NCBI GenBank assembly: GCA_015065085.1
Contig: SVQW01000004.1
Span: 1-64,000, forward strand
Length of the DNA: 64,000 nt
Reading direction: 5' to 3'
Source of the DNA: Oscillospiraceae bacterium
Lineage (GTDB): Bacteria; Bacillota; Clostridia; Oscillospirales; SIG627
Shown: piece after piece, positions 1 to 64,000 of the stretch
Layout: each line of letters opens with the position of its first letter
Position numbering within the stretch: the stretch's first letter is position 1
Program-made: the position numbers and the translations under genes
Notes under the pieces: model-generated
The model's input: only the letters and a program-made list of their open reading frames with translations
What the model was told of the DNA's origin: nothing
Databases searched by the model: none

Positions 1-132
1 CGTATAAATAACATAAAATCTTTTTCAAGGCATCCTTTGGATGTCTGTTTTGTCATGCCTATTTTTAATAGATAAATTTTTTTCAACTTTTTTAATTTTA
101 CCTATTGACTTTTAATAGTTAGTCTTTTCGTC

Positions 133-161
133 ATTTTATCATAAGACGGATTTCCGGTCAA
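133..161 (-). promoter_or_regulatory. Candidate sigma-A promoter firing out of the left edge
   Basis: On the minus strand TTGACC (161-156) and TAAAAT (138-133) are separated by 17 bp. It would drive a gene that starts beyond base 1, so its target is not visible. The rest of 1-200 is AT-rich and I see no gene in it. Confidence 0.45.
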
Positions 162-203
162 TATGTTCCGAAAAATGTTAAAACAAATTTCATGGAACCG
201 ATA

Positions 204-237
204 AAAATACGACAGCGCAATGCGCTGTCGTATTTTT
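204..237 (-). terminator. Rho-independent terminator of the solute-binding protein gene
   Basis: A near-perfect palindrome (stem around GACAGCGCA/TGCGCTGTC, extended by A/T pairs) lies just past the stop codon of the minus-strand lipoprotein gene and ends in a T-run on that strand. It separates the gene from whatever lies left of the window. Confidence 0.8.
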
Positions 238-257
238 CATCTGATTTTTAAGCGATA

Positions 258-1742
258 TTAAAGTCCGCTATCCATGTATCTTTCAACGATCTGGTCAATA
301 GATTTAAGAGCCTTGGACTCGTTCTTTGCGTACATAGAAGCGAAGTCCTTGGAGCCGGCAGTGAACAGATTGATGAAGCCGTTGTAGTATCCGCCCCAGT
401 CATTGATGAAGCCAAGGTCGTATACACGGTTTGCGAAGATGATATCAAGCATCTCGGAAGAGCCGTCATCATAACGCAGGAACTTAGTGGTAAGAGAGGT
501 GTCGTAGTAAGCCTTACGGAGAGTGTACTTGGACTCTGCGCAAAGGGCTTCCATGATAATACTGTTTCTCTCGGAATCGGTGATGGTAAGAGGAACGGAA
601 ATCATACAAGTGGTAGAGTGAACTACGCTGTAGTAATCCTTCTGGTCCTTATCATACTTAGGATGAGGAATAAGACCGAAGTCGGTATCCATTTCACGGA
701 GTCTCTCAGCAAGCTGAAGAACTTCGCTCATGAACAGACCGCGTCCGCGCTCGAAAACTTCCTGAACGTCGGCAGGCTGCTGACCGCAGAATGCAATCTT
801 GGAGTTAACGCTGCAGATTTCATCTATGTAGTTAACAATCTGGGACATCTTGGGGGTGTTCATGGTAAGTTCGGGGATATCATCGGAATTCTTGGTAGCA
901 ATCTGCTCGCCGAAGCCGTAGAAGAAGCCCATAGGAGCAAATGTGGTGGAAACCATACCGAAGGTATCTTCCTTGGTGTACAGACCGTCACCGTTGGTAT
1001 CATCGGTAACTTCCTTGATCATTTCAATCTGCTTGTCGATGGTCCATTCGTTATTCTTAACAAGATCGAAGGGATTTTCAAGACCGTAGTCATCAATCAT
1101 CTTCTTGTTGAAGAACTGAACCCAGGTAGCATCCTTATCCATGATCTGCATATCACCTACGATAAGGAAGTGAGCATCTGCAACGGAAAGAGATTCATAA
1201 GAGTTGTTATCCCACCAGGGCTTGGTAGGATCAAGGTATTCCATTTCATCCAGACGGTAGAGGTAACCGTTCTGAGCGAGAGTCATCTGGCTTCCGGAGG
1301 GAATAACGATAAGGTCGTATTCATCAAGACCGGATGCAATACTCTTTCTGGCAAGGTCAACCGCATTGGAAGCGGCAACTTCGCTGATTTCTATCTTGAG
1401 AAGCTCTTCAACAGCCTTATTTCTGGTAAAAACGCTGTCGTTGATGGGGTCTTCGTTAAGCTCTTCTGCGTACATATCTCTTACTGCCCACTCGTTGTTG
1501 GGGTCGTAAGAAAGGATTCTGAAGTTGTAGCCTTCAAAATCGGACTCGGGAATGTCGGGGTAAATTCTTTCTTCAGCATCGGCGTTAACCTGCTTGTCGT
1601 CGCCATTTGCGTTGGTAGGATTGGAAGTTGTGCCGGGTCTGGTTACCTGCTGGGGCTGCTGCTCGCCGCAGGAAACTACAAAAGGAACTATCATAGCAAA
1701 CATCAGTACTACTGCCAAAACCTTGACTAAATTCTTGTTCAT
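258..1742 (-). CDS. Extracellular solute-binding lipoprotein (carbohydrate ABC transporter type)
   Basis: The 494-residue protein has a lipoprotein signal peptide with a hydrophobic core and lipobox V-V-S-C at Cys25, followed by a low-complexity Gln/Thr/Asn linker and a large periplasmic-binding-type domain. Length and organisation match the family 1 extracellular solute-binding proteins that feed sugars to ABC importers; it should be anchored to the outer face of the membrane. No permease or ATPase gene lies beside it: a terminator follows directly and the next gene upstream is divergent. It is therefore an orphan binding protein in this window and its ligand cannot be told. The start is fixed by the signal peptide, yet the only good ribosome site is about 25 nt upstream behind a small hairpin (see separate entry). 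Confidence 0.85.
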   Translation of the reverse strand: MNKNLVKVLAVVLMFAMIVPFVVSCGEQQPQQVTRPGTTSNPTNANGDDKQVNADAEERIYPDIPESDFEGYNFRILSYDPNNEWAVRDMYAEELNEDPINDSVFTRNKAVEELLKIEISEVAASNAVDLARKSIASGLDEYDLIVIPSGSQMTLAQNGYLYRLDEMEYLDPTKPWWDNNSYESLSVADAHFLIVGDMQIMDKDATWVQFFNKKMIDDYGLENPFDLVKNNEWTIDKQIEMIKEVTDDTNGDGLYTKEDTFGMVSTTFAPMGFFYGFGEQIATKNSDDIPELTMNTPKMSQIVNYIDEICSVNSKIAFCGQQPADVQEVFERGRGLFMSEVLQLAERLREMDTDFGLIPHPKYDKDQKDYYSVVHSTTCMISVPLTITDSERNSIIMEALCAESKYTLRKAYYDTSLTTKFLRYDDGSSEMLDIIFANRVYDLGFINDWGGYYNGFINLFTAGSKDFASMYAKNESKALKSIDQIVERYMDSGL

Positions 1743-1751
1743 AGCTTTTTT

Positions 1752-1774
1752 GTTCGGTAAATCCGAACTCCTTT
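1752..1774 (-). promoter_or_regulatory. Stem-loop between ribosome site and start codon of the binding-protein gene
   Basis: Reading the minus strand, AAAGGAG (1774-1768) is followed by a 6-bp stem GTTCGG/CCGAAC (1768-1763 and 1757-1752) with a 5-nt loop, then nine bases and the ATG at 1742. There is no other Shine-Dalgarno and no alternative in-frame start codon. Folding of the stem would bring the ribosome site to a normal distance, so it may set or control translation. Confidence 0.55.
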
Positions 1775-1822
1775 CTGAAAATTTTTATTCGCACAGCGCA
1801 AACTGTGCCACAAATCTCTAAC

Positions 1823-1828
1823 ATTATA
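1823..1828 (-). promoter_or_regulatory. Candidate -10 box of the binding-protein gene
   Basis: TATAAT on the minus strand (1828-1823) with a weak TTGTTT -35 element 17 bp further upstream. It is placed correctly for a leader of about 80 nt ahead of the lipoprotein gene. Confidence 0.5.
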
Positions 1829-1960
1829 CAATAAATTCGAAAAATAAACAATGCATATATTGCACATATTTCCCGATAGAGTTTCGTGCACTTTTGACAA
1901 AGCTCTTCATTTATTGTCAATGCTTGCTGAAAAAGAGTCGGTACTCCCCCTTTCCGGTAA

Positions 1961-2101
1961 TGTTGGTTCTACATAAATGATATTACAAAACTAAAATAAA
2001 ATCAACCTGAAATTTTTAACTTTTATCACATATGTTGGTTTTTTTCGTAAATATATTGACATATATCTCTTATTCTAGTATAATATAAGAATAAACCAAC
2101 A
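1961..2101 (+). promoter_or_regulatory. cimA promoter with repeated TGTTGGTT boxes
   Basis: A consensus sigma-A promoter, TTGACA (2056-2061) and TATAAT (2079-2084) with 17 bp spacing, precedes cimA. It is bracketed by a 9-bp inverted repeat TGTTGGTTT (2033-2041) / AAACCAACA (2093-2101), and a third direct copy TGTTGGTT lies at 1961-1968. The arrangement looks like an operator set for a dimeric regulator; the regulator is unknown. Apart from this and the divergent leader, 1743-2115 holds no gene that I can see. Confidence 0.6.
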
Positions 2102-2115
2102 CGGAGAAATTCACA

Positions 2116-3708
2116 ATGAACACAACAACCGAAATATTCGACACCACCCTGCGAGACGGCGCACAGGCATCGGGTATCTCCTTTACCACCCGGGATAAAA
2201 TTAAAATAATATCGCTTTTGGATGACTTTGGCGTTGATTTCATTGAAGCCGGAAACCCATCGGTAAATCCGAAGGATGCCGAGCTTTTTGAGCTTATTTC
2301 CGGCATGAAAATGAAAAATGCAAAAATATGCGCCTTCACCTCCACCTGTAAGCCGGGTGAAAATGCGAGTCAGTGTGAATCGCTTATAAAAACTGCCGCT
2401 CTGGACGTGGTATACGTTTCCATAGTGGGAAAAAGCTCTTCGTTCCATGTGGAAAACGTGCTTCGTACAGACCGCGAGGAAAACCTGAGAATAATACGCG
2501 ACAGCATTTCTTACCTCATTTCCCACGGTAAAAAGGTTATATTTTACGCAGAACACTTTTTTGACGGCATAAAAAACGACTCTGATTATACCCTCCGTGT
2601 CATCACCACAGCAGCAAATGCAGGATGCGACTGCATCGTTCTGTGCGATACCAACGGCGGTACATTGCCCCACGACATTGCAGTCACAGTCGCAACAGCA
2701 AGCAGACTTACAGACTGCAAGCTGGGTATACACTGTCACAACGACTCGGGAATGGCGGTTGCCTCCACCGTAAGTGCCATGAGTGCAGGTGCAACTCAAC
2801 TTCACGGAACCTTTCTGGGCATAGGTGAACGTTGCGGAAACACTGCGCTCACTACTCTGATTCCCACCGTGTTTTACAAAATGAATGTGCCTCTCACCTG
2901 TGCGGACAAAATCCCGCAGATGTACGATACGGCGCGTAAAATAGCGGATATCTCAAACATAACCATTGACAATGCATCACCTTACATAGGTGCATACGCA
3001 TTTACACATAAGGCAGGAATGCACATCGACGCTGTTATGAAGGATGCCGCAAGCTTTGAACATATAAATCCGGTACTTGTCGGCAACAGCCGTCACAAAG
3101 TGATTTCGGAGTTTTCAGGCAAAAGCACACTATACGAGAGATTTTCCGAAATATCCCCCGGAATTACCAAAGATGCACCTCAGATAGCAAGCGCTCTGGC
3201 GAAAATAAAGCAATATGAGCACGAGGGCTACCATTACGAAAATGCGGATGCTTCGCTTGACCTGCTTATACTTGAAGAATTGGGAAAAAGAAAAAAGTTT
3301 TTTGAGCTTAAAAACTTCAAGCTGGTACTCAGCGAGCCTGATATTCAACGCGGAAGCGATTCAAAAGCTGCGGTACTTATGAAAATTGCCGTTGGCGATG
3401 CCGAGGAAATAACCGCTGCCGAGGGAAACGGTCCTGTGGATGCAATGGATGCCGCACTGAGAAAGGCACTCAGGCATTTTTATCCCTCTCTTTCCAAAAT
3501 GCGTCTTATCGACTACAAGGTACGTGTACTGGATTCGGACGCCACTGCCGGCGCGAGGGTACGGGTTCTTATCGAATCCGGCGACACAGAGCATTCCTGG
3601 CATACAGTAGGGGTTTCCACCGATATTATGGAAGCAAGCTGGAAAGCACTAATCGATTCTGTTGAATACAAACTTTCCATTGACGAAAAAATAATTTTAC
3701 CAAGATAA
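2116..3708 (+). CDS. cimA: (R)-citramalate synthase / alpha-isopropylmalate synthase family
   Basis: The 530-residue protein begins with the HMGL-like TIM-barrel motif DTTLRDGAQA and carries the metal-binding HCHNDSGMA segment. A C-terminal LeuA-type regulatory domain follows (from about residue 400). The early motif with GISF and the length fit the CimA type of synthase, which condenses pyruvate with acetyl-CoA to citramalate as the first step of the threonine-independent isoleucine route, better than leucine LeuA. The ATG follows a GGAG ribosome site. galE begins 21 nt later, so the two are probably co-transcribed, although they have no shared pathway. No leuB, leuC or leuD gene is present nearby. 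Substrate assignment between citramalate and isopropylmalate is by family resemblance only. Confidence 0.85.
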   Translation: MNTTTEIFDTTLRDGAQASGISFTTRDKIKIISLLDDFGVDFIEAGNPSVNPKDAELFELISGMKMKNAKICAFTSTCKPGENASQCESLIKTAALDVVYVSIVGKSSSFHVENVLRTDREENLRIIRDSISYLISHGKKVIFYAEHFFDGIKNDSDYTLRVITTAANAGCDCIVLCDTNGGTLPHDIAVTVATASRLTDCKLGIHCHNDSGMAVASTVSAMSAGATQLHGTFLGIGERCGNTALTTLIPTVFYKMNVPLTCADKIPQMYDTARKIADISNITIDNASPYIGAYAFTHKAGMHIDAVMKDAASFEHINPVLVGNSRHKVISEFSGKSTLYERFSEISPGITKDAPQIASALAKIKQYEHEGYHYENADASLDLLILEELGKRKKFFELKNFKLVLSEPDIQRGSDSKAAVLMKIAVGDAEEITAAEGNGPVDAMDAALRKALRHFYPSLSKMRLIDYKVRVLDSDATAGARVRVLIESGDTEHSWHTVGVSTDIMEASWKALIDSVEYKLSIDEKIILPR

Positions 3709-3729
3709 AACACTTATGAGGAGAACAAT

Positions 3730-4725
3730 ATGAACGTACTTGTCACCGGCGGAATGGGTTACATCGGATCTCACACCTGCGTTGAGCTTATCAACGAAAA
3801 ACACACACCAATAATTATAGACAACCTGTCAAACTCCAAGCCGGAGGTCCTTGACAAAATCCAAATGATAACGGGAGTAAAGCCCGCATTTTACGAAGGC
3901 GATGTTGCAAACGAGGCTTTGCTTGAAAAGATATTTACAGAGAATAAAATAGACGCGGTAATACATTTTGCGGGCTACAAAGCAGTCGGTGAATCCGTAC
4001 TGAAGCCTGTTATGTATTATCAGAACAACATCGGCTGCACTCTTGTACTGTGCAATGTGATGGCAAAATACGGGTGCAAAAATATAGTTTTCTCTTCTTC
4101 CGCCACTGTTTACGGCGTACCCAAATCGGTCCCCATAACAGAGGATATGGAGCTTCATTCAACCAGTCCTTACGGAAGAACCAAGCTAATGATAGAAGAA
4201 ATACTGCGTGATGTATATGTTTCCGACAACGAGTGGAACATTGTTCTTCTGCGATACTTCAACCCTATCGGCGCACATTCCTCGGGACTTATAGGCGAAG
4301 AGCCCCAGGGTATCCCGAACAATCTCATGCCTTACATTATGAAGGTTGCCGTGGGCGAACTCCCGCATCTTAATGTATTCGGCAACGATTACGACACTCA
4401 CGACGGCACGGGTGTGCGCGACTACATCCATGTAGTGGACCTTGCAAAAGGTCATCTGAGAGCGCTGGAGCACCTTGATGGTGCAAAGGCATACAATCTC
4501 GGAACCGGCATCGGTTACAGTGTTCTTGACATTGTAAAAGCTTTTGAAAAGGTAAACGGCATAAAGATTCCTTATGAAATAAAAGAACGCCGTCCGGGAG
4601 ACATTTCGGAATACTACGCAAATCCCGAAAAAGCTCTGAAGGAGCTTAACTGGAAAGCAGAGCTTACCATTGAAGACATGTGCTCCAGTGTATGGAAATA
4701 TGCACAGAACTATATAAAGGGCTGA
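3730..4725 (+). CDS. galE: UDP-glucose 4-epimerase
   Basis: The 331-residue protein is a typical extended short-chain dehydrogenase: an NAD-binding GGMGYIGSHT loop at residues 7-16, the catalytic serine in SSSATVYG, and the Tyr-x-x-x-Lys pair in SPYGRTK. It interconverts UDP-glucose and UDP-galactose for the Leloir pathway and for cell-surface polysaccharide precursors. Length is normal for GalE. It starts after an AGGAG ribosome site and ends only 2 nt before the first ABC exporter gene, so it belongs to the cimA-to-PAP2 transcription unit. The link to the exporter and the PAP2 phosphatase may point to envelope biogenesis, but that is inference. Confidence 0.93.
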   Translation: MNVLVTGGMGYIGSHTCVELINEKHTPIIIDNLSNSKPEVLDKIQMITGVKPAFYEGDVANEALLEKIFTENKIDAVIHFAGYKAVGESVLKPVMYYQNNIGCTLVLCNVMAKYGCKNIVFSSSATVYGVPKSVPITEDMELHSTSPYGRTKLMIEEILRDVYVSDNEWNIVLLRYFNPIGAHSSGLIGEEPQGIPNNLMPYIMKVAVGELPHLNVFGNDYDTHDGTGVRDYIHVVDLAKGHLRALEHLDGAKAYNLGTGIGYSVLDIVKAFEKVNGIKIPYEIKERRPGDISEYYANPEKALKELNWKAELTIEDMCSSVWKYAQNYIKG

Positions 4726-4727
4726 TT

Positions 4728-6458
4728 ATGATAAAACTGCGCGGTTTTTTAAAGCCATACCTCAGGGAATGTATCATAGGGCCTGTATTCAAGCTGGCGG
4801 AAGCGGTTTTCGAACTGCTTCTGCCTACCATTATGGCTTACATGGTCAATAACGGAGTTGAAAAAAACGACAGCGGGTATATAATACGCTGCGGTATAAT
4901 TATGCTGGTGATGGCGGTGCTGGGCTTCGGGTGTTCCTGTGTGTGCCAGTATTTTGCCGCACGTGCTTCACAGGGATTCGGTACAGACCTCAGGAATGCA
5001 ATGTTTTGCCACATAGGTACACTTTCAAGCTCGCAAACCGATAATTTCGGTACTTCCTCACTTTCTTCCCGGCTTGTAACAGATGTAAACAATCTTCAGA
5101 CCGGTGTAAATATGATGATACGTCTGGCCATACGCGCACCATTCATCTGCATCGGCTCGGTAATTATGGCGATGTTTCTAAACATGCGCCTCGCGCTCAT
5201 TCTTCTGGCACTTATCCCTATATTTGCACTTATGCTTTTACTGATAGTAAAATTCAGTTCTCCGCTTTACACATCGGTACTTAAAACACTGGATGACATG
5301 ACCTCAAAAGTGCGCGAAAACCTGTTGGGAATAAGAGTTATAAGTGCATTCTGTACCTTTGAAAGAGAAAAAAATGCTTTCGAGGACATAAACAATCATT
5401 ACACAAGAGAGCTTAATCGCGTGGGACGCATTTCGGCACTTCTTTCACCATTCACAACCGTAATTGTCAACTTCGCCATAATGGTGGTTTTGTGGCGTGG
5501 CGGTCTCATGCTCACCGGCGGAGATTTTCTTATCGGAGACATTGTAGCTTTCGTAAACTATGCTTCGCAAATACTGCTTGCCATGATAGTGGTTTCAAAC
5601 CTCATCGGCATCTTTACCCGCGCCGCCGCGAGTGCAGTGCGCGTGCGTGAAATTCTGAACACCGTAAATGAGCTTACTCACGGCAATATAATACCTCAGC
5701 ACAACGAAGTGGCAGTCGAAATGGAAAATGTTTCATTTTCCTACAACAAAGGCGCCGACACTGCGGTCAAGGACATAAGTCTGAAAATTTCAAGCGGAGA
5801 GCAAATAGGCATAATAGGCGGTACGGGAAGCGGAAAGACAACACTTATCCGTCTCATGATGTACGATTACGCCGCCGACACCGGCACAGTCAAGGTGATG
5901 GGAGAAAGAGTCGAATCCATCGATGAAAACAAGCTTTGTGACATCATCTCCTGTGTCCCCCAGAAAACCTCTCTTATCAGCGGGACGATAAAAAGCAATA
6001 TCGGCATGGGCAAGGCGCTTTCGGATGAAGAAATAAAAAAAGCATGCCGGATTGCTCAGATAGACAGCTATATTGAATCCCTGCCGCAAAAATACGATAC
6101 TCCCGTATTGAGAGACGGCAAAAACTTTTCGGGCGGTCAACGTCAGCGTCTTGCCATTGCAAGAGCTGTTGCAAAAGAATCAGACATTCTCATTCTTGAC
6201 GACAGTGCAAGTGCGCTGGATTTCAAAACAGAAAAAAAACTGCGCGACGCCATCAGGGACTCCTTTGATAACAAAACAGTAATTATCGTTTCACAACGTG
6301 TTTCCTCCATACGTCACTGTGACAGAATCATGGTTATGGCAGACGGGGAAATTGTGGGTACAGGAAATCACAAAGAGCTGTTTAATAACTGCGAAATGTA
6401 CCGCAGTATTTGCTTCCATCAGCTTTCCGCAAACGAATTGGAGGTGCTGAAACAATGA
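4728..6458 (+). CDS. ABC exporter half-transporter, degenerate ATPase site subunit
   Basis: This 576-residue protein has an N-terminal six-helix exporter domain (residues 1 to about 310) fused to a nucleotide-binding domain. Walker A GGTGSGKT lies at 364-371 and the signature is FSGGQ. The position after Walker B that normally holds the catalytic glutamate is Asp492 (LILDDS), the mark of the degenerate site in heterodimeric exporters of the LmrCD, BmrCD and TM287/288 type. The start was moved to the ATG at 4728, directly after the galE stop, because the upstream extension overlaps galE and has no support. Its stop overlaps the start of the partner by four bases, so the two are translationally coupled. 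The substrate cannot be told. Confidence 0.88.
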   Translation: MIKLRGFLKPYLRECIIGPVFKLAEAVFELLLPTIMAYMVNNGVEKNDSGYIIRCGIIMLVMAVLGFGCSCVCQYFAARASQGFGTDLRNAMFCHIGTLSSSQTDNFGTSSLSSRLVTDVNNLQTGVNMMIRLAIRAPFICIGSVIMAMFLNMRLALILLALIPIFALMLLLIVKFSSPLYTSVLKTLDDMTSKVRENLLGIRVISAFCTFEREKNAFEDINNHYTRELNRVGRISALLSPFTTVIVNFAIMVVLWRGGLMLTGGDFLIGDIVAFVNYASQILLAMIVVSNLIGIFTRAAASAVRVREILNTVNELTHGNIIPQHNEVAVEMENVSFSYNKGADTAVKDISLKISSGEQIGIIGGTGSGKTTLIRLMMYDYAADTGTVKVMGERVESIDENKLCDIISCVPQKTSLISGTIKSNIGMGKALSDEEIKKACRIAQIDSYIESLPQKYDTPVLRDGKNFSGGQRQRLAIARAVAKESDILILDDSASALDFKTEKKLRDAIRDSFDNKTVIIVSQRVSSIRHCDRIMVMADGEIVGTGNHKELFNNCEMYRSICFHQLSANELEVLKQ

Positions 6459-8197
6459 AAAATCGATTGCTTCCGCTTGTTTTTTCCTCCAAGCTGACCA
6501 TAGCATTTATATTCATTCTTGCTGTGATTTCGGTAGTCACTTCCCTTTTGGGACCGTATTTTATAAGTGCGTCGGTGGACTGTATAGACCCTGCACTGAA
6601 TCCCGTCACTGATTATGGCGGGTTATATAAAAATCTGGCTTTTATAGGCATTTCTTATGTTGCTAATGCCGCTTCTCTGTGGTTTTTAAATGTACTGTCA
6701 AACAAAACCGCGTATAACGTTTCTCTTTCGCTGAGAAACAGAATGTTTGACAAGCTGAGACGGCTTCCGCTGAGTTTTTACGACCGTACGCCGCACGGAA
6801 ACACTCTTTCCAGGTTTACTTCTGACGCTGATGCTTTGGCAAACGGGCTTGTGCAATGCTTTTCGGTACTGATAAGCGGTATTATAACCATTATCGGAGC
6901 CGTTATTATAATGCTGAAAATCGACATTTTTATGGCGTTGGTTGTTATTTTCTCTGCGCCGCTTGCTTACTTTGTCGCCCGCTTTGTAACGCTCAGGACC
7001 AAATCCTATTTCAAGGAGCAGGTAGAGCTTGCAGGTGAACTGAACGGATACTCGGAGGAAATGATTTCAAACAAGAGAATACTTAATGCTTTTTCCTCTT
7101 ATGACAGTGCCGTACTTCGATACAAAGAGAAGAACGCCATGCTATATAAAGCCGGCGTTAATGCACTGTTTTTCTCCTCGCTTGCCAACCCTTCCACCCG
7201 TCTTGTGAACAATATTTCGTATGCGGTTGTGGGAATACTGGGCTGTTTTGCAATTCTTAACGGCTCGGACACAGTAAGCGTGGGTGTGCTTTCAGGATTT
7301 CTCATTTACGCAAACATTTTTGCAAAACCTTTCAACGAAATAACCGGGGTTATAACCAACTTTCAAGAGGCTCTTGCCTGCTCCGACAGGATTTTCACAC
7401 TGCTTGAAAGCGATGAAATATCAGACGAGTCGCTCATAAAAGCCGCTCCCGCGGAATTTGCGGGAGAGGTGGAATTCAAAAATGTCAGCTTTTCTTACTC
7501 TGCCGACAAGCCTCTGATAAAGAATTTCAATCTCAAGGTTTCCCCCGGTATGCGCTGTGCCATCGTGGGTGGAACAGGTGCGGGTAAAACAACACTTGTG
7601 AATCTGCTTATGCGTTTTTATGATGTGAACGATGGCGATATCCTCATAGACAACCAAAGCATTTATTCCATGACACGCGATTCGCTTCGTTCCAATTTCG
7701 GCATGGTACTTCAGGACAGTGTGCTTTTTGAGGGTACAATTGCACAGAATATAGCTTACGGCAATCCCGATGCGGATCCGGAAGCGATTAAGAACGCCGC
7801 CAAAAGAAGCGGTGCGCACAGCTTTATCAGACGTCTGGAGCTGGGCTATGACACTCCCGTAAGCGAAAGCGCAAAAAACCTTTCAGAGGGGCAAAAGCAG
7901 CTTCTTGCAATCACAAGAGTCATGCTTTTCAATCCTGAAATTCTCATTCTTGACGAAGCTACAAGTTCCGTTGACACAGTTACCGAAACACATATCCAGC
8001 GTGCGTTCGACGAAATAACCAAGAACAAAACAAGCTTCATAATTGCCCACCGGCTTTCCACGATACGAGATGCAGACATAATTCTTGTCATGCAGAACGG
8101 AAATGTAGTAGAAAGCGGAAAGCACGACGAGCTTTTGCGAAAGAACGGAATTTATCACTCGCTTTACCATGCGCAATTTGACGATTCGCAGATATAA
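6455..8197 (+). CDS. ABC exporter half-transporter, catalytic partner subunit
   Basis: The 580-residue protein has the same transmembrane-plus-ATPase layout as its neighbour, with Walker A GGTGAGKT, signature LSEGQ and a complete Walker B with catalytic Glu501 (LILDEATS). Together with the preceding gene it should form a heterodimeric exporter with one canonical and one degenerate ATP site. Start 6455 is set by the GGAGGTG ribosome site 9 nt upstream and by the ATGA overlap with the previous stop; a longer reading frame from 6410 is not supported. The pair could export a lipid, drug or peptide; sequence alone does not decide. Confidence 0.9.
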   Translation: MKNRLLPLVFSSKLTIAFIFILAVISVVTSLLGPYFISASVDCIDPALNPVTDYGGLYKNLAFIGISYVANAASLWFLNVLSNKTAYNVSLSLRNRMFDKLRRLPLSFYDRTPHGNTLSRFTSDADALANGLVQCFSVLISGIITIIGAVIIMLKIDIFMALVVIFSAPLAYFVARFVTLRTKSYFKEQVELAGELNGYSEEMISNKRILNAFSSYDSAVLRYKEKNAMLYKAGVNALFFSSLANPSTRLVNNISYAVVGILGCFAILNGSDTVSVGVLSGFLIYANIFAKPFNEITGVITNFQEALACSDRIFTLLESDEISDESLIKAAPAEFAGEVEFKNVSFSYSADKPLIKNFNLKVSPGMRCAIVGGTGAGKTTLVNLLMRFYDVNDGDILIDNQSIYSMTRDSLRSNFGMVLQDSVLFEGTIAQNIAYGNPDADPEAIKNAAKRSGAHSFIRRLELGYDTPVSESAKNLSEGQKQLLAITRVMLFNPEILILDEATSSVDTVTETHIQRAFDEITKNKTSFIIAHRLSTIRDADIILVMQNGNVVESGKHDELLRKNGIYHSLYHAQFDDSQI

Positions 8198-8218
8198 CCA
8201 GAAAACGAGGTAATACAA

Positions 8219-8758
8219 GTGGATTCCATCACCCAAACAGATTTTCTTATACTCGATTTTATACACAACAACCTGACCTGTCGTTTTTTTGACCTTTTGC
8301 TGACTTTTTTCACACATCTGGGAAACGGCGGGATTATATGGTTCATAGCGGGATTTGCGCTTATCTTGTCAAAAAAATACAGAAAAAGCGGTATTACCAT
8401 GCTATGTGCCATGGCATTCGGTTTTCTGACGGGAAATATGATACTAAAAAATCTTATTGCCCGTCCGCGCCCCTGCTGGATAAATACGGATGTTTTATTG
8501 CTTATAGAAAACCCCTCCGACTACTCCTTTCCGTCGGGGCACACACTTTCATCCGTTATATGTGCCACAGTGCTCACCTTGACCGACCGAAAATTCGGAT
8601 TTGCTGCCATACCCGCAGCACTTCTCATTGCTTTTTCAAGGCTGTATCTGTATGTCCATTTTCCCAGTGACGTGGTATTCTCGGTGGTGTACGGAATATG
8701 CATAGGCATTGTTGCCTGTCGTATTGCAGGTAAATTTTTCGGTTGTAAAAGCAATTGA
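8219..8758 (+). CDS. PAP2-family membrane phosphatase
   Basis: The 179-residue integral membrane protein shows all three signature blocks of the PAP2 superfamily: K-(x6)-RP in KNLIARPRP, PSGH in the middle, and SRLYLYVHFPSD near the end. Members remove phosphate from phosphatidic acid, undecaprenyl pyrophosphate or related lipids at the outer membrane face. It is read from GTG at 8219 behind an acGAGG ribosome site, 21 nt after the exporter gene, and probably closes that operon. The promoter of the next operon overlaps its stop codon. A role in recycling undecaprenyl pyrophosphate (BacA/PgpB-like) would fit the envelope context but is inference. Confidence 0.85.
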   Translation: MDSITQTDFLILDFIHNNLTCRFFDLLLTFFTHLGNGGIIWFIAGFALILSKKYRKSGITMLCAMAFGFLTGNMILKNLIARPRPCWINTDVLLLIENPSDYSFPSGHTLSSVICATVLTLTDRKFGFAAIPAALLIAFSRLYLYVHFPSDVVFSVVYGICIGIVACRIAGKFFGCKSN

Positions 8759-8783
8759 CACAAACGAACAAATGTGGTAAAAT
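8755..8783 (+). promoter_or_regulatory. Sigma-A promoter of the TerB/helicase operon
   Basis: TTGACA (8755-8760) and TAAAAT (8778-8783) with a 17-bp spacer. The -35 box overlaps the last codons of the PAP2 gene, and the TerB gene starts 36 bp after the -10 box behind an AAAGG ribosome site. The four-gene block is thus an independent unit. Confidence 0.7.
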
Positions 8784-8819
8784 TATAAGATAAACCATTC
8801 CACAAGAAAGGCGGTTGTT

Positions 8820-10424
8820 ATGAAGGACGATTTCTGGGATATTGACAAGCTTCTCCCGCGCAAGCCCCATTATCAAAATTCACCGCCAAGAACTCACGAA
8901 AGCACCGGTTCACCCGATCCGGTACTTATAAGAAACGGAAAAAGCAACGATAAATCGGTTTCGCTGGATGATATTTTAAAAACTGTTCTTCCTCCCGCAA
9001 ACAAGACCGAAATCGATTATTCCTCGAAAAGCTCGGTAATTCTGGGGGCCGTGGTAAGCGACATTGCAAATTCATATTCATACAGCAACGATTTTTCGGG
9101 TAACGCGCACAGAGTACACATGCAATCTCCAAATAAACAGGCGGATTTTGTTCCTTTCTTCTCGTATATGCCTCAGTACTCAGATCTTTCAGCCATGCAG
9201 TATCAAAGATATCTATGGTGGAGAGAATGCGCCAGAAAAAACGAATACCTGCAAACAGATGTGTCGTATATTTTCTTGTACATTTATGAACTCATCTCGC
9301 TGGACGACGTTATCAAGCCCGAAAACGTGCTTAGTGCCATCATTTCGTTGTGGGTTGCTTATTATCAAAAGCACACAGAGCTGAATAAATACCTGTGCGA
9401 CTGGATAACGGATTACGCTATCATTCATAATATACGCATTCCCTTTGAAATGCTGGAAAAAGTAATCCCCTACGCAGAAACAAAGCAGCAATCCATACTT
9501 TTCAACATGTATCTGTTTGACTATGTTTTGAGCGATATCGGGCATCTTACAGACGATAACATTTCGCTTGTGTGCAAAGTACTTTCCAATTACAGCCCTT
9601 ACAAAAGCAAAAGCTATGAAATCGAGGAATACAGAAAAATATTTGACGGATGTATAAAAGCAATATTCCATAAGCTGTTTGAAATAGGTTTTTTCACACC
9701 AGACGGCAATTATCTTCATAAAAGCGAGTTGAAAGTAACCCGTTCATCGTACCTGGGCGCAGTTTGTTCGGCAAACACAAAAAAGAATATGGCAATCACT
9801 TACTATCCTTTCATTTCCAACGAGCTTATACGTACTTCGTTTTCAAATATAATAAAACACACCGAAAACAAAATACGTGCGTCTCTCGGCATGAGAAACA
9901 GGCTTCCGAATATCATTCTTGCCGACGAAATACGCGGTGTTATCGACAGCTTTATGGAGCTTAATTATCCTGTCATTTCAAAAACAAAGGCCGCGATTGA
10001 AAAAAAGACCGCACCGCCGCGTGAAATCAAAAAAATAGAAGTAAACCTGGCCAAAGCCAAACGAATAGAAGACATTTCTTGGCAAACCACCGAAAAGCTG
10101 ACCGACGGATTGATCAGGGAAGATGACGAAACCGCAATCCCCATCATCGAGGCATCTGTACCAACGGAATCCGTAAACAGCGAACAAAACGATTTTCCGT
10201 CCGCTCTTACAGAGTGTGAAAAAGCAATATTGCATCTCATACTGAATAACGCTGCACCGAGTGAAACGGAAAAAGCCGCACGTAATGCAGGGCTTCTTGC
10301 AGATGCGGTCATTGACAGTATAAACGAAAAAGCACTTGAATATATCGGGGACACCGTAATCGACCCATCGGATTACACAGTAATACCAGAATATATTGAC
10401 GAATTATCAGCTTTCAACATATGA
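8820..10424 (+). CDS. TerB-N / TerB-C domain protein
   Basis: The 534-residue protein opens with an acidic aromatic segment (DDFWDID) typical of TerB-N proteins. It then has a helical TerB-N domain (about residues 105-310, with FFSYMPQYSDL and YLWWRECAR) and a linker rich in Lys and Glu. A TerB-C domain follows (about 455-530, including INEKALEYIGD). No catalytic motif or signal peptide is visible; it is probably a cytoplasmic scaffold or sensor. In comparative genomics TerB-N/C proteins recur beside DNA helicases in Ter-linked stress and DNA-processing clusters, and here the next gene follows after 12 nt. Domain calls rest on motif memory, so boundaries are approximate. Confidence 0.8.
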   Translation: MKDDFWDIDKLLPRKPHYQNSPPRTHESTGSPDPVLIRNGKSNDKSVSLDDILKTVLPPANKTEIDYSSKSSVILGAVVSDIANSYSYSNDFSGNAHRVHMQSPNKQADFVPFFSYMPQYSDLSAMQYQRYLWWRECARKNEYLQTDVSYIFLYIYELISLDDVIKPENVLSAIISLWVAYYQKHTELNKYLCDWITDYAIIHNIRIPFEMLEKVIPYAETKQQSILFNMYLFDYVLSDIGHLTDDNISLVCKVLSNYSPYKSKSYEIEEYRKIFDGCIKAIFHKLFEIGFFTPDGNYLHKSELKVTRSSYLGAVCSANTKKNMAITYYPFISNELIRTSFSNIIKHTENKIRASLGMRNRLPNIILADEIRGVIDSFMELNYPVISKTKAAIEKKTAPPREIKKIEVNLAKAKRIEDISWQTTEKLTDGLIREDDETAIPIIEASVPTESVNSEQNDFPSALTECEKAILHLILNNAAPSETEKAARNAGLLADAVIDSINEKALEYIGDTVIDPSDYTVIPEYIDELSAFNI

Positions 10425-10436
10425 AAGGAAACCATA

Positions 10437-11777
10437 ATGTCTGAAAAGAATATACCTATCAAAATCCCAAAAAGAATACTCGGTACTGTTCTGAACTCTG
10501 CCGCCGCAGGTGTCGTTCCGCGTTTCGGACTTGAGTACATGGCAATCGGCAGAAATGACGAAGTAACCGCTCTGTTGGGCGGACTTGAAAACGTTGCGGA
10601 CGGCATGGGCGACTGTCGGTTTATAATAGGAAAATACGGAAGCGGCAAAAGCTTTCTTATAGGACTTATACGCTGTAACGCACTTGAAAAAGGCTTTGTT
10701 ACCGCAGATACCGACCTTTCTCCCGAGCGACGTTTTATCGGAACAAGAGGTCAAGGAATTGCCACTTACCGCGAGCTTATGAAGAATCTTGCCTGCAAGA
10801 CCTCTCCCGACGGCGGAGCTCTTCCCGTAATACTCACAAAATGGCTGTCGGCGCTTCAAGCGGAAACGGTTACAAAAGACGGCATTTCACAGGATGACCC
10901 TGCGTTCACCCTTACAATGGACAAAAAAATAATGGAGGTTGCCGCTTCTCTTGAAGGTCTTGTTAACGGCTTTGATTTTGCAAGCGTGCTTTCCATATAC
11001 TACCGTGCCGTAAAAAGCGGTGACGATGAAAAGAAATCCTGCGCCCTGCGCTGGCTGAGAGGTGAATACTCCAACAAGCTCGAGGTGCGCGGTACGCTGG
11101 GTATAAACTCCCTTATCGACGACTCCAACTGGTATGATTACGTCAAGCTTTTTGCCGTGTTCTTCCGTAAAATAGGATACAAAGGCTTTGTTGTTTTCTT
11201 TGACGAGTGTGTCAATCTTTATAAAATCCCTCACAAAATGTCACGTGAAAACAATTACGAAAAAATCCTTTCCATGTTCAACGATACCCTCCAGGGCAAA
11301 GCGGAAGGGCTCGGGCTGATTCTGGGTGGCACACCTCAGTTTTTGGAAGACGAGCGCCGCGGACTTTTCAGCTACGATGCGCTTAAATCCCGTCTTTCGG
11401 GAAGCCGTGTAGCCAAGGGAAATTATAAAAACTTTATGGGACCGGTTATATACCTTGACCGTCTCAGCGATGATGAGCTTTACGCACTTATTATGCGTAT
11501 GCTCATACTGCACAAGCAGTATTACGCATGGGAACCTGAGATTGCGGACAGTGAGATACTTGAATTCTTACAGCTTTGTTTCAATAAAATGGGTGCTGAC
11601 ACACTGCTCACTCCACGTGAAATAATACGTGATTTTCTGGGTGTCCTCAACATTATGTACCAAAACAGCGGTGTCACCTTCTCCAAAGTCATTTCCGACG
11701 GCAATGTAACTCTGAAAAGCGATGCAGAATCCGGAGACGATGATGATATATTTGATTTGGGCAGTATTGAAATATGA
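10437..11777 (+). CDS. BREX BrxD-like P-loop ATPase (DUF2791 family)
   Basis: The 446-residue AAA+-type ATPase has Walker A GKYGSGKS at residues 65-72 and Walker B VVFFDE with Asp256-Glu257. A GGTPQF sensor-like motif and a long helical C-terminal part follow. This arrangement matches the DUF2791/BrxD family of ATP-binding proteins found in some BREX phage-defence loci next to an Lhr-type helicase, and that is the neighbour here as well. No PglZ, BrxL, BrxC or methyltransferase gene is present, so the locus is not BREX. The stop overlaps the helicase start by four bases, implying coupled translation and a shared complex. The likely role is ATP-dependent loading or regulation on DNA. Confidence 0.8.
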   Translation: MSEKNIPIKIPKRILGTVLNSAAAGVVPRFGLEYMAIGRNDEVTALLGGLENVADGMGDCRFIIGKYGSGKSFLIGLIRCNALEKGFVTADTDLSPERRFIGTRGQGIATYRELMKNLACKTSPDGGALPVILTKWLSALQAETVTKDGISQDDPAFTLTMDKKIMEVAASLEGLVNGFDFASVLSIYYRAVKSGDDEKKSCALRWLRGEYSNKLEVRGTLGINSLIDDSNWYDYVKLFAVFFRKIGYKGFVVFFDECVNLYKIPHKMSRENNYEKILSMFNDTLQGKAEGLGLILGGTPQFLEDERRGLFSYDALKSRLSGSRVAKGNYKNFMGPVIYLDRLSDDELYALIMRMLILHKQYYAWEPEIADSEILEFLQLCFNKMGADTLLTPREIIRDFLGVLNIMYQNSGVTFSKVISDGNVTLKSDAESGDDDDIFDLGSIEI

Positions 11778-14014
11778 ATTATCGTGAAAAAGCCGCACGA
11801 GTCTATAACTCCTTTTCTCCTTTTATTCGTGATTTCATATACCGAAATGAATGGGACACCATACGCGAGGTACAGATAGAAGCTGCAGATGTCATTTTTT
11901 CAACAGAAAACAATCTGCTCATATGCTCATCCACGGCTTCGGGAAAAACAGAAGCGGCATTTTTCCCCATTTTGTCCCATATGTATGACAATCCCCCATC
12001 GTCGGTGGGCGTTTTATACATTGCACCACTGAAGGCACTTATAAATGACCAATTCGAGCGCTTGGAAACGCTGATGGAAGAAAGCGGTATATCGGTATTT
12101 CACTGGCACGGAGATGTGCCCTCGGCACAAAAATCTAAATTTCTCAAAAAGCCGACAGCTGTTTTGCAGATAACTCCGGAATCGCTGGAAAGCATGTTGA
12201 TAAACAGAAAAAACGATATTCCCCGCCTTTTCGGTGACTTGCAATATGTTGTCATTGACGAAATTCACACACTCATGGGCTTTGACAGAGGAAGCCAGGT
12301 ATGCTGTCTTATTGAGCGTCTTTCTGCGCTCATCGGACATTCGCCCCGAAGAATAGGTTTATCCGCTACGGTGGGAGATACGCGTCTTGCTGCCGAATGG
12401 CTAAGTGAAAATACCAACCGCAGATGCTCTGTTGTGAATATCAAATCTTCGGGCATCAAATGGCGGCTCGCCATGCAACATTTTTACTTGCAAAACGAGA
12501 ATTCAGACAAACCGACGTCAATCGACGGCGATGTTGCAGACCCAGGGTATGATTTTGTTTATAAATGCGCAAGACAGAAAAAAAGTCTTGTATTCTCAAA
12601 TTCACGCGAAGAAACCGAAATAATAACTGCCACATTGCGACAGATAGCGGAAAGCAGAAATGAAGATGACATATTCTATATCCATCACGGAAATCTTTCC
12701 GCCGCTCTGCGCGAAACAGCAGAATCGGTTATGAAGGATGATACAAAGCATGCTGTGACATGTGCCACAGTAACGCTTGAATTGGGCGTGGATATAGGAC
12801 GTTTGGAACGTATAATCAATATCGGTGCTCCAAATACGGTATCAAGCTTCCTTCAGCGCATCGGACGTTCGGGACGAAGAGAAACACCGCCCGAAATGAT
12901 TATGGTGTTCCGCGAAGAAAATGCGCTGCCAAACACACCTGTTTATGAGCTTATCCCCTGGAATTTTCTGCAGGGAATCGCCATTATACAGCTTTATATT
13001 GAGGAGCGCTGGCTGGAGCCGCCCTTCAGAAAATCCTTACCCTTCAGCCTTTTATATCATCAGACAATGTCTGTTTTGGCCTCATCGGGAGAACTTACTC
13101 CTGCATCACTGGCACAAAAGGTTCTGTCTCTTGCTCCCTTCAAAGACATTGAGAAAGAAGACTACCGAGATTTACTGGTGCATCTGATAAAAAACGAGCA
13201 CATTCAGCAGACCGAAGAAAAGGGTCTTATTATTGGACTCAAGGGCGAAAAGATAATAAACAGCTTTAAGTTTTATGCAGTGTTCAAAGACAGCGAGGAT
13301 TTTACCGTACGATGCAAATCAGAGGAAATAGGCACCATAACCACACCTCCCCCCGTAGGCGAAAGATTTGCGCTTGCAGGCCGTGTATGGGAAGTGGAAG
13401 AGCTGGAAATCCAACGAAAGCTTATATATGTAAAAGCTGTAAAAGGAAAAATGGCGGTGTCATGGCCGGGTGACAAGGGTGAAATACACACAAAAATACT
13501 AAAACGAATGAAAAAAATACTTGAAGAGGATACCGTTTATCCTTACCTTAAGCCCGAAGCAATAAAACGACTGGAAAAAGCACGCTCTGTGGCTCGCAAT
13601 ACAGGTATCTTGGAAACGGGACTTGTGTGTCTGGGCGGCGTAAATTATTGTCTTTTTCCCTGGCTCGGAACACGATCTGTACGTTCGCTCAAGCGCTTTA
13701 TTCAGTACAAATGCGCCGCTGCGCTGGGTATCACCGCCCTTGAATATGATTCCTGCTATTATATCACCTTCAAAATGGAGCGTTATGACCGGGAAAGCTT
13801 TGTAAACTATCTGAATGACACAATAGCGCGTCAAGGTGTAACACTATCCGAGTTGGTAGGACAGAACGAACTTCCCGTATTTGAAAAATACGACGAATAT
13901 ATACCGCGTGAGCTTCTTCAAAAGTCTTACTGCACCGACAAGCTTTGCAGTGAAGAGCTTATCGCGCGTGTAAAGGAACTTAAAAACGAAATTGAAAAAG
14001 CTAAGGAGAATTAA
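11774..14014 (+). CDS. Lhr-like DEAD/DEAH-box SF2 helicase
   Basis: The 746-residue protein carries SF2 helicase motifs: motif I STASGKTE (53-60), motif Ia APLKALIND, motif II DEIH (162-165), motif III SAT, and motif VI QRIGRSGRR. A long C-terminal region follows that resembles the winged-helix and core part of Lhr-type enzymes. It should be a 3'-5' DNA or RNA:DNA translocase acting in the cytoplasm. It overlaps the ATPase gene by an ATGA junction and is followed after 2 nt by the giant gene, so the four proteins are made together. Lhr-like helicases paired with a BrxD-type ATPase occur in BREX variants, but here the helicase pairs with TerB and SF1-like proteins. Confidence 0.88.
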   Translation: MNYREKAARVYNSFSPFIRDFIYRNEWDTIREVQIEAADVIFSTENNLLICSSTASGKTEAAFFPILSHMYDNPPSSVGVLYIAPLKALINDQFERLETLMEESGISVFHWHGDVPSAQKSKFLKKPTAVLQITPESLESMLINRKNDIPRLFGDLQYVVIDEIHTLMGFDRGSQVCCLIERLSALIGHSPRRIGLSATVGDTRLAAEWLSENTNRRCSVVNIKSSGIKWRLAMQHFYLQNENSDKPTSIDGDVADPGYDFVYKCARQKKSLVFSNSREETEIITATLRQIAESRNEDDIFYIHHGNLSAALRETAESVMKDDTKHAVTCATVTLELGVDIGRLERIINIGAPNTVSSFLQRIGRSGRRETPPEMIMVFREENALPNTPVYELIPWNFLQGIAIIQLYIEERWLEPPFRKSLPFSLLYHQTMSVLASSGELTPASLAQKVLSLAPFKDIEKEDYRDLLVHLIKNEHIQQTEEKGLIIGLKGEKIINSFKFYAVFKDSEDFTVRCKSEEIGTITTPPPVGERFALAGRVWEVEELEIQRKLIYVKAVKGKMAVSWPGDKGEIHTKILKRMKKILEEDTVYPYLKPEAIKRLEKARSVARNTGILETGLVCLGGVNYCLFPWLGTRSVRSLKRFIQYKCAAALGITALEYDSCYYITFKMERYDRESFVNYLNDTIARQGVTLSELVGQNELPVFEKYDEYIPRELLQKSYCTDKLCSEELIARVKELKNEIEKAKEN

Positions 14015-14016
14015 CC

Positions 14017-17000
14017 ATGAGCTCAATGATTAAAATCCTGTCATTCAATATATCACATTACAATTACAGCATGTGTGTAAACAATGTTCCGCTGATAAAA
14101 TCACTGCTTTTTGAGGTATCCCCTCAGGAAAATGCATCCGATTTTTACGGAAAAGACCTTTACGTAACAATAAAAGCCACCCCGGAAATATTCCATTCCT
14201 ACCACCGCAGTATCACCATCAGCGCTGACGGAAAATGTGATATATCGGGAATAGAGCCCGAAATGCGTCCGCGCATTATCCAGGCAGTCACCGAGCCTCA
14301 GAAATGTACTATTGACATCACCGTAAGAGACCGACACGATGTATGCGGAAGCCTTTCGTACAATGTGGATCTTCAGCCCTACTATTGCTGGAGCGGTTTT
14401 TCCTGTATGCCCGAATATCTGTGTTCTCTGGTTACTCCCTCACAGCCACAGGTTCAAAAAATCGTTTCCTCTGCATATGAATTACTTCGCAACCAGGGTG
14501 AGTTGCCAATAAACGACGGCTACGAAAAGAAGAACATAAAAAAGGTTTTTGCAATAAACCGGGCTATATACGACTCAATACGCAGTCTCAAAATAACCTA
14601 CAACATCACAAAAACCGACTATCTTTCAAAATGCGTATCTCTCCAGACCGCCGAAATGCTTATGCACCGCATGATAGGAAGCTCGCTTGACATTTCGCTG
14701 GTTTTCGCCGCGTGCCTGGAAAATCTGGGGCTCAATCCCTTTATAACCGTATTCAGAAATCATGTGCTTATAGGTTGTTTTTTGAGTGATTTGAACTTCA
14801 CCAACCCTGTCACCGAAAACTTTGACGAGCTTATGGCGATGGGACGCGGTCCACGCCGTGTGCTTTTCCTCATGGAACCAACCTCAATGGCAAACGGCAT
14901 GAGCATCGACTTTGAAAATTCCTGTCGCATGGCAAAGGAATATTGCGAAAAAAATGCTGCACATTTTACCGCAATTGTCGATATTAAAGCGGCACGCATT
15001 GCAGGCATAAAACCCATCCCAAACCGCATTGTAGAAAACGGCAAGCTGGTTTTTGACGGTGGTGCATATGAAAACGATGACTTCTTCAGTGATTGGGTAG
15101 ACATCAATGATGAAAATATTGATGCGGCAGAGCGTGAAATAAACAAATTAAAGAGTGAAATTTTCGACTTTTCTGAAAATAATCCCCTCATAAACGCCGA
15201 TTTTAAAAATGTTGTCGGACTTGCATACACTTCAAGCGTGGAAGCCTTCGCTTCAAAGCTTAAAAATCCCACGACACTCACACCCTCTCCTTTCAGTGAG
15301 AATACAGAAAGTGTTTTTCTTCCCGACCAGAGATGTGCCGTGATGGAAAGATGCATTAACGAGCTTAATGAAAAACCGGGTGAAACAGCCACATTCTGTA
15401 CCGAAGCAAAGCTGAAAAAGCGTATACACTCCATTTACAATATTACAAGCTGTGACAGATATTACAGATACTACACATATGTCACATTCTACTACGCAAA
15501 ATGGAAATCCCCTGATTCAGCCAACACCATCTACACTCCAATGTTCCTGGTCCCCTGCGAACTCAGCGGGTCACCTGACGGATGCAAATTGAGACTGCTT
15601 ACCGACAATGCCATTCTCAATCCAATTTTCCTGGAAAAAATCAAGCGGCTTTTCACAGTAAATTTTGTTACATTGTCAAAAATCCCGGCACGGGAGATAC
15701 TTACACGTCGCGAATATATCTTTTCTCTTATTTCGTCTGCCGTCAGCGGAAGACTTGATATCAAGTTCATACCATACGTTTCTCTCAGTGCACATGATCT
15801 TTCTTCCTTTTCGGACTACACACATTTAAATAAAAATTCCGTTTCCTCTCCCCTTTCACGCGCTCTTCTCATGGGAACGGAGACCCCGCCCGAATCCCGT
15901 ACATACGGCGATATAGATGTTGATTCCATTTTTCCGCTTAATATGCCTTGTCCTCTTGAACCCGACCGTTTCCAGAAAAGCGCTGTATATCATGCAACCG
16001 AGGATAAATCTACTTTTATAAGCGGTAATATAAACTCCGGCAAAACAAGAACGGCAGCAAACATCATTTTCAACACACTTTACAAATCCAAAACCGTTCT
16101 TTACGTCGGCGGCACGCCCGGTGCATGCAGTGATTTGGAAAAATACCTGGGTAAACTAAGCCTTAACGATTACACACTTTATCTCCGTCCGTACGCCCCC
16201 GACCTGACAGGTGCGTTCAACACTGAAAAGTTACCGGAAAAGCGTCCCAGCGAGCTTTACATAAAAGCTCAGCGTATGATGCAGAAAAAATCCGAGCTTT
16301 CCAATTACTACAAAGCACTCCACAAAAAGCAGAAAACCGGATTTGATCTGTACCAGAACGTAATGCAGTACGAAAAATACAAAAATTCAAAATACTGTGT
16401 TGCCTTTTCTCCCGCTTTTATAAAGGAGTTGGACGAGGACAAGGTCATCGCTTCCCTCCGCCAGATATCCGAGCTTACCAAGGCTGTAAAGCTCAGCGGA
16501 CAGCCCTACCGCCACCCTCTTGCAAAAATCGGAAGAAAAACTTTTTCTTATGAAATAAAGGCTCAGGCTGTAACTCTTATCAATTCATACAAGGCGGCGC
16601 TCGAAAGCTTTCTGGATTGTCAGGATGAGTTGTGCGAGCTGATGTGCTTTGATTTCGAGTTTTTACGCGAGGATCAATCCAATTCCTTGGAAAAGCTTGC
16701 ATACATATTACAGAACTGCTCCGACGTTCTCACTTCCTCAATTTTTGATACCAAGTGCAAAAACACCCTGAACCGACTGCACGGTGTTATTGATCTGGCA
16801 GAAAAGCGCCTTTCAAGCTCGGAAAAAATATTCGGAATTTTTGAAGAACATGTATTGGATATTGATGCGGCTCAGATGCTTGAGGAATACAAGGCTTCTC
16901 TTTCCACATTCTTTATAAAGCGTAACGGAATACAGAAAAAGCTGTTGACAATGCTCAAAAATCATCTTATCGATGACAAAGTCATCTCTGTTGATGAGCT

Positions 17001-19056
17001 TCCGGACACGCTTTATTCACTGGTGCATTATGCCGAAAACACCGCAAAAATAGCGGCAGAAGCTTCGGATTTCAAGGAGCTGTTCGGTATTGATATGTTC
17101 ACACGTAATATTGAGATGGAACGCGAAGCTCTCGAAAAATTAAAGAAAATATATTCTGTTTGCGAAGAATATGTGCTTCACCTCGACAACATCTGTCGCC
17201 GCGAATGCAATCCTGAGGATGTTATTCCTTCCCAGGCGTCCGTTATAACCGACTTCGTTCAGAATCCTGATATTTACAAGACAAAATTTGCGGAATATAA
17301 AAAGCTTCGCGCCACCTTTACGGAAGCGGAAAACACACTGGTTAAATATCTTTCAGTGGATATATACTCCCTGAAGGACAAAATGGCAATTAAGTGGTAT
17401 GAATACGTATATGCCTGGATAACCGAATTGGAGCAGTCAATTGACGGGCTCAAAAGCTGGTGTGAATATCTTAACGCCCGTGACAATGCTCTTGCCATCG
17501 GACTTGACAGTGCAGTAGCTCTTCTCGAAAACACCGACATGACTCAAGACGAATTCCGTCAGGCATTTCTGAAAGGCTTCTTCAAGGCTTCCTGCGAGTA
17601 TATTCTTGCCAATGAACAGGTTTTTGCTTCCTTCAGCAGCGAAAGCTGTGCCGATGCTTGCAATGGGCTCAGCGAGCTGATTTTACAGCTTGACGAAATG
17701 ATAATCGAAGATCTGGGAATTAAGCTCCGTACCGATTACCGTGATTACCACAATCGCTACATCAGTGATAACGAGGAAAAGACATACCTGGACTCCAAGG
17801 ATATGGGTGAGCTGTTTGCTTCGAATCTTAAGCTTCTGCAAAAGCGTTTTCCCGTAACAGTATCTTACGGAAGTGCCATAAATGCATATCTTGCCGAAGA
17901 TACGATGTTTGATTGTCTGATAATCGACGACGTGCACGCAATTCCATATTACTCACTGCTGGGTCTTATTTCCCGCGCTGAAAAAACAGTGTTCCTTGGT
18001 ATGGATACAACCAAAGAAAACACACTGTTCAGCGCACCGGCGGCGTATTCACTGATAGGACGCGGTGCGGCATACTCTCCCGCTTCGCTGTATTCCCGTC
18101 TTATAAAAGCAGATGTCCCGCTGTGTAAGCTGGAATACAAATACGACACACGCCGCGACCTTGCTTCACTGGTAAGCGAAATTTTCTCGTTCCATAACGA
18201 GCATGTAATACCGTGGGCAACCGAAATGGCCGACATAAGCATTATCCCCGTAAACGGTGTATTTGAGCGGCGCGGCACTTTGGTTAACTACGCCGAGGCA
18301 AACTGCGTAGTGGAAACCCTGAAAAATCTTGTTACTGACGAGTCAATTGCCGTATGTGCATTCACACGTCCTCAGGCGGCGCTTATACGCCAGCTGTGGG
18401 ATCAGAGCGGAAGCATACTTGACAATCTCAAAATTTACGCAATTGAAGACTATCCCTCCGCCTGCTTTGACAGAGTGATTGTTTCAACCACCTTTTCTTC
18501 AGGTAACAACACAGGTATACTGCCGTTTAATCCGGCACAGCTTGCGGGAGACAATTACAGATTGCGCTTCAATTCGCTGATGTCCTCGCTGCGCAATTCG
18601 CTTACAGTGATAACCGCCCTTAACGAAAATTCCCTTGACGAGCTGGAACCATACACCGACAGCCTTTACGCCTTCAAGAGATTTATCAAATTCATTTACG
18701 ACCGCTATACATATTTTGCACCTGCCAAGCCGGGCGAATTTGACAAGTGCAGTATACGCGGCGAAATATGCGATTTCCTTCAGAAGCTTGGCTATGATAC
18801 CGTTCAGAATCTGGGAACTTCGGAGCTTAAAATAGACGTTGCCGTGCGCAGTAAAGAGAACAACGGATACATTCTGGGCGTTCTTTTGGACAATTACTGC
18901 GGACAAACCAACGATGTGTATACATCCGAGGTGCTCATGCCCACGCTTCTGAAAAAGAACGGCTGGAACGTAATACGCATTTTCACAAACGAATGGTATG
19001 AGAATTACAACAAACAGCTTGAAGCTATATCCGAAAAGCTTGCGACATTGAAATAA
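14017..19056 (+). CDS. Giant multidomain SF1-like ATPase (DUF4011-helicase type) with degenerate accessory domains
   Basis: The 1679-residue protein follows the layout of DUF4011-type helicases: an N-terminal beta-rich domain (about 1-120), a transglutaminase-like segment (about 140-260), a split SF1 motor and a C-terminal Vsr/PD-(D/E)xK-like domain (about 1575-1670). Motor motifs seen are Walker A GNINSGKT (670-677) and motif II IIDDVHA (1302-1308). Several hallmark residues differ from the family pattern: the usual GTCLD reads GSSLD (Ser223 for Cys, His249 kept), motif III lacks the GDPKQ glutamine, motif VI lacks the TRAR arginine, and the nuclease GIECD motif reads GVLLD with Asp1607 kept. 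It may be a structural or regulatory ATPase rather than an active nuclease-helicase. The ribosome site is AAGGAG. Predicted coiled segments fill about 850-1250. Confidence 0.72.
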   Translation: MSSMIKILSFNISHYNYSMCVNNVPLIKSLLFEVSPQENASDFYGKDLYVTIKATPEIFHSYHRSITISADGKCDISGIEPEMRPRIIQAVTEPQKCTIDITVRDRHDVCGSLSYNVDLQPYYCWSGFSCMPEYLCSLVTPSQPQVQKIVSSAYELLRNQGELPINDGYEKKNIKKVFAINRAIYDSIRSLKITYNITKTDYLSKCVSLQTAEMLMHRMIGSSLDISLVFAACLENLGLNPFITVFRNHVLIGCFLSDLNFTNPVTENFDELMAMGRGPRRVLFLMEPTSMANGMSIDFENSCRMAKEYCEKNAAHFTAIVDIKAARIAGIKPIPNRIVENGKLVFDGGAYENDDFFSDWVDINDENIDAAEREINKLKSEIFDFSENNPLINADFKNVVGLAYTSSVEAFASKLKNPTTLTPSPFSENTESVFLPDQRCAVMERCINELNEKPGETATFCTEAKLKKRIHSIYNITSCDRYYRYYTYVTFYYAKWKSPDSANTIYTPMFLVPCELSGSPDGCKLRLLTDNAILNPIFLEKIKRLFTVNFVTLSKIPAREILTRREYIFSLISSAVSGRLDIKFIPYVSLSAHDLSSFSDYTHLNKNSVSSPLSRALLMGTETPPESRTYGDIDVDSIFPLNMPCPLEPDRFQKSAVYHATEDKSTFISGNINSGKTRTAANIIFNTLYKSKTVLYVGGTPGACSDLEKYLGKLSLNDYTLYLRPYAPDLTGAFNTEKLPEKRPSELYIKAQRMMQKKSELSNYYKALHKKQKTGFDLYQNVMQYEKYKNSKYCVAFSPAFIKELDEDKVIASLRQISELTKAVKLSGQPYRHPLAKIGRKTFSYEIKAQAVTLINSYKAALESFLDCQDELCELMCFDFEFLREDQSNSLEKLAYILQNCSDVLTSSIFDTKCKNTLNRLHGVIDLAEKRLSSSEKIFGIFEEHVLDIDAAQMLEEYKASLSTFFIKRNGIQKKLLTMLKNHLIDDKVISVDELPDTLYSLVHYAENTAKIAAEASDFKELFGIDMFTRNIEMEREALEKLKKIYSVCEEYVLHLDNICRRECNPEDVIPSQASVITDFVQNPDIYKTKFAEYKKLRATFTEAENTLVKYLSVDIYSLKDKMAIKWYEYVYAWITELEQSIDGLKSWCEYLNARDNALAIGLDSAVALLENTDMTQDEFRQAFLKGFFKASCEYILANEQVFASFSSESCADACNGLSELILQLDEMIIEDLGIKLRTDYRDYHNRYISDNEEKTYLDSKDMGELFASNLKLLQKRFPVTVSYGSAINAYLAEDTMFDCLIIDDVHAIPYYSLLGLISRAEKTVFLGMDTTKENTLFSAPAAYSLIGRGAAYSPASLYSRLIKADVPLCKLEYKYDTRRDLASLVSEIFSFHNEHVIPWATEMADISIIPVNGVFERRGTLVNYAEANCVVETLKNLVTDESIAVCAFTRPQAALIRQLWDQSGSILDNLKIYAIEDYPSACFDRVIVSTTFSSGNNTGILPFNPAQLAGDNYRLRFNSLMSSLRNSLTVITALNENSLDELEPYTDSLYAFKRFIKFIYDRYTYFAPAKPGEFDKCSIRGEICDFLQKLGYDTVQNLGTSELKIDVAVRSKENNGYILGVLLDNYCGQTNDVYTSEVLMPTLLKKNGWNVIRIFTNEWYENYNKQLEAISEKLATLK

Positions 19057-19078
19057 CAAACCATTGTAATAAAATTAT

Positions 19079-19117
19079 CCCTCCCGTAATACACTTGTAT
19101 CGGGAGGGTGATTTTTT
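19079..19117 (+). terminator. Terminator hairpin that also holds the next gene's ribosome site
   Basis: Stem CCCTCCCG (19079-19086) / CGGGAGGG (19101-19108), with an inner 4-bp stem ATAC/GTAT and a T7 run at 19112-19118, is a canonical terminator for the helicase operon. The 3' arm GGGAGG is at the same time the only Shine-Dalgarno for the TTG start at 19117, so folding would hide it. This could make expression of the small membrane protein depend on read-through and unfolding. Confidence 0.75.
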
Positions 19118-19500
19118 TGAACAAACAAACAGCCGGAAACACACCGACAGCATTAAACTTTATAGTCAACTGCCTTACCGCCTCGCTTGCAGCATCCGTA
19201 ATAATGACGATACTTCTTGGTATAAGTGCGGTAATTCTCAACACATTTCAAAACCCTGAAAGTCTATACGGAATGTTTTCAATTGTCGTATACATCATAA
19301 CTTCCGTGATTTGCGGTATTATAGCAAAGCGAAAAAACAGTCATTCGGCACTTCTGTGCGGACTTATAAGCACGATATTTCTGGTACTTATTCTGCTGGC
19401 AGTATCAAGTATAATTCCGGGTTTTGAAGTATCTGCACCTGTATGGCAGCCTGTAATACTCCTGATCGGTGCAATACTCGGAGCATTTATAACAAAATAA
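19117..19500 (+). CDS. Small TIGR04086-type membrane protein
   Basis: About 127 residues with four predicted membrane-spanning stretches, short loops and a charged KRKNS turn after the second helix. Size, start MNKQ-like segment and helix pattern match the uncharacterised TIGR04086 membrane proteins that are widespread in Clostridia. The TTG at 19117 is preferred over the GTG at 19108 because GGGAGG lies 9 nt before it, while the GTG sits inside the ribosome site. The gene follows the helicase operon through the shared hairpin and ends about 110 nt before pyk. Function unknown. Confidence 0.65.
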   Translation: MNKQTAGNTPTALNFIVNCLTASLAASVIMTILLGISAVILNTFQNPESLYGMFSIVVYIITSVICGIIAKRKNSHSALLCGLISTIFLVLILLAVSSIIPGFEVSAPVWQPVILLIGAILGAFITK

Positions 19501-19613
19501 GATTACAAAGTTTTTACATGCATTTAACTGTTATATGCTTTTAAAACGACCTTAAATGTGATAAAATAAATGTGAATTTTTATATTTCTTCACATTTGCA
19601 GAAAGGTCAGAAT

Positions 19614-21041
19614 ATGCGTAAAACTAAAATTGTATGTACTATCGGTCCCGCAAGCCGTAATGAAAAAATTCTTAAAGAAATGATAACAAGCGGTATGAAT
19701 GTTGCCCGCTTGAATTTTTCACACGGCTCGCATGAGTATCATTTAGAAACTATTGAGCTTATAAAAAAGGTGCGAAGCGAAATGGGTGTTCCGCTGGCTA
19801 TTATGCTGGATACCAAGGGGCCCGAAATCAGAATAAAAAGCTTTAAAAATTCCGTAGCTAAGCTCGAAGAGGGAAATCTTTTCACATTATATGCCGACGA
19901 GCGCGACGGCGATGAAAACGGTGTGTCGGTAACTTATCCGTCGCTTGCTTCGTACATCAGGGGCGGAGAAACACTGCTGGTCGATGACGGAAATATCCGT
20001 CTTGAAGCTCTGAAACCCGAGGGCGACGATATTGTCTGTCGCGTTATAACAGGCGGTGAGCTGAGCGACAAAAAGGGTATAAATATCCCATGTGTCAATA
20101 TTGATATGCCGTATCTTTCAGAACGCGACAAGGAAGATATACGCTTTGGTATAGAAAACGATGTGGACTTCATTGCCGCATCCTTTGTAAGAAGTGCGGA
20201 GGATGTAAAGGCGCTGAGAAAATTCAAGGATTATCACGGCGGACACGACATACGCATAATTTCAAAGATAGAGAATATGCAGGGCGTAGAAAATTTTGAC
20301 GAAATACTTAAAAATTCCGACGGAATAATGGTTGCGCGCGGAGATATGGGTGTAGAGGTATCATTTGAAAAGCTTCCCGGGCTTCAGAAGCGTTTCATAA
20401 ACCGTTGCTATCAGGCAGGAAAAATGGCTATATGTGCGACTCAGATGCTGGAATCGATGATAAGCCATCCCAACCCCACCAGAGCAGAAATAACCGACGT
20501 AGCCAATGCCGTATTCGACGGCACCTCCGCCGTCATGCTTTCGGGCGAAACCGCTATGGGAAATTATCCTGTACTCACGGTACAGGTCATGGCGCGTATT
20601 GCGGAGCAGGCTGAAAGCGATGCCTTTGAAATGGGATATTACTCCGGCAAAAAGTACGACATGGACACTGATACAACCAACGCTATGTGTGATGCTGCCT
20701 GCACTACTGCACGGGATATCAATGCAAAGGCTATAATCGCGCTGACAAAATGCGGTCATACCGCACGCAGAATGTCAAAATTCCGCCCTTTCGAACCGAT
20801 TGTTGCCGCAACTCCGCTGGAAAAGACATTCCATCAGCTTTCATTGTCTTGGGGAGTTTATCCTGTTGTCGCACGTTATCAGCAAGACAGTGAAAGCCTG
20901 TTCAGACACGCAATAGACTGTGCAAAACAAATTGATCTGGTGGAAAACGGTGACATTGTAGTAATAGCTGCAGGTGTTCCGCTGGATACCACGGGAAGTA
21001 CAAATCTGTTAAAAGTTTCTGTTGTGGGTGCAAAGTATTAA
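19614..21041 (+). CDS. pyk: Pyruvate kinase
   Basis: The 475-residue enzyme converts phosphoenolpyruvate and ADP to pyruvate and ATP in the last step of glycolysis. Visible signatures are the N-terminal KTKIVCTIGPASR, the active-site region LDTKGPEIR, the metal and substrate loop VARGDMGVEV, and the alpha/beta C-terminal allosteric domain. The extra C-terminal PEP-utiliser domain found in bacilli is absent, so this is the short form. The start at 19614 is chosen because AGAAAGG lies directly before it; the in-frame extension upstream is poorly supported. A strong bidirectional terminator follows the stop. Confidence 0.95.
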   Translation: MRKTKIVCTIGPASRNEKILKEMITSGMNVARLNFSHGSHEYHLETIELIKKVRSEMGVPLAIMLDTKGPEIRIKSFKNSVAKLEEGNLFTLYADERDGDENGVSVTYPSLASYIRGGETLLVDDGNIRLEALKPEGDDIVCRVITGGELSDKKGINIPCVNIDMPYLSERDKEDIRFGIENDVDFIAASFVRSAEDVKALRKFKDYHGGHDIRIISKIENMQGVENFDEILKNSDGIMVARGDMGVEVSFEKLPGLQKRFINRCYQAGKMAICATQMLESMISHPNPTRAEITDVANAVFDGTSAVMLSGETAMGNYPVLTVQVMARIAEQAESDAFEMGYYSGKKYDMDTDTTNAMCDAACTTARDINAKAIIALTKCGHTARRMSKFRPFEPIVAATPLEKTFHQLSLSWGVYPVVARYQQDSESLFRHAIDCAKQIDLVENGDIVVIAAGVPLDTTGSTNLLKVSVVGAKY

Positions 21042-21047
21042 CAACAA

Positions 21048-21084
21048 AAAACGTCTTATATGCTTACTGCATATAAGACGTTTT
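21048..21084. terminator. Bidirectional terminator between pyk and the GH127 gene
   Basis: Perfect 16-bp stem AAAACGTCTTATATGC / GCATATAAGACGTTTT with a 5-nt loop, flanked by A and T tracts that give U-runs in both directions. It separates two convergent genes. Confidence 0.85.
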
Positions 21085-21098
21085 CTTATTATCTGAAA

Positions 21099-23057
21099 TT
21101 ATTTTGTGAGCATCCAGACAGCCATTTTGCTTTCTTCTGTCCAAAGCTTACCTGCAGAGGAATAGTCGGTAACGAGCATTGTTTTGCCGTCGGTAAGGGG
21201 AACAAGAGCTTCGATTATATTCTTGTAAGACGCCTTGCCCTCGGTGAGAGCAACGTCAACATAACCATCTGCATTAACCTTTACGCTTACAGCCTCATCT
21301 ACGCTGTAACCGAGTCTGTTATCCTGTGCGAACATAACGGGACCGCGGCGCAGAGCAATGTGATTCTTTGCGATGGGGTCTTCTCTGTCGAAAGTGGGGA
21401 TTACATACTGATGTTCCCAGATAACCTTATTCATAAGTATATCGGTACCGTAAGGGATGGGGTATATTGCCTCAGTTCTCATATCGAGAGCGAGAGAAAC
21501 CACATCTCCGTCCTTCCACTCACGATCAATTGCGACGTAGCCTTCCTTAACCGAAACAGCCTGTCCGTTTACGCTGAGAGCAGTGTTCTTGCTCCAGTAA
21601 GGATTTCTGATGAGAAGCTCGAACTTTTCAGCCTTTTCAAGCTTTACTGTAATATCTACATTGCCATTCTTGGGGTAGTCTGTCTTCGTTTCAAAAACAA
21701 CCTTGTTATCAGCGGGGGTTGCGGAAGAAACAGTGCCGTTTATATAGAGATTGAATGCAAATCCGTTTTTAGTAGTGAGAATCTGCATTTTGGGAACAAG
21801 ACCCAAACCTGCGGAGCCAATACATGCACAGCAACCGTAGTAGTGATTATCGCTCATTATCTGCAGACCGCCGATTCCGTTTCCGCGTGTTCCGGCGGTA
21901 AGAGGGCTGTAACTGTCAAAGGGCAGGGGCTCAATATTCAGCTGAGGGAATTTTTCCTTTATAGTGGGCTCAATAACCTTTTCTGTATTGAACGCGCCGA
22001 GATAAGCATTGTAGAGCGATATTTCAAAAGCGTCTACATATTTGGGGTCACCTGTGAGAAGTGTTACCTGGTAGAAGAACTTCATAAGAGTTACGGTAAC
22101 GCATGTTTCCTGCTGGATTATACCGTTAGTAGTGTTAGCCTGACGTACAGTGGAGTGGTCAAACAACTCATGGGTACATCCACAGCAACCGATAACAGTG
22201 AAGTCACTTTCAAGAACTCTGTTTGCAAAGTTAAGTATTGCGGTTCTGTACTTTTCATCTCCGGTGTGTCTGTAAAATTCCAGAAGTCCCTCAAAGCAGG
22301 AGGTCATTTCATATGCCTTTGTAAGAGGATACTGGTAAGGATAAAAATCATTCTGGTAAGCCAATTCAAAGATGTTTGCAACAGATGTACCGCCATTATC
22401 AACTATGTACTTGGCAAAATCGAAATATCTCTGCTCACCGGTGATAGTGTAAAGGCGTACAACAGGCTCGAGAATAGAGGAAGAATTTAGACCTCTCCAA
22501 TGACGGTTACAGGTGTTGATGGGCTTCTTTCCTTCGTACGCGGAACCTATTTTGTAAATTATGTAGTCTGTATGCTTGCACATAGCATCAACGATTCTCT
22601 TGCTCAGTGCCTCATCCTCACAAATTTCCAAGAAATACTGCATTCCGAGAAGAACATATTTACGGCTCCACATATCCCAGCCGTCGAACTCATGGTCTGC
22701 GCCATAGCTGCTTATTCTTCCGTTTTCGTCAGCGCTTTCAATCATGTCGCAAACGGTTTTTTCAAGTATATCATAAAGTTCCTTGCTCTTACCGTAGGAG
22801 TAAACGAGGCATGCACCGCGCATCATTTTGCCCCAGTACTCGCCTCTCCAGCCTGCGTCAAAATCGGCATCCTGACGGAACTGCTGAACAAATCTTCTCC
22901 ACAGTTCGGGATTATTGAGCTGAAAACTTTCAACAAAATCGAAAGCCTCGTTCATAAAGCCGTTGTAGCTGAAGTTGTTACGATAATCAACAAAAAGCTT
23001 ATCTGTCTTTAATCTGGGAAAATTAGCGGTGTTTTCTGCATAAAAGTTATTCTTCAT
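21099..23057 (-). CDS. GH127-family (DUF1680) beta-L-arabinofuranosidase-like glycosidase
   Basis: The 652-residue protein has the alpha/alpha-barrel fold pattern of DUF1680/GH127 followed by beta-rich C-terminal domains, with no signal peptide, so it works in the cytoplasm on imported oligosaccharides. The zinc and catalytic residues of the family (Glu338, Cys340, Cys417, Cys418 in Bifidobacterium HypBA1) can be matched to QQETCVT and YGCCACIG, and a THELF segment offers the acid/base Glu. The expected activity is removal of beta-L-arabinofuranosyl or related residues. It stands alone between a terminator and its own promoter; ribosome site AGGAG lies 8 nt before the ATG. Exact substrate is open because GH127 relatives are diverse. 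Confidence 0.82.
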   Translation of the reverse strand: MKNNFYAENTANFPRLKTDKLFVDYRNNFSYNGFMNEAFDFVESFQLNNPELWRRFVQQFRQDADFDAGWRGEYWGKMMRGACLVYSYGKSKELYDILEKTVCDMIESADENGRISSYGADHEFDGWDMWSRKYVLLGMQYFLEICEDEALSKRIVDAMCKHTDYIIYKIGSAYEGKKPINTCNRHWRGLNSSSILEPVVRLYTITGEQRYFDFAKYIVDNGGTSVANIFELAYQNDFYPYQYPLTKAYEMTSCFEGLLEFYRHTGDEKYRTAILNFANRVLESDFTVIGCCGCTHELFDHSTVRQANTTNGIIQQETCVTVTLMKFFYQVTLLTGDPKYVDAFEISLYNAYLGAFNTEKVIEPTIKEKFPQLNIEPLPFDSYSPLTAGTRGNGIGGLQIMSDNHYYGCCACIGSAGLGLVPKMQILTTKNGFAFNLYINGTVSSATPADNKVVFETKTDYPKNGNVDITVKLEKAEKFELLIRNPYWSKNTALSVNGQAVSVKEGYVAIDREWKDGDVVSLALDMRTEAIYPIPYGTDILMNKVIWEHQYVIPTFDREDPIAKNHIALRRGPVMFAQDNRLGYSVDEAVSVKVNADGYVDVALTEGKASYKNIIEALVPLTDGKTMLVTDYSSAGKLWTEESKMAVWMLTK

Positions 23058-23095
23058 AAAGCACGCTCCTGTGACTGTAATAATTTATTTTTAAT

Positions 23096-23124
23096 AGTAT
23101 ACCATATTATTCCGTATTAATCAA
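23096..23124 (-). promoter_or_regulatory. Promoter of the GH127 gene
   Basis: Minus-strand TTGATT (23124-23119) and TATACT (23101-23096) with a 17-bp spacer, about 40 nt before the start codon. Confidence 0.65.
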
Positions 23125-23194
23125 GGGAAAAATCAATCATTATTTTATATTTTTAGTTTTCATTGCTTAATATTGCCAAAACAGACAAAACAAA

Positions 23195-23222
23195 AAAGGA
23201 CTGTCCAAAAAGACAATCCTTT
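23195..23222 (-). terminator. Terminator of tRNA-Glu
   Basis: Directly 3' of the tRNA on the minus strand a stem AAAGGATTGTC / GGACAGTCCTTT (one G-U pair) is followed by a T-rich run. Confidence 0.75.
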
Positions 23223-23223
23223 A

Positions 23224-23295
23224 TGACCCGTACGGGAATCGAACCCATGTTTTCGCCGTGAGAGGGCGATGTCTTAGCCGCTTGACCAACGGGCC
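23224..23295 (-). tRNA. tRNA-Glu (anticodon CTC)
   Basis: 72-nt cloverleaf on the minus strand: acceptor GGCCCGT pairs with ACGGGTC, the anticodon stem TCGCC/GGCGA encloses the loop CTCTCAC with anticodon CTC, and the T-loop GGTTCGATTCC is intact. The discriminator is A and CCA is not encoded. Confidence 0.95.
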
Positions 23296-23312
23296 GTTTA
23301 TCCGACCTTTGT

Positions 23313-23341
23313 ATTATATCATGATTTTTCAAAAATGTCAA
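23313..23341 (-). promoter_or_regulatory. Promoter of tRNA-Glu
   Basis: Full consensus on the minus strand: TTGACA (23341-23336), 17 bp, TATAAT (23318-23313), ending 17 bp before the tRNA. Confidence 0.85.
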
Positions 23342-23366
23342 TAGTTTTTAAAGATTTTTTATAGTT

Positions 23367-23400
23367 TTTTCGGGAAAGTGATTTTTCACTTTCCCGAAAA
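23367..23400 (-). other. Perfect stem-loop past the nitrilase-GDPD gene
   Basis: CGGGAAAGTGA (23371-23381) pairs with TCACTTTCCCG (23386-23396), extended by four A/T pairs on each side. It lies 35 nt after the stop codon of the minus-strand gene, but neither strand has a clear unpaired U-run after the stem, so it may protect the mRNA end rather than act as a standard terminator. Confidence 0.55.
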
Positions 23401-23435
23401 TTGATTTAAAATCCACTTGCAAGTTTCAATCCCGA

Positions 23436-25043
23436 TTATTTGTGTGCCTTAACCACCTGTGAAATGAGGTTATAGTCGTTAGTGAGTATGACGTCAATGC
23501 CCATATCCAGGAATTCGGTGGTCTCATTCGGGTCATCAGACCAGAAAACATTGCAGATTATTCCGTTTTCGTGGGCACGGTCGATATCTTTTTTTGTGAA
23601 ATACGGTTTGAAAAGCTGTATTTTTTGACATCCGTACTTTATGGCGCGGTCAATCATAACATCTGCACCGCCGCTTGAATTATATCCCACACAAAGAGCT
23701 ATATCGGGAGCAATTTCCTTTGCCATCTCAAATATGCTGTCATTTGTGCACATAAGGTAAACGTACTTACGGCAATCGTATTTATCGATAAGTGAAATTA
23801 TCTTTTCAAGATGTCTGCGGTCGTAGTCGGCAAAATCATTCACATTTTTTATATGAATATTCATTATCACGTGGCAGGAGAATTTTTGCAATATTTCCTC
23901 GAAACGCAAAATTTTCATTCCTTTAAAACGTTCGCCGTATTTCACTCCGAAATCAAGATTCAAAAGCTCTTCGTAAGTATGCTCATAAACGTAGCCGTTT
24001 CCGTCCGACACTCTTTCAAGCGTAGGGTCGTGAATGGATACTATCTCCCCGTCCTTGGTATACCACAGGTCAAATTCTATCTCCTGAGCTCCCATGGCAA
24101 CTGCGGCACCAAAAGCAGGCAGGCTGTTTTCCGGTGCAATTGTATTGAAGCCTCTGTGTGCACACACCCTGGGATAAGGCATTATCGAATCGTTTCTGAC
24201 AATAGCACTTCCGGCCGGACGATACTGCCAGGGGTTTCTGCCAAATTCGATATATTCATAGTGAGGTGCGGGAGGATTTCCGAAGCCGGCAGGCTTATAG
24301 TATTTTTTATTTATATCTATTTCAGCCGTTGCAATTCCGGTTTCACTCTTCATATTAACCAGCATATCTCCGTTGGGCGCAACAATCATGCTGGCACCGC
24401 AGATGTTGGATTTTTTATCCATACTCACGGAAGAACGCACTACATAGGCATTGGTATTATACGCAAGAAAACGCCCCATTATTTCAAGTGCCTCGTGCGT
24501 ATCGCTTCTCTGAAGGGAACAGCCGATGATTATATCAACATTCTGACGTGCAATGGCGGGAAACGCTTCGTAAAAATAGAAGTCGTAGCAGGTAAGAAAC
24601 GCATATCTGACGCCGTCTATCTCCAGAACATACGGCTCGGAAAACTCACGTGTGTAGTCGCTGTCCAGCTTGACTGTATAAAGCTCGGAGGGCGGAAGAT
24701 GCTTTTTATAATACTTACCCACCAGTTCCCCCTTTGTATTATAGGCATAGGTGGTGTTTCGGTAACCCGTTTCGGTGAGACAAAGCGCATTGACAAACAG
24801 CACAGCTTTACATCTTTTGGCTGTCTCGGAAGCGGTACTAAGCAAAGTATCTATATACTTATCATGATAGAACAGATTCTCCTCGCGGGTAACTGCGGCA
24901 CAGGGGACATCACTGTACTCCGGCAGAACGATTATATCCATCGATTCATCGCACTGTGCCATATATTCGAGCTTTATCCGGAAATATTCGTCGCACAGCG
25001 AACAGTCCATCGAATACGGCGGTTGTATAACACAAGCCTTCAT
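23436..25043 (-). CDS. Carbon-nitrogen hydrolase fused to glycerophosphodiester phosphodiesterase
   Basis: About 535 residues with two enzyme domains. The first (about 1-265) is a nitrilase-superfamily amidase with the Glu-Lys-Cys triad visible in LPEYSD, YYKKHLPPSE and LTCYDFYF. The second (about 285-530) is a GDPD domain with CAHRGFNTIAPENS, the metal-binding pair in IEFDLWYTKDGE and SIHDPTLERVSDG. The first domain would hydrolyse an amide or nitrile, the second would split a glycerophosphodiester to an alcohol and glycerol 3-phosphate. Start 25043 is set by GGAG nine nt upstream; the TTG six codons earlier overlaps that ribosome site. It lies 23 nt after the amidohydrolase gene and is co-transcribed with it. 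Both active sites look complete. Confidence 0.85.
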   Translation of the reverse strand: MKACVIQPPYSMDCSLCDEYFRIKLEYMAQCDESMDIIVLPEYSDVPCAAVTREENLFYHDKYIDTLLSTASETAKRCKAVLFVNALCLTETGYRNTTYAYNTKGELVGKYYKKHLPPSELYTVKLDSDYTREFSEPYVLEIDGVRYAFLTCYDFYFYEAFPAIARQNVDIIIGCSLQRSDTHEALEIMGRFLAYNTNAYVVRSSVSMDKKSNICGASMIVAPNGDMLVNMKSETGIATAEIDINKKYYKPAGFGNPPAPHYEYIEFGRNPWQYRPAGSAIVRNDSIMPYPRVCAHRGFNTIAPENSLPAFGAAVAMGAQEIEFDLWYTKDGEIVSIHDPTLERVSDGNGYVYEHTYEELLNLDFGVKYGERFKGMKILRFEEILQKFSCHVIMNIHIKNVNDFADYDRRHLEKIISLIDKYDCRKYVYLMCTNDSIFEMAKEIAPDIALCVGYNSSGGADVMIDRAIKYGCQKIQLFKPYFTKKDIDRAHENGIICNVFWSDDPNETTEFLDMGIDVILTNDYNLISQVVKAHK

Positions 25044-25066
25044 AGCAACACACTCCTTCAAAATTA

Positions 25067-25846
25067 TTATTTTATATTGAGTATTCTTTTTGCATTGAGC
25101 GAGAATATCTTTTCTTTTTCGCTGTCACTCAGAAGCGGATCGAGAAGAACCGAGCCTACAAACATTGCCGGGCTGCAGGTCGGAAAATCCGAGCCGAAAA
25201 GTATTCTGTCCGCACCAACGGTATCAATGGCACGGCGCAGAACTCCATAGCGAAAAACTCCTGTTCCCGATATGTCAAGATAGAAATTTTCGCTCATTTT
25301 AAAGCGTTCAAGCTGACGCATAAAGGTGTCATATTCTCCGGGATGTGCGGCAACAAACACCACATCCTTATGCTTTTTCACCATCTCGTCCATAGCTTCG
25401 TCGCCCTGACTGTGATAGCTTACCACCATATTGCGTCTTGCCGCTTCGTCCAGCAGAATTGAAAAATTCTCGTCGGAATAATCACTCCAGCCGTCGTAAT
25501 ATGGCACCAATTCCCCTATCATCTTGACACCCAGATTATCCATACGCTCCATTTCCTTGAGCGACCAGTCCACAAAGGACGGATGTATATGAAAACCGGG
25601 GACGTAGAAGTCACCGTAAATATCACGCAATTTCAGGGCGGTATCGTTGGTGTACTTCAGACTTTCAAGGTCCTCGCCCACTTTTCTTGCGTGAATAACC
25701 GAGCCGCATATTTTGGATACTCCCAGCGAAGCGAATATTTCGCGGGTGTTTTCAACTCCCATTCCGCAAAAATCGCGGTGGTTTGCTATATTTTCGTCTT
25801 CCGTCAAAAACGGATGTGTGTGAAAGTCAATAATTTCAAAACTCAT
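25067..25846 (-). CDS. Amidohydrolase-2 family metal-dependent hydrolase
   Basis: The 259-residue TIM-barrel protein shows the amidohydrolase pattern: N-terminal metal site FHTHPF, a His in SYHSQGDE, another in AAHPGEY and the C-terminal Asp in LFGSDFPTCSP. Proteins of this group hydrolyse or decarboxylate small ring or amide substrates. It has no signal peptide. It is first in a two-gene operon with the nitrilase-GDPD fusion, so both may act on the same amide-bearing metabolite. The substrate is unknown. The ATG has a GGAGGT ribosome site. Confidence 0.8.
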   Translation of the reverse strand: MSFEIIDFHTHPFLTEDENIANHRDFCGMGVENTREIFASLGVSKICGSVIHARKVGEDLESLKYTNDTALKLRDIYGDFYVPGFHIHPSFVDWSLKEMERMDNLGVKMIGELVPYYDGWSDYSDENFSILLDEAARRNMVVSYHSQGDEAMDEMVKKHKDVVFVAAHPGEYDTFMRQLERFKMSENFYLDISGTGVFRYGVLRRAIDTVGADRILFGSDFPTCSPAMFVGSVLLDPLLSDSEKEKIFSLNAKRILNIK

Positions 25847-25878
25847 ATTTACCTCCGAATAAAAAACGTCCTGACAAT

Positions 25879-25906
25879 ATTATACATCAAATGTACATAA
25901 TGTCAA
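25879..25906 (-). promoter_or_regulatory. Promoter of the amidohydrolase operon
   Basis: Minus-strand TTGACA (25906-25901) and TATAAT (25884-25879) with a 16-bp spacer. Confidence 0.75.
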
Positions 25907-25946
25907 GACATTGTTTTTCATATTTTATTGATAAATCCCCGATATA

Positions 25947-26963
25947 TTATTTTTCGAGGATATCGTCCAAAAAATATGCATTTGTGTAAGCGCGTTTTCC
26001 GTCGGCTCCAACGACAGTTATACGGAAATACCCGTCATCATCTTCCACGGCAAAGGTTGCCTCGGTGATAAATTCTCCGTCAGGTGCACTTACTTTTGAA
26101 ATATTGCGTGTCATTTTATTTGTAAACACCAGTTTAGCAGGTTCAAAGGTTATATGAACCATTCCGTCCTCGTACCACAATTCGTCTATAACCGGCCCCT
26201 CGGAAGAATAATACTCTCCACGCAGAAGTGCGTTGGTTATCGTCTCATATTCAAGCTTTTCCGCTTTAATGACAGTGAATCCGCCGAAAGAGTCATCTTC
26301 ACCGTATTTGTTGTGGTTATCATCCGTAGCGGTACACAAAAGTCTTTTGCCCGATTTGAGCATTTCCTCATAAATACGGGTGTTGTGCTCATCATTGCCG
26401 CTCGCAACACAGCCGTAATTGCAGATTTCCATAGCGTGCATACCGTTGTAATTAATATAATCGGTGTATTCCTCATTCGACCAGGTGGGATGGTTATAGG
26501 TAACGAAAAATCCGCTGTCTACACCCTCTTTTATCATGCGGTTAATACATTCGGGAGTGTAGATCCTTTCAAAATCCGGCTTTGATTCATCAAATCTTAC
26601 AAACGGTTTAAAATTAAGGGTGCAGCCGGGTGTCATATATTTTTTTCTGTGCCAGCAGGGCTGAATAACCGTATCATGTTTTAATGCTATCATGCCGATA
26701 TCGCAGTTTTTTGAAAGCTTTTTAGGCAAAACACCGTTGTTGAAGCCATACTCTATGCCGTTGAGTGCAAGGAATTCTTTATCAGTAAGCTCGTTATGCA
26801 GAATAAACACATCGTGGTCGGTATACGCAACTATGGAATAACCTTTCTCCATATATCGCTTTTTTATTTCCTCAGGCGACCATCTGCCGTCAGAAACGGT
26901 TGAATGACAATGAAGGTTTGCTTTGTAAAAACGTCCGCTCTGAGGCAACAAATACTTTTTCAT
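25947..26963 (-). CDS. PHP-domain metal-dependent phosphoesterase
   Basis: The 338-residue protein begins with the PHP metal-binding motif NLHCHSTVSDG, then has AYTDHDVF, a His in YNHPTW and ATDDNHN. These are the conserved His/Asp clusters that hold up to three metal ions in PHP phosphoesterases. The C-terminal 80 residues are beta-rich. The start is placed at 26963 because AAAGGA lies 8 nt upstream; a 15-codon extension lacks a ribosome site. It has its own promoter and lies next to the amidohydrolase operon in the same direction. Substrate unknown; nucleotide or sugar phosphate hydrolysis is typical of the fold. Confidence 0.82.
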   Translation of the reverse strand: MKKYLLPQSGRFYKANLHCHSTVSDGRWSPEEIKKRYMEKGYSIVAYTDHDVFILHNELTDKEFLALNGIEYGFNNGVLPKKLSKNCDIGMIALKHDTVIQPCWHRKKYMTPGCTLNFKPFVRFDESKPDFERIYTPECINRMIKEGVDSGFFVTYNHPTWSNEEYTDYINYNGMHAMEICNYGCVASGNDEHNTRIYEEMLKSGKRLLCTATDDNHNKYGEDDSFGGFTVIKAEKLEYETITNALLRGEYYSSEGPVIDELWYEDGMVHITFEPAKLVFTNKMTRNISKVSAPDGEFITEATFAVEDDDGYFRITVVGADGKRAYTNAYFLDDILEK

Positions 26964-26998
26964 ACATACTATCCTTTCGCAAAAACTAACACGAGTAT

Positions 26999-27027
26999 AT
27001 ATTAGCATATTTGATATATATTGTCAA
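26999..27027 (-). promoter_or_regulatory. Promoter of the PHP-domain gene
   Basis: Minus-strand TTGACA (27027-27022) and TAATAT (27004-26999), 17-bp spacer. Confidence 0.7.
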
Positions 27028-27135
27028 TATTAAAAATAGCGAGCATTTTTAGCAATATTTTATTTTTCCGACAAATTGATACCATTATTTTATTTCAAAT
27101 ATCAAGCGTGCAGAGATTTTTTCAAAATAAAAAGA

Positions 27136-27167
27136 AAACCGTTGATTTCCAAGGAAATCAACGGTTT
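27136..27167 (-). terminator. Terminator of tRNA-Lys
   Basis: Perfect 15-bp stem AAACCGTTGATTTCC / GGAAATCAACGGTTT three bases past the tRNA 3' end, followed by a T-rich run on the minus strand. Confidence 0.85.
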
Positions 27168-27170
27168 ATA

Positions 27171-27243
27171 TGACCCATCGGAGAATCGAACTCCGGACAC
27201 CTTGATTAAAAGTCAAGTGCTCTACCGGCTGAGCTAATGGATC
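27171..27243 (-). tRNA. tRNA-Lys (anticodon TTT)
   Basis: 73-nt cloverleaf on the minus strand: acceptor GATCCAT pairs with ATGGGTC (one G-U pair), the anticodon arm CTTGA/TCAAG encloses CTTTTAA with anticodon TTT, and the T-loop is GAGTTCGATTC. The discriminator is A and CCA is not encoded. Confidence 0.95.
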
Positions 27244-27268
27244 ACATTCGTCTGTCGACGACTTTTAC

Positions 27269-27297
27269 ATTATAACACAAAAATAACAATTTGTCAA
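27269..27297 (-). promoter_or_regulatory. Promoter of tRNA-Lys
   Basis: Full consensus TTGACA (27297-27292), 17 bp, TATAAT (27274-27269) on the minus strand. Confidence 0.85.
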
Positions 27298-27340
27298 TAG
27301 CTTTTGAACAAAAAAATATTTTTTTCTGCGAATCCAATAA

Positions 27341-27369
27341 CACGCCGGATATTATATAATCCGGCTGTG
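27341..27369 (-). terminator. Stem-loop after the transposase-like fragment
   Basis: GCCGGAT (27344-27350) pairs with ATCCGGC (27359-27365), with CAC/GTG flanks across a one-base bulge. It lies 25 nt past the stop of the small minus-strand gene; only a weak T-run follows. Confidence 0.5.
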
Positions 27370-27394
27370 TATCCGATTCATGCTGCAGACGGCT

Positions 27395-27607
27395 TTATTC
27401 CGCGTCGTCCTGCCCCTCGAGCACCTTTATATCGGCAAGCTCGCAAAGCTTAAGAACTATTTTTTTGAAGCTTTTATTGTCGCACAACTGATCGCGGCGT
27501 CCGAAGTTATAAAGCACGCGATGCTTTGTTGTACCGTTTTCGCCGCGGTAGGATTCTACGAGATTTATATACTCGTAATCTTTAACTTTCGTGGATTTAA
27601 TAAACAT
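27395..27607 (-). pseudogene. IS1634-type transposase N-terminal fragment
   Basis: The 70-residue reading frame resembles the first part of IS1634-family transposases: an opening MFIKSTKVKDYEYI, then LVESYRGENG and HRVLYNFGRRDQL, the usual start of these proteins. The catalytic DDE domain that should follow is missing, and no terminal inverted repeats were seen. It keeps a good promoter and a hairpin after its stop, so it may be a domesticated short gene rather than plain debris. The ribosome site is weak. Confidence 0.55.
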
Positions 27608-28133
27608 AGTATGACACCGTAAAACATGTATTTATTCGCGAAACGCAAACGCTGTCTTATTCCGCGTTGCTATATTGTATCACAATTTTTATTTTTTTGC
27701 AATAGTAATTTTGTATTTTTTCAAAAAAATGTTATACCACATTTTACCCAACTTAAAAAAATATTTTTTCATCACTCACAAAACACAACCTATTGATGTT
27801 TTTGACATCATTTAATCAACCCGCTGTGCTTTTATACATTTTTCACGTCGTTTTCAGTCGGTAAACTTTCTGTATATTTGAAACCAATGCGAAATAACAT
27901 TTCTTTATTTTTTGCCATTTGTAACTTTTTACGAAGAAAATTACCCGTCAAGTTGTACTGTTTTCATGTCATATCACATCATCATTGAAGAATTCGCAGA
28001 ATAATTTGTGGTATAACTGTCAAAAGCAACAATTTTATTTTTACCTATTGACAAAAACGTTTTTTTGTGATACATCAAAAAACAATGCCGGCGCAGAATA
28101 CGCCGGCATTATCCTAAAAGCATTGACAATATA
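27608..28133. other. AT-rich intergenic region without a gene
   Basis: About 525 bp of AT-rich DNA. On the minus strand TTGCAA (27701-27696) and TACAAT (27678-27673) with 17 bp spacing make a promoter for the transposase-like fragment. Near its right end is the terminator of the TIM-barrel gene. I see no credible coding frame in the remainder. Confidence 0.6.
28084..28110 (-). terminator. Terminator of the TIM-barrel isomerase gene
   Basis: Perfect 10-bp stem AATGCCGGCG / CGCCGGCATT with a 7-nt loop, followed on the minus strand by six T residues. Confidence 0.85.
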
Positions 28134-28916
28134 TCACAAAAGCTGTTTAAATAGCTGTGCGCTTTGTCTGATTCTGGGCTCCAGTTCGTCCTCTATAAAG
28201 GATTCCACTGTTACTCTGCCATCATAGCCCGCTTTTCTCATAGACTCGATAAACAGCTCGTAGCGGTGTCCGTCTCCTATTTTAGGATACTCTCTTTCAA
28301 CGGGGTTGGCTGTATGAGCGTGTACAATCTTATCTCCCATAGTCTCAAGAACATTATAACCCTCTCCGGTGAGAGCGATATGGAAAGAGTCACACACTAT
28401 TCCGATTTCGGGTTTATTGATAAGCTTTGCGATATCATATGCCTGGGTGACATAGTTCATAAAATTGGTTTCACCGCCGTTCAGTTCTTCAAGCGCAACC
28501 TTGAAACCATACTTCTTTGCCAGCGGCACAAGAAATTCGGAGCATATGTATGCAGTCTGCTCAACGCCCTTTTCATAGGGGAAGTCTTCGGAAATATGTC
28601 TTGACAGTCCCGAGCCAAAAACAACAACCTCATATCCGTAAAGCGGAGCGGTTCTCGGAATAACCGTATTCAGATAATCCTCAACAACCTTCATATCGGC
28701 ATCTGCACCGATAACCTTCATTGTCTTGGGGAACAGGCAGTTTACCGCTTCACATTTATAGTCATACTTTTTCAATTCCGCACAAAAAGCATCAAGCTCG
28801 CCATCCGTCATGTCATAAAATTGATTGATACGCGATTCGACAAAATCATATCCCGATTCTTTCATTACTTTTATAAGATGAAGATCCTTTGCCGAGATTG
28901 AACATCCGAGTCTCAT
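28134..28916 (-). CDS. Xylose-isomerase-like TIM-barrel sugar isomerase/epimerase
   Basis: About 260 residues with the pattern of the AP-endonuclease-2 / sugar phosphate isomerase superfamily. Metal-site Glu, Asp and His residues appear in ALEELNGGETNF, IVCDSFHIAL, VHAHTANP and the final VTVESFIED. Members interconvert keto- and aldo-sugars or epimerise them, in the cytoplasm. GGAGG eight nt before 28916 fixes the start; nine codons upstream are not used. It is transcribed divergently from the GH95 gene from back-to-back promoters, so it may process sugars that the fucosidase frees. The exact sugar cannot be read from sequence. Confidence 0.8.
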   Translation of the reverse strand: MRLGCSISAKDLHLIKVMKESGYDFVESRINQFYDMTDGELDAFCAELKKYDYKCEAVNCLFPKTMKVIGADADMKVVEDYLNTVIPRTAPLYGYEVVVFGSGLSRHISEDFPYEKGVEQTAYICSEFLVPLAKKYGFKVALEELNGGETNFMNYVTQAYDIAKLINKPEIGIVCDSFHIALTGEGYNVLETMGDKIVHAHTANPVEREYPKIGDGHRYELFIESMRKAGYDGRVTVESFIEDELEPRIRQSAQLFKQLL

Positions 28917-29000
28917 ATTATTTTCCTCCATCGAAATCTGCATTTTAATTTTTTCGAAAATTCACACCGTGAAAGCACATTAGTTTTGTTTTACAGCTAA

Positions 29001-29076
29001 ATTATACCATATTGAAATTACAAAGTCAACTATTTTTGCAAAACGTATTGACAAAAGCATCTATTTCAGATAAAAT
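29001..29076. promoter_or_regulatory. Back-to-back promoters of the isomerase and GH95 genes
   Basis: Minus strand: TTGACT (29029-29024), 17 bp, TATAAT (29006-29001) for the isomerase. Plus strand: TTGACA (29048-29053), 17 bp, TAAAAT (29071-29076) for the GH95 gene. The two -35 boxes are only 18 bp apart, so one regulator could control both. Confidence 0.75.
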
Positions 29077-29102
29077 CTAAAAAAAGCGAAAGGAGCAATG
29101 TA

Positions 29103-31394
29103 ATGAACACATCATATACAGCTTATTACAAAAAGCCCGCCGACGAATGGTTCCAGGCTATGCCTTTGGGTTGCGGAAGCCGCGGCGCAATGGTACTCGG
29201 GCAATGTGACAAAGAAGATATACTTCTGAACCAGGACACACTCTGGGCAGGACTTCCGGGACACAACACTAAATGCGAAAACAAAAGATTTATAGCACCC
29301 GCACGTGAGCTTATAAACGCAGGCAAGTATGCTGAAGCCAGTGAATTTGTTGAGAATTTCATGATAGGCGAACGCATGAACGGATATTCACCGCTGGGAC
29401 ACATCAAAATCAATTTTTCTCATACTGATTATTCGGATTACATCCGCGCCCTTGACCTTTCAAATGCTATCTATACCTGCGATTATATCTGCCAAAACGC
29501 AAAATACCACCGCGAGGGATTTGTTTCCCACCCTCACATGACCTTTGCGCAGAAATTCACCTGTGAGGGTGGAAAATTGAATTTCACCGTTACCGTTGAC
29601 AGTGAAACAATGTCGGACACATGTATTGAAAACGGATACATCAAGCTCAAAGGACGTGCTCCCGTCAGCAATCTCAGCCGCCCCACCGATCCCGTGATCT
29701 ATGATACTTCCCATGATGCGGACTGTGTGAAATTTCAGGCATGGCTCCATGTGGACACCGACGGCGAAAAAGTATACGGTGAAAAAGAAATAACCGTAAA
29801 TGGTGCTTCATATGCCGTGCTGTATCTGGTAAGCGACACATCGTACATCGACTGGAAAACAATGCCGCGCAAAGACCCTGCCATTGACTGCGAACGTTTT
29901 ATGAACCGCGCACGTCTTGATGGCTACGACAAGATGAAGCAAATGCACATCGACGATTACAAAGAGCTTTTTGACCGTGTTGAAATCACTCTCGACAAGG
30001 GCACAAACAGCCATCTTCCCACCGATGAACGTCTGGCGAAATTTGCCGAAGACATGAGCGATGCCGAACTTTGCGCTTTATATTACAATTTCGGACGTTA
30101 TCTGACCATTTGTGCTGAGCGCGAGGATAGTATGCCCGGAAACCTTCAGGGGATCTGGAGCTGGAAGCCCAAGGCTGAATGGGGCTCCGATATGCATCTT
30201 AATATAAACCTTCAGATGAACTACTGGCCTGCGGAAAACGCAAACCTTTCCGAGTGCAGAATGTCATTGCTCCGTTGGCTCAAGGGACTTCACGAAAGCG
30301 GCAAGCAAACGGCGTACGAGTTGCATGGTTGCCGCGGCTCCTGCGCATATCATATCAGTAATATATGGTGCAAAACCACTCCTGCAACCGGCTGTCCCGA
30401 ATGGTCCTACTGGCCATTTGGCGAAGCATGGCTGGCAATGGATATTTTCGACCACTACGAATACACAAAAGATATAAAATTCCTTGCCGAGTATTTTGAC
30501 ATTCTCAAGGACAATGCACTGTTCCTGTACGACTGGCTTTACTTTGACGAGGAACTGGGCTGCTTCGTAACCTCCCCTGCAACAACTCCCGAAAACCAGT
30601 TCTTCTATGTTGATGAAAACGGCGAGAAAAAGCAGTCTTCGGTTTCCAAGGCAACTACCTGCGATCTTGCAATAACACGCGAAATTTTCTGTGATTTTAT
30701 AAAGGCAAGCGAAATTCTTGGACGTGATGAAGATTTTGCCGCTTCAGTTGCCGAAAAGCTGGATCTTATATATCCTTATCAGATTGGCGAAAAGGGCGAT
30801 CTGCTTGAATGGTTCAAGGATTTCGAGCAGCGTGAATTGGGACACCGCCACATGTCACACATGCTGGGGGTTTATCCCGGAAGCTTCATAAACGAATACG
30901 ATACTCCCGAGTTATTCAAAGCAGTTGAAAAGTCGCTTGAAATACGTCTTGACAACGGAAGCGGTTACACCGGATGGAGCTGTGCGTGGGCGCTTGCTTT
31001 CCTTGCAAAATTCCGCAACACCTCACGTGCCTGTGAGTACATTAAGCGTCTCTTCCGCGACTCCACTTCGCCTAACCTTCTGGACCTTCATCCGCCGCAC
31101 ATTTTCCAGATAGACGGTAACTTCGGCGTTACAGCAGCTATCGGAGAAATGCTGGTTCAATCAAACAATGACATTATTGAGCTGTTCCCCTGCATTCCGG
31201 ACATTATCAAAAACGGTAAATTCAAAGGTCTGCGTGCCAAGGGTGCTGTTACCGTTAACGCCGAATGGCAGAACGGTGAGCTCAAAAGTGCGGAAATTAT
31301 CCCGGATTTCTATGGCGAATACAGTCTGAGATACAGAGATAAGATTATAACCGTTACTGCCAAAGCCGGAGAAACAGTAAAAGTTTTCTGCTGA
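29103..31394 (+). CDS. GH95-family glycoside hydrolase (alpha-L-fucosidase or alpha-L-galactosidase)
   Basis: The 763-residue protein has the full GH95 layout: an N-terminal beta domain (MPLGCGSRGAMVLG, LLNQDTLWAG), an alpha/alpha barrel and a C-terminal beta domain. The catalytic Asn pair is seen in HLNINLQMNYWPAENA and the acid/base Glu in WFKDFEQRELGHRHMSH. The enzyme inverts terminal alpha-1,2-L-fucosyl or related linkages of host glycans or plant xyloglucan. There is no signal peptide, so it acts on imported oligosaccharides. Its strong AAGGAG ribosome site and consensus promoter suggest solid expression. It is divergent from the sugar isomerase. Confidence 0.9.
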   Translation: MNTSYTAYYKKPADEWFQAMPLGCGSRGAMVLGQCDKEDILLNQDTLWAGLPGHNTKCENKRFIAPARELINAGKYAEASEFVENFMIGERMNGYSPLGHIKINFSHTDYSDYIRALDLSNAIYTCDYICQNAKYHREGFVSHPHMTFAQKFTCEGGKLNFTVTVDSETMSDTCIENGYIKLKGRAPVSNLSRPTDPVIYDTSHDADCVKFQAWLHVDTDGEKVYGEKEITVNGASYAVLYLVSDTSYIDWKTMPRKDPAIDCERFMNRARLDGYDKMKQMHIDDYKELFDRVEITLDKGTNSHLPTDERLAKFAEDMSDAELCALYYNFGRYLTICAEREDSMPGNLQGIWSWKPKAEWGSDMHLNINLQMNYWPAENANLSECRMSLLRWLKGLHESGKQTAYELHGCRGSCAYHISNIWCKTTPATGCPEWSYWPFGEAWLAMDIFDHYEYTKDIKFLAEYFDILKDNALFLYDWLYFDEELGCFVTSPATTPENQFFYVDENGEKKQSSVSKATTCDLAITREIFCDFIKASEILGRDEDFAASVAEKLDLIYPYQIGEKGDLLEWFKDFEQRELGHRHMSHMLGVYPGSFINEYDTPELFKAVEKSLEIRLDNGSGYTGWSCAWALAFLAKFRNTSRACEYIKRLFRDSTSPNLLDLHPPHIFQIDGNFGVTAAIGEMLVQSNNDIIELFPCIPDIIKNGKFKGLRAKGAVTVNAEWQNGELKSAEIIPDFYGEYSLRYRDKIITVTAKAGETVKVFC

Positions 31395-31404
31395 CAAAAA
31401 GCGT

Positions 31405-31440
31405 AATAAAAAAAGGACACATCGGTGTCCTTTTTTTATT
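31405..31440. terminator. Bidirectional terminator after the GH95 gene
   Basis: AATAAAAAAAGGACAC / GTGTCCTTTTTTTATT with a 4-nt loop, giving a U-run in both directions. It serves the GH95 gene and the convergent small gene. Confidence 0.85.
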
Positions 31441-31451
31441 ACGTTCAATCA

Positions 31452-31742
31452 TCACAGAATTTCTGCCAGCATTTCTTCAAGAACCTCTTGCGGAATATCG
31501 GAAACGGCCACCTTTTCAAATATTCGCTTTGCCTCCTGCTCATTTCTCGAAACATCATTTATGTATTCACTGTCCGTAACGGTGTTGTTCTTAAGCGAAT
31601 TTATCATAATGGAATAGCATGTTAAATGTGTATCACTCTCCAATTCTATTATATCATTCCTTATAAGCTGATAATTACGGGTGATACAGCTATCCTGTCC
31701 ATGTGGCAGATTGCGGTTAATAACCTTAGGCTTGGTATCCAT
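31452..31742 (-). CDS. Small DUF6514-like protein
   Basis: The 96-residue cytoplasmic protein starts MDTKPKV and ends in an acidic helix with IPQEVLEEMLAEIL. A middle beta-hairpin TCYSIMINSL is followed by DVSRNEQEAKRIFEKV. Size, spacing and the closing helix recall the uncharacterised DUF6514 proteins of Clostridia; this is resemblance by eye. GAGGTG six nt before 31742 sets the start, and the 25-codon upstream extension is rejected. It has its own consensus promoter. Function unknown. Confidence 0.55.
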   Translation of the reverse strand: MDTKPKVINRNLPHGQDSCITRNYQLIRNDIIELESDTHLTCYSIMINSLKNNTVTDSEYINDVSRNEQEAKRIFEKVAVSDIPQEVLEEMLAEIL

Positions 31743-31769
31743 CTTAACACCTCTTTCCTTTACAGGATA

Positions 31770-31798
31770 ATTATATACCTTTCTCTGTTTTTTAGCAA
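31770..31798 (-). promoter_or_regulatory. Promoter of the small DUF6514-like gene
   Basis: Minus-strand TTGCTA (31798-31793) and TATAAT (31775-31770) with 17 bp spacing. Confidence 0.65.
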
Positions 31799-31908
31799 TT
31801 ACATCGGTTTTGTACATTCATACGTATAAAAGCCACATATTCAGCGGGAACATTCCGCTCTTTACGACGGTATAATTGCAAAATCTTGTCAAAATCAGAA
31901 AAACACAT
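31792..31908 (-). CDS. Possible 38-residue small protein
   Basis: Read on the minus strand from ATG 31908, after AGGA with good spacing, a short frame encodes a charged peptide with the coding-like segment FDKILQLYRRKERNVP and AEYVAFIRMN, then stops in the -35 box of the next gene. It could be a real small protein or a piece of a decayed gene. No family is recognised. The remaining 31909-32090 shows only AT-rich DNA. Confidence 0.3.
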   Translation of the reverse strand: MCFSDFDKILQLYRRKERNVPAEYVAFIRMNVQNRCNC

Positions 31909-32093
31909 CTCGCTTTCCTGAAAAAAATAAATATATATCCACAAATCGAGCCCAAATAATCAAATATTGTTTTTTTGCCATGTGTATTATTATAATTATT
32001 CATTTTTTGCCAACAGAACAGAATAGCGCTCGTTTCACATCGTCAAGCAGTGATAAAATAATATAAATTTTACACAAAAAATGCCGTATGCTA

Positions 32094-32168
32094 TTGACAT
32101 ATTGCCTTTTCAGATGTATAATATCAGCGTAATAAAATGAAAGGATTGCCGGTAAAACCGGCATGAGG
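32094..32168 (+). promoter_or_regulatory. gnd promoter and leader hairpin
   Basis: TTGACA (32094-32099), 17 bp, TATAAT (32117-32122): a perfect sigma-A promoter. A 7-bp perfect stem TGCCGGT/ACCGGCA (32147-32163, AAA loop) ends one base before the GAGG ribosome site at 32165, so it may modulate ribosome access or stabilise the mRNA. Confidence 0.75.
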
Positions 32169-32175
32169 TAACAAA

Positions 32176-33627
32176 ATGAAAAAAGCCGATATAGGTATGA
32201 TTGGTCTTGCCGTAATGGGAGAAAATCTTGTTATGAATATGATGGATAAGGGCTTCACTGTTGCTGTTTTCAACCGTACCGTTGAAGTTGTTGATAAGTT
32301 CGTCAACGGACGTGCGAAGGGCATGAACATCATTGGTGCACACACCATTGAAGAGCTTGTTGAAAACCTTGCAAAGCCCCGCAAAATCATGATGATGATA
32401 AAAGCCGGCAAGCCTGTTGACGATATGATTGACAGACTTATTCCTCTGCTTGAAGAGGGTGACATAATCATTGACGGCGGCAACTCTCACTTCCCGGATA
32501 CCATCCGCCGCACAGAATACGTTGAATCCAAGGGTCTGCTTTACATTGGTACCGGTGTTTCAGGCGGTGAAGAAGGCGCTCTCAAAGGCCCCAGCATGAT
32601 GCCCGGCGGTTCTCCTGCCGCATGGCAGTCCGTAAAGCCGATTTTCCAGTCTATCTGTGCAAAGGTTGAGGACGGCTCTCCCTGTTGCGACTGGGTCGGC
32701 GAAGGCGGTGCAGGTCACTTTGTTAAAATGGTACACAACGGTATCGAATACGGTGATATGCAGCTCATCTGCGAAGCATATCAGCTCATGCGCGACTACC
32801 TTGGTATGAGCGCAGATGAAATGCACGAAGTTTTCGCGGAATGGAACAAGGCAGAGCTGGACAGCTACCTTATTGAAATCACACGTGACATCCTCGCATA
32901 CAAGGACACAGACGGTCAGCCTATTGTTGACAAAATTCTCGACACCGCAGGTCAGAAGGGCACCGGTAAATGGACCGGTATTGCAGCTCTTGACGAAGGT
33001 GTTCCGCTGACTCTTATCGGCGAAGCAGTTTTCTCACGTTGCCTGTCTGCCATCAAGGAAGAGCGCGTTGCAGCTTCCAAGGTAATCAAGGGACCCACTC
33101 CCAAGTTTGAAGGCGACAAAAAGGAATTCATCGAAAACATCCGCAAAGCTCTGTTTGCTTCCAAAATCGTTTCTTACGCTCAGGGCTACACCCTTATGCG
33201 TGCAGCAGCAAAGACCTACGGTTGGAACCTCAACTACGGCGGTATTGCTCTTATGTGGCGCGGTGGTTGTATCATCCGCAGTGTATTCCTCGGCAAAATC
33301 AAGGATGCATTCACCAAAAATCCCGAGCTTACAAACCTCATGCTTGACCCCTATTTCAACGAAGTTCTCTCCGCTTCTCAGGACGGTTGGAGAAAAGTTT
33401 GTGCGGCAGCCCTCATGAACGGTATACCCGTTCCCGCAATGACAACCGCTCTTGGTTACTTTGACGGCTACCGTTGTGAAAAGCTTCCTGCCAACCTGCT
33501 CCAGGCTCAGCGCGACTACTTCGGCGCTCACACCTATGAAAGACTTGACGCACCCCGCGGTCAGTTCTTCCACACCAACTGGACCGGTGAGGGCGGAAAC
33601 ACCTCTGCCGGTGTCTACAACGCATAA
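32176..33627 (+). CDS. gnd: 6-phosphogluconate dehydrogenase (decarboxylating)
   Basis: The 483-residue enzyme oxidises 6-phosphogluconate to ribulose 5-phosphate and CO2 with NADP+ in the oxidative pentose phosphate pathway. The Rossmann loop IGLAVMGENLVMN, the family block GTGVSGGEEGALKGPSMMPG and GKWTGIAALDEGVPL are present, and the length equals the long GND form. The promoter is consensus and codons look highly biased, in line with strong expression. The LarA-like epimerase gene follows after 11 nt, so the two are co-transcribed. No zwf or pgl is in the window. Confidence 0.95.
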   Translation: MKKADIGMIGLAVMGENLVMNMMDKGFTVAVFNRTVEVVDKFVNGRAKGMNIIGAHTIEELVENLAKPRKIMMMIKAGKPVDDMIDRLIPLLEEGDIIIDGGNSHFPDTIRRTEYVESKGLLYIGTGVSGGEEGALKGPSMMPGGSPAAWQSVKPIFQSICAKVEDGSPCCDWVGEGGAGHFVKMVHNGIEYGDMQLICEAYQLMRDYLGMSADEMHEVFAEWNKAELDSYLIEITRDILAYKDTDGQPIVDKILDTAGQKGTGKWTGIAALDEGVPLTLIGEAVFSRCLSAIKEERVAASKVIKGPTPKFEGDKKEFIENIRKALFASKIVSYAQGYTLMRAAAKTYGWNLNYGGIALMWRGGCIIRSVFLGKIKDAFTKNPELTNLMLDPYFNEVLSASQDGWRKVCAAALMNGIPVPAMTTALGYFDGYRCEKLPANLLQAQRDYFGAHTYERLDAPRGQFFHTNWTGEGGNTSAGVYNA

Positions 33628-33638
33628 AGGAGTTTACT

Positions 33639-34913
33639 ATGACAAACGTCATTAAACTGGCAAACACCTCTGCCGGAATCAGCGACCCTGAACTGTATGC
33701 GGCTCTGGATGCTTCTTTGGGAAGCAACTATCAGAAGCTCAAAAAAGTACTTATTCTCCCACCGGATTTCACGAGGTTTCATTCCTGTGCAGGAAAGATA
33801 ACCAAATATTACTACGACAAACTCAAGGATATTTGTGAAATAGACATTCTGCCGGCTTTGGGAACTCATGTTGCCATGACCAGAGAAGAATGCAAAGAAA
33901 TGTTCGGTGATATTCCTTACGAAAAGTTCATCGTGCACGACTGGAGAAACGACGTAGTAAAAGTGGGCGAAGTGCCTGCGGAATATGTCACCGAGGTTTC
34001 CGAAGGTCTTGTTACCAATGCCATTGATGTTGAAGTAAACAAGCTTCTCATGGATCCTTCATATGACCTCATCCTGTCCATCGGTCAGGTAGTACCTCAC
34101 GAAGTTGTAGGCATGGCGAACCGCAACAAAAATATATTTGTTGGTTGCGGCGGAAGCCAGATGATAAACAACTCCCATATGCTGGGTGCATTCTATGGAA
34201 TGGAGCGCATTATGGGCAAAGACCACTCCCCCGTCCGCAAGGTATTTGACTATGCCGAAGAACATTTTCTCATGCAGATACCCTTGAAATATGTTCTGAC
34301 CGTAACAACACAGGACGCAGGCGTTATCAGCATGCACGGTCTTTTCATCGGACGTGAAAGGGTTTATTTTGAAAAAGCTGTAAGGCTTGCTCAGGAAAAG
34401 AATCTTACATTCGTTGATAAGCCCTTTAAAAAGGTAGTTGTAATGCTGGACGAGAAGGAATTCAAGAGTACCTGGCTGGGCAACAAAGCAGTTTACCGTA
34501 CACGCATGGCCATTGCTGACGGCGGTGAGCTTATCGTTCTTGCTCCCGGTGTTGACAAGTTCGGCGAGGACGCAGCAAACGATGCGCTTATCCGCAAGTA
34601 TGGCTACGTTGGCAGAGAAAACGTTCTCAAGCTTTGCAAAGAAAACGACGACTTGAAAGAAAATCTTTCCGCCGCCGCGCATCTTATCCACGGTTCCTCC
34701 GACGGACGCTTCAGCATCACCTACTGCACAGCACATCTTACAGAAGAAGAAGTACGCGGTGCGGCATTCAACTATATGCCATACTCCGAAGCAGTTAAGC
34801 TTTATGACCCGAAGGTCCTCAAGGATGGCTACAATACACTTGCAAACGGCGAAGAAATATACTACATCAGCAACCCCGCTCTTGGTCTGTGGGCTGACCG
34901 TTCCAAGTTTTAA
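33639..34913 (+). CDS. LarA-like nickel-pincer-type hydroxyacid racemase/epimerase
   Basis: The 424-residue protein belongs to the LarA (DUF2088) family of lactate-racemase-like enzymes. Residues that matter in LarA can be matched: Arg46 in DFTRFHS (LarA Arg75), His77 in GTHV (His108), His154 in VVPHEV (His174) and Lys164 (Lys184, the residue that binds the pincer cofactor, exactly ten after the His). LarA homologues racemise or epimerise 2-hydroxyacids such as lactate, malate or D-gluconate. Its position 11 nt behind gnd suggests a sugar acid linked to gluconate as substrate. The cofactor genes larB, larC and larE are not in this window. GGAG ribosome site before the ATG. Confidence 0.82.
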   Translation: MTNVIKLANTSAGISDPELYAALDASLGSNYQKLKKVLILPPDFTRFHSCAGKITKYYYDKLKDICEIDILPALGTHVAMTREECKEMFGDIPYEKFIVHDWRNDVVKVGEVPAEYVTEVSEGLVTNAIDVEVNKLLMDPSYDLILSIGQVVPHEVVGMANRNKNIFVGCGGSQMINNSHMLGAFYGMERIMGKDHSPVRKVFDYAEEHFLMQIPLKYVLTVTTQDAGVISMHGLFIGRERVYFEKAVRLAQEKNLTFVDKPFKKVVVMLDEKEFKSTWLGNKAVYRTRMAIADGGELIVLAPGVDKFGEDAANDALIRKYGYVGRENVLKLCKENDDLKENLSAAAHLIHGSSDGRFSITYCTAHLTEEEVRGAAFNYMPYSEAVKLYDPKVLKDGYNTLANGEEIYYISNPALGLWADRSKF

Positions 34914-34920
34914 AAACAAA

Positions 34921-34950
34921 AAATGCAGTGATTTTCCAATCACTGCATTT
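34921..34950. terminator. Bidirectional terminator between the LarA-like gene and nadA
   Basis: Perfect 13-bp stem AAATGCAGTGATT / AATCACTGCATTT with a 4-nt loop and T-runs on both sides. Confidence 0.85.
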
Positions 34951-34957
34951 TTCTTTT

Positions 34958-35866
34958 CTAGCCGAGTTCTATCATTTTGTCTATGCATTTTCTTGCATTT
35001 TCTATCGTACGGTCATCCATTATTATTTCCGTTCCGCCACCCGTCAGTGCACGGTATATATCGGGAAGAGTTGTAAGTTTCATATCGGGACAAATAAGCT
35101 TTTTGGAAAGATAATAAAAATTCTTGTCGGGGCAGGCAAACTGCAAATGCTCGGCGATGCTGATTTCAGTGCCTATAATAAAATTCTTTTTGTCACTCTT
35201 CTGTGCGTAATCGATTATACCCACAGTAGAGCCGGCATAATCGGCATGCTTTGTGACATCGGGCGTACACTCAGGATGTACAAGAAGAAGTGCGTCAGGG
35301 TACAGCTTTTTGGCTGCAAGTACTTCTTCCTCCGTAACTGAAGAATGAACGGGGCACCCGCCCTGCATAAGCTTTATATTTTTGCCTGGAATATTCTTAG
35401 CCACATATGCGCCCAAGTTGCAGTCAGGAATGAAAAGAATGTCGTCATCGGGAAGTGCGCTGATAATTTTCAGGGCGGAAGAGGATGTCACGCACACATC
35501 GCATACCGTTTTCAGCTCAGCAGTAGTGTTGATGTAGCAAACCACCTTATATGAGGGGTTGTTTTTTTTGAATTCCAGTATCTCAGCCTTGCTCAACTGC
35601 TCTGCCATAGGACAGCCCGCCGACGGATGAGAAAGATAAACGTTTTTTTGCGGAGAAAGAAGCTTTACGCTTTCAGCCATAAAGCGGACACCGCACATTA
35701 AAAGGTTTTTATTGGCAACCTTGCTTGCCATTACGCTGAGCTGGAAGGAATCACCTACGAAATCAGCCACTTCGGTAATGGCTTTGTTTTGATAGCTGTG
35801 GGCAAGAATACAAAAATCCTTTTCCTTTTTGAGCTTTATAATTTCCTGTTGTAATTTATTTATCAT
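34958..35866 (-). CDS. nadA: Quinolinate synthase A
   Basis: The 302-residue enzyme condenses iminoaspartate with dihydroxyacetone phosphate to quinolinate in NAD synthesis. The 4Fe-4S cluster cysteines are expected in LMCGVRFMAE, GGCPVHSSVTEEEV and LICPDMKLTTLPD; the substrate-binding motifs AHSYQNKAITEVAD and LVHPECTPDV are also present. Length is typical. It has its own consensus promoter and ribosome site GAGG. The usual partners nadB and nadC are not adjacent, which is uncommon since nadABC is often one operon in clostridia. Confidence 0.93.
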   Translation of the reverse strand: MINKLQQEIIKLKKEKDFCILAHSYQNKAITEVADFVGDSFQLSVMASKVANKNLLMCGVRFMAESVKLLSPQKNVYLSHPSAGCPMAEQLSKAEILEFKKNNPSYKVVCYINTTAELKTVCDVCVTSSSALKIISALPDDDILFIPDCNLGAYVAKNIPGKNIKLMQGGCPVHSSVTEEEVLAAKKLYPDALLLVHPECTPDVTKHADYAGSTVGIIDYAQKSDKKNFIIGTEISIAEHLQFACPDKNFYYLSKKLICPDMKLTTLPDIYRALTGGGTEIIMDDRTIENARKCIDKMIELG

Positions 35867-35898
35867 TTTATTCCCTCATTTTGCAAGTTTATGTATTC

Positions 35899-35927
35899 AT
35901 TATACCATTTTACATTGGATATGTCAA
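35899..35927 (-). promoter_or_regulatory. Promoter of nadA
   Basis: Minus-strand TTGACA (35927-35922), 17 bp, TATAAT (35904-35899). No palindrome resembling a NiaR site was found around it. Confidence 0.8.
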
Positions 35928-35936
35928 GTAAAATAA

Positions 35937-35974
35937 AAGCAATGCTGTCGGAAAGACCGCCGACCGCATTGCTT
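35937..35974 (-). terminator. Terminator of mscS
   Basis: AAGCAATGC plus GTCGG pair with CCGAC plus GCATTGCTT across single mismatches; a TTTTATTTTA run follows on the minus strand. Confidence 0.75.
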
Positions 35975-36000
35975 CTGTTCAATATCTGCAAATATGATAT

Positions 36001-36807
36001 TTATCCATTATTCTTTATATGTACATCAAGCTGGTTAAATGGTATACTTATATTGTTTTTGTCAAACTCAGCCCGAACCTGCTCAATAAGGTCAAAATAT
36101 ACTGTCCAGTAATCAGAATTGTTGCACCAGGTGCGTGATACAATATTCACAGCGCTTTCACCATAGCTATGTACGCGTACAAATGGTGCATTTGTGTCGG
36201 TCAGAGCAAGAGGATGCTGTGACACCTTATCAAGTATTATGGATTTTGCTTTTTCCGTATCGGAATCGTATGCTATCTGGAAAGTGATATCAACACGACG
36301 CTGGGGCTCACGGGAATAGTTTGTAATGTGACTGTTTAAAAGTGCACCGTTGGGAATGCTTATCTGGCGTCCGTCAACCGAACGGATGAGAGTATGCAAA
36401 AGATCCACATCCAGAACAACGCCCTCATCTCCGCCTGCGGCAATATAATCGCCCGTCTTGAAGCGAGGCGCAATAAGAAGAAGCACACCGCCCGCAACGT
36501 TATTCAGCGAATCCTTGAGTGCCAGCGCAACAGCGGCAGCAGCAGCAGAAAGTGCAGCAACAGCTCCTGTCGTGGAAACACCTATGGCACTGAGTGCGGA
36601 AATAATGACAAGAACATGCAATACCACATTAAGTACTTTTGCGATAAACTTATCCAGTGCTTTGTCAAGCTTTGATTTTTCCAGAGAATCCTTGACAATT
36701 TTGAGAATGATACGAATAAGCAAATGACCCACAACAAGTATAAGAAGCATCTTGATAATTGGTGCCAAAAACACCCATATAGCTGCCCAAGAAACAACAA
36801 TCGGCAT
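36001..36807 (-). CDS. mscS: Small-conductance mechanosensitive channel
   Basis: The 268-residue membrane protein has three N-terminal transmembrane helices, the third being the Ala/Gly-rich pore helix (LSAAAAAVALALKDSLNN). The MscS beta-domain motif GDYIAAGGDEG, the IPNGALLNSHITNYSR block and the C-terminal alpha/beta domain follow. It opens on membrane tension and protects cells from hypo-osmotic shock. Start 36807 is set by CGGAGG seven nt upstream; the 32-codon upstream extension is rejected. It has its own promoter and terminator. Confidence 0.92.
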   Translation of the reverse strand: MPIVVSWAAIWVFLAPIIKMLLILVVGHLLIRIILKIVKDSLEKSKLDKALDKFIAKVLNVVLHVLVIISALSAIGVSTTGAVAALSAAAAAVALALKDSLNNVAGGVLLLIAPRFKTGDYIAAGGDEGVVLDVDLLHTLIRSVDGRQISIPNGALLNSHITNYSREPQRRVDITFQIAYDSDTEKAKSIILDKVSQHPLALTDTNAPFVRVHSYGESAVNIVSRTWCNNSDYWTVYFDLIEQVRAEFDKNNISIPFNQLDVHIKNNG

Positions 36808-36842
36808 AAAAAAACCTCCGTTTATAAATTTGTTATGTATAT

Positions 36843-36871
36843 ATTGTAGCACAAAAAAACTGATTTGTAAA
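36843..36871 (-). promoter_or_regulatory. Promoter of mscS
   Basis: Minus-strand TTTACA (36871-36866), 17 bp, TACAAT (36848-36843). Confidence 0.7.
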
Positions 36872-36994
36872 CCATTACACAAAATATTTTTTTGTAAAAA
36901 CAAAACACGCTTTTTTGTAAAAATATATAGAAAAATTCATAAAATCATGTTATAATGATACATGTTTTTTATTTTCCACGCAAAGGAGCAAAAA

Positions 36995-38296
36995 ATGTTT
37001 AACTCGGAAAACCTCAACATTAATGAAAAGAATCACCTTACAATAGGCAATCACGATGCAGTAGAACTTGCAAAGGAATTCGGAACTCCTCTTTACGTAC
37101 TGGACGAAAACCTTATGCGCAAAAACTGCCGCGAATATAAAGAGGCAATAGACACCTATTACAACGGAAACGGACTTGTCCTTTTCGCCAGCAAGGCACT
37201 GTGTACCATGTACACTGCAAAAGTCGTACAGAGTGAAGGCTTGGGAGCAGATGTCGTATCGGGCGGGGAGCTTTACACCTATCATAAGGCAGAATTCCCC
37301 ATGGACAAGGTTTTTTTCCACGGCAACAACAAAACCCCGGAAGAAATCGAGCTTGCCTTAAACTACGGTGTAGGTCATATAGTTGTTGACAACATATTCG
37401 AGCTGGAGCTTATAAATGACATTGCGGCAAAGCGCGGCATTGTGCAAAAAATACTGTTCCGCATAAAGCCGGGCGTTGATGCTCACACTCATGATTTTGT
37501 AAAAACCGGACAAATAGATTCCAAATTCGGTGTTGCATTGGAAAACGGCGAGGCTTTTGAAATACACAAGCATGCCGTCACTTTGAAAAATGTAATGGTA
37601 GACGGAATACACTGCCATATCGGTTCTCAGATATTCGATACCGAGCCCTTTGATCGTGCAGCGGAAGTTATGATGGATTTCATCACACTGCTTCATGACA
37701 AATTATCTCTTAAAATAAACATTCTAAATCTTGGTGGCGGATTCGGTATAAAATACGTCAGCGGGGACGACCCACTGCCACACGGCGAATATATCAAAAA
37801 TGCCGCTCTCGCAGTAAAGCGCATTGCAAAAGAAAAGGGACTGCCACTTCCCTATCTGGTATTCGAGCCCGGACGTTCGATAGTAGCAAGTGCAGGCGTC
37901 ACACTGTACACCGTAGGATGTGTCAAGGACATCAAGGATGTGAGAACATATGTATCGGTTGACGGCGGCATGGCAGATAACCCCAGATATATTCTTTACG
38001 GTGCAAAATACACCGCACTCCTTGCCAACAAGGCAGGCGACAAGCCCACCTCACCCGTAACCATAGCGGGAAAATGCTGTGAATCCGGCGATCTTATTCA
38101 GGAAAACGTAATGATGCCAAAGGTTAATGTAGGCGACACTCTGGCAGTGCTTGCAACAGGTGCTTACAATTATTCCATGGCAAGCAACTACAACCGTATC
38201 CCCCGTCCTCCGATTGTTGCACTTAACGGAAACGAAAAGAAGATTATTGTAAAACGTGAAACCTACGAGGATATAATCAAGAATGACGTTTTGTAA
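36995..38296 (+). CDS. lysA: Diaminopimelate decarboxylase
   Basis: The 433-residue PLP enzyme turns meso-diaminopimelate into L-lysine and CO2, the last step of lysine synthesis. The PLP lysine lies in FASKALC, the substrate and phosphate loops in HCHIGSQI and LGGGFGIKY, the family motif in FEPGRSIV, and the active-site Cys in CESGDLI. It starts at 36995 behind AAAGGAG; the frame open from 36962 overlaps the leader and is not used. A -10 box TATAAT lies at 36951-36956 with no clear -35. It is monocistronic and ends at a strong terminator. Confidence 0.94.
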   Translation: MFNSENLNINEKNHLTIGNHDAVELAKEFGTPLYVLDENLMRKNCREYKEAIDTYYNGNGLVLFASKALCTMYTAKVVQSEGLGADVVSGGELYTYHKAEFPMDKVFFHGNNKTPEEIELALNYGVGHIVVDNIFELELINDIAAKRGIVQKILFRIKPGVDAHTHDFVKTGQIDSKFGVALENGEAFEIHKHAVTLKNVMVDGIHCHIGSQIFDTEPFDRAAEVMMDFITLLHDKLSLKINILNLGGGFGIKYVSGDDPLPHGEYIKNAALAVKRIAKEKGLPLPYLVFEPGRSIVASAGVTLYTVGCVKDIKDVRTYVSVDGGMADNPRYILYGAKYTALLANKAGDKPTSPVTIAGKCCESGDLIQENVMMPKVNVGDTLAVLATGAYNYSMASNYNRIPRPPIVALNGNEKKIIVKRETYEDIIKNDVL

Positions 38297-38316
38297 TTTC
38301 TAATTCCTGCAAACAC

Positions 38317-38346
38317 AAAAAAGAGCAGTATATACTGCTCTTTTTT
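38317..38346. terminator. Terminator of lysA
   Basis: AAAAAAGAGCAGTA / TACTGCTCTTTTTT with a 2-nt centre and U-runs in both directions. Confidence 0.8.
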
Positions 38347-38355
38347 TATTTTAAA

Positions 38356-38484
38356 TCAACGTATTTCCTGATCCAGATCATCAAACAACTCAGAATCGAA
38401 AAAATCCCGTATTCCGATTTCAAGGCCATCACAAATTTTTTTGATAGTAGAAATGGTGGCGCTCTGATTGGGATTGTCTTCTTT
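38356..38484 (-). pseudogene. Remnant of an XRE-family regulator (C-terminal end)
   Basis: The minus strand encodes 42 residues that end with SATISTIKKICDGLEIGIRD and a following FFDSELFDD tail, which is the last part of a Cro/C1-type helix-turn-helix domain with its acidic tail. An in-frame stop (38485-38487) closes it upstream and the first helices of the domain are missing. The rest of the gene has been lost, replaced or moved out of frame by the neighbouring sequence. Nothing else regulatory remains. Confidence 0.72.
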
Positions 38485-38494
38485 TCAAACACTG

Positions 38495-38710
38495 ATGTTT
38501 TATATTTTGATCATTCCCATGATAATAGTCGTGCTTGTGATTTATCACAAAATGTTTGATGTTTACTATTTCGGCAGTAAAGGCTGTGTAACAGAAATAA
38601 TGGTTGGCGGATTAATTGGTGTAATACTGGCATTTCTTATTACGAAATTCTGGTACATTTCAATCCCTGTTGCTATACTGTTTGTAGTTGCGTTAGCAAA
38701 AGGCGACTGA
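38495..38710 (+). CDS. Small membrane protein, hypothetical
   Basis: About 71 residues with two or three hydrophobic stretches (MFYILIIPMIIVVLV, then GGLIGVILAFLI, then IPVAILFVVALA) and a short lysine-glycine-aspartate end. It directly abuts the truncated XRE remnant and has no clear ribosome site, so it may itself be a fragment of a larger membrane protein. A terminator hairpin lies 32 nt after its stop. No family recognised. Confidence 0.4.
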   Translation: MFYILIIPMIIVVLVIYHKMFDVYYFGSKGCVTEIMVGGLIGVILAFLITKFWYISIPVAILFVVALAKGD

Positions 38711-38742
38711 CTAAAATCTGTTTTCTATCATGTATAACATAC

Positions 38743-38790
38743 AAAAACAACACAGCACCATACATTTTTGTACAGTGCTGTGTTGTTTTT
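38743..38790. terminator. Bidirectional terminator before the RhaM gene end
   Basis: Sixteen-pair stem AAAAACAACACAGCAC / GTGCTGTGTTGTTTTT around an inner TACA/TGTA pairing; T-runs on both strands. Confidence 0.85.
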
Positions 38791-38796
38791 TAATTA

Positions 38797-39417
38797 TCAC
38801 TGCTTTGCAATAAGTGCTATGGCGTCATGCTTTTCGCCGGTTATCCAGTCCACGTCATCAGTGAGCCAGTCCATTATTTCAAGCTGGCGGGTTTCCCATG
38901 CGATAGTAGAAGCTTTTTCTTCCTCGGTCATGTCGTGATCAAATGATTTGACAAGCTCGCAGTAACCGAATATGTAACCATTGGCATTCCATATGGTAAA
39001 GTTACTTTCGGGACCCTCTTTCACAGCATCTCCGCGTGCCTCTACAAGCGCATCGTGACGGCGCTTATATTCCTCTGCACAACCTTCCTTAAGCTTTGTG
39101 GCAAAAACGCGGTGGCGTATAAGGGATTTATCCTCACGCACAATGCCTATATCGTGATACATAAGAGGCAGTGTGCCGGGAGCAGCAAACAGCTCGGTAT
39201 CGACCGACACAAGCTTATCGGCAATCAATTTTGCCGATGTATCATCCTTATATTCACCGTAGCAGAACAGAAAATCTTCTATTCCCCACACGGAAAAATT
39301 GTTTACACCGTTAAGTTCAAGTTCTTTTTTAGCTTCGTCCCATTTAGCTGTGATGGCACCGATTGCTTTTTCCTTACAACCATTCTTGCATTTTAAAACA
39401 AAAGGCATTCTTTGCAT
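38797..39417 (-). CDS. Tandem L-rhamnose mutarotase-like protein
   Basis: RhaM enzymes are about 105 residues and interconvert alpha and beta anomers of L-rhamnose. This 206-residue protein appears to hold two copies. The C-terminal half (about 100-200) has the family pattern RHRVFATKLKEGCAEEYKRRHD, split here at RHRVFATKLK, then NFTIWNANGYIFGYCELV. The N-terminal half (1-95) repeats it weakly as MPFVLKCKNGCKEKA, with NFSVWGIEDFLFCYGEY, and lacks the catalytic His of the KRRHD stretch. One site is thus probably active and the other structural. Ribosome site AGAGG and consensus promoter support the 39417 start. It stands alone, without rhamnose isomerase or kinase nearby. Confidence 0.75.
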   Translation of the reverse strand: MQRMPFVLKCKNGCKEKAIGAITAKWDEAKKELELNGVNNFSVWGIEDFLFCYGEYKDDTSAKLIADKLVSVDTELFAAPGTLPLMYHDIGIVREDKSLIRHRVFATKLKEGCAEEYKRRHDALVEARGDAVKEGPESNFTIWNANGYIFGYCELVKSFDHDMTEEEKASTIAWETRQLEIMDWLTDDVDWITGEKHDAIALIAKQ

Positions 39418-39454
39418 TTATCTTTACCTCTTTCAAAAGTAATATTTTTCTTTT

Positions 39455-39483
39455 AGTATATCAGTTTTTAAGCTATAAGTCAA
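39455..39483 (-). promoter_or_regulatory. Promoter of the tandem RhaM gene
   Basis: Minus-strand TTGACT (39483-39478), 17 bp, TATACT (39460-39455). Confidence 0.7.
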
Positions 39484-39553
39484 GATAAAAACAACAATTT
39501 TCCCGATACAGCCTCGCATAATATTAAACTTTTTTTAACTTTTGAAAAACCGC

Positions 39554-39582
39554 TTTACATTTCCTGCAAATTCTGATATAAT
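39554..39582 (+). promoter_or_regulatory. Promoter of glnA
   Basis: TTTACA (39554-39559), 17 bp, TATAAT (39577-39582); the AGGGGTG ribosome site follows in a 44-nt leader. No GlnR or riboswitch structure is visible. Confidence 0.7.
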
Positions 39583-39626
39583 AAGGTATTGTAATGTAAT
39601 TAATTTAATTTCAGGGGTGTATTAAA

Positions 39627-41051
39627 ATGGCAAAAAGCATTCAGGATATTCTCAATATTATCGAAGAAAACGACATAAGAATGGTAGACTTCAAGATGGT
39701 TGACATCAACGGTCAGTACCGTCACGTTACCATTCCCGCAGAAAACTTTTCTGAAGACACTATGAAAAGCGGTATCGGCTTTGACGCATCCAACTACGGT
39801 TATGCCGTTGTTGAAAAGAGCGACATGGTATTCATTCCCGACCCCGACACCGCGGTAATTGATCCCTTCTGTCAGATTCCCACTCTCTCCATGACCGGTA
39901 ATGCAATGATTATCGACGCAAAGGAAAACCGTCCTCTGGCTCAGTACCCTAGAAACATAGTTCTTGCTGCAGAAAAATACATGCAGGATTCCGGAATTGC
40001 AGACACAATGATGATTCTTCCCGAATTTGAGTTCTATCTTTTCGATCAGGTAGGCTGGGAAGTTCAGCCCAACAGCATCGGCGTTTCCATGGATACTCAG
40101 CAGTCCTACTGGAACAGCGCTACCGAGGGTCGTGGCTGTGTCGTTGCAAAGCAGAAGGCTTACCACATTGCAAAGCCATTTGACGCAGCTTACGAGTGCC
40201 GCAGCGAAATGTGCATGCACATGAAGGATGCAGGTATCGAAATCAACTATCATCATCCCGAGGTTGCCGCTTCCGGACAGTTTGAAATTGAGCCTCAGCT
40301 GGGTCAGATGTCCAAAATGGCAGACGCAACCATGATGATTAAGTATATCATCCACAATACCGCTATGCAGTACGGCAAAACCGCAACCTTTATGCCCAAG
40401 CCGATTTATGGCGAAGCGGGAAGCGGAATGCACGTTCATATGCTTCTCATGAAAGACGGTAAGCCCGTTTTCTCGGATGACAACGGTTATGCACGTCTTA
40501 GCGAAACCGCGCACTACTTCATGGGCGGACTTCTGAAGCACATTGCTTCTCTTTGCGCTCTCACCAACCCCAGCACCAACTCCTTCAAGAGACTTGTTCC
40601 CGGCTTCGAAGCGCCCGTTACCGTTGGTTATGCAACTTCCAACAGAAGTGCGGTAATACGTATTCCCGCATACGCAAAGAGCCCCGAGAAGCGCCGTTTC
40701 GAGCTTCGTAACCCAGATGCCACCTGCAATCCTTACTTCTGTTATGCAGCTATTCTTATGGCAGGACTTGATGGTGTTAAAAACAAGATTGACCCTCATG
40801 CAAACGGTTGGGGCCCTTACGATGTTAACCTTTACCACCTCAGTGATGAAGAAAAAGCAAAGCTTCACCATCTGCCCACATCTCTTGATCAGGCACTGGA
40901 TGCACTGGAGGCGGATAACGATTATCTCACCGCAGGCGGTGTGTTCCCCAAGGAGCTTCTTGACAATTTCATCAAGGCTAAGCGCGAGGAGTGCCGTCAG
41001 CTCGCCGCTATTCCCCACCCTGCAGAATTCGATAAATACTATAATCTTTAA
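39627..41051 (+). CDS. glnA: Glutamine synthetase, type I
   Basis: The 474-residue enzyme forms glutamine from glutamate, ammonia and ATP. The N-terminal beta-grasp domain and the catalytic blocks PEFEFYLF, GEAGSGMHVHM, NPSTNSFKRLVPGFEAPV and NRSAVIRIPAYAKSPE are intact. Its length and the insertion around residues 145-175 look like the GSI-beta subtype, and a Tyr sits at the site adenylylated in enteric bacteria (VNLYHLSDEE). Clostridia more often carry GSI-alpha, so this is slightly unusual. Whether the Tyr is modified cannot be told, as no glnE is in the window. Confidence 0.93.
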   Translation: MAKSIQDILNIIEENDIRMVDFKMVDINGQYRHVTIPAENFSEDTMKSGIGFDASNYGYAVVEKSDMVFIPDPDTAVIDPFCQIPTLSMTGNAMIIDAKENRPLAQYPRNIVLAAEKYMQDSGIADTMMILPEFEFYLFDQVGWEVQPNSIGVSMDTQQSYWNSATEGRGCVVAKQKAYHIAKPFDAAYECRSEMCMHMKDAGIEINYHHPEVAASGQFEIEPQLGQMSKMADATMMIKYIIHNTAMQYGKTATFMPKPIYGEAGSGMHVHMLLMKDGKPVFSDDNGYARLSETAHYFMGGLLKHIASLCALTNPSTNSFKRLVPGFEAPVTVGYATSNRSAVIRIPAYAKSPEKRRFELRNPDATCNPYFCYAAILMAGLDGVKNKIDPHANGWGPYDVNLYHLSDEEKAKLHHLPTSLDQALDALEADNDYLTAGGVFPKELLDNFIKAKREECRQLAAIPHPAEFDKYYNL

Positions 41052-41060
41052 TTTATTATT

Positions 41061-41086
41061 AAAGGGCAGGTTTAAACCTGCCCTTT
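41061..41086 (+). terminator. Terminator of glnA
   Basis: Perfect palindrome AAAGGGCAGG TTTAAA CCTGCCCTTT ten bases after the stop, with only a short T-run, so some read-through into the HAD gene 16 nt on is possible. Confidence 0.7.
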
Positions 41087-41101
41087 AAGTTATGGTGTAT
41101 A

Positions 41102-41665
41102 ATGAGAGTTTTTGATTTCGACAACACAATTTACGACGGAGAAAGCGTTATTGATTTTTATATTTTCAGCATTAAGTATAATCCGCGTGTTATAAAATAT
41201 GCTTTCATTGTGTTTTACAATGCGCTGAAGTACAAGCTTGGTAAAACCACCATGGAAAGTCTGGAAAAGGTGATCTCGCGTTATGCCGAGGGTTATCTCA
41301 CATCACTCCCGGACATAAATTCCATTGTAAAGGCCTTCTGGGATAAAAACATGAAAAAAATCAAGCCCTGGTACAAGCCGCAAAGTGACGATGTCATTCT
41401 CACGGCATCATTTAATGTGACGATGGACGAAGCTTTCAGACGTCTGGGACTTGAAAAGTCTGTATGCTCGGTGTTTGATATGGACACCATGAAAACGGTA
41501 TACCTCAATTTCAGCGATAACAAGCCCGCCAGATTCCGACAGCTTTTCGGGGAAAACGTCTTTCCGGACGAGTTTTATACCGACAGTGAATTTGACACTC
41601 CCATGATAGACATTTCAAAAAGTGCTTATGTAGTAAAGAAAAACAAAATAACAAGAATAAAATAA
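41102..41665 (+). CDS. HAD-superfamily phosphatase
   Basis: The 187-residue protein has HAD motif I at the start (DFDNTIYDG, nucleophile and acid/base Asp), motif II in LTASFN and motif IV in YTDSEFDTPM. A helical cap lies between residues 20 and 85, as in the HAD-IB group that includes phosphoserine-phosphatase-like enzymes. It should dephosphorylate a small cytoplasmic metabolite. Its start lies 16 nt after the glnA terminator and lacks a clear promoter, so it may depend on read-through. Substrate unknown. Confidence 0.82.
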   Translation: MRVFDFDNTIYDGESVIDFYIFSIKYNPRVIKYAFIVFYNALKYKLGKTTMESLEKVISRYAEGYLTSLPDINSIVKAFWDKNMKKIKPWYKPQSDDVILTASFNVTMDEAFRRLGLEKSVCSVFDMDTMKTVYLNFSDNKPARFRQLFGENVFPDEFYTDSEFDTPMIDISKSAYVVKKNKITRIK

Positions 41666-41674
41666 CAGATTACG

Positions 41675-41706
41675 TATGCCGAGTGTTCTCAGGAACACCC
41701 GGCATA
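41675..41706. terminator. Bidirectional terminator between HAD and FGGY genes
   Basis: TATGCCGAGTGTTC / GAACACCCGGCATA with a short loop and one mismatch; convergent genes on both sides. Confidence 0.7.
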
Positions 41707-43245
41707 TGATTTGTATAGTTCAAAAAAACTGTTAAAACCTTCGACTGATTTGGGGTCGGGCAACAAAACTGTTTTTTCAATGTTTCCAAAAACTTTTGCA
41801 TCAAGCCAATCTCCAAGTGAGTGATTTTCACTTTTTATCATATAGGCAGCGAGCAAAGCCATACCCCAGGCACCGCCTTCTCCCGATGTTCCAGAAACAG
41901 AGACAGCGGTATTGAGTGCGTTGGCAAGAATTTGCTGAGCTACTCCTTTAACTTTAAAGAGTCCGCCATGAGCATTGAAGCAATCTGCAGAAATATTTTC
42001 ATTTTCAACAAGTATATCCATACCTATTTTTAACACTGCAACCGTAGCATATAGCTGTGAACGGAAGAAGTTTGCCAAATTCATTTTGCTCTGAGGCATA
42101 CGTAAATACATGGGAAATCCGTTTTTTATGCCGGCAACAGGTTCACTTGCAAGGAAATTGTATGATATTACCCCACCGCAGTCAGAATCTCCCGATAACG
42201 TATTTTCATACAGCAGTTTATAAATTTTTGATTTATCAATTTCCGCACCAATCATCAGTGCAAACTCTCCAAATATTTTCACCCATACATCAATCTCGGA
42301 ACAGCCGTTGTTGCTATGCACCATTGCAACGGGAAACGCATCGGGCGTTGTTACAACATCAATTTTCTCGTACTTGCCTTTTAGCTGTTTTTCCAATACA
42401 AGCATTGAAAATACAGATGTCCCGGCGGAAATATTACCGGTTTTGGGTTTTACACTGTTGGTTGCAACCATACCCGTTCCGGCATCGCCTTCGGGAGGGC
42501 AAACCGGTATACCGGCTGATAATTTTCCGGAAATATCGAGGAAATCTGCTCCGGATTGTATCAGCATTGCGCCTGCTTCGCCACAAACCTTCACTTTGGG
42601 AAGAATATCGCGTATATTCCATGTCAAATCGTACTTGCTTATTAAACGTTCAAATTTATCAAGCATTTCCGGATTATACTCATTGCCGAGAATCGGAAAC
42701 ATTCCCGAAGCTTCGCAAACGCCTACTTCCCATCTGCCGGTCAGCAAATAGTGAATATATCCCGACAACGTGGTAATATGTGCAATTCGATTTACATGCT
42801 CTTCTCCATTTAAAATTGCCTGATACAGATGAGCGATACTCCAACGCTGCGGAATATTAAAATTGAATAAATCTGTAAGTTCTGACGCCGCCTTTTCTGT
42901 TGTTGTATTTCTCCATGTTCTGAAAGGAACAAGAAGCTTATCTTCATCATCAAACGCAAGATAACCATGCATCATTCCCGAAATACCTATACCACCCATC
43001 TTTGTCAGGTTGATATTATATTTCTCCAGAACATCTTTGCACAAAGAAGCATAGCTCTCTTTTGTCCCTTTAAAAATTTCATCTATGGAATACGTCCAAT
43101 AACCGTTTTCAAACTTGTTTTCCCACTCATAACAGCCACTGGCTATCGGCATATAACTGTCATCAATCAAACAGGATTTTATTCTGGTCGATCCAAGCTC
43201 TATACCAAGAAATGTATATCCTTGTGCTATTTTTTCCTTGATCAT
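41689..43245 (-). CDS. FGGY-family carbohydrate kinase
   Basis: The 518-residue protein has the actin-like two-domain fold of the FGGY kinases: the N-terminal phosphate loop GIELGSTRIKS, the sugar-binding block GIGISGMMHGYLAF, and the ATP-binding GNISAGTSVFSML and NAHGGLFKV. It would phosphorylate a pentose, ketose or polyol such as xylulose, ribulose or fructose. The GH172 gene precedes it by 17 nt, so it likely phosphorylates the sugar that GH172 releases. Its stop overlaps the terminator stem. Sugar specificity is not decided. Confidence 0.85.
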   Translation of the reverse strand: MIKEKIAQGYTFLGIELGSTRIKSCLIDDSYMPIASGCYEWENKFENGYWTYSIDEIFKGTKESYASLCKDVLEKYNINLTKMGGIGISGMMHGYLAFDDEDKLLVPFRTWRNTTTEKAASELTDLFNFNIPQRWSIAHLYQAILNGEEHVNRIAHITTLSGYIHYLLTGRWEVGVCEASGMFPILGNEYNPEMLDKFERLISKYDLTWNIRDILPKVKVCGEAGAMLIQSGADFLDISGKLSAGIPVCPPEGDAGTGMVATNSVKPKTGNISAGTSVFSMLVLEKQLKGKYEKIDVVTTPDAFPVAMVHSNNGCSEIDVWVKIFGEFALMIGAEIDKSKIYKLLYENTLSGDSDCGGVISYNFLASEPVAGIKNGFPMYLRMPQSKMNLANFFRSQLYATVAVLKIGMDILVENENISADCFNAHGGLFKVKGVAQQILANALNTAVSVSGTSGEGGAWGMALLAAYMIKSENHSLGDWLDAKVFGNIEKTVLLPDPKSVEGFNSFFELYKSYAGCS

Positions 43246-43262
43246 ATATTACAATCCTTTAA

Positions 43263-44315
43263 TTATATAATTTCAAGTTCATCTGTCGAAGGAAATTTGG
43301 GGAAATTTTTACATATGCTATCCTGATACCAGAATGCCACAGATGATATATCATCCTGCAAAGGAAGGAAGCGCGGTCCGTTTCTCCAACCCAATGCCTG
43401 TATGGTTACTTTTATATCTTTTTTGAAGTAGATAGGGTCAGTTATATGCCATCTGTAAAGAGAAAATCTCTGCTGAGAGCTGTAAAGGCCGTCAGGTCTT
43501 ATTATTTTTGAAAGACCGGAGTAAGGCGTACAGAATTCTTGATATTTTCCGCCGATATCGAAATTCCACGACCCACAGAAATAATCCTCAGTGCCGGTTC
43601 CGCAGATAGTCGGGTATTCTTTGTCGCCGTCAAGGTAGAATTTTATTTCACCTTCACCCCACCAACCGGTATTGTTTACGCCCCAGAACATATATGTTCC
43701 TACGTAATGGCCGTTTCCTTCAACATTGTCAAGAATTGTATAACATTCTTTATACGGCAAAGGATTTGTTCTTCTGAATTGAGCATGAAAATAGCCGTGT
43801 CCTTCGGGAATATTTCCTACAAGATAATCAATCTGGTAATAAGCCACAGCATCTTCAAAATTAAGATTTTCAAGTGTTATTCTGCATTTTTTGTAAAAAG
43901 GCATATCCCAGTAACAATTAAAAGCTCTTTTGGGATTTACACATACCGGCAAGGATGTAAGCTGTGCATAATTCTGGTATTCTGCAGAAGCAAAAAAATC
44001 CCCAAGCGGTACTTCCACAGATGGAGTGTCGCTTCCGTCCCAGTACATTCTGATAATAAGCATTCTGTTTTTTGGGCAACTGTCGGTAATCCATATGTGC
44101 TTTATAATGCCGGAGCCATCTATATTTGCCAACTCAACTGTTTTACCTGCGGGTACTACAACAGAGGGAGATATTTTCCATCCTTTCCCCAGATCTTTTG
44201 CATAACGCTCTGCTGTTCCATGTTCTGCCATTCCGCCTTTGCCTTTTTCACCGGTAAAGTTTTCGGCAGAAATTGACCTTGTTTCAAAGTTTTGCATTTT
44301 TGATAAACACATCAT
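43263..44315 (-). CDS. GH172 (DUF2961) glycoside hydrolase
   Basis: About 350 residues in a double jelly-roll pattern typical of DUF2961/GH172. Known members cleave difructose dianhydride, alpha-D-fructofuranosides or alpha-D-arabinofuranosides and form trimers. The core motif GTGTEDYFCGSW carries the catalytic Glu, and WGVNNTGWWGEGEIKFYLDGD is the other family block, split as WGVNNTGWWGEG and EIKFYLDGD. No signal peptide: it acts in the cytoplasm. AAGGAGG nine nt before 44315 sets the start; the upstream extension is rejected. It forms an operon with the FGGY kinase and is divergent from an AraC-type regulator that probably controls both. Confidence 0.85.
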   Translation of the reverse strand: MMCLSKMQNFETRSISAENFTGEKGKGGMAEHGTAERYAKDLGKGWKISPSVVVPAGKTVELANIDGSGIIKHIWITDSCPKNRMLIIRMYWDGSDTPSVEVPLGDFFASAEYQNYAQLTSLPVCVNPKRAFNCYWDMPFYKKCRITLENLNFEDAVAYYQIDYLVGNIPEGHGYFHAQFRRTNPLPYKECYTILDNVEGNGHYVGTYMFWGVNNTGWWGEGEIKFYLDGDKEYPTICGTGTEDYFCGSWNFDIGGKYQEFCTPYSGLSKIIRPDGLYSSQQRFSLYRWHITDPIYFKKDIKVTIQALGWRNGPRFLPLQDDISSVAFWYQDSICKNFPKFPSTDELEII

Positions 44316-44345
44316 TTTAGTATTCCTCCTTGAAATTATACTGTG

Positions 44346-44420
44346 ATTATAGTATAATATAGCATAGTCACCAATAAAATTAAATAGCATTTCGTGTCAA
44401 TAAATTTATCATTTATTGAC
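44346..44420. promoter_or_regulatory. Divergent control region of the GH172 operon and AraC gene, with palindrome
   Basis: For the GH172 operon, minus-strand TTGGTG (44374-44369) and TATAAT (44351-44346) are 17 bp apart. Between this and the AraC gene lies a perfect 9-bp inverted repeat GTCAATAAA (44396-44404) / TTTATTGAC (44112 offset: 44412-44420) with a 7-bp spacer, a good candidate operator 28 bp before the AraC start. Confidence 0.6.
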
Positions 44421-44448
44421 GTGATGTTGTTCAGAAGGAGTCAAATAT

Positions 44449-45320
44449 ATGAATAAAAACGAATTTTCTCCATATATAAGAGTTGCGGTGCACTCTACCA
44501 TTATTGCCCCATTTACTATAAACGACAGGGTGATATTTGATTACGAGATAATTCTGGTAGCTGACGGTAAGTGTAAAATTACCGTAGATAATATAGAATA
44601 TCTGTGCAAAAAAATGATGTTGTATTTTTGAGACCCGGTATTCGCCATAAATTTGAGTGTGTTGATAACATTGATTTCGTGCAGCCTCATATTCATTTTG
44701 ACGTATCATACAGTGATATGAGTGACAAAAGATTCGTATCCTTTAAGTCAAAAGAAAAAATGTCAGATGAAGAACTTTTGCTGATTCAAAAAGATGTTTT
44801 CGAAGATATACCTATTCCAAATGTATTTACGCCGTTTGACCACAGTAATTTTCAAAATATTTTTTTTGAAATCATTGAGATTTTTGAAAAGAAGGATTAC
44901 AATTATGAGTTATTATACAAAGCCAAAATGCTGGAGCTTCTTAACTGCATTTTGGCACAGTTTGACCACAATTCAACAAACAAATATAACACAACCGACA
45001 ATCCTGTTGTAATGGTTAAAAACTATATAGACAGCAACTACGCATCTGTTATAACATTAAATTCTCTTTCAAAGCAGTTTTATATTAATAAATACACTTT
45101 GCTGAGGGGGTTTAAGTCTAAGTACGGAAAAAGCATTATTTCATATTATCATGACAAGAGAATTGAATATATTAAAAAAACTTTAAAGACAACCAAGGTT
45201 ACGATATCCGCTTTATCCGAGCATCTGAATTTTTCAAGCATTTATTCCTTTAGCAGGTTTTTTAAAAAATACACAGGATGTTCTCCGACAGATTGGCGGA
45301 ATAATCATTTTGTTAATTGA
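44449..45320 (+). pseudogene. AraC-family regulator split by a frameshift at an A7 tract
   Basis: The gene is read from ATG 44449 (ribosome site GAAGGAG) through a cupin-like N-terminal domain, but stops at 44629-44631. The reading frame that continues with NDVVFLRPGIRHKF and ends with a full AraC double helix-turn-helix (about YINKYTLLRGFKSKYG to FSRFFKKYTGCSPTDW) is shifted by -1. The join lies in AAAAAAA at 44608-44614: one extra A would give an unbroken 290-residue regulator with a normal DVVFLRPG cupin strand. It may be a real mutation, a phase-variable or slippage site, or a sequencing error. It is divergent from the GH172-FGGY operon, its probable target. Confidence 0.85.
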
Positions 45321-45335
45321 AGTATATCCTCGCCC

Positions 45336-45627
45336 GCTATAGCCGAAAAGATGTGTATCATTTCCGGCGATTTTAAGCTATAGCCGAAAAGAGCCGAACT
45401 CATGTCGGTTTCGAGGACGATTTTCGCCCCTTTCGGCGTTATTTTTTCTTGTAATATGTATATATAACTGCGCAAAAATGCCTTGAAAGAAACAAAAATC
45501 GTTCCTTGAAACTTCCCTCGAACCGAGGAAAGATAATTTTCGAGCAGAAATGCATTCTGCGCACAAAGATGTATTTATGCCGGAAAGAAATTTTCTCGGC
45601 GGCATTAGTTCGACTCTTTTCGGCTAT
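45336..45627. repeat. MITE-like element with terminal inverted repeats
   Basis: Positions 45380-45400 and 45607-45627 form a 21-bp inverted repeat with one mismatch (ATAGCCGAAAAGAG with CGAACT), and similarity continues a few bases inward. TA dinucleotides flank both ends, as after mariner-like insertion. A further direct copy of CTATAGCCGAAAAGA lies at 45337-45351. The 206-bp interior has no convincing gene; a 75-codon minus-strand frame is probably chance. The element sits right behind the AraC gene. Confidence 0.65.
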
Positions 45628-45646
45628 TACAATCCTTATACGACAA

Positions 45647-45678
45647 AAACCCGAGACAAAAAATTTTGTCTCGGGTTT
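45647..45678. terminator. Bidirectional terminator after the ThyX-like gene
   Basis: Perfect 15-bp stem AAACCCGAGACAAAA / TTTTGTCTCGGGTTT. Confidence 0.8.
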
Positions 45679-45715
45679 AAAACTATTTTCAAAAACGGTG
45701 TTATTATTTTTTCGT

Positions 45716-46342
45716 TTACTGTTCTTTAATTTTTATGAGCAGGTCGGCATAAGGGAGTTTATCGATGTAGTCACAGAAAACGTGCCATTCGTCCAGCTTG
45801 TGCAAGCGGCGGGAATAATAAATATTTATGAGATTTTCATAGTTAAGCGTACAGGTACGCATCTGGTTATAGCTGGAGGGAAGAAGCTGAATAAGGTCGT
45901 ACCAATCCGCCTTGTCCTTGGTTTCCAAGTAACGTTGACGTACCTGTTCCATTTCTCCTACATAATTCTCAAATATTTTAAGAGAGTTTTCAGTCAGCTT
46001 ATCACATGAAAAATCGCTCAGTTCAAAGGGCTTTGAATGAATTTTATGCATTGTGCTTGTGGAATTGGCAACAGTGGCAACCTTATATGTATCATACTCT
46101 TTCCACCAGTAAAGAGGCGCGGTGATGTCCATGCTCACAAAAATCTGGCGCAAGAATTTTCGATGGTCGGCACTGCCCGCATGGCACAGCTTTGTTGCAA
46201 GCTTGATGTCGTTTTCACCCAGTACATAGTTACCCTTGTCGTCATAATAACTATCCATTCTGTCCCAGCTGTTCATGGGATTGCGAGCTCCGCGAATGGC
46301 GTTCTCAAGGTTCATTACAGAGATTCTTTCGATTTTTAACAT
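45716..46342 (-). CDS. ThyX-like protein lacking the RHR motif
   Basis: The 208-residue protein resembles flavin-dependent thymidylate synthase over its length: a block with DHRKFLRQIFVSMDITAP, then STSTMHKI, and a C-terminal block with LPSSYNQMRTCTLNYENL and RRLHKLDEW. The ThyX signature RHR-x7-S, which binds substrate, is here read as EYDTYKVATVANS, so the three basic residues are gone. It may bind a nucleotide or flavin without making dTMP. It is the last gene of the purA operon (25 nt after the SGNH gene), which suggests nucleotide metabolism. Assignment is by pattern only. Confidence 0.55.
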   Translation of the reverse strand: MLKIERISVMNLENAIRGARNPMNSWDRMDSYYDDKGNYVLGENDIKLATKLCHAGSADHRKFLRQIFVSMDITAPLYWWKEYDTYKVATVANSTSTMHKIHSKPFELSDFSCDKLTENSLKIFENYVGEMEQVRQRYLETKDKADWYDLIQLLPSSYNQMRTCTLNYENLINIYYSRRLHKLDEWHVFCDYIDKLPYADLLIKIKEQ

Positions 46343-46367
46343 AACATCACCCCGTTTATAATAATTA

Positions 46368-46994
46368 TCAGTTTCTTTCTTTTATGAATTCGGCAATAAA
46401 TTCAGCCTGTTTTTCCTCTACTTCGGGGAAATAATGAACGTGGTCTCTTACCGCTTTTGTGCCGAATTCCTTGGTAAAGCCGTAAAGATCAATAACTAAT
46501 ATGCCGTTTTCGCCCATAACCTTGTGTGCCGTACTATTATACTTTTCTATATCGTTGGGACGGCGGACAAAATCGACATTTGAAATAATATGTTGCGAGG
46601 AATTGTGTATTTCGTCGTACACGGGAGTCGAATTGACGAAATATACGGTTTTGCATGAGGCTTTAAGAATCGCACAAATTCTTCTTAGATTCATTTCATA
46701 TTCATCAATTTCAACCTGTATTTTTTCTGTCATCCAGTTGTATTTAATATCATGAAGACCGCAGTTAAAAACAGCAATATCAAAATTCAGTCTTTCGTGC
46801 AGACTTTCGTCCTTGAGGTACGACAGCAACATACGGCTGTCTCCGCAGTTTGCTCCCACGGGATAGTTAAGATTCTTTGCCGCTTCCTCTTCGCCGTCTT
46901 TAGCGAAAATTTCGTAATCATTGCCAAGATATTTATCAAGTGTTTTACGATAACCGATAGATATACTATCGCCTAACGAAAGAAGTCTTTTCAT
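46368..46994 (-). CDS. SGNH/GDSL-type hydrolase
   Basis: The 208-residue protein has the GDSL nucleophile block near the start (LLSLGDSISIGY), a block III variant NCGLHDI in place of GxND, and the terminal Asp-x-x-His catalytic pair in RDHVHYFP. These enzymes are esterases or acetyl-hydrolases. No signal peptide is present, so the target is cytoplasmic. The start at 46994 lies one base after the stop of tcdA; an upstream 49-codon extension overlapping tcdA is rejected. The ribosome site AAGGA lies inside the tcdA end. Substrate unknown. Confidence 0.8.
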   Translation of the reverse strand: MKRLLSLGDSISIGYRKTLDKYLGNDYEIFAKDGEEEAAKNLNYPVGANCGDSRMLLSYLKDESLHERLNFDIAVFNCGLHDIKYNWMTEKIQVEIDEYEMNLRRICAILKASCKTVYFVNSTPVYDEIHNSSQHIISNVDFVRRPNDIEKYNSTAHKVMGENGILVIDLYGFTKEFGTKAVRDHVHYFPEVEEKQAEFIAEFIKERN

Positions 46995-46995
46995 T

Positions 46996-48974
<1,979 letters not shown>

Positions 48975-49094
48975 TTACATCTGAATTTTCTTAACATTAC
49001 TATTATACAATATAATTCGACAAAAGTAAATACCAAAATTAAAAATTTACAACATTACAAGTCATCTGTTTTTGCAAAAACCGAACGTAAAATA

Positions 49095-50876
49095 TCACTC
49101 GGAGAAATTACCGCCGCTCACACGGTCATATGACAGTATTTTAAGCACCTTTGTTCCCTCGGAAGCTATAACGGGGGAATACACGGGGCAGGCATCCATC
49201 TGTGAAAGTATCGCCTGGTAAAAGCTGTCGTCAATTCCAACTTCCCGGGCAATAACACACGGCAGATAGTAGGATGAAACAAGCGGAAGCTCGTTAAAAT
49301 CAATACCCGCATTATTCCAGATAAGATATTTCTGCTTGTAAAGCCCCTCGCAGTTTTCATCGCTTATGCCCAAGCGCTTGTACAGATTTTCAGCATCCGA
49401 GAAGAAAGGATAATGGTCGCCCACATAAAGAACCACCGTAGGTTCATCAAGCTGTTTTATGCCTTCTATGAAGTTGTACAAGGCTTGCGTACTGTTTTTT
49501 ATTCCTTCAAAGTAGTTTGCTTCTTCCTGTGCACCGTCTCCGTACGGCATATGATTCTGCATGGTAGTTATATGGATATAATCCGCACTGTCAGTATATT
49601 CCATACGTGTCAACGCATCATTAAATACGGATTCGTCACTCACAAAATTGTGATAATACCCTACACTTTCTATTCCCTCGCTCTTTTCCATACGCAAAAG
49701 CTCGGGAGTAAGGTAAACCGACATATCCTCTTCAAAAACCAGGGCATCAAATCCAAAACCGCTGTAATAGTCAATACGTTCGTAAAAATCAGCGCTGAAA
49801 GGATGCATATATGCCGTGGAATAACCGTTATCACGGTAAAGCGACGGAATGCTGGCATATTCTTCGCCCTTATCAAAAAGGGAAAGCGGAACACTGGGAT
49901 TCCCCTGCGCTTCCATAGGCAGTCCAAACAAAAGCTCAAACTCACTCTTTACCGTTCCGCCGCCAAAAGTAGGAACAACGCACATACCCGACATACTTTC
50001 GGAAAGCAATTCATCAAACACATCGTATGTACCCTCCGGAATCGTTTCGGTAACCGAATATGTGCTGAGAAAATCACGAAAATCGGCAAACGACTCGCTC
50101 ATGATCGTAATGACATTGATTTTCGGCGTGCCAACATCCTTTTCATTTTCCGCGCCATTGTCCTGTATAATGGCTTCAACAACCTCTTCGCTGTACTCCT
50201 GAGGACGGGAGGGCTTGGAATTTATCATCTGATTGACGTTGACCGCCAGATTGGCAGTAAGAAGGTTTTGGGCGAATCTTTCGTTATCCTGAAAAGTATT
50301 TTTGGTATAATCGCAATCAACGCCCGATGCCGTGCAGATAACACCGAAGCAGGGTGTTATTATCATTACACTCATTACAAGAATCACACCCAAAAATGCC
50401 GCAATCCTTACGGGTTTAGTAAGCGGCATCTTTTGATCGAAGTACCACATTGCAACAATATACAACGCCAAAAAAAGCCCTATCGCCACAAGCATGCCGT
50501 TGAACTTAAGGTCAGCAAAAAGCGCCACATCCGATATGTTTTGGGTCAGTGCAAGATCAGAGAGCAAAAAATGTGATCCGCTTATATTGAATTTATAGTA
50601 TTCGATACCGGAAAACGTAAAGAAAACTATTGAACAGATAAGTGCACCCAGCCACAGCTTTTTCAGCAGCATTGACAGAGAAACAAAAATCATTCCTATG
50701 AGAAATATATCAAATATAAACACACCGGGGTTATGTACAACAAATGACCAAGCACCGGAAAAACTCTGTATATGACCCATTTCAATGACAAATGCAAGAA
50801 GTACAGGAAAAAGCACTCCGATTATGACATCAGCCCACAGCGGAAGTTGTATTCTCTTTATCTTTATCGTTTTCAC
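49095..50876 (-). CDS. LTA-synthase-like phosphoglycerol transferase
   Basis: About 593 residues: five N-terminal transmembrane helices (residues 10-195), then an extracytoplasmic sulfatase-fold domain as in LtaS. Metal-site residues are seen in ITIMSESFADF, the nucleophile Thr in FGGGTVKSEFE, a His in YMHPFSADFY and the Asp-His pair in YVGDHYPFF. Such enzymes polymerise glycerol phosphate for lipoteichoic acid or modify surface polymers. The start is uncertain: GTG at 50876 is the most plausible but has AAAGGA only 2 nt away; the open frame runs to 51188. It stands alone and is divergent from the GH26-like gene. Confidence 0.82.
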   Translation of the reverse strand: MKTIKIKRIQLPLWADVIIGVLFPVLLAFVIEMGHIQSFSGAWSFVVHNPGVFIFDIFLIGMIFVSLSMLLKKLWLGALICSIVFFTFSGIEYYKFNISGSHFLLSDLALTQNISDVALFADLKFNGMLVAIGLFLALYIVAMWYFDQKMPLTKPVRIAAFLGVILVMSVMIITPCFGVICTASGVDCDYTKNTFQDNERFAQNLLTANLAVNVNQMINSKPSRPQEYSEEVVEAIIQDNGAENEKDVGTPKINVITIMSESFADFRDFLSTYSVTETIPEGTYDVFDELLSESMSGMCVVPTFGGGTVKSEFELLFGLPMEAQGNPSVPLSLFDKGEEYASIPSLYRDNGYSTAYMHPFSADFYERIDYYSGFGFDALVFEEDMSVYLTPELLRMEKSEGIESVGYYHNFVSDESVFNDALTRMEYTDSADYIHITTMQNHMPYGDGAQEEANYFEGIKNSTQALYNFIEGIKQLDEPTVVLYVGDHYPFFSDAENLYKRLGISDENCEGLYKQKYLIWNNAGIDFNELPLVSSYYLPCVIAREVGIDDSFYQAILSQMDACPVYSPVIASEGTKVLKILSYDRVSGGNFSE

Positions 50877-50950
50877 CGTCCTTTCACAATGCTTATTTAT
50901 TATATCAAAAATAGTAACAAATGTCAACAATAAATTGTCCGCAAGCAATA

Positions 50951-50979
50951 TTGACAAAACTCGAAAAAAGTGATATATT
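50951..50979 (+). promoter_or_regulatory. Promoter of the GH26-SLH gene
   Basis: TTGACA (50951-50956), 17 bp, TATATT (50974-50979); AAAAAGGA ribosome site at 50993-51000. Confidence 0.75.
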
Positions 50980-51007
50980 AAACTCATAACACAAAAAGGA
51001 GCACGAA

Positions 51008-53164
51008 ATGAAACAAAAAGTAATTTTATTTGCCGCATGTTTGTGTGTATTTCTCTCATCCGGCGTTTTTGCCGGAGAGGACTACATGAAATATTTCTGG
51101 GCGTACACCTCTGCCATGTCGGGCGGAAATCCATCTGAAATATGTGCCTCGGTTGATGCTTTGGATGCTGCATTGCCGGATCCGTCAAACGCAGACGAAT
51201 ACAATAAGCTCATCTGGGCAGTTCAGACTGCCGCCTCAGAATACGAAAAAGCCGGCAACTACGACAAGGCACTTTATTACTATCAAAAATTTGTTGACTA
51301 TGCCGCATGGCTTCAGGAAAACGACGGTCAAAATCATGCCGAAAACATCAAGCTTTCAAAAGCGGTGATAAACCATCTCACATTACAGCCGGAAATATAT
51401 ATTGCAACCAAAAACCCTGCAGATGCAGTTTATTACGGCACGAAAAACGAGCCGCATTACGGTGTTTTCAATGGTACCTGTGACGGCTTTAATCCGGAAA
51501 GTGAAAATGCACATTTATTGTATGTACGCTTTTTTGACGAAACTGTTGAATCATTCTTCTACATGCTTCCCGACACCCCGTCATATCTGTTGGTAGCATG
51601 GAATGTTCCCAACGAAAACAAGGCTGACCTTGACCGCATAAACAGCGGCACAAGTGATGAATATATAATCGAAAACCTTAAATACATAAACACGCTCCCC
51701 CACAAGGTGCTCATACGCTTCGGCGCTGAAATAAACTGCTGGGATATGCCTGCCGACAAGGCACAGCGTGATGAGTACATCCAAAGCTTCAAATCGGCTT
51801 TCATACGCATTTCAAAGCTGGCAAAGAAATATGCACCTGATGCGGCGATGGTTTATTCTCCCAACGACGTTTCAAACATGTATGTTACCGCAGAGGATTT
51901 TTATCCGGGAGATGAATATGTCGACTGGGTTGGAATGTCCACCTATTCGGTGTTGGACTCCAATGCCTCAAATCTACCCGCTGACAGAGTAGATGCATAC
52001 TATTTCAGAGGGCTTTACGATAATCCTATTGTAAAAATAAGAAGTATTGTCAATTCTTTCGGTGACCGCAAGCCCATACTTATCAGTGAATGCGGTTTTG
52101 CTTATTCAAGCGAAGACGGTCAGACACACGAGCATGCCATGCGCAAGATGAAGGAATTTTATACTTACGTCAACATGGTTTATCCGCAGATCAAGGGTAT
52201 TCTTTATTTCAATGCAGATTACGAACGTAAGTTTAAATTGGACAACACACCCGATGTGTCAGAGGTTTACCGCGAAAGCTTAAAATCGAATATCGGAATC
52301 CAAGCAATGCTCAGCAACACCTCCGAAGGATATGCGCGTTTTTCATCATTTGAGGGCAAAAAACAACCCATCGAGCTGTACGCTTATGCAATGTACCCCT
52401 CGGATAAAGCGATTTCCGTAAGCTACACTTTGGACGGACAGCCTCTTCAAAGTCAACCCGAGATCCCATATAAAGCTACAATGGATACCGGTTTGCTCAA
52501 CGATGGAAAGCATGTTCTTACGTTGACCGTAACCTGCGGTGATTTTGTAAAAACACGCGACTATATCTTTTACACAGAGGGCGACACACTGACGCAAACA
52601 GCCCCCGAGCCTCTCCCGTTCCCCGACGTAACACAGAATGACTGGTTTTACAACGACATTAAAATTGCTTACAGAAACAAGCTTATCAACGGTAAAAACG
52701 GAATTTATGCCCCCTACGAAAAAATGACCTATGCCGAAGCCGTAAAGCTTGCCGCCTGCATGCATCAGCTTTATCATGAAAAAGCCGTGACACTTACTAA
52801 CGGACATAACAACTGGTATGACAGCTACGACGAATACGCTGTAAAAAACAGTATTGTTCCTCAAAGCATCTCAGGTAAAGCAGACGTATTCATAAACCGA
52901 AAGGCATTTGTGAGTATTTTCCACGAAGCATTGCCCTGCGAGGAATACATAGAGATAAACAACGTTGAAAGCAACGATATTCCGGATGTACAATACAACG
53001 CGGATGACTTTGAATGCCTGTGTATATATGATTTTTACCGTGCGGGAATTCTCACCGGCTCTGACGGCGGATATTTCCACCCGGACGACAGCATTCTGCG
53101 TTGCGAGGTTGCCGCAATACTTACAAGAATGTTCGAAAGAACTGCAAGAAAAAAGATTGGTTAA
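51008..53164 (+). CDS. Secreted GH26-like beta-mannanase-type protein with S-layer homology domains
   Basis: The 718-residue protein has a Sec signal peptide (cleavage after VFA at about residue 22) and an N-terminal helical part. A TIM-barrel domain (about 130-430) follows with the GH26 acid/base Glu241 in RFGAEINCW and the nucleophile Glu361 in LISECGF, 120 residues apart. A beta-sandwich region comes next. Three S-layer homology repeats close the protein (starts near FPDVTQNDW, NNWYDSYDEYA and IPDVQYNADDF). The SLH repeats would tether it to cell-wall polymer, so a mannan-type polysaccharide is probably cut at the cell surface. Signal and promoter support the 51008 start. No mannose transport genes are beside it. 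Confidence 0.8.
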   Translation: MKQKVILFAACLCVFLSSGVFAGEDYMKYFWAYTSAMSGGNPSEICASVDALDAALPDPSNADEYNKLIWAVQTAASEYEKAGNYDKALYYYQKFVDYAAWLQENDGQNHAENIKLSKAVINHLTLQPEIYIATKNPADAVYYGTKNEPHYGVFNGTCDGFNPESENAHLLYVRFFDETVESFFYMLPDTPSYLLVAWNVPNENKADLDRINSGTSDEYIIENLKYINTLPHKVLIRFGAEINCWDMPADKAQRDEYIQSFKSAFIRISKLAKKYAPDAAMVYSPNDVSNMYVTAEDFYPGDEYVDWVGMSTYSVLDSNASNLPADRVDAYYFRGLYDNPIVKIRSIVNSFGDRKPILISECGFAYSSEDGQTHEHAMRKMKEFYTYVNMVYPQIKGILYFNADYERKFKLDNTPDVSEVYRESLKSNIGIQAMLSNTSEGYARFSSFEGKKQPIELYAYAMYPSDKAISVSYTLDGQPLQSQPEIPYKATMDTGLLNDGKHVLTLTVTCGDFVKTRDYIFYTEGDTLTQTAPEPLPFPDVTQNDWFYNDIKIAYRNKLINGKNGIYAPYEKMTYAEAVKLAACMHQLYHEKAVTLTNGHNNWYDSYDEYAVKNSIVPQSISGKADVFINRKAFVSIFHEALPCEEYIEINNVESNDIPDVQYNADDFECLCIYDFYRAGILTGSDGGYFHPDDSILRCEVAAILTRMFERTARKKIG

Positions 53165-53168
53165 ATAT

Positions 53169-53207
53169 AAAAATCACCTGTTTTCATTGAGAAAACAGGT
53201 GATTTTT
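53169..53207. terminator. Bidirectional terminator between the GH26-SLH gene and potD
   Basis: Perfect 17-bp stem AAAAATCACCTGTTTTC / GAAAACAGGTGATTTTT with a 5-nt loop. Confidence 0.85.
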
Positions 53208-53217
53208 ATACTTTATC

Positions 53218-54270
53218 TCATTTCATCAATATGTCGCTCCACAGACGGTTCATATACTCAATGGTCTCATTGGGGAGGTGTCTGAGGGATTGAGTGTTTG
53301 CGGCAACATCCTCGGAGGGATAGGTTATTTCATCCTCGAAGAGAGAATACTCGGGGTTTTCAACGACGGTTTTATTGGGAGATGCGTAATAAATATATTC
53401 CGCATTTGCCAATGCCACATCACTTTCGAGCAGGAAATTGATGTATTTTTCCGCGTTTTCCTTATTACGTGCGTTGGTCAGAACACAAGCGGAATCCACA
53501 AATCTGTTGGTTCCCTCCTTGGGATAAACAATAGCAAGATCGGGGTTGTTTTCGGACATGGTGAAATAGTCTCCGGCATAGTAGGGTGCCAGAACTGCCT
53601 CACCCGTTTCCATCTTATTGAACACTTCATCCATTACATACATCTGAAGAACAGGCTTCTGCTCGGCAAGCTTTATAGCTGCCGCGTCCCAGTCCGCCTT
53701 ATCGGTGGTATTCAAATCCTGACCTAAAAGGAACTGTGCGATAGCAAAAGCATCACGGGGATTTTTAAAGTTGAGAATCTTGCCTGCGTACTTTTCATCC
53801 CACAGTATTTCCCAGCTGTCGGGAGTTTCGGTAACATACTTGGTATTGTAGATAAGTCCCACCATACCTACGTTGTAGGGTACGGAGTACTCATTGTTGG
53901 GATCAAAGGGAAGATTTTTGTATTCATCGGAAATATTAACGTAGTTGGGGATATTATCGAAATTAAGCTTTTGAACAAGGCCCTCTGCAATAAGACGCTC
54001 TATCATATAATCCGACGGAATAACAACGTCGTACTGTGCTCCGCCACCTTTTATCTTGGCGTACATATCTTCGTTGGAGGTGAAGTTGTCGTATACAACC
54101 TTGATTCCGGTTCGTTTGGTAAACTCTTCATTTACGTCCATGGAACCGTCAAGACCTGTGGAAATATACTCGCCCCAGTTAAAAACATATACGGTAGGCT
54201 GATCTGAACCGCAGGAAGAGAAAATGGGAATAACAAGAAGCACAAGCAATAAAACAGCTATTTTTTTCAT
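53218..54270 (-). CDS. potD: Spermidine/putrescine-binding lipoprotein
   Basis: The 350-residue protein has a lipoprotein signal with Cys20 (FSSC) and a PotD-type fold starting VYVFNWGEYIS, the conserved polyamine-binding opening. Further family parts are NFTSNEDMYAKIKGG and VPYNVGMVGLIYN. It captures spermidine or putrescine outside the membrane for the PotABC importer. It is the last gene of the operon, 26 nt after potC. Confidence 0.9.
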   Translation of the reverse strand: MKKIAVLLLVLLVIPIFSSCGSDQPTVYVFNWGEYISTGLDGSMDVNEEFTKRTGIKVVYDNFTSNEDMYAKIKGGGAQYDVVIPSDYMIERLIAEGLVQKLNFDNIPNYVNISDEYKNLPFDPNNEYSVPYNVGMVGLIYNTKYVTETPDSWEILWDEKYAGKILNFKNPRDAFAIAQFLLGQDLNTTDKADWDAAAIKLAEQKPVLQMYVMDEVFNKMETGEAVLAPYYAGDYFTMSENNPDLAIVYPKEGTNRFVDSACVLTNARNKENAEKYINFLLESDVALANAEYIYYASPNKTVVENPEYSLFEDEITYPSEDVAANTQSLRHLPNETIEYMNRLWSDILMK

Positions 54271-54296
54271 TTTTTTGAACCTTTCACATTATCAAT

Positions 54297-55109
54297 TTAG
54301 AATTTTTTGTTTTCACGCTCGCGTTTTTCACTGCGTGACTGAAGTAAATTTATGACCACAAGCAATACCAGCACCACTACAAATATAATGGTGGAAAGTG
54401 CGTTTATAGACGGACGCACACGCTTCTTAGTCATTGAATAAATAAGTATTGGAAGCGTCTGGAAGTTACTTCCGTTTACAAAATAGCTTATGACAAAATC
54501 ATCCAGTGAAAGAGTAAACGCCATCATCATACCGGTAAGAACACCGGGTGCGATAAAGGGAAACACAACTTTGGTGAATGCCTGAAGAGGTGTACAGCCC
54601 AAATCAAGCGCCGCTTCTGTCAGCTTGGGATCCATCTGACGAAGCTTGGGAAGTATAGAAAGCACAACATACGGTAAATTGAATGTAATATGTGCTACAA
54701 GAAGGCTTCCGAAGCCCAGCATTCCGTTTCCTGCCACCATTCTTCCGACAAATACAAAAAGCAGCATCATGGAAATACCGGTAACAATATCTGGGTTCAT
54801 CATGGGAATGTTGGTAAGCATCATGGTAGAACCTTTAAGCCATCCGTTTCTCATACTGTTTATGCCAACCGCCGCCGCAGTTCCCAGAATTGTGGAGATT
54901 ATGGAAGAAAGAACTGCAAGTATAAGTGTGTTTTTAAGTGCTGAAAGCACCTCGTCGTTGTCGAAAAGCTCTGCATACCAACGGAAGGAAAAGCCTTCCA
55001 TAAGGCCGGTACTGTTTATACCGTTGAAGGAAAATACCGCCATAACAATTATTGGGGCGTACAGGAACAAAAATACTATTATCATGTATATACGGGAGAA
55101 TGTTTTCAT
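54297..55109 (-). CDS. potC: Polyamine ABC transporter permease
   Basis: The 270-residue inner-membrane protein has six predicted helices and the cytoplasmic EAA-type loop (EAALDLGCTPLQAFTKVVFP) that docks onto the ATPase. The LSLDDFVISYFVNG block is characteristic of PotC. It overlaps the potB stop by four bases, so the two permeases are made together. Confidence 0.9.
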   Translation of the reverse strand: MKTFSRIYMIIVFLFLYAPIIVMAVFSFNGINSTGLMEGFSFRWYAELFDNDEVLSALKNTLILAVLSSIISTILGTAAAVGINSMRNGWLKGSTMMLTNIPMMNPDIVTGISMMLLFVFVGRMVAGNGMLGFGSLLVAHITFNLPYVVLSILPKLRQMDPKLTEAALDLGCTPLQAFTKVVFPFIAPGVLTGMMMAFTLSLDDFVISYFVNGSNFQTLPILIYSMTKKRVRPSINALSTIIFVVVLVLLVVINLLQSRSEKRERENKKF

Positions 55110-56062
55110 ACGATAATACCTCCCCCGCCATCATCATCGGAAAACCGATTCATTATTGCCATACAGATAAATATAAGCACCATAAGGACAAGCGAAATTG
55201 CCGCACCAACATTATAGTTTGTTTCGGTCAGGAAGGTGCGTTCAATAACGTCTCCGATAAGCTCATTGGTTCCGCCGCCAAGCTTCTGTGAAATATAGAA
55301 TGTACTCACCGAAGGTACGAACACCATGGTTATACCCGACACAACGCCTCCCATGCTTAAGGGAAGTATTACCTTTGCAAACACTTTGAATCGGTTACAG
55401 CCAAGATCCTGTGCCGCCTCGATAAGACTGTTATCCATTTTGGACATTACGGAATAAATGGGAAGTATCATATACGGCAAAAAGTTATACACCATACCAA
55501 GTATGACCGCAAAAGGTGTGTTTATCATATGGATAACGGGAATTCCCAGCTTTGTAAGGGCTGTGTTGATTATTCCCGTATCCTCCAGCAGCTTCATAAG
55601 CGCATACGTGCGGAGAATAAAATTCATCCACATCGGAAGCATAAGAAGCGTAATAATGACATTCTGTCGGTTTTCTGCCTTCTGTGATATAAAATACGCC
55701 AGAGGGTATGCTATCACAAGACATATAACAGTAGCCACAACACCATACCACATAGAACGCCAAAAAATCTTGATAAAATCCAGTCGTATGAATGTGCCGG
55801 TTTGGATTACATTAGTAACCTCACCCTCCATACCGACAAGAGTTTTGACATTATTAAGCGTAAAATGCCCTGAGGGATCGGTAAAAGCATAATAAACTAC
55901 AAAAATCAACGGAATAAGCGTAAAAAGCACCATCCACAAAAGATACGGAGATGAGATGCCGAAAGCACGGGCATCCTGCTTGCGGCGACGCTTTTTCTCA
56001 ACCGGCGAAGCCTTTACCGCAGGTTCAAACTTTTTCACTTTCCGTTTCACCTCCGTTTTCAT
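55106..56062 (-). CDS. potB: Polyamine ABC transporter permease
   Basis: The 318-residue membrane protein has a basic N-terminal tail and six helices, with the EAA loop [21 protein letters not shown] [13 protein letters not shown] segment after the first helix matches PotB. The frame overlaps the end of potA by 38 nt. The start is uncertain: ATG 56062 has no clear ribosome site, while GTG 56038 lies about 12 nt after a GGAGG. The permease core is the same either way. Confidence 0.88.
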
Positions 56063-57131
56063 CGAAGGAATTTTTCAAAACGGAATATTCCGATTTTTTC
56101 ATGATATGTATATCTTCGGGAGTTATCTCCATACCGATAACCGATTCGGGTTCTGCGGCTTTTGTGGAATGAATCATCCACTTCACACCCGAAACATTAA
56201 CTATCATTTCGTAATGAACACCTTTGAATGTGGTGGTCTCCACAACGCCTGTCATGATATTATCACTTTTTTCTCTGATTTTAATATCCTCCGGGCGAAC
56301 AACCACGTCAACCGGCTCATTGGGCTCAAAGCCGCTGTCAACGCACTCGTACTCTCTGCCCATGAAGGACACACATCTGTCCTTTATCATGATACCGTCA
56401 ACTATATTGCTCTCACCTATGAAGCGGGCAACAAAGGCGTTTTTGGGCTCATTATATATATCCTGAGGCGAACCTATCTGCTGAATTGTTCCCTTATCCA
56501 TTACCACAACGGTGTCCGACATTGTCAAAGCCTCTTCCTGGTCGTGGGTTACGTATACAAAGGTAATATTCAGCTGTTGCTGCATCTTTTTAAGTTCAAT
56601 CTGCATTTCCTTGCGCAGTTTAAGGTCAAGAGCTCCCAAGGGCTCATCCAGAAGCAATACACGCGGATAATTCACAACCGCACGCGCTATGGCAACACGC
56701 TGTTGCTGACCGCCCGAAAGCTGTGTGATTTTACGCTTCTGATAACCTGCAAGATCCACAAAATCAAGCGCAGAAAAAACCCTGCTGGATATTTCTTCTT
56801 TCGGGATTTTATTAATGCGCAGACCGAATGCGATATTATCATATACATTCAAGTTCGGGAAAAGCGCATAACGCTGAAAAACAGTATTCACCTGACGTTT
56901 ATACGCAGGTAAATCATTGATTTTCGCTCCGTCAAAATAAACATCGCCTTCATCCGGCTCGGCAAAACCGCCTATTATACGAAGTGTAGTGGTTTTTCCG
57001 CAGCCCGAAGGACCAAGCAGAGTCACAAATTCCTTATCTTTAATATCGAGATTGATGCCTTTCAATACAGGTTCACCATCATAATTGACAACTATATTTT
57101 TAAGCTCAATTATGTTGCGAGTTTCGGACAT
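56025..57131 (-). CDS. potA: Polyamine ABC transporter ATP-binding protein
   Basis: The 368-residue ATPase has Walker A GPSGCGKT, the signature QLSGGQQQR, Walker B VLLLDEP, the Q-loop in VFQRYALFP and a C-terminal OB-like TOBE domain (about 270-350) as in PotA. It energises polyamine uptake by PotBCD. GGGGGT lies in front of the start and the promoter is consensus, so it is first in a potABCD operon. A polyamine-regulated control element is not visible. Confidence 0.92.
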
Positions 57132-57205
57132 CTATCTACCCCCAATCCGTTCATTTAAAATTACTGTAAAACACAGTCTTGCAAAGGACATATTTTACGT
57201 GATAT

Positions 57206-57234
57206 ATAATAGATTATTTTTCACTAAAAGTCAA
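57206..57234 (-). promoter_or_regulatory. Promoter of the potABCD operon
   Basis: Minus-strand TTGACT (57234-57229), 17 bp, TATTAT (57211-57206), giving a leader of about 70 nt. Confidence 0.75.
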
Positions 57235-57496
57235 TAGTTTTATAAAAAATTAAATATAATTTTTATTTTATTTCCGCAAAGCACGGCAGCGGTAAATATA
57301 TCATAATTGCACTCGTTCACAAAAACGCATACATTCGTTGTGAATTGGAATATTAATTAACAACAGCGTTTTCACGACTTTGCATATCTTTTGTTACAAT
57401 TATTCATTTTTTACACGTTTTTTACCCTAAAATCGCTTTTTTGGAGGCAAAAATGTGAATTTTTGAAGTATCTATTTGCAATTTCATCAAAACAAC
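57235..57496. other. Intergenic region between pot and ntp operons
   Basis: AT-rich DNA with no credible gene. At 57443-57458 a strong ribosome site GGAGG is followed after five bases by ATG and at once by TGA, a start-stop pair that may be chance or a regulatory ribosome stall. Nothing else stands out. Confidence 0.45.
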
Positions 57497-57525
57497 TTGC
57501 AAATTCATTCCATATATGGTATAAT
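57497..57525 (+). promoter_or_regulatory. Promoter of the V-type ATPase operon
   Basis: TTGCAA (57497-57502), 17 bp, TATAAT (57520-57525); the ribosome site GGGAGG follows about 30 nt later before the first gene. Confidence 0.75.
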
Positions 57526-57567
57526 GTAAAATGATAAATTTATAACAATCTCATCGGGAGGTAATCA

Positions 57568-57876
57568 ATGTCTGTTTTTGCCGTAAACGAAATCAGAAAA
57601 GCGGAGGAAGAGGCGCGCAAAATAAAAGAAGCTGCCGCTTCCCAAAGCAAAACCATACTTTCGGATGCCGTTTCGGACGGCGAAGAATTTCTCAAAAGAG
57701 CGTTAAATGCATCCGCACAAAAAGCCGGTGAAATAATGGCGGATTGCAATAATAAAATCAAGAACATTTCCGATCTCTCGCAAAAGTCCGTATCACAAAA
57801 AGTACAGGACTTAAAAAACACCACCAAAGATAAAATCCCCGAGGCGGTAAAATATATTATTGAAAGCATTATCTGA
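57568..57876 (+). CDS. ntpF: V-type ATPase peripheral stalk subunit (NtpF/H-like)
   Basis: The 102-residue hydrophilic protein is almost wholly helical and rich in Ala, Lys, Glu and Ser, with a heptad pattern (EIRKAEEEARKIKEAA) typical of the stalk subunit that pairs with NtpE in a coiled coil. Position first in the operon matches ntpF of Enterococcus hirae. Ribosome site GGGAGG eight nt upstream. Confidence 0.8.
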   Translation: MSVFAVNEIRKAEEEARKIKEAAASQSKTILSDAVSDGEEFLKRALNASAQKAGEIMADCNNKIKNISDLSQKSVSQKVQDLKNTTKDKIPEAVKYIIESII

Positions 57877-57910
57877 CACTGCCTGTACGGATTGGAGTTG
57901 ATAAACTTAG

Positions 57911-59866
57911 ATGGCAATACTCAAAATGAAAAAGCTGTCTCTGATTGTTCCGCGTGAGGATACATCAAAGGTAATAAAAGAACTGATGTGGCTTCAATGC
58001 GTGGAAATAATTCAGCAGGAACCTGACGGACAGCTGAGTGCCCCTCCTCCGGACGAGGGTGCCTCATACACAGTGCGCCGCATGGACAAGCTCAAAACGG
58101 CGTTGGATACAATAGGAAAATACAGAAGCAAAAAAGGTCTTTTTTCTGCAGGAGAGGAAATTACCCGCAACCGGTTTGAAGATATAGGACAAAAAGCGGA
58201 CGAAATATACGATTCGGCAAATAAAGTGCTTGACGTAAAAGACAAAACCGCAAAAACAAAAAATGAGATTAACACGCTGTATTCCTATATTTATCAACTT
58301 GAGCCGTGGAAAAATCACGATTTACGTCTTGATACGGTGCATACAGCTTCAGCGGAAATACTACGTGGCACGCTACCTCTTTCGTACCCGCTCGAAAAGC
58401 TGACCGAGCTTGAGGATTCAGACTTGTTTTTCGCAGAACAGGTCAGCCGTGACCGTGAACAGCAATATATTGTTGTCTACCATTTAAAGAAGGACATTGA
58501 AAAGGTAAATAACATTCTTAATTCGTCCGGGTTTGCAAAAACAGTGTTTCCCGTTACCGACGGAACGGCAGTTGAAATTTCAGACAGAATTGAAAAGAGA
58601 ATTTCAGCTCTGAAAACAGAGCTTGAAGCTATGGACAGCCGTTTAAAAGAGCTTGCCGCACACGCAGAGGATTTTGAAAAGCTTTACGACTATGAAAATT
58701 CTCATCTGAATATTTACACTACTGCCGACCATTCGCTTTCAACTGCTTCCACCTCCGTCATCAGCGGATGGATACCCGAGGAAAGTGTTGAAAAATTTAA
58801 AAAGGCGCTCGAAAAATACACCTGTTATTATGAGCTTGATGACCCTTCCGAGGACGAAAAACCCCCGGTGGAACTGAAAAACGGAAAATTCGCCTCAGCT
58901 TTCGAGGGGCTGATAGGTCTTTACTCCTATCCTGATTATTACGGTTATGACCCATTGAAATACATGTCGGTATTTTACTGCATAATTTTCGGTATGATGC
59001 TGGCGGACTTTGTATACGGTGTTCTTCTTACGGTGGGATGCCTTGCCGCTATCAAGCTCATGAAACCGGGAAAGTCTATGAAAGCATTCCTTACAATGTT
59101 TGCCTGGAGCGGTGTTTCGACAGCCATCGCAGGGCTTTTGTTCGGAAGCATAATGGGTGATTTACCCTCTTCATTCTCGACCAACATGCTGGGGGGTCCT
59201 GCCATAAACACAGCTATCTGGTTTGACCCGACAAAAAATCCCATGGCGCTTTTGTATGTTTCGTTTGCTCTGGGCGGTATACATCTGCTGTGGGGTATGG
59301 GCCTCAAAGCGTATATGCTGTTCAGGAACGGCAAATGGGTGGATGCGGTATGTGATATTTTCACGTGGTATCTGTTATTTGCGGGTATAGGAGTATTCGC
59401 CGCAGGTGCACTGCTTTCAATACCTATTGTTTTCGAGGCAGGAAAATGGATGACTATACTTGGTGTTGCTTCCATTATACTGACCCAAGGCAGAGCGGAA
59501 AAGAACATAATCATGAAGCTTCTCAAGGGGATTATGGGGCTTTATGACATAGTAAATTACGTTTCCGACCTGTTGTCATACTCGCGCATACTGGCTCTGG
59601 GTCTTGCCACTGCGGTGGTTTCCAGCGTTATAAACATTATGGCGACCCTTGCGGGACCGTCAGTTATAGGCTTTATAATGTTTGTCCTTATACTGGCGCT
59701 CGGTCACGCACTGAACATTGCTCTCAATGTACTGGGAAGCTTTGTTCACGCAAGCAGACTGCAGTATATTGAATTTTTCGGCAAATTCTACGAAGACGGA
59801 GGAAAACATTTTTCTCCCCTCAGCGTAGGTGCAAAATACACAAGAATTAATACGGAGGAAAACTAA
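57911..59866 (+). CDS. ntpI: V-type ATP synthase subunit I
   Basis: The 651-residue membrane subunit has a cytoplasmic helical arm (1-320) with long coiled coils, then seven or eight transmembrane helices (about 340-630) including the ion-channel helix region with the essential Arg in LLSYSRILALGLA. It forms the stator half-channels beside the K-ring. An in-frame TAG sits directly before the ATG, so the start is unambiguous even though the GGAG site is 13 nt away. It ends one codon from ntpK (ATG follows the stop at once). Confidence 0.92.
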   Translation: MAILKMKKLSLIVPREDTSKVIKELMWLQCVEIIQQEPDGQLSAPPPDEGASYTVRRMDKLKTALDTIGKYRSKKGLFSAGEEITRNRFEDIGQKADEIYDSANKVLDVKDKTAKTKNEINTLYSYIYQLEPWKNHDLRLDTVHTASAEILRGTLPLSYPLEKLTELEDSDLFFAEQVSRDREQQYIVVYHLKKDIEKVNNILNSSGFAKTVFPVTDGTAVEISDRIEKRISALKTELEAMDSRLKELAAHAEDFEKLYDYENSHLNIYTTADHSLSTASTSVISGWIPEESVEKFKKALEKYTCYYELDDPSEDEKPPVELKNGKFASAFEGLIGLYSYPDYYGYDPLKYMSVFYCIIFGMMLADFVYGVLLTVGCLAAIKLMKPGKSMKAFLTMFAWSGVSTAIAGLLFGSIMGDLPSSFSTNMLGGPAINTAIWFDPTKNPMALLYVSFALGGIHLLWGMGLKAYMLFRNGKWVDAVCDIFTWYLLFAGIGVFAAGALLSIPIVFEAGKWMTILGVASIILTQGRAEKNIIMKLLKGIMGLYDIVNYVSDLLSYSRILALGLATAVVSSVINIMATLAGPSVIGFIMFVLILALGHALNIALNVLGSFVHASRLQYIEFFGKFYEDGGKHFSPLSVGAKYTRINTEEN

Positions 59867-60358
<492 letters not shown>

Positions 60359-60373
60359 ACCAAGGTGATTGTA

Positions 60374-60973
60374 ATGAACGATATAAAAAACATTACTGAC
60401 AGAATTATTTCCGATGCAAAAGCGTATGCCGACGAAGTGATAAATTCGGCAAAAGCTCAGGCAGAGGAAATACTTGACGAATATAAGAAAAAATCAGATA
60501 AGCTTGTAACCTCCGAGCATCTCAAGGCTCAGCATACTGCCGCAGATATGGTTTCCCGCACCGAAAGCGCACAGAAAATGCTTGAGCGCAACGCACTGCT
60601 TAATGCAAAGTGCGAAATAATCGACGAGGTTTTTGAGCGTGCCCTCAAAGAGCTGACACAACTCAGCGCCGAAAAATATACCGTACTGTTGACAAGCATT
60701 TTTGAAAAAGCGGATATTTCGGAAAGCTGTGTTATTTGCATGAATCAAAAGGACCTTGGCACCGTTGGAAATTCTTTTTTGGAAAAAGCCAAGGAAATAA
60801 TGCTTGGAAAGTATGCCGACAGCAGTGTAATACTGTCCGATGTACCTGCGAAAATAAGCGGAGGCTTCATTGTCAAGAGCGGTAATATTGAATACAACTG
60901 TTCTCTGGAAAACTGTCTTGCCGATTTCCGCAAGAGCCATGAGAACGACATACTGAAGCTTTTATTCAACTAA
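60374..60973 (+). CDS. ntpE: V-type ATP synthase subunit E
   Basis: The 199-residue protein has a long N-terminal coiled coil (residues 5-95, Ala/Glu/Lys-rich) and a globular C-terminal domain, the E-subunit layout that pairs with NtpF in the peripheral stalk. The ATG at 60374 is preferred because AAGGTG lies six nt before it; the GTG three codons earlier overlaps this site. It follows ntpK by 15 nt. Confidence 0.85.
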   Translation: MNDIKNITDRIISDAKAYADEVINSAKAQAEEILDEYKKKSDKLVTSEHLKAQHTAADMVSRTESAQKMLERNALLNAKCEIIDEVFERALKELTQLSAEKYTVLLTSIFEKADISESCVICMNQKDLGTVGNSFLEKAKEIMLGKYADSSVILSDVPAKISGGFIVKSGNIEYNCSLENCLADFRKSHENDILKLLFN

Positions 60974-60994
60974 AACACGAAAGGCGTGGAACAT

Positions 60995-61993
60995 TTGAAT
61001 ACAAAAAAAACGGCGGATACCGATTACCTGTACGCCGCCGCGCGCATACGTGCTGTTGAAGCGGCGGATGTGCTGGGCGAAAAAAACGAAAAGATGCTCA
61101 ATGCTTCGGATTTTTCCGAGGCTTGCGAAATTTTCCGTTCAGGCAACACACAGGATATAAATTCAGGAAACTATCAGCTCATGCTTGACGAGGAATTGGT
61201 AAAAACCTATGATTTTGTAACCTCAATGATTGGTGACACCCCAATCGTTTCAATATTCAAGTACCCTTACGACTGCAACAATCTGAAGCTGGCAATCAAA
61301 GGTGAAATGTGCTCACGTGATTGCTCCGATTTATATTATTCCTTCGGAACCGTGAGTGTACAGGAGCTTTTAAAAGCCATAAGAGAACGCGACTTTTCCG
61401 TTTTTCCGGAAAGCATGGCTCGAGCAGCATTTGAAGCAATCGAAATTATCCCGAAAAATCCCGACCCCCAGATAATAGACATTTTACTTGACAAGGCATG
61501 CCTTGAAGATATGACGGAGTCAGCGCGTGAATTCGGATGTGAGTATCTCACCGACATTATAAAAACAAAAACCGATTCGTACAATATCCTCAGCTTTATA
61601 CGATGTTCACGCATGAAAAAAAGTGCACTGTTCTACAAAAAGCTGACGGTAGACGGCGGAAAAACGTCTTCTGAATCACTTCATGATGCATATGACGGCG
61701 GTCTTGCGGCACTGGCAGATGTTTTGAAAATGACACCCTATTCCGATATTTCCGAATGCATTGAACGGCATCTCAGCCAGCCCGAGCCGGGATTCTTTGC
61801 ATCCATCGAGCGGAGCATGGAGAACCTTTATACCTCGCGTGTGGATGAAGTGAAGTTTATTTCCTTTGGTCCCGAAATACCAATAAGCTACATCATCAAC
61901 TGCGAAAAAAACATTAAAAACGCAGGTATAATCCTTGCCGGAAAAAGTGCCGGTCTTGACGCCAATACCATACGCGGGAGGCTGAGAATATGA
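60995..61993 (+). CDS. ntpC: V-type ATP synthase subunit C (d-type)
   Basis: The 332-residue protein of helical bundles couples the central shaft to the K-ring. Recognisable parts are YLYAAARIRAVE at the start, FKYPYDCNNLKLAIKG and the end ISYIINCEKNIKNAGIILAG, which fits the C/d subunit family. The TTG at 60995 is chosen since AAAGG lies nine nt upstream; the GTG at 60986 is too close to it. Its stop overlaps the next ATG. Confidence 0.85.
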   Translation: MNTKKTADTDYLYAAARIRAVEAADVLGEKNEKMLNASDFSEACEIFRSGNTQDINSGNYQLMLDEELVKTYDFVTSMIGDTPIVSIFKYPYDCNNLKLAIKGEMCSRDCSDLYYSFGTVSVQELLKAIRERDFSVFPESMARAAFEAIEIIPKNPDPQIIDILLDKACLEDMTESAREFGCEYLTDIIKTKTDSYNILSFIRCSRMKKSALFYKKLTVDGGKTSSESLHDAYDGGLAALADVLKMTPYSDISECIERHLSQPEPGFFASIERSMENLYTSRVDEVKFISFGPEIPISYIINCEKNIKNAGIILAGKSAGLDANTIRGRLRI

Positions 61994-62319
61994 GTGAAAA
62001 ATTGTCCTGTGCCGTAATCGGTGCAAAAAGCAGTGTTTTCGGCTTTACCGCAGTAGGCTTCGAGGTGTTTTACGCCGACGACGCACACAGCTGTGAAAAG
62101 ACACTGAATCAGTTGGTTTCTTCACAGGCATACGCAGTAATTTATATAACCGAAACTCTGGCAGAAAAAATCAGTGCAAAGCTGGAAGACTACTCTTCCC
62201 TGCCGCTTCCTGCCATAATCCCTATTCCCGATAAGGGCGCAAATGGATTCGGCATAAAGAATATCAAAAAATCCGTTGAGCGTGCCGTAGGCTCGGATAT
62301 ATTGTTCAAAGACAAATAA
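61990..62319 (+). CDS. ntpG: V-type ATP synthase subunit F (NtpG)
   Basis: The 109-residue Rossmann-like protein begins SCAVIGAKSSVFGFTAVG, typical for the F subunit, named NtpG in enterococci, which binds the rotor shaft. It ends in a basic helix IKKSVERAVGSD. The ATGA overlap with ntpC shows coupling, and ntpA starts 13 nt after its stop behind AAGGAG. Confidence 0.88.
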   Translation: MSEKLSCAVIGAKSSVFGFTAVGFEVFYADDAHSCEKTLNQLVSSQAYAVIYITETLAEKISAKLEDYSSLPLPAIIPIPDKGANGFGIKNIKKSVERAVGSDILFKDK

Positions 62320-62332
62320 GGAGAACATATAA

Positions 62333-64000
62333 ATGCAGAAAATTACAGGAAAGATCGTCAAGGTTTCCGGACCTCTCGTTGTTGCGGAAAACATGCGTAA
62401 CGCAAATATGTTTGACGTAGTTCGTGTAGGTGACAAGGAACTCATCGGCGAAATAATAGAAATGCGCGGCGACAAAGCTTCAATTCAGGTCTATGAAGAA
62501 ACCGCCGGCATAGGTCCGGGCGACACGGTGTATTCCACAGGTGCACCTCTGTCGGTAGAGTTGGGTCCCGGACTTCTTACCAACATTTACGACGGAATAC
62601 AGCGTCCGTTGGAAACAATACGCATCAAGGCAGGTTCAAACCTTCCGAGAGGTGTGGACGAGCCAGCTCTTTCAAGAGAAAGTGTATGGCACTTTGTTCC
62701 ATCTGTGAAACCGGGTGACAAAGTGAATGAGGGCGATATAATCGGTACGGTTCAGGAAACCGAAATTATTTCACATCGCATAATGATGCCCTTCAAATCA
62801 AGCGGCACTATCAAAGAAATTGCAGAGGGTGACTATACCGTTGATAAACCCGTCGGCAAGTATATAACCGCAGAGGGTACGGAAGAAAGCCTTTATATAA
62901 TGCAGAAATGGCCGGTAAGACGTCCCAGACCTTACGCTGAAAAGCTTCCGCCTGCCGAACCTATGATAACAGGTCAGCGCATCATTGACGCTTTATTCCC
63001 TATTGCAAAAGGCGGAACAGCTTGCGTTCCAGGTCCTTTCGGAAGCGGAAAAACCGTAATTCAGCATCAGCTTGCAAAGTGGAGCAACGTCGATATAGTT
63101 ATCTACATCGGATGTGGTGAGCGCGGAAACGAAATGACCGACGTTCTCCGCGAATTTCCCGAACTGGTTGACCCCCACACAGGTCATTCCCTTATGAAGC
63201 GTACTATTCTCATCGCCAACACATCGGATATGCCCGTCGCAGCGAGAGAAGCTTCCATATACACAGGTATAACCATTGCAGAATATTTCCGCGATATGGG
63301 TTATTCCGTAGCAGTAATCGCAGACTCCACCTCACGTTGGGCTGAAGCTCTCCGTGAAATGTCGGGAAGACTTGAGGAAATGCCGGGAGAAGAAGGCTAC
63401 CCCGCATATCTTACCTCACGTCTTGCACAGTTCTATGAACGTGCGGGCATGGTGGTATGTAAAGCAAGTCAGCGCCGTGTGGGCACTCTCACGGCAATTG
63501 GTGCTGTTTCTCCGCAGGGCGGTGACATTTCCGAGCCGGTTACTCAGGCAACACTTCGTATAGTTAAGGTGTTTTGGGGTCTGGAAGCCTCACTTGCTTA
63601 CCGCAGGCACTTCCCCGCTATAAACTGGTTGGTTTCTTACTCACTTTATAAAGACAGACTTGATCCCTGGTTCTCTGAAAATGTTGACAAGGAGTGGACA
63701 GCTACATCGGGTGAAGCGCTAAGAATCCTTCAGCTTGAAAGCGAGCTTGAAGAGATTGTAAAGCTTGTAGGTGTAGATGCACTTTCCGATTCCGACCGTC
63801 TCACACTTGAAGTAGCGCGCTCGGTGCGCGAGGACTTTTTACAGCAAAATGCATTCTCCGAGGAGGACGCGTTCACCTCACTGAAAAAGCAGTTTTTCAT
63901 GCTTAAGCTTATTCTCGAATTCAAGGCACGCGCAGAAAAAGCCATTGAAAACGGTGCGGATATAGACAAAATAGTTGCAATCCCTGCGGCAGAACGCATA
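62333..64000 (+). CDS. ntpA: V-type ATP synthase catalytic subunit A, cut by the window end
   Basis: 556 codons are visible of a protein that is usually about 590. The Walker A loop GPFGSGKT is at 234-241; the catalytic Glu region is [11 protein letters not shown], and [27 protein letters not shown] follows (as [16 protein letters not shown] plus [11 protein letters not shown]). An A-type insertion (bulge) of the catalytic subunit spans about residues 115-200. It hydrolyses or makes ATP in the A3B3 head. The order F-I-K-E-C-G-A equals that of the sodium V-ATPase operon of E. hirae, so ntpB and ntpD should follow past the edge. Confidence 0.93.

What the first reader, a model, noticed from the sequence alone, without database searches (positions are those of the whole stretch)
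14017..19056. Giant SF1-like protein has lost hallmark residues in three domains at once
Relative to the DUF4011-helicase pattern, the transglutaminase-like GTCLD reads GSSLD (Ser223), motif III lacks GDPKQ (it reads GMDTTKE), motif VI lacks the first Arg of TRAR, and the nuclease GIECD reads GVLLD, while Walker A (670-677) and DD (1304-1305) stay intact. That would make it an ATP-binding scaffold rather than a helicase-nuclease. The family pattern is recalled, so the alignment needs checking.
Basis: partly seen in the sequence, partly recalled or inferred. Interest (0 to 1): 0.62.

Follow-up and report, generated by a model that had tools for sequence, protein, structure and literature searches.

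The report
Dead giant helicase beside Shango operon
A very large bacterial protein descended from anti-phage helicase-nucleases has lost nearly all the residues needed for helicase and transglutaminase chemistry, yet it is kept intact by selection across a whole family of gut and rumen Clostridia, often as the fourth gene of the Shango defence operon, so it is probably a repurposed structural or sensing subunit.

Summary
The 1679-aa protein (14017-19056) is a full-length homologue of the DUF4011/ProA anti-phage helicases (profile-profile E 2e-175). Joint and independent alignments both show the losses: transglutaminase Cys to Ser223, Walker B Glu to Asp1305, and motifs III, IV, V and VI gone, while Walker A is kept. 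One item is wrong: GVLLD is not a loss, because relatives with an intact helicase core also read GILLD or GIMCD. The nuclease-like domain does lose another conserved Asp (RDR motif).

The losses are shared. All 12 homologues in the same bacterial family lack every one of these motifs; about 30 homologues outside it keep the helicase motifs. Seven of the 12 have lost Walker A too, so "ATP-binding scaffold" fits only a sub-clade. The ORF is under purifying selection.

Context: it is the fourth gene of a Shango operon (sngA-sngB-sngC-giant). Shango is otherwise three genes, and three related genomes keep the giant without Shango. A second family has equally degenerate giants beside mreB.

Best reading: a pseudo-helicase, kept as a scaffold or nucleic-acid sensor in the manner of RecC/AddB. 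The dead-enzyme part is well supported; the function is inferred.

The parts
8755..8783 (+). Candidate promoter TTGACA-17-TAAAAT (11 of 12, with TG before the second hexamer) upstream of sngA
   Evidence: Consensus scan; not evidence of function by itself
8820..10424 (+). sngA: TerB_N/TerB_C protein, 534 aa
   Evidence: Pfam TerB_N 1.8e-21 and TerB_C 2e-16; PADLOC SngA 1.7e-54
10437..11777 (+). sngB: BrxD-like ATPase, 446 aa
   Evidence: Pfam BrxC_BrxD 7e-150; PADLOC SngB 5e-166
11774..14014 (+). sngC: SF2 helicase, 746 aa, catalytic motifs intact (SGKT, DEIH, QRIGRSGRR)
   Evidence: PADLOC SngC 1.4e-247; alignment A1
14017..19056 (+). Giant pseudo-helicase, 1679 aa, starts 2 bp after sngC with an AAGGAG ribosome-binding site
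   Evidence: NCBIfam ProA 546 bits, below its cutoff of 1500
14017..14391 (+). Residues 1-125: beta-sandwich (FN3/Ig-like)
   Evidence: AlphaFold model, pLDDT 83-95; Foldseek FN3 and transglutaminase-2 hits, weak E about 4e-3
14392..15051 (+). Residues 126-345: transglutaminase-like domain, catalytic Cys replaced by Ser223 (14683-14685), His249 kept; best-preserved domain (84% of outgroup-invariant columns kept)
15052..15936 (+). Residues 346-640: region equivalent to DUF4011, no longer recognised by Pfam; largely missing in L072 and L074
15937..16296 (+). Residues 641-760: first RecA-like segment, Walker A GNINSGKT intact at 16024-16047
16297..17826 (+). Residues 761-1270: long all-helical insert
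   Evidence: AlphaFold model
17827..18726 (+). Residues 1271-1570: rest of the two RecA-like domains; Walker B Glu to Asp1305 (17926-17931), motif III lost (from 17998), motifs IV, V and VI lost
   Evidence: fold matches Upf1, Ighmbp2 and Dna2
18727..19053 (+). Residues 1571-1679: MTES_1575 REase-like domain; Asp1607 and Asp1625 kept, RDR Asp lost; the DUF3320 tail of active relatives is absent
   Evidence: Pfam MTES_1575 1.2e-14
19108..19500 (+). TIGR04086-family small membrane protein, 51 bp downstream; similar small genes follow the giant in most family members

Best explanation
It is a pseudo-helicase: a full-length descendant of the transglutaminase-DUF4011-SF1 helicase-REase (ProA-type) giants whose helicase and transglutaminase active sites decayed before or during diversification of this bacterial family, while the fold and gene were retained. 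SHOWN: homology, residue loss, clade-wide sharing, purifying selection, tight operon with sngABC in half the genera, and persistence without Shango in some genomes. INFERRED: it now works without catalysis, as a large scaffold or nucleic-acid-sensing subunit. The dead SF1 core would bind single-stranded DNA or RNA, as the inactivated SF1 domains of RecC and AddB do for Chi, and the beta-sandwich/transglutaminase-like N-terminus would make protein contacts. Where co-encoded, it would feed substrate or a signal to the catalytically intact SngC/SngB motor pair.
For: Full-length profile match to ProA-type proteins, 1629 columns, E 2e-175. Family-wide loss of motifs: 0 of 12 against 27-30 of about 30, per residue. 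Retained fold: AlphaFold models with mean pLDDT 83, matching Upf1/Dna2-type SF1 and, weakly, transglutaminases. Purifying selection: congeners 60% identical over 1672 codons with pS 0.81 (saturated) and pN 0.25, with 12 of 12 uninterrupted ORFs. Present in 10 of 11 high-quality genomes of the family and one clade in the tree; same-genus pairs group together, as in rpoB. Operon junctions with sngC of -68 to +27 bp in all 6 adjacent cases. SngC motifs intact. Inactivated-SF1 precedent: AddB/RecC (PMC4824097; PMC1185551).
Against: Nucleic-acid binding and complex formation are not tested. The giant is retained where Shango is absent (G398, G405, G410), and in g224 and G409 Shango lies elsewhere, so a Shango-dedicated role is not general. 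Fast divergence (20-25% identity between genera) could mean weak constraint. Residual ATPase activity in the P-loop-intact sub-clade cannot be excluded. RecC/AddB are an analogy, not homologues established here.
Confidence: 0.5

Rival explanations
1. The giant is a Shango-independent core protein of this lineage (envelope-, cell-shape- or nucleic-acid-related) and its adjacency to sngABC is secondary.
For: Kept without Shango in G398, G405 and G410; conserved downstream neighbours (TIGR04086 membrane protein, polysaccharide deacetylase) whether or not sngABC is upstream; equally degenerate giants in family f102 sit directly upstream of MreB in every case checked; Shango in 78 other Clostridial loci has no giant.
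Against: Four of eight genera keep tight sngC-giant junctions in different upstream contexts, which suggests a functional link; neighbour genes differ between families f1 and f102.
Confidence: 0.3
2. An active but unorthodox ATPase: the intact P-loop with Asp-Asp in Walker B still hydrolyses ATP and acts as a nucleotide switch.
For: GxxxxGK[ST] and Asp1304 kept in the window, L066, L068, L069 and L070.
Against: Lost in 7 of 12 family members; Walker B Glu, motif III Gln and the motif VI arginine finger are gone in the window.
Confidence: 0.12
3. A gene in slow decay: a defence giant that has lost function and is on the way to being a pseudogene.
For: Accelerated branches; some members lost whole domains (DUF4011 region in L072/L074, half the nuclease in L073); absent from G397.
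Against: 12 of 12 uninterrupted ORFs of 1392-1713 codons, purifying selection with saturated synonymous sites, presence across 8 of 8 genera, retained folds.
Confidence: 0.06

Closest known systems
ProA anti-phage protein (NCBIfam NF058533) / PDC-S37 (PADLOC)
   Same: Full-length homology and the same domain order: beta-sandwich, transglutaminase-like, DUF4011, SF1 core with a long insert, REase
   Different: 546 bits against a cutoff of 1500; lacks the SF1 and transglutaminase active-site residues and the DUF3320 tail; outgroup members L092 and L081 score 2044-2079
Hhe (DUF4011 anti-phage helicase, NF042953)
   Same: Shares the SF1 and REase regions
   Different: 72 bits against a cutoff of 2000; no active-site residues
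Shango (sngABC)
   Same: The three upstream genes are SngA, SngB and SngC by PADLOC models; described as an anti-phage system in P. aeruginosa (PMC10250203)
   Different: Shango is defined as three genes; the fourth, giant gene is found here only in family f1, plus one unrelated intact giant beside sngABC in L092. PA14 also has a large multi-domain helicase next to Shango (PMC10250203), whose motifs were not examined.
RecC / AddB inactivated SF1 domains
   Same: SF1 fold retained with helicase motifs lost, in a nuclease-helicase lineage; used to scan DNA (PMC4824097; inactivated nuclease-like domain of RecC, PMC1185551)
   Different: No homology claimed. AddB itself is also encoded in this family (21 of 22 genomes, below the model's cutoff), so the giant is not its replacement

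Membership tests
ProA anti-phage helicase (NF058533) | Score above the curated equivalog cutoff of 1500 bits | tested here: not met
   546 bits; congener L066 530 bits; outgroup L092 2044 bits
ProA / DUF4011 giant superfamily | Homology over the full domain order | tested here: met
   hhalign 1629 columns, probability 100, E 2e-175; SF1-like fold in the model
Active SF1 helicase | Walker A, Walker B DE, motifs III, IV, V and VI | tested here: not met
   Only Walker A met; the rest absent in the window and in 12 of 12 family members
Active transglutaminase-like enzyme | Cys-His(-Asp) catalytic residues | tested here: not met
   Cys replaced by Ser223; His249 kept in genus g1 only; third residue not assigned
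Active MTES_1575 / PD-(D/E)XK nuclease | Conserved acidic residues of the nuclease core | tested here: inconclusive
   Domain passes Pfam cutoff (54.6 against 38.2 bits); Asp1607 and Asp1625 kept; Glu also absent in outgroup; RDR Asp lost
Shango (upstream genes) | sngA, sngB, sngC in one operon | tested here: met
   PADLOC models for all three; gaps of 12 and -4 bp; SngC motifs intact
Shango (upstream genes) | Anti-phage activity | not testable with these tools
   No experiment here; activity is known for other members (PMC10250203)

The most novel reading that the evidence does not exclude
A giant anti-phage helicase-nuclease was converted, in the ancestor of one or more Clostridial families, into a catalytically dead but vertically inherited structural protein: a fourth subunit of Shango in some genera, and a core protein beside mreB or membrane-protein genes in others. 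A defence enzyme would thus have been domesticated into a non-catalytic giant scaffold.
Probability: 0.35. Interest if true: 0.7.

Novelty: new variant of a known kind. Interest (0 to 1): 0.5.

Why it matters
Annotation by family resemblance would call this an anti-phage helicase-nuclease, although nearly all its helicase chemistry is gone across a whole bacterial family. It gives a natural test of what the non-catalytic parts of DUF4011/ProA giants do, adds a candidate fourth component to Shango, whose mechanism I did not find described in the papers searched, and suggests that defence giants can be domesticated into housekeeping scaffolds.

Tried and rejected
GVLLD as a nuclease loss: rejected, because helicase-intact relatives read GILLD or GIMCD. 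Misalignment as the cause: rejected by independent profile alignment and by pattern counts. Window-specific mutation: rejected, shared by 12 of 12 family members. The giant as a replacement for AddB: rejected, AddB matches in 21 of 22 genomes including all 11 high-quality ones. The four-gene context as general for Shango: rejected; 80 Clostridial Shango loci showed a giant only in the two f1 genomes, and the three plasmid Shango loci opened had none. Correlation of Walker A retention with Shango adjacency: none seen. Mantel test of giant against rpoB distances was not significant (p 0.33) because between-genus distances are saturated; only same-genus pairs are informative; a first run had used a wrong ORF for G395 and was replaced. 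Literature on ProA was not found in the library. Origin: F1 and F102 each form one group on the tree, but long branches leave open one or several inactivations.

Full report
WHAT IS THERE. The window protein at 14017-19056 (1679 aa) begins 2 bp after the stop of a DEAD-box helicase gene, with an AAGGAG ribosome-binding site inside that gene's end. The three genes upstream match PADLOC models SngA, SngB and SngC at E 1.7e-54, 5e-166 and 1.4e-247, so the locus is a Shango operon with a fourth gene. Shango is described as a three-gene anti-phage system with TerB, ATPase and helicase components (PMC10250203). SngC keeps its helicase motifs across the family. The giant matches NCBIfam anti-phage ProA at 546 bits (cutoff 1500) and passes a Pfam cutoff only at the C-terminal MTES_1575 domain, whereas outgroup homologues score over 2000 bits for ProA and show DUF4011, AAA_11, AAA_12 and DUF3320.

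RESIDUE CHECK. I aligned the protein with 11 homologues from its own bacterial family (f1) and about 30 from other families of the class. Against 29 outgroup rows: transglutaminase Cys to Ser223; Walker A GxxxxGK intact; Walker B Asp1304 kept, Glu to Asp1305; motif III Asp and Gln lost; motif IV His and Arg lost; motif V Gln, Gly, Glu and Arg lost (Asp1485 kept); motif VI first Arg lost. A named comparator, Bacteroides finegoldii WP_237924679.1, has intact helicase and Cys motifs and reads GIICDG there. The nuclease-like domain does lose the RDR Asp. Aligning each group alone and then profile to profile gives the same correspondences, with a gap opening inside motif III.

SHARED, NOT SPORADIC. 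By simple pattern count, none of 12 family members has Walker B DEAS, motif III, IV, V or VI or the G-x-Cys motif; Walker A survives in 5 of 12. Six giants of another family of the order (f102) have lost all seven patterns. On the tree F1 and F102 each fall on one side of a branch with support 99, but long branches make the deeper placement unsure. A separate group, L096-L099, has lost only the transglutaminase residues and keeps the helicase motifs, so the two inactivations can be uncoupled.

NOT A PSEUDOGENE. All 12 family members have uninterrupted ORFs of 1392-1713 codons. Between the window and its congener, 1672 codons align with 60% amino-acid identity, pN 0.25 and pS 0.81, so synonymous sites are saturated and dN/dS is well below 1. 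It evolves faster than rpoB (93% identity for the same pair) and than SngB/SngC (81%, 79%), and more slowly than SngA (47%). The transglutaminase-like domain is best kept: 84% of outgroup-invariant columns survive in the window, against 31-35% in the helicase core. AlphaFold models (mean pLDDT 83) show a beta-sandwich plus a transglutaminase-like N-terminus, and a RecA-type pair with a long helical insert; Foldseek matches Upf1, Ighmbp2 and Dna2 at E about 1e-8 to 1e-7 for the C-terminal half, and transglutaminase 2 weakly (E 4e-3) for the N-terminal half.

DISTRIBUTION AND CONTEXT. The giant is in 10 of 11 high-quality f1 genomes and all 8 genera. It directly follows sngC in 6 of 12 members from four genera, with junctions of -68 to +27 bp. 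In genus g224 and in G409 Shango is at another place, and G398, G405 and G410 lack it but keep the giant. G398 and G399 (same genus) share the upstream PfkB-like gene and the downstream genes; sngABC lies between in G399 and is missing in G398, where 18 bp separate kinase and giant. In 80 named Clostridial Shango loci, only the two f1 ones have a giant. One intact giant lies beside sngABC in G520 (L092), but its closest relative (L091) has no adjacent Shango in the stretch examined and it is deep within the intact clade, so that association is independent. In f102 the degenerate giants are followed by MreB.

MECHANISM. With most helicase motifs missing, ATP-driven unwinding is very unlikely (inference from SF1 biochemistry). 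The best precedent is RecC and AddB, whose SF1-like domains lack most or all helicase motifs and serve as DNA scanners (PMC4824097); RecC also has an inactivated nuclease-like domain (PMC1185551). I propose the giant is such a scaffold or sensor, cooperating with SngB/SngC where linked. This is inference; the Shango-independent alternative is nearly as good given the three genomes that keep the giant alone and the f102 cases.

Noticed in passing
L275-L280 (family f102): Six equally degenerate giants, without Shango, each followed on the same strand by an MreB/Mbl gene; a seventh (L281) is split into two ORFs and also followed by mreB.
   Followed up: partly
L096-L099 (family f70): Giants that lost transglutaminase Cys and His but keep every SF1 helicase motif, so the two inactivations are separable.
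   Followed up: partly
L068 and L069 (same genus): Natural presence/absence of sngABC between a PfkB-like kinase and the giant, with the giant kept in both.
   Followed up: partly
L132:12285-18985, L135, L141: Shango operons followed by large genes of about 1078 aa (L132, L135; a 235-aa fragment at the contig end in L141) and about 1180 aa (L132, L135) of unidentified kind; possible other fourth components.
   Followed up: no
L129-L208: Shango is widespread in Clostridia (over 570 loci encoding relatives of SngC), and some loci share flanking genes, e.g. L166, L168, L170, L171.
   Followed up: no
L291:11873-16436: On Roseobacter plasmid pTB1, Shango lies beside a SAVED-domain, ThiF and nucleotidyltransferase gene cluster that looks CBASS-like.
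   Followed up: no

Follow-up and report, generated by a model that had tools for sequence, protein, structure and literature searches.

The gene for a regulator of the AraC family in an Oscillospiraceae bacterium is split into two overlapping reading frames, ORF1 and ORF2, at a run of seven As (A7). This raises the question whether the regulator has been lost by mutation, is still produced by way of a switch or a recoding event, or is broken only in the sequence as assembled. The gene is located in the window, by which the whole analysed stretch of 64,000 nucleotides is meant, on contig C4 of a genome of 2.45 Mb in 22 contigs that is 95% complete and has a GC content of about 44%. The probable explanation, if by no means a certain one, is considered here to be a frameshift by one base that is real and recent, is present in the DNA of the strain or population sequenced, and truncates the regulator within its cupin sensor domain.

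Features of the regulator locus and its surroundings (positions are those of the window)
Feature	Positions	Strand	Remarks
FGGY-family sugar kinase gene	41689..43245	-	downstream of the GH172 gene
GH172 family (DUF2961) gene	43263..44315	-	PF11175, E 2.9e-92; divergent from the regulator gene
Promoter-like site for the regulator	44330..44358	+	TTGAAA-17-TATAAT, 11 of 12 matches; similar block in the alignment of relatives
Inverted repeat GTCAATAAAT-ttatc-ATTTATTGAC	44396..44420		5-nt spacer; between the divergent AraC and GH172 genes
ORF1	44449..44631	+	ATG 44449 to TGA 44629-44631, 60 aa
ORF2	44604..45320	+	frame open from GTG 44604, 238 aa; remaining cupin and C-terminal HTH

The interruption of the AraC gene described in the earlier note was confirmed, and its coordinates were found to be right: ORF1 and ORF2 are split at the A7 run at 44608-44614 on the forward strand, flanked by C44607 and T44615, where the reading frame changes. 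The 0-frame codons across the run are TGC AAA AAA ATG, and the conserved frame continues with AAT GAT GTT. ORF1 codes for the 55 N-terminal residues of the regulator, comprising the first part of the cupin sensor, followed by five out-of-frame residues and the stop codon. As read from the sequence, its ATG is preceded at a distance of 8 nt by AAGGAG (44435-44440), a good Shine-Dalgarno sequence. For ORF2, the candidate starts GTG 44604 and TTG 44628 have weak Shine-Dalgarno sequences, with 2 and 4 of 6 positions matching AGGAGG. Reading the A7 run in the -1 frame results in a protein of 290 amino acids, and no further stop or frameshift was identified across its 290 codons. At the junction the protein reads YLCKK-NDVVFLRPG, compared to YFCKK-NDVVFLRPG in L009, the nearest relative found. 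The previous statement that one added A restores a regulator of 290 residues thus holds for the length, while a missing A is only one possible history of the DNA. The progenitor need not have had eight As in a row, since the ancestor may have had an AAG codon: AAG AAA AAC is present at the equivalent site in L009, L011 and L038, the remaining relatives being more divergent there, and the loss of another base from such an ancestor would yield the same seven As.

On the domain level, ORF2 was over the cut-off for both HTH_18 (PF12833, E 5.3e-16) and HTH_AraC (PF00165, E 4.6e-12), so that the C-terminal double HTH expected of the AraC family is present. The AraC_binding domain (PF02311) was matched in the read-through protein at residues 31-87 with 31.2 bits, compared to a cut-off of 21.1, and the frame break at residue 55/56 falls within this match. 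When the two halves were searched separately, AraC_binding was matched in neither ORF2 (E 0.001) nor ORF1 (E 1), which places the break inside the sensor domain. The N-terminal cupin that is also expected of the family is therefore not contained in one uninterrupted protein.

The regulator frame is uninterrupted in all ten related loci examined (L009, L011-L017, L038 and L039), and the read-through protein is colinear with these relatives. The locus L009 was the one close relative obtained from a scan of genome contigs; it originates from a Clostridia MAG from goat colon, was matched with 65% identity and codes for a regulator of 307 amino acids in a single open frame. In the family to which the window belongs, a match was found in one of 22 genomes (E 1e-25), namely the genome of the window itself, and among 394 genomes of the order, drawn from a larger group, eight matched, the own genome included. 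Two more loci were obtained from the families of two order-level relatives, in which 4 of 63 and 1 of 20 genomes match (E 1e-40). The second of the two genomes of the genus gave no match at E 1e-30, and a search of a plasmid collection returned 19 records, every one below 60% identity. The locus L010 from Tannerella was dropped as not orthologous (32% over 62 residues). A run of at least six was present at the equivalent site in none of the nine relatives for which the codons were inspected, L039 being judged from the protein only. Neither the run nor the frame transition is therefore conserved, and the combination of uninterrupted orthologues with a single disrupting lesion is the one by which a pseudogene arising from a recent frameshift is recognised.

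The age of the lesion was approached by counting unique changes in the window and in L009 against seven outgroups (window/L009: 18/21, 18/24, 18/19, 10/22, 10/21, 11/15 and 14/12). The window branch has fewer private changes than L009 in six of these comparisons and slightly more in the seventh, so that, judged from such counts, the window lineage does not clearly appear to evolve faster than L009. An old pseudogene was unsupported by these relative-rate counts. The dN/dS ratio to L009 was uninformative on recency, with synonymous sites saturated in part of the gene. Since neither a rate acceleration nor a second lesion was seen, either the lesion is recent, or the gene is still somehow expressed, or the sequence is wrong. 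The same two observations support the proposal made before that the break is recent; absent decay would be equally expected, however, from a functional recoded gene or from a sequence error.

The genes divergent from the regulator provide a context for its function. The start of the GH172 gene was placed at 44315 on account of a Shine-Dalgarno sequence at 44326-44332, the mechanical ORF start being 44390. Its DUF2961 match is the only one in the genome and contains no internal stop. The kinase was matched to the xylulokinase model with an E value of 1.7e-23 and 82.9 bits, which is under the cut-off of 380.25, and the two genes probably belong to the same operon. In the available portions of two reports, the GH172/DUF2961 family is connected with difructose dianhydride I synthase/hydrolase and with the degradation of D-arabinan (PMC8605356, PMC10115798). 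The assignment of the regulator to a sugar operon, also made in the earlier note, is borne out by these neighbours. The divergent DUF2961 partner is kept in seven of the eight relatives tested, a count that leaves out L014 and L015; it was identified as a full ORF in L009, L011, L012 and L013, and a motif search recognised it in L016, L038 and L039 (cut short) but not in L017. No FGGY kinase follows the DUF2961 gene in L009. AraC-family sugar regulators that are divergent from their operon have the same architecture of cupin and HTH and likewise a conserved divergent neighbour; the window copy differs from them in being interrupted and in having a GH172/DUF2961 enzyme as its partner.

In the intergenic region, the promoter scan gave eight sites, compared to a mean of 6.9 in shuffled sequences. 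The sequence TTATCATTTATTGAC (44406-44420), which forms the right part of the inverted repeat, is recognisable in five of five aligned relatives, whose copies differ from that of the window at 1 to 4 positions; the alignment consisted of L009, L011, L012, L013 and L038, of which L011 and L038 are near-identical, and left out the other five relatives. The inverted repeat with TTATCATTTATTGAC may represent the operator of this AraC subfamily. Since this candidate is recognisable in the relatives, the probable target site appears to be intact, with the regulator being broken. As a counterpoint to a lost regulator, the promoter- and operator-like sites look as they would in a working circuit. Searching the whole window with Rfam at gathering thresholds identified two tRNAs only.

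Downstream of the regulator, 59 bp past its stop codon, an element of about 248 bp is located at 45380-45627, with terminal inverted repeats of 28 nt that are 89% complementary. No likely gene belongs to the element itself; the ORF with a TTG start that overlaps it (45506-46009) is a mechanical call. With 45320-45660 as query, 16 places were found in the genome by BLAST, including C3:112433-112685 (99%) and C5:117758-117980 (90%), and several contig ends fall in the element, which may be a mobile element of the MITE type. An exact direct repeat of 16 nt, GCTATAGCCGAAAAGA, is present at 45336-45351 and 45377-45392, at and slightly ahead of the element's left end, and gives the impression of a duplicated end of the latter.

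The earlier note regarded an error of sequencing or assembly as equally possible as a real break, the true sequence being in frame or the consensus mixing strains. Exactly 127 bp were found to be common to the contig-end pairs C3/C5, C5/C16 and C6/C7, and 124-126 bp to four more pairs, with never more than 127 bp, in a comparison that took in 26 of the 44 ends (L067-L071, L074 and L077-L096). Shared contig ends of exactly 127 bp are the mark of a de Bruijn short-read assembly with k=127, and short reads seldom miscount runs of seven or eight As. This suggests that the assembly is of the k=127 short-read type, which argues against an artefact, and the signature helps to judge any suspected homopolymer error in this genome. 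Frameshifts were surveyed in 464 kb, consisting of the window and 20 stretches of 20 kb (L018-L037) and representing 19% of the genome. The run-centred scan gave 50 raw hits, from which eight were dropped as neighbouring runs with the same junctions, leaving 42 sites that were inspected. Judged by eye, which limits the survey, the AraC site is the only convincing frameshift among these 42 frame transitions; the others were explained by adjoining or overlapping genes, each provided with a start and a Shine-Dalgarno sequence, or by weak shadow or non-coding frames. The sensitivity of the scan for simulated one-base losses was 175 of 217 for runs of at least six and 67 of 87 for runs of at least seven. 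It replaced a survey based on composition, which was too insensitive and missed the AraC junction itself; AraC paralogues with short frames (32 places) were unfit as a control, the measure barely noticing an N-terminal break.

A lone homopolymer frameshift validated by homology is the classical form of an error, and one event per 464 kb fits a low residual error rate; in the part of their report available, the GeneTack authors expect a singleton frameshift that homology confirms to reflect a sequencing error and not a genuine indel (PMC3711429). However, runs of eight are found in the assembly: the 334 sampled ORFs, which were chosen for being open, contain 201 runs of at least seven, with 154 A7, 32 T7, 14 runs of eight and none of nine. 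In the host genome (G000), the number of A/T runs falls sharply at length 8, from 192 to 15 in coding and from 69 to 9 in non-coding DNA, which suggests selection or a mutation bias against runs of at least eight. Coding DNA of six other genomes also shows a drop at length 8, less sharply in G001 (39 to 8), though this comparison is thin, with 27-86 kb each and non-coding counts too low for a judgement, with G021 showing none. Since the drop recurs in these genomes, runs are not collapsed in this assembly alone, and a systematic collapse by the assembler was considered unlikely. The drop agrees with the general avoidance of slippery runs, for which selection against A/T runs was described, in the portion of the source available, as becoming apparent in a large share of genomes once runs reach nine nucleotides (PMC1088944). 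The earlier weighting was thus too pessimistic: two independent observations, the k=127 short-read signature and the AraC site standing alone as a convincing homopolymer frameshift in the 464 kb, speak against giving an error the same weight as a real break, and an error is regarded here as quite unlikely.

For a real A7 run, a role as a switch has to be considered. It was proposed before that slippage makes the sugar operon phase-variable, with slipped-strand mispairing at the run reversibly switching the regulator and thereby the operon. The frame breaks exactly at the run with the rest of the gene undamaged, the loss of a regulator would alter a whole operon, and slippage switches occur in gut commensals, as described for the pili of Bifidobacterium breve (PMC9187656, in the part available). 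In addition, the density of runs of at least seven in ORF2 (4.2 per kb) is the highest among the 334 ORFs, which favours a proneness to slippage, while the complete gene has 3.4 per kb, which would place it around fifth. Against phase variation, A7 is a common length in the sampled ORFs, the relatives are without the run, and the two A7 and one T8 of the AraC gene are not above the number in synonymous shuffles (P 0.31, runs of at least seven). Recognised contingency runs are usually longer than A7. The proposal therefore finds little support beyond the run density of ORF2, and phase variation is judged to be very unlikely. The accessible portions of the literature on phase variation, homopolymers and AraC contained no case from a gut Firmicute in which a short A run makes a metabolic regulator phase-variable; the nearest topics there were a small-colony variant of Staphylococcus epidermidis and genes of Campylobacter, staphylococci and neisseriae, with AraC barely mentioned. 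More broadly, the A7 run might be a working genetic or transcriptional switch that provides the full AraC regulator in a fraction of cells or transcripts, as a bet-hedging on the GH172 substrate, a fructan- or arabinan-like sugar; this is held to be unlikely, and no good evidence was found for a built-in switch selected as such.

Full-length regulator could also be produced to some extent if RNA polymerase slips on the As or the ribosome shifts there by -1. For Shigella flexneri MxiE, which is likewise AraC-like and depends on a frame change within its gene for the full-length form, the available part of the report describes recoding by transcriptional slippage, which adds the extra base in about 30% of cases (PMC6237886). 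In Blochmannia and Buchnera, as far as the source could be consulted, genes are similarly found with a single indel in an A run, otherwise intact and, as shown for Blochmannia, without unusual rate acceleration, like the window gene (PMC3017870). These cases show that AraC-like genes or genes split at poly-A can be rescued, and recoding is therefore kept at a low probability. In the window itself, if the tRNA on AAA 44611-44613 slipped back by one base, it would pair again without mismatch and translation would continue in the conserved frame; the tandem slip is imperfect (C AAA AAA). The Blochmannia and Buchnera genomes differ in having many coding poly-A tracts of at least nine, with slippage rescue shown for some genes (PMC3017870), compared to A7 in a genome of the size and GC content given above. 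Seven As are also short of the nine at which selection becomes evident (PMC1088944), and runs of A9 or A10 gave little sliding product in vitro in an E. coli system, according to the part of that report available (PMC4363877). In contrast to the MxiE case, the run of the window is short and unconserved, and recoding here is hypothetical. Of the two features expected of a programmed frameshift, neither a slippery site conserved among the relatives nor a stimulatory downstream structure was found, the 86 nt after the run (44615-44700) folding no better than shuffled sequences (z = +0.24) in a test limited to pseudoknot-free folds; an upstream stimulator resembling a Shine-Dalgarno sequence was not seen by eye. 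Recoding is accordingly rated as distinctly unlikely. Still less is to be expected of an independent production of ORF2, initiated at GTG 44604 or, through stop-start coupling, at TTG 44628, that would give a short DNA-binding protein. The whole HTH domain is retained, TTG 44628 overlaps the stop codon of ORF1, and VirF21, a short C-terminal form of Shigella VirF, represses virF (PMC5101355, in the part available), but the Shine-Dalgarno sequences before both starts are weak, and a start in the middle of the cupin would result in a broken sensor fold, so that such a product is highly improbable.

The one-base frameshift favoured here belongs to a known kind of event and is nothing out of the ordinary, and a recent loss of the regulator is most likely. 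With A7 in the DNA of all cells, ribosomes starting at 44449 would stop at 44629 and release a fragment of 60 amino acids, with no full-length protein being produced. Since this fragment is without the DNA-binding domain, the divergent GH172-FGGY kinase operon would lose its dedicated regulator and would probably no longer be properly induced by its sugar. The run would raise the odds of contraction and re-expansion during replication compared to other positions, so that the allele may be revertible. If the run does switch, a gut Firmicute would provide a case of metabolic phase variation that acts on a regulator through a short stretch of As; a plain frameshift has little significance and adds one more recently lost regulator.
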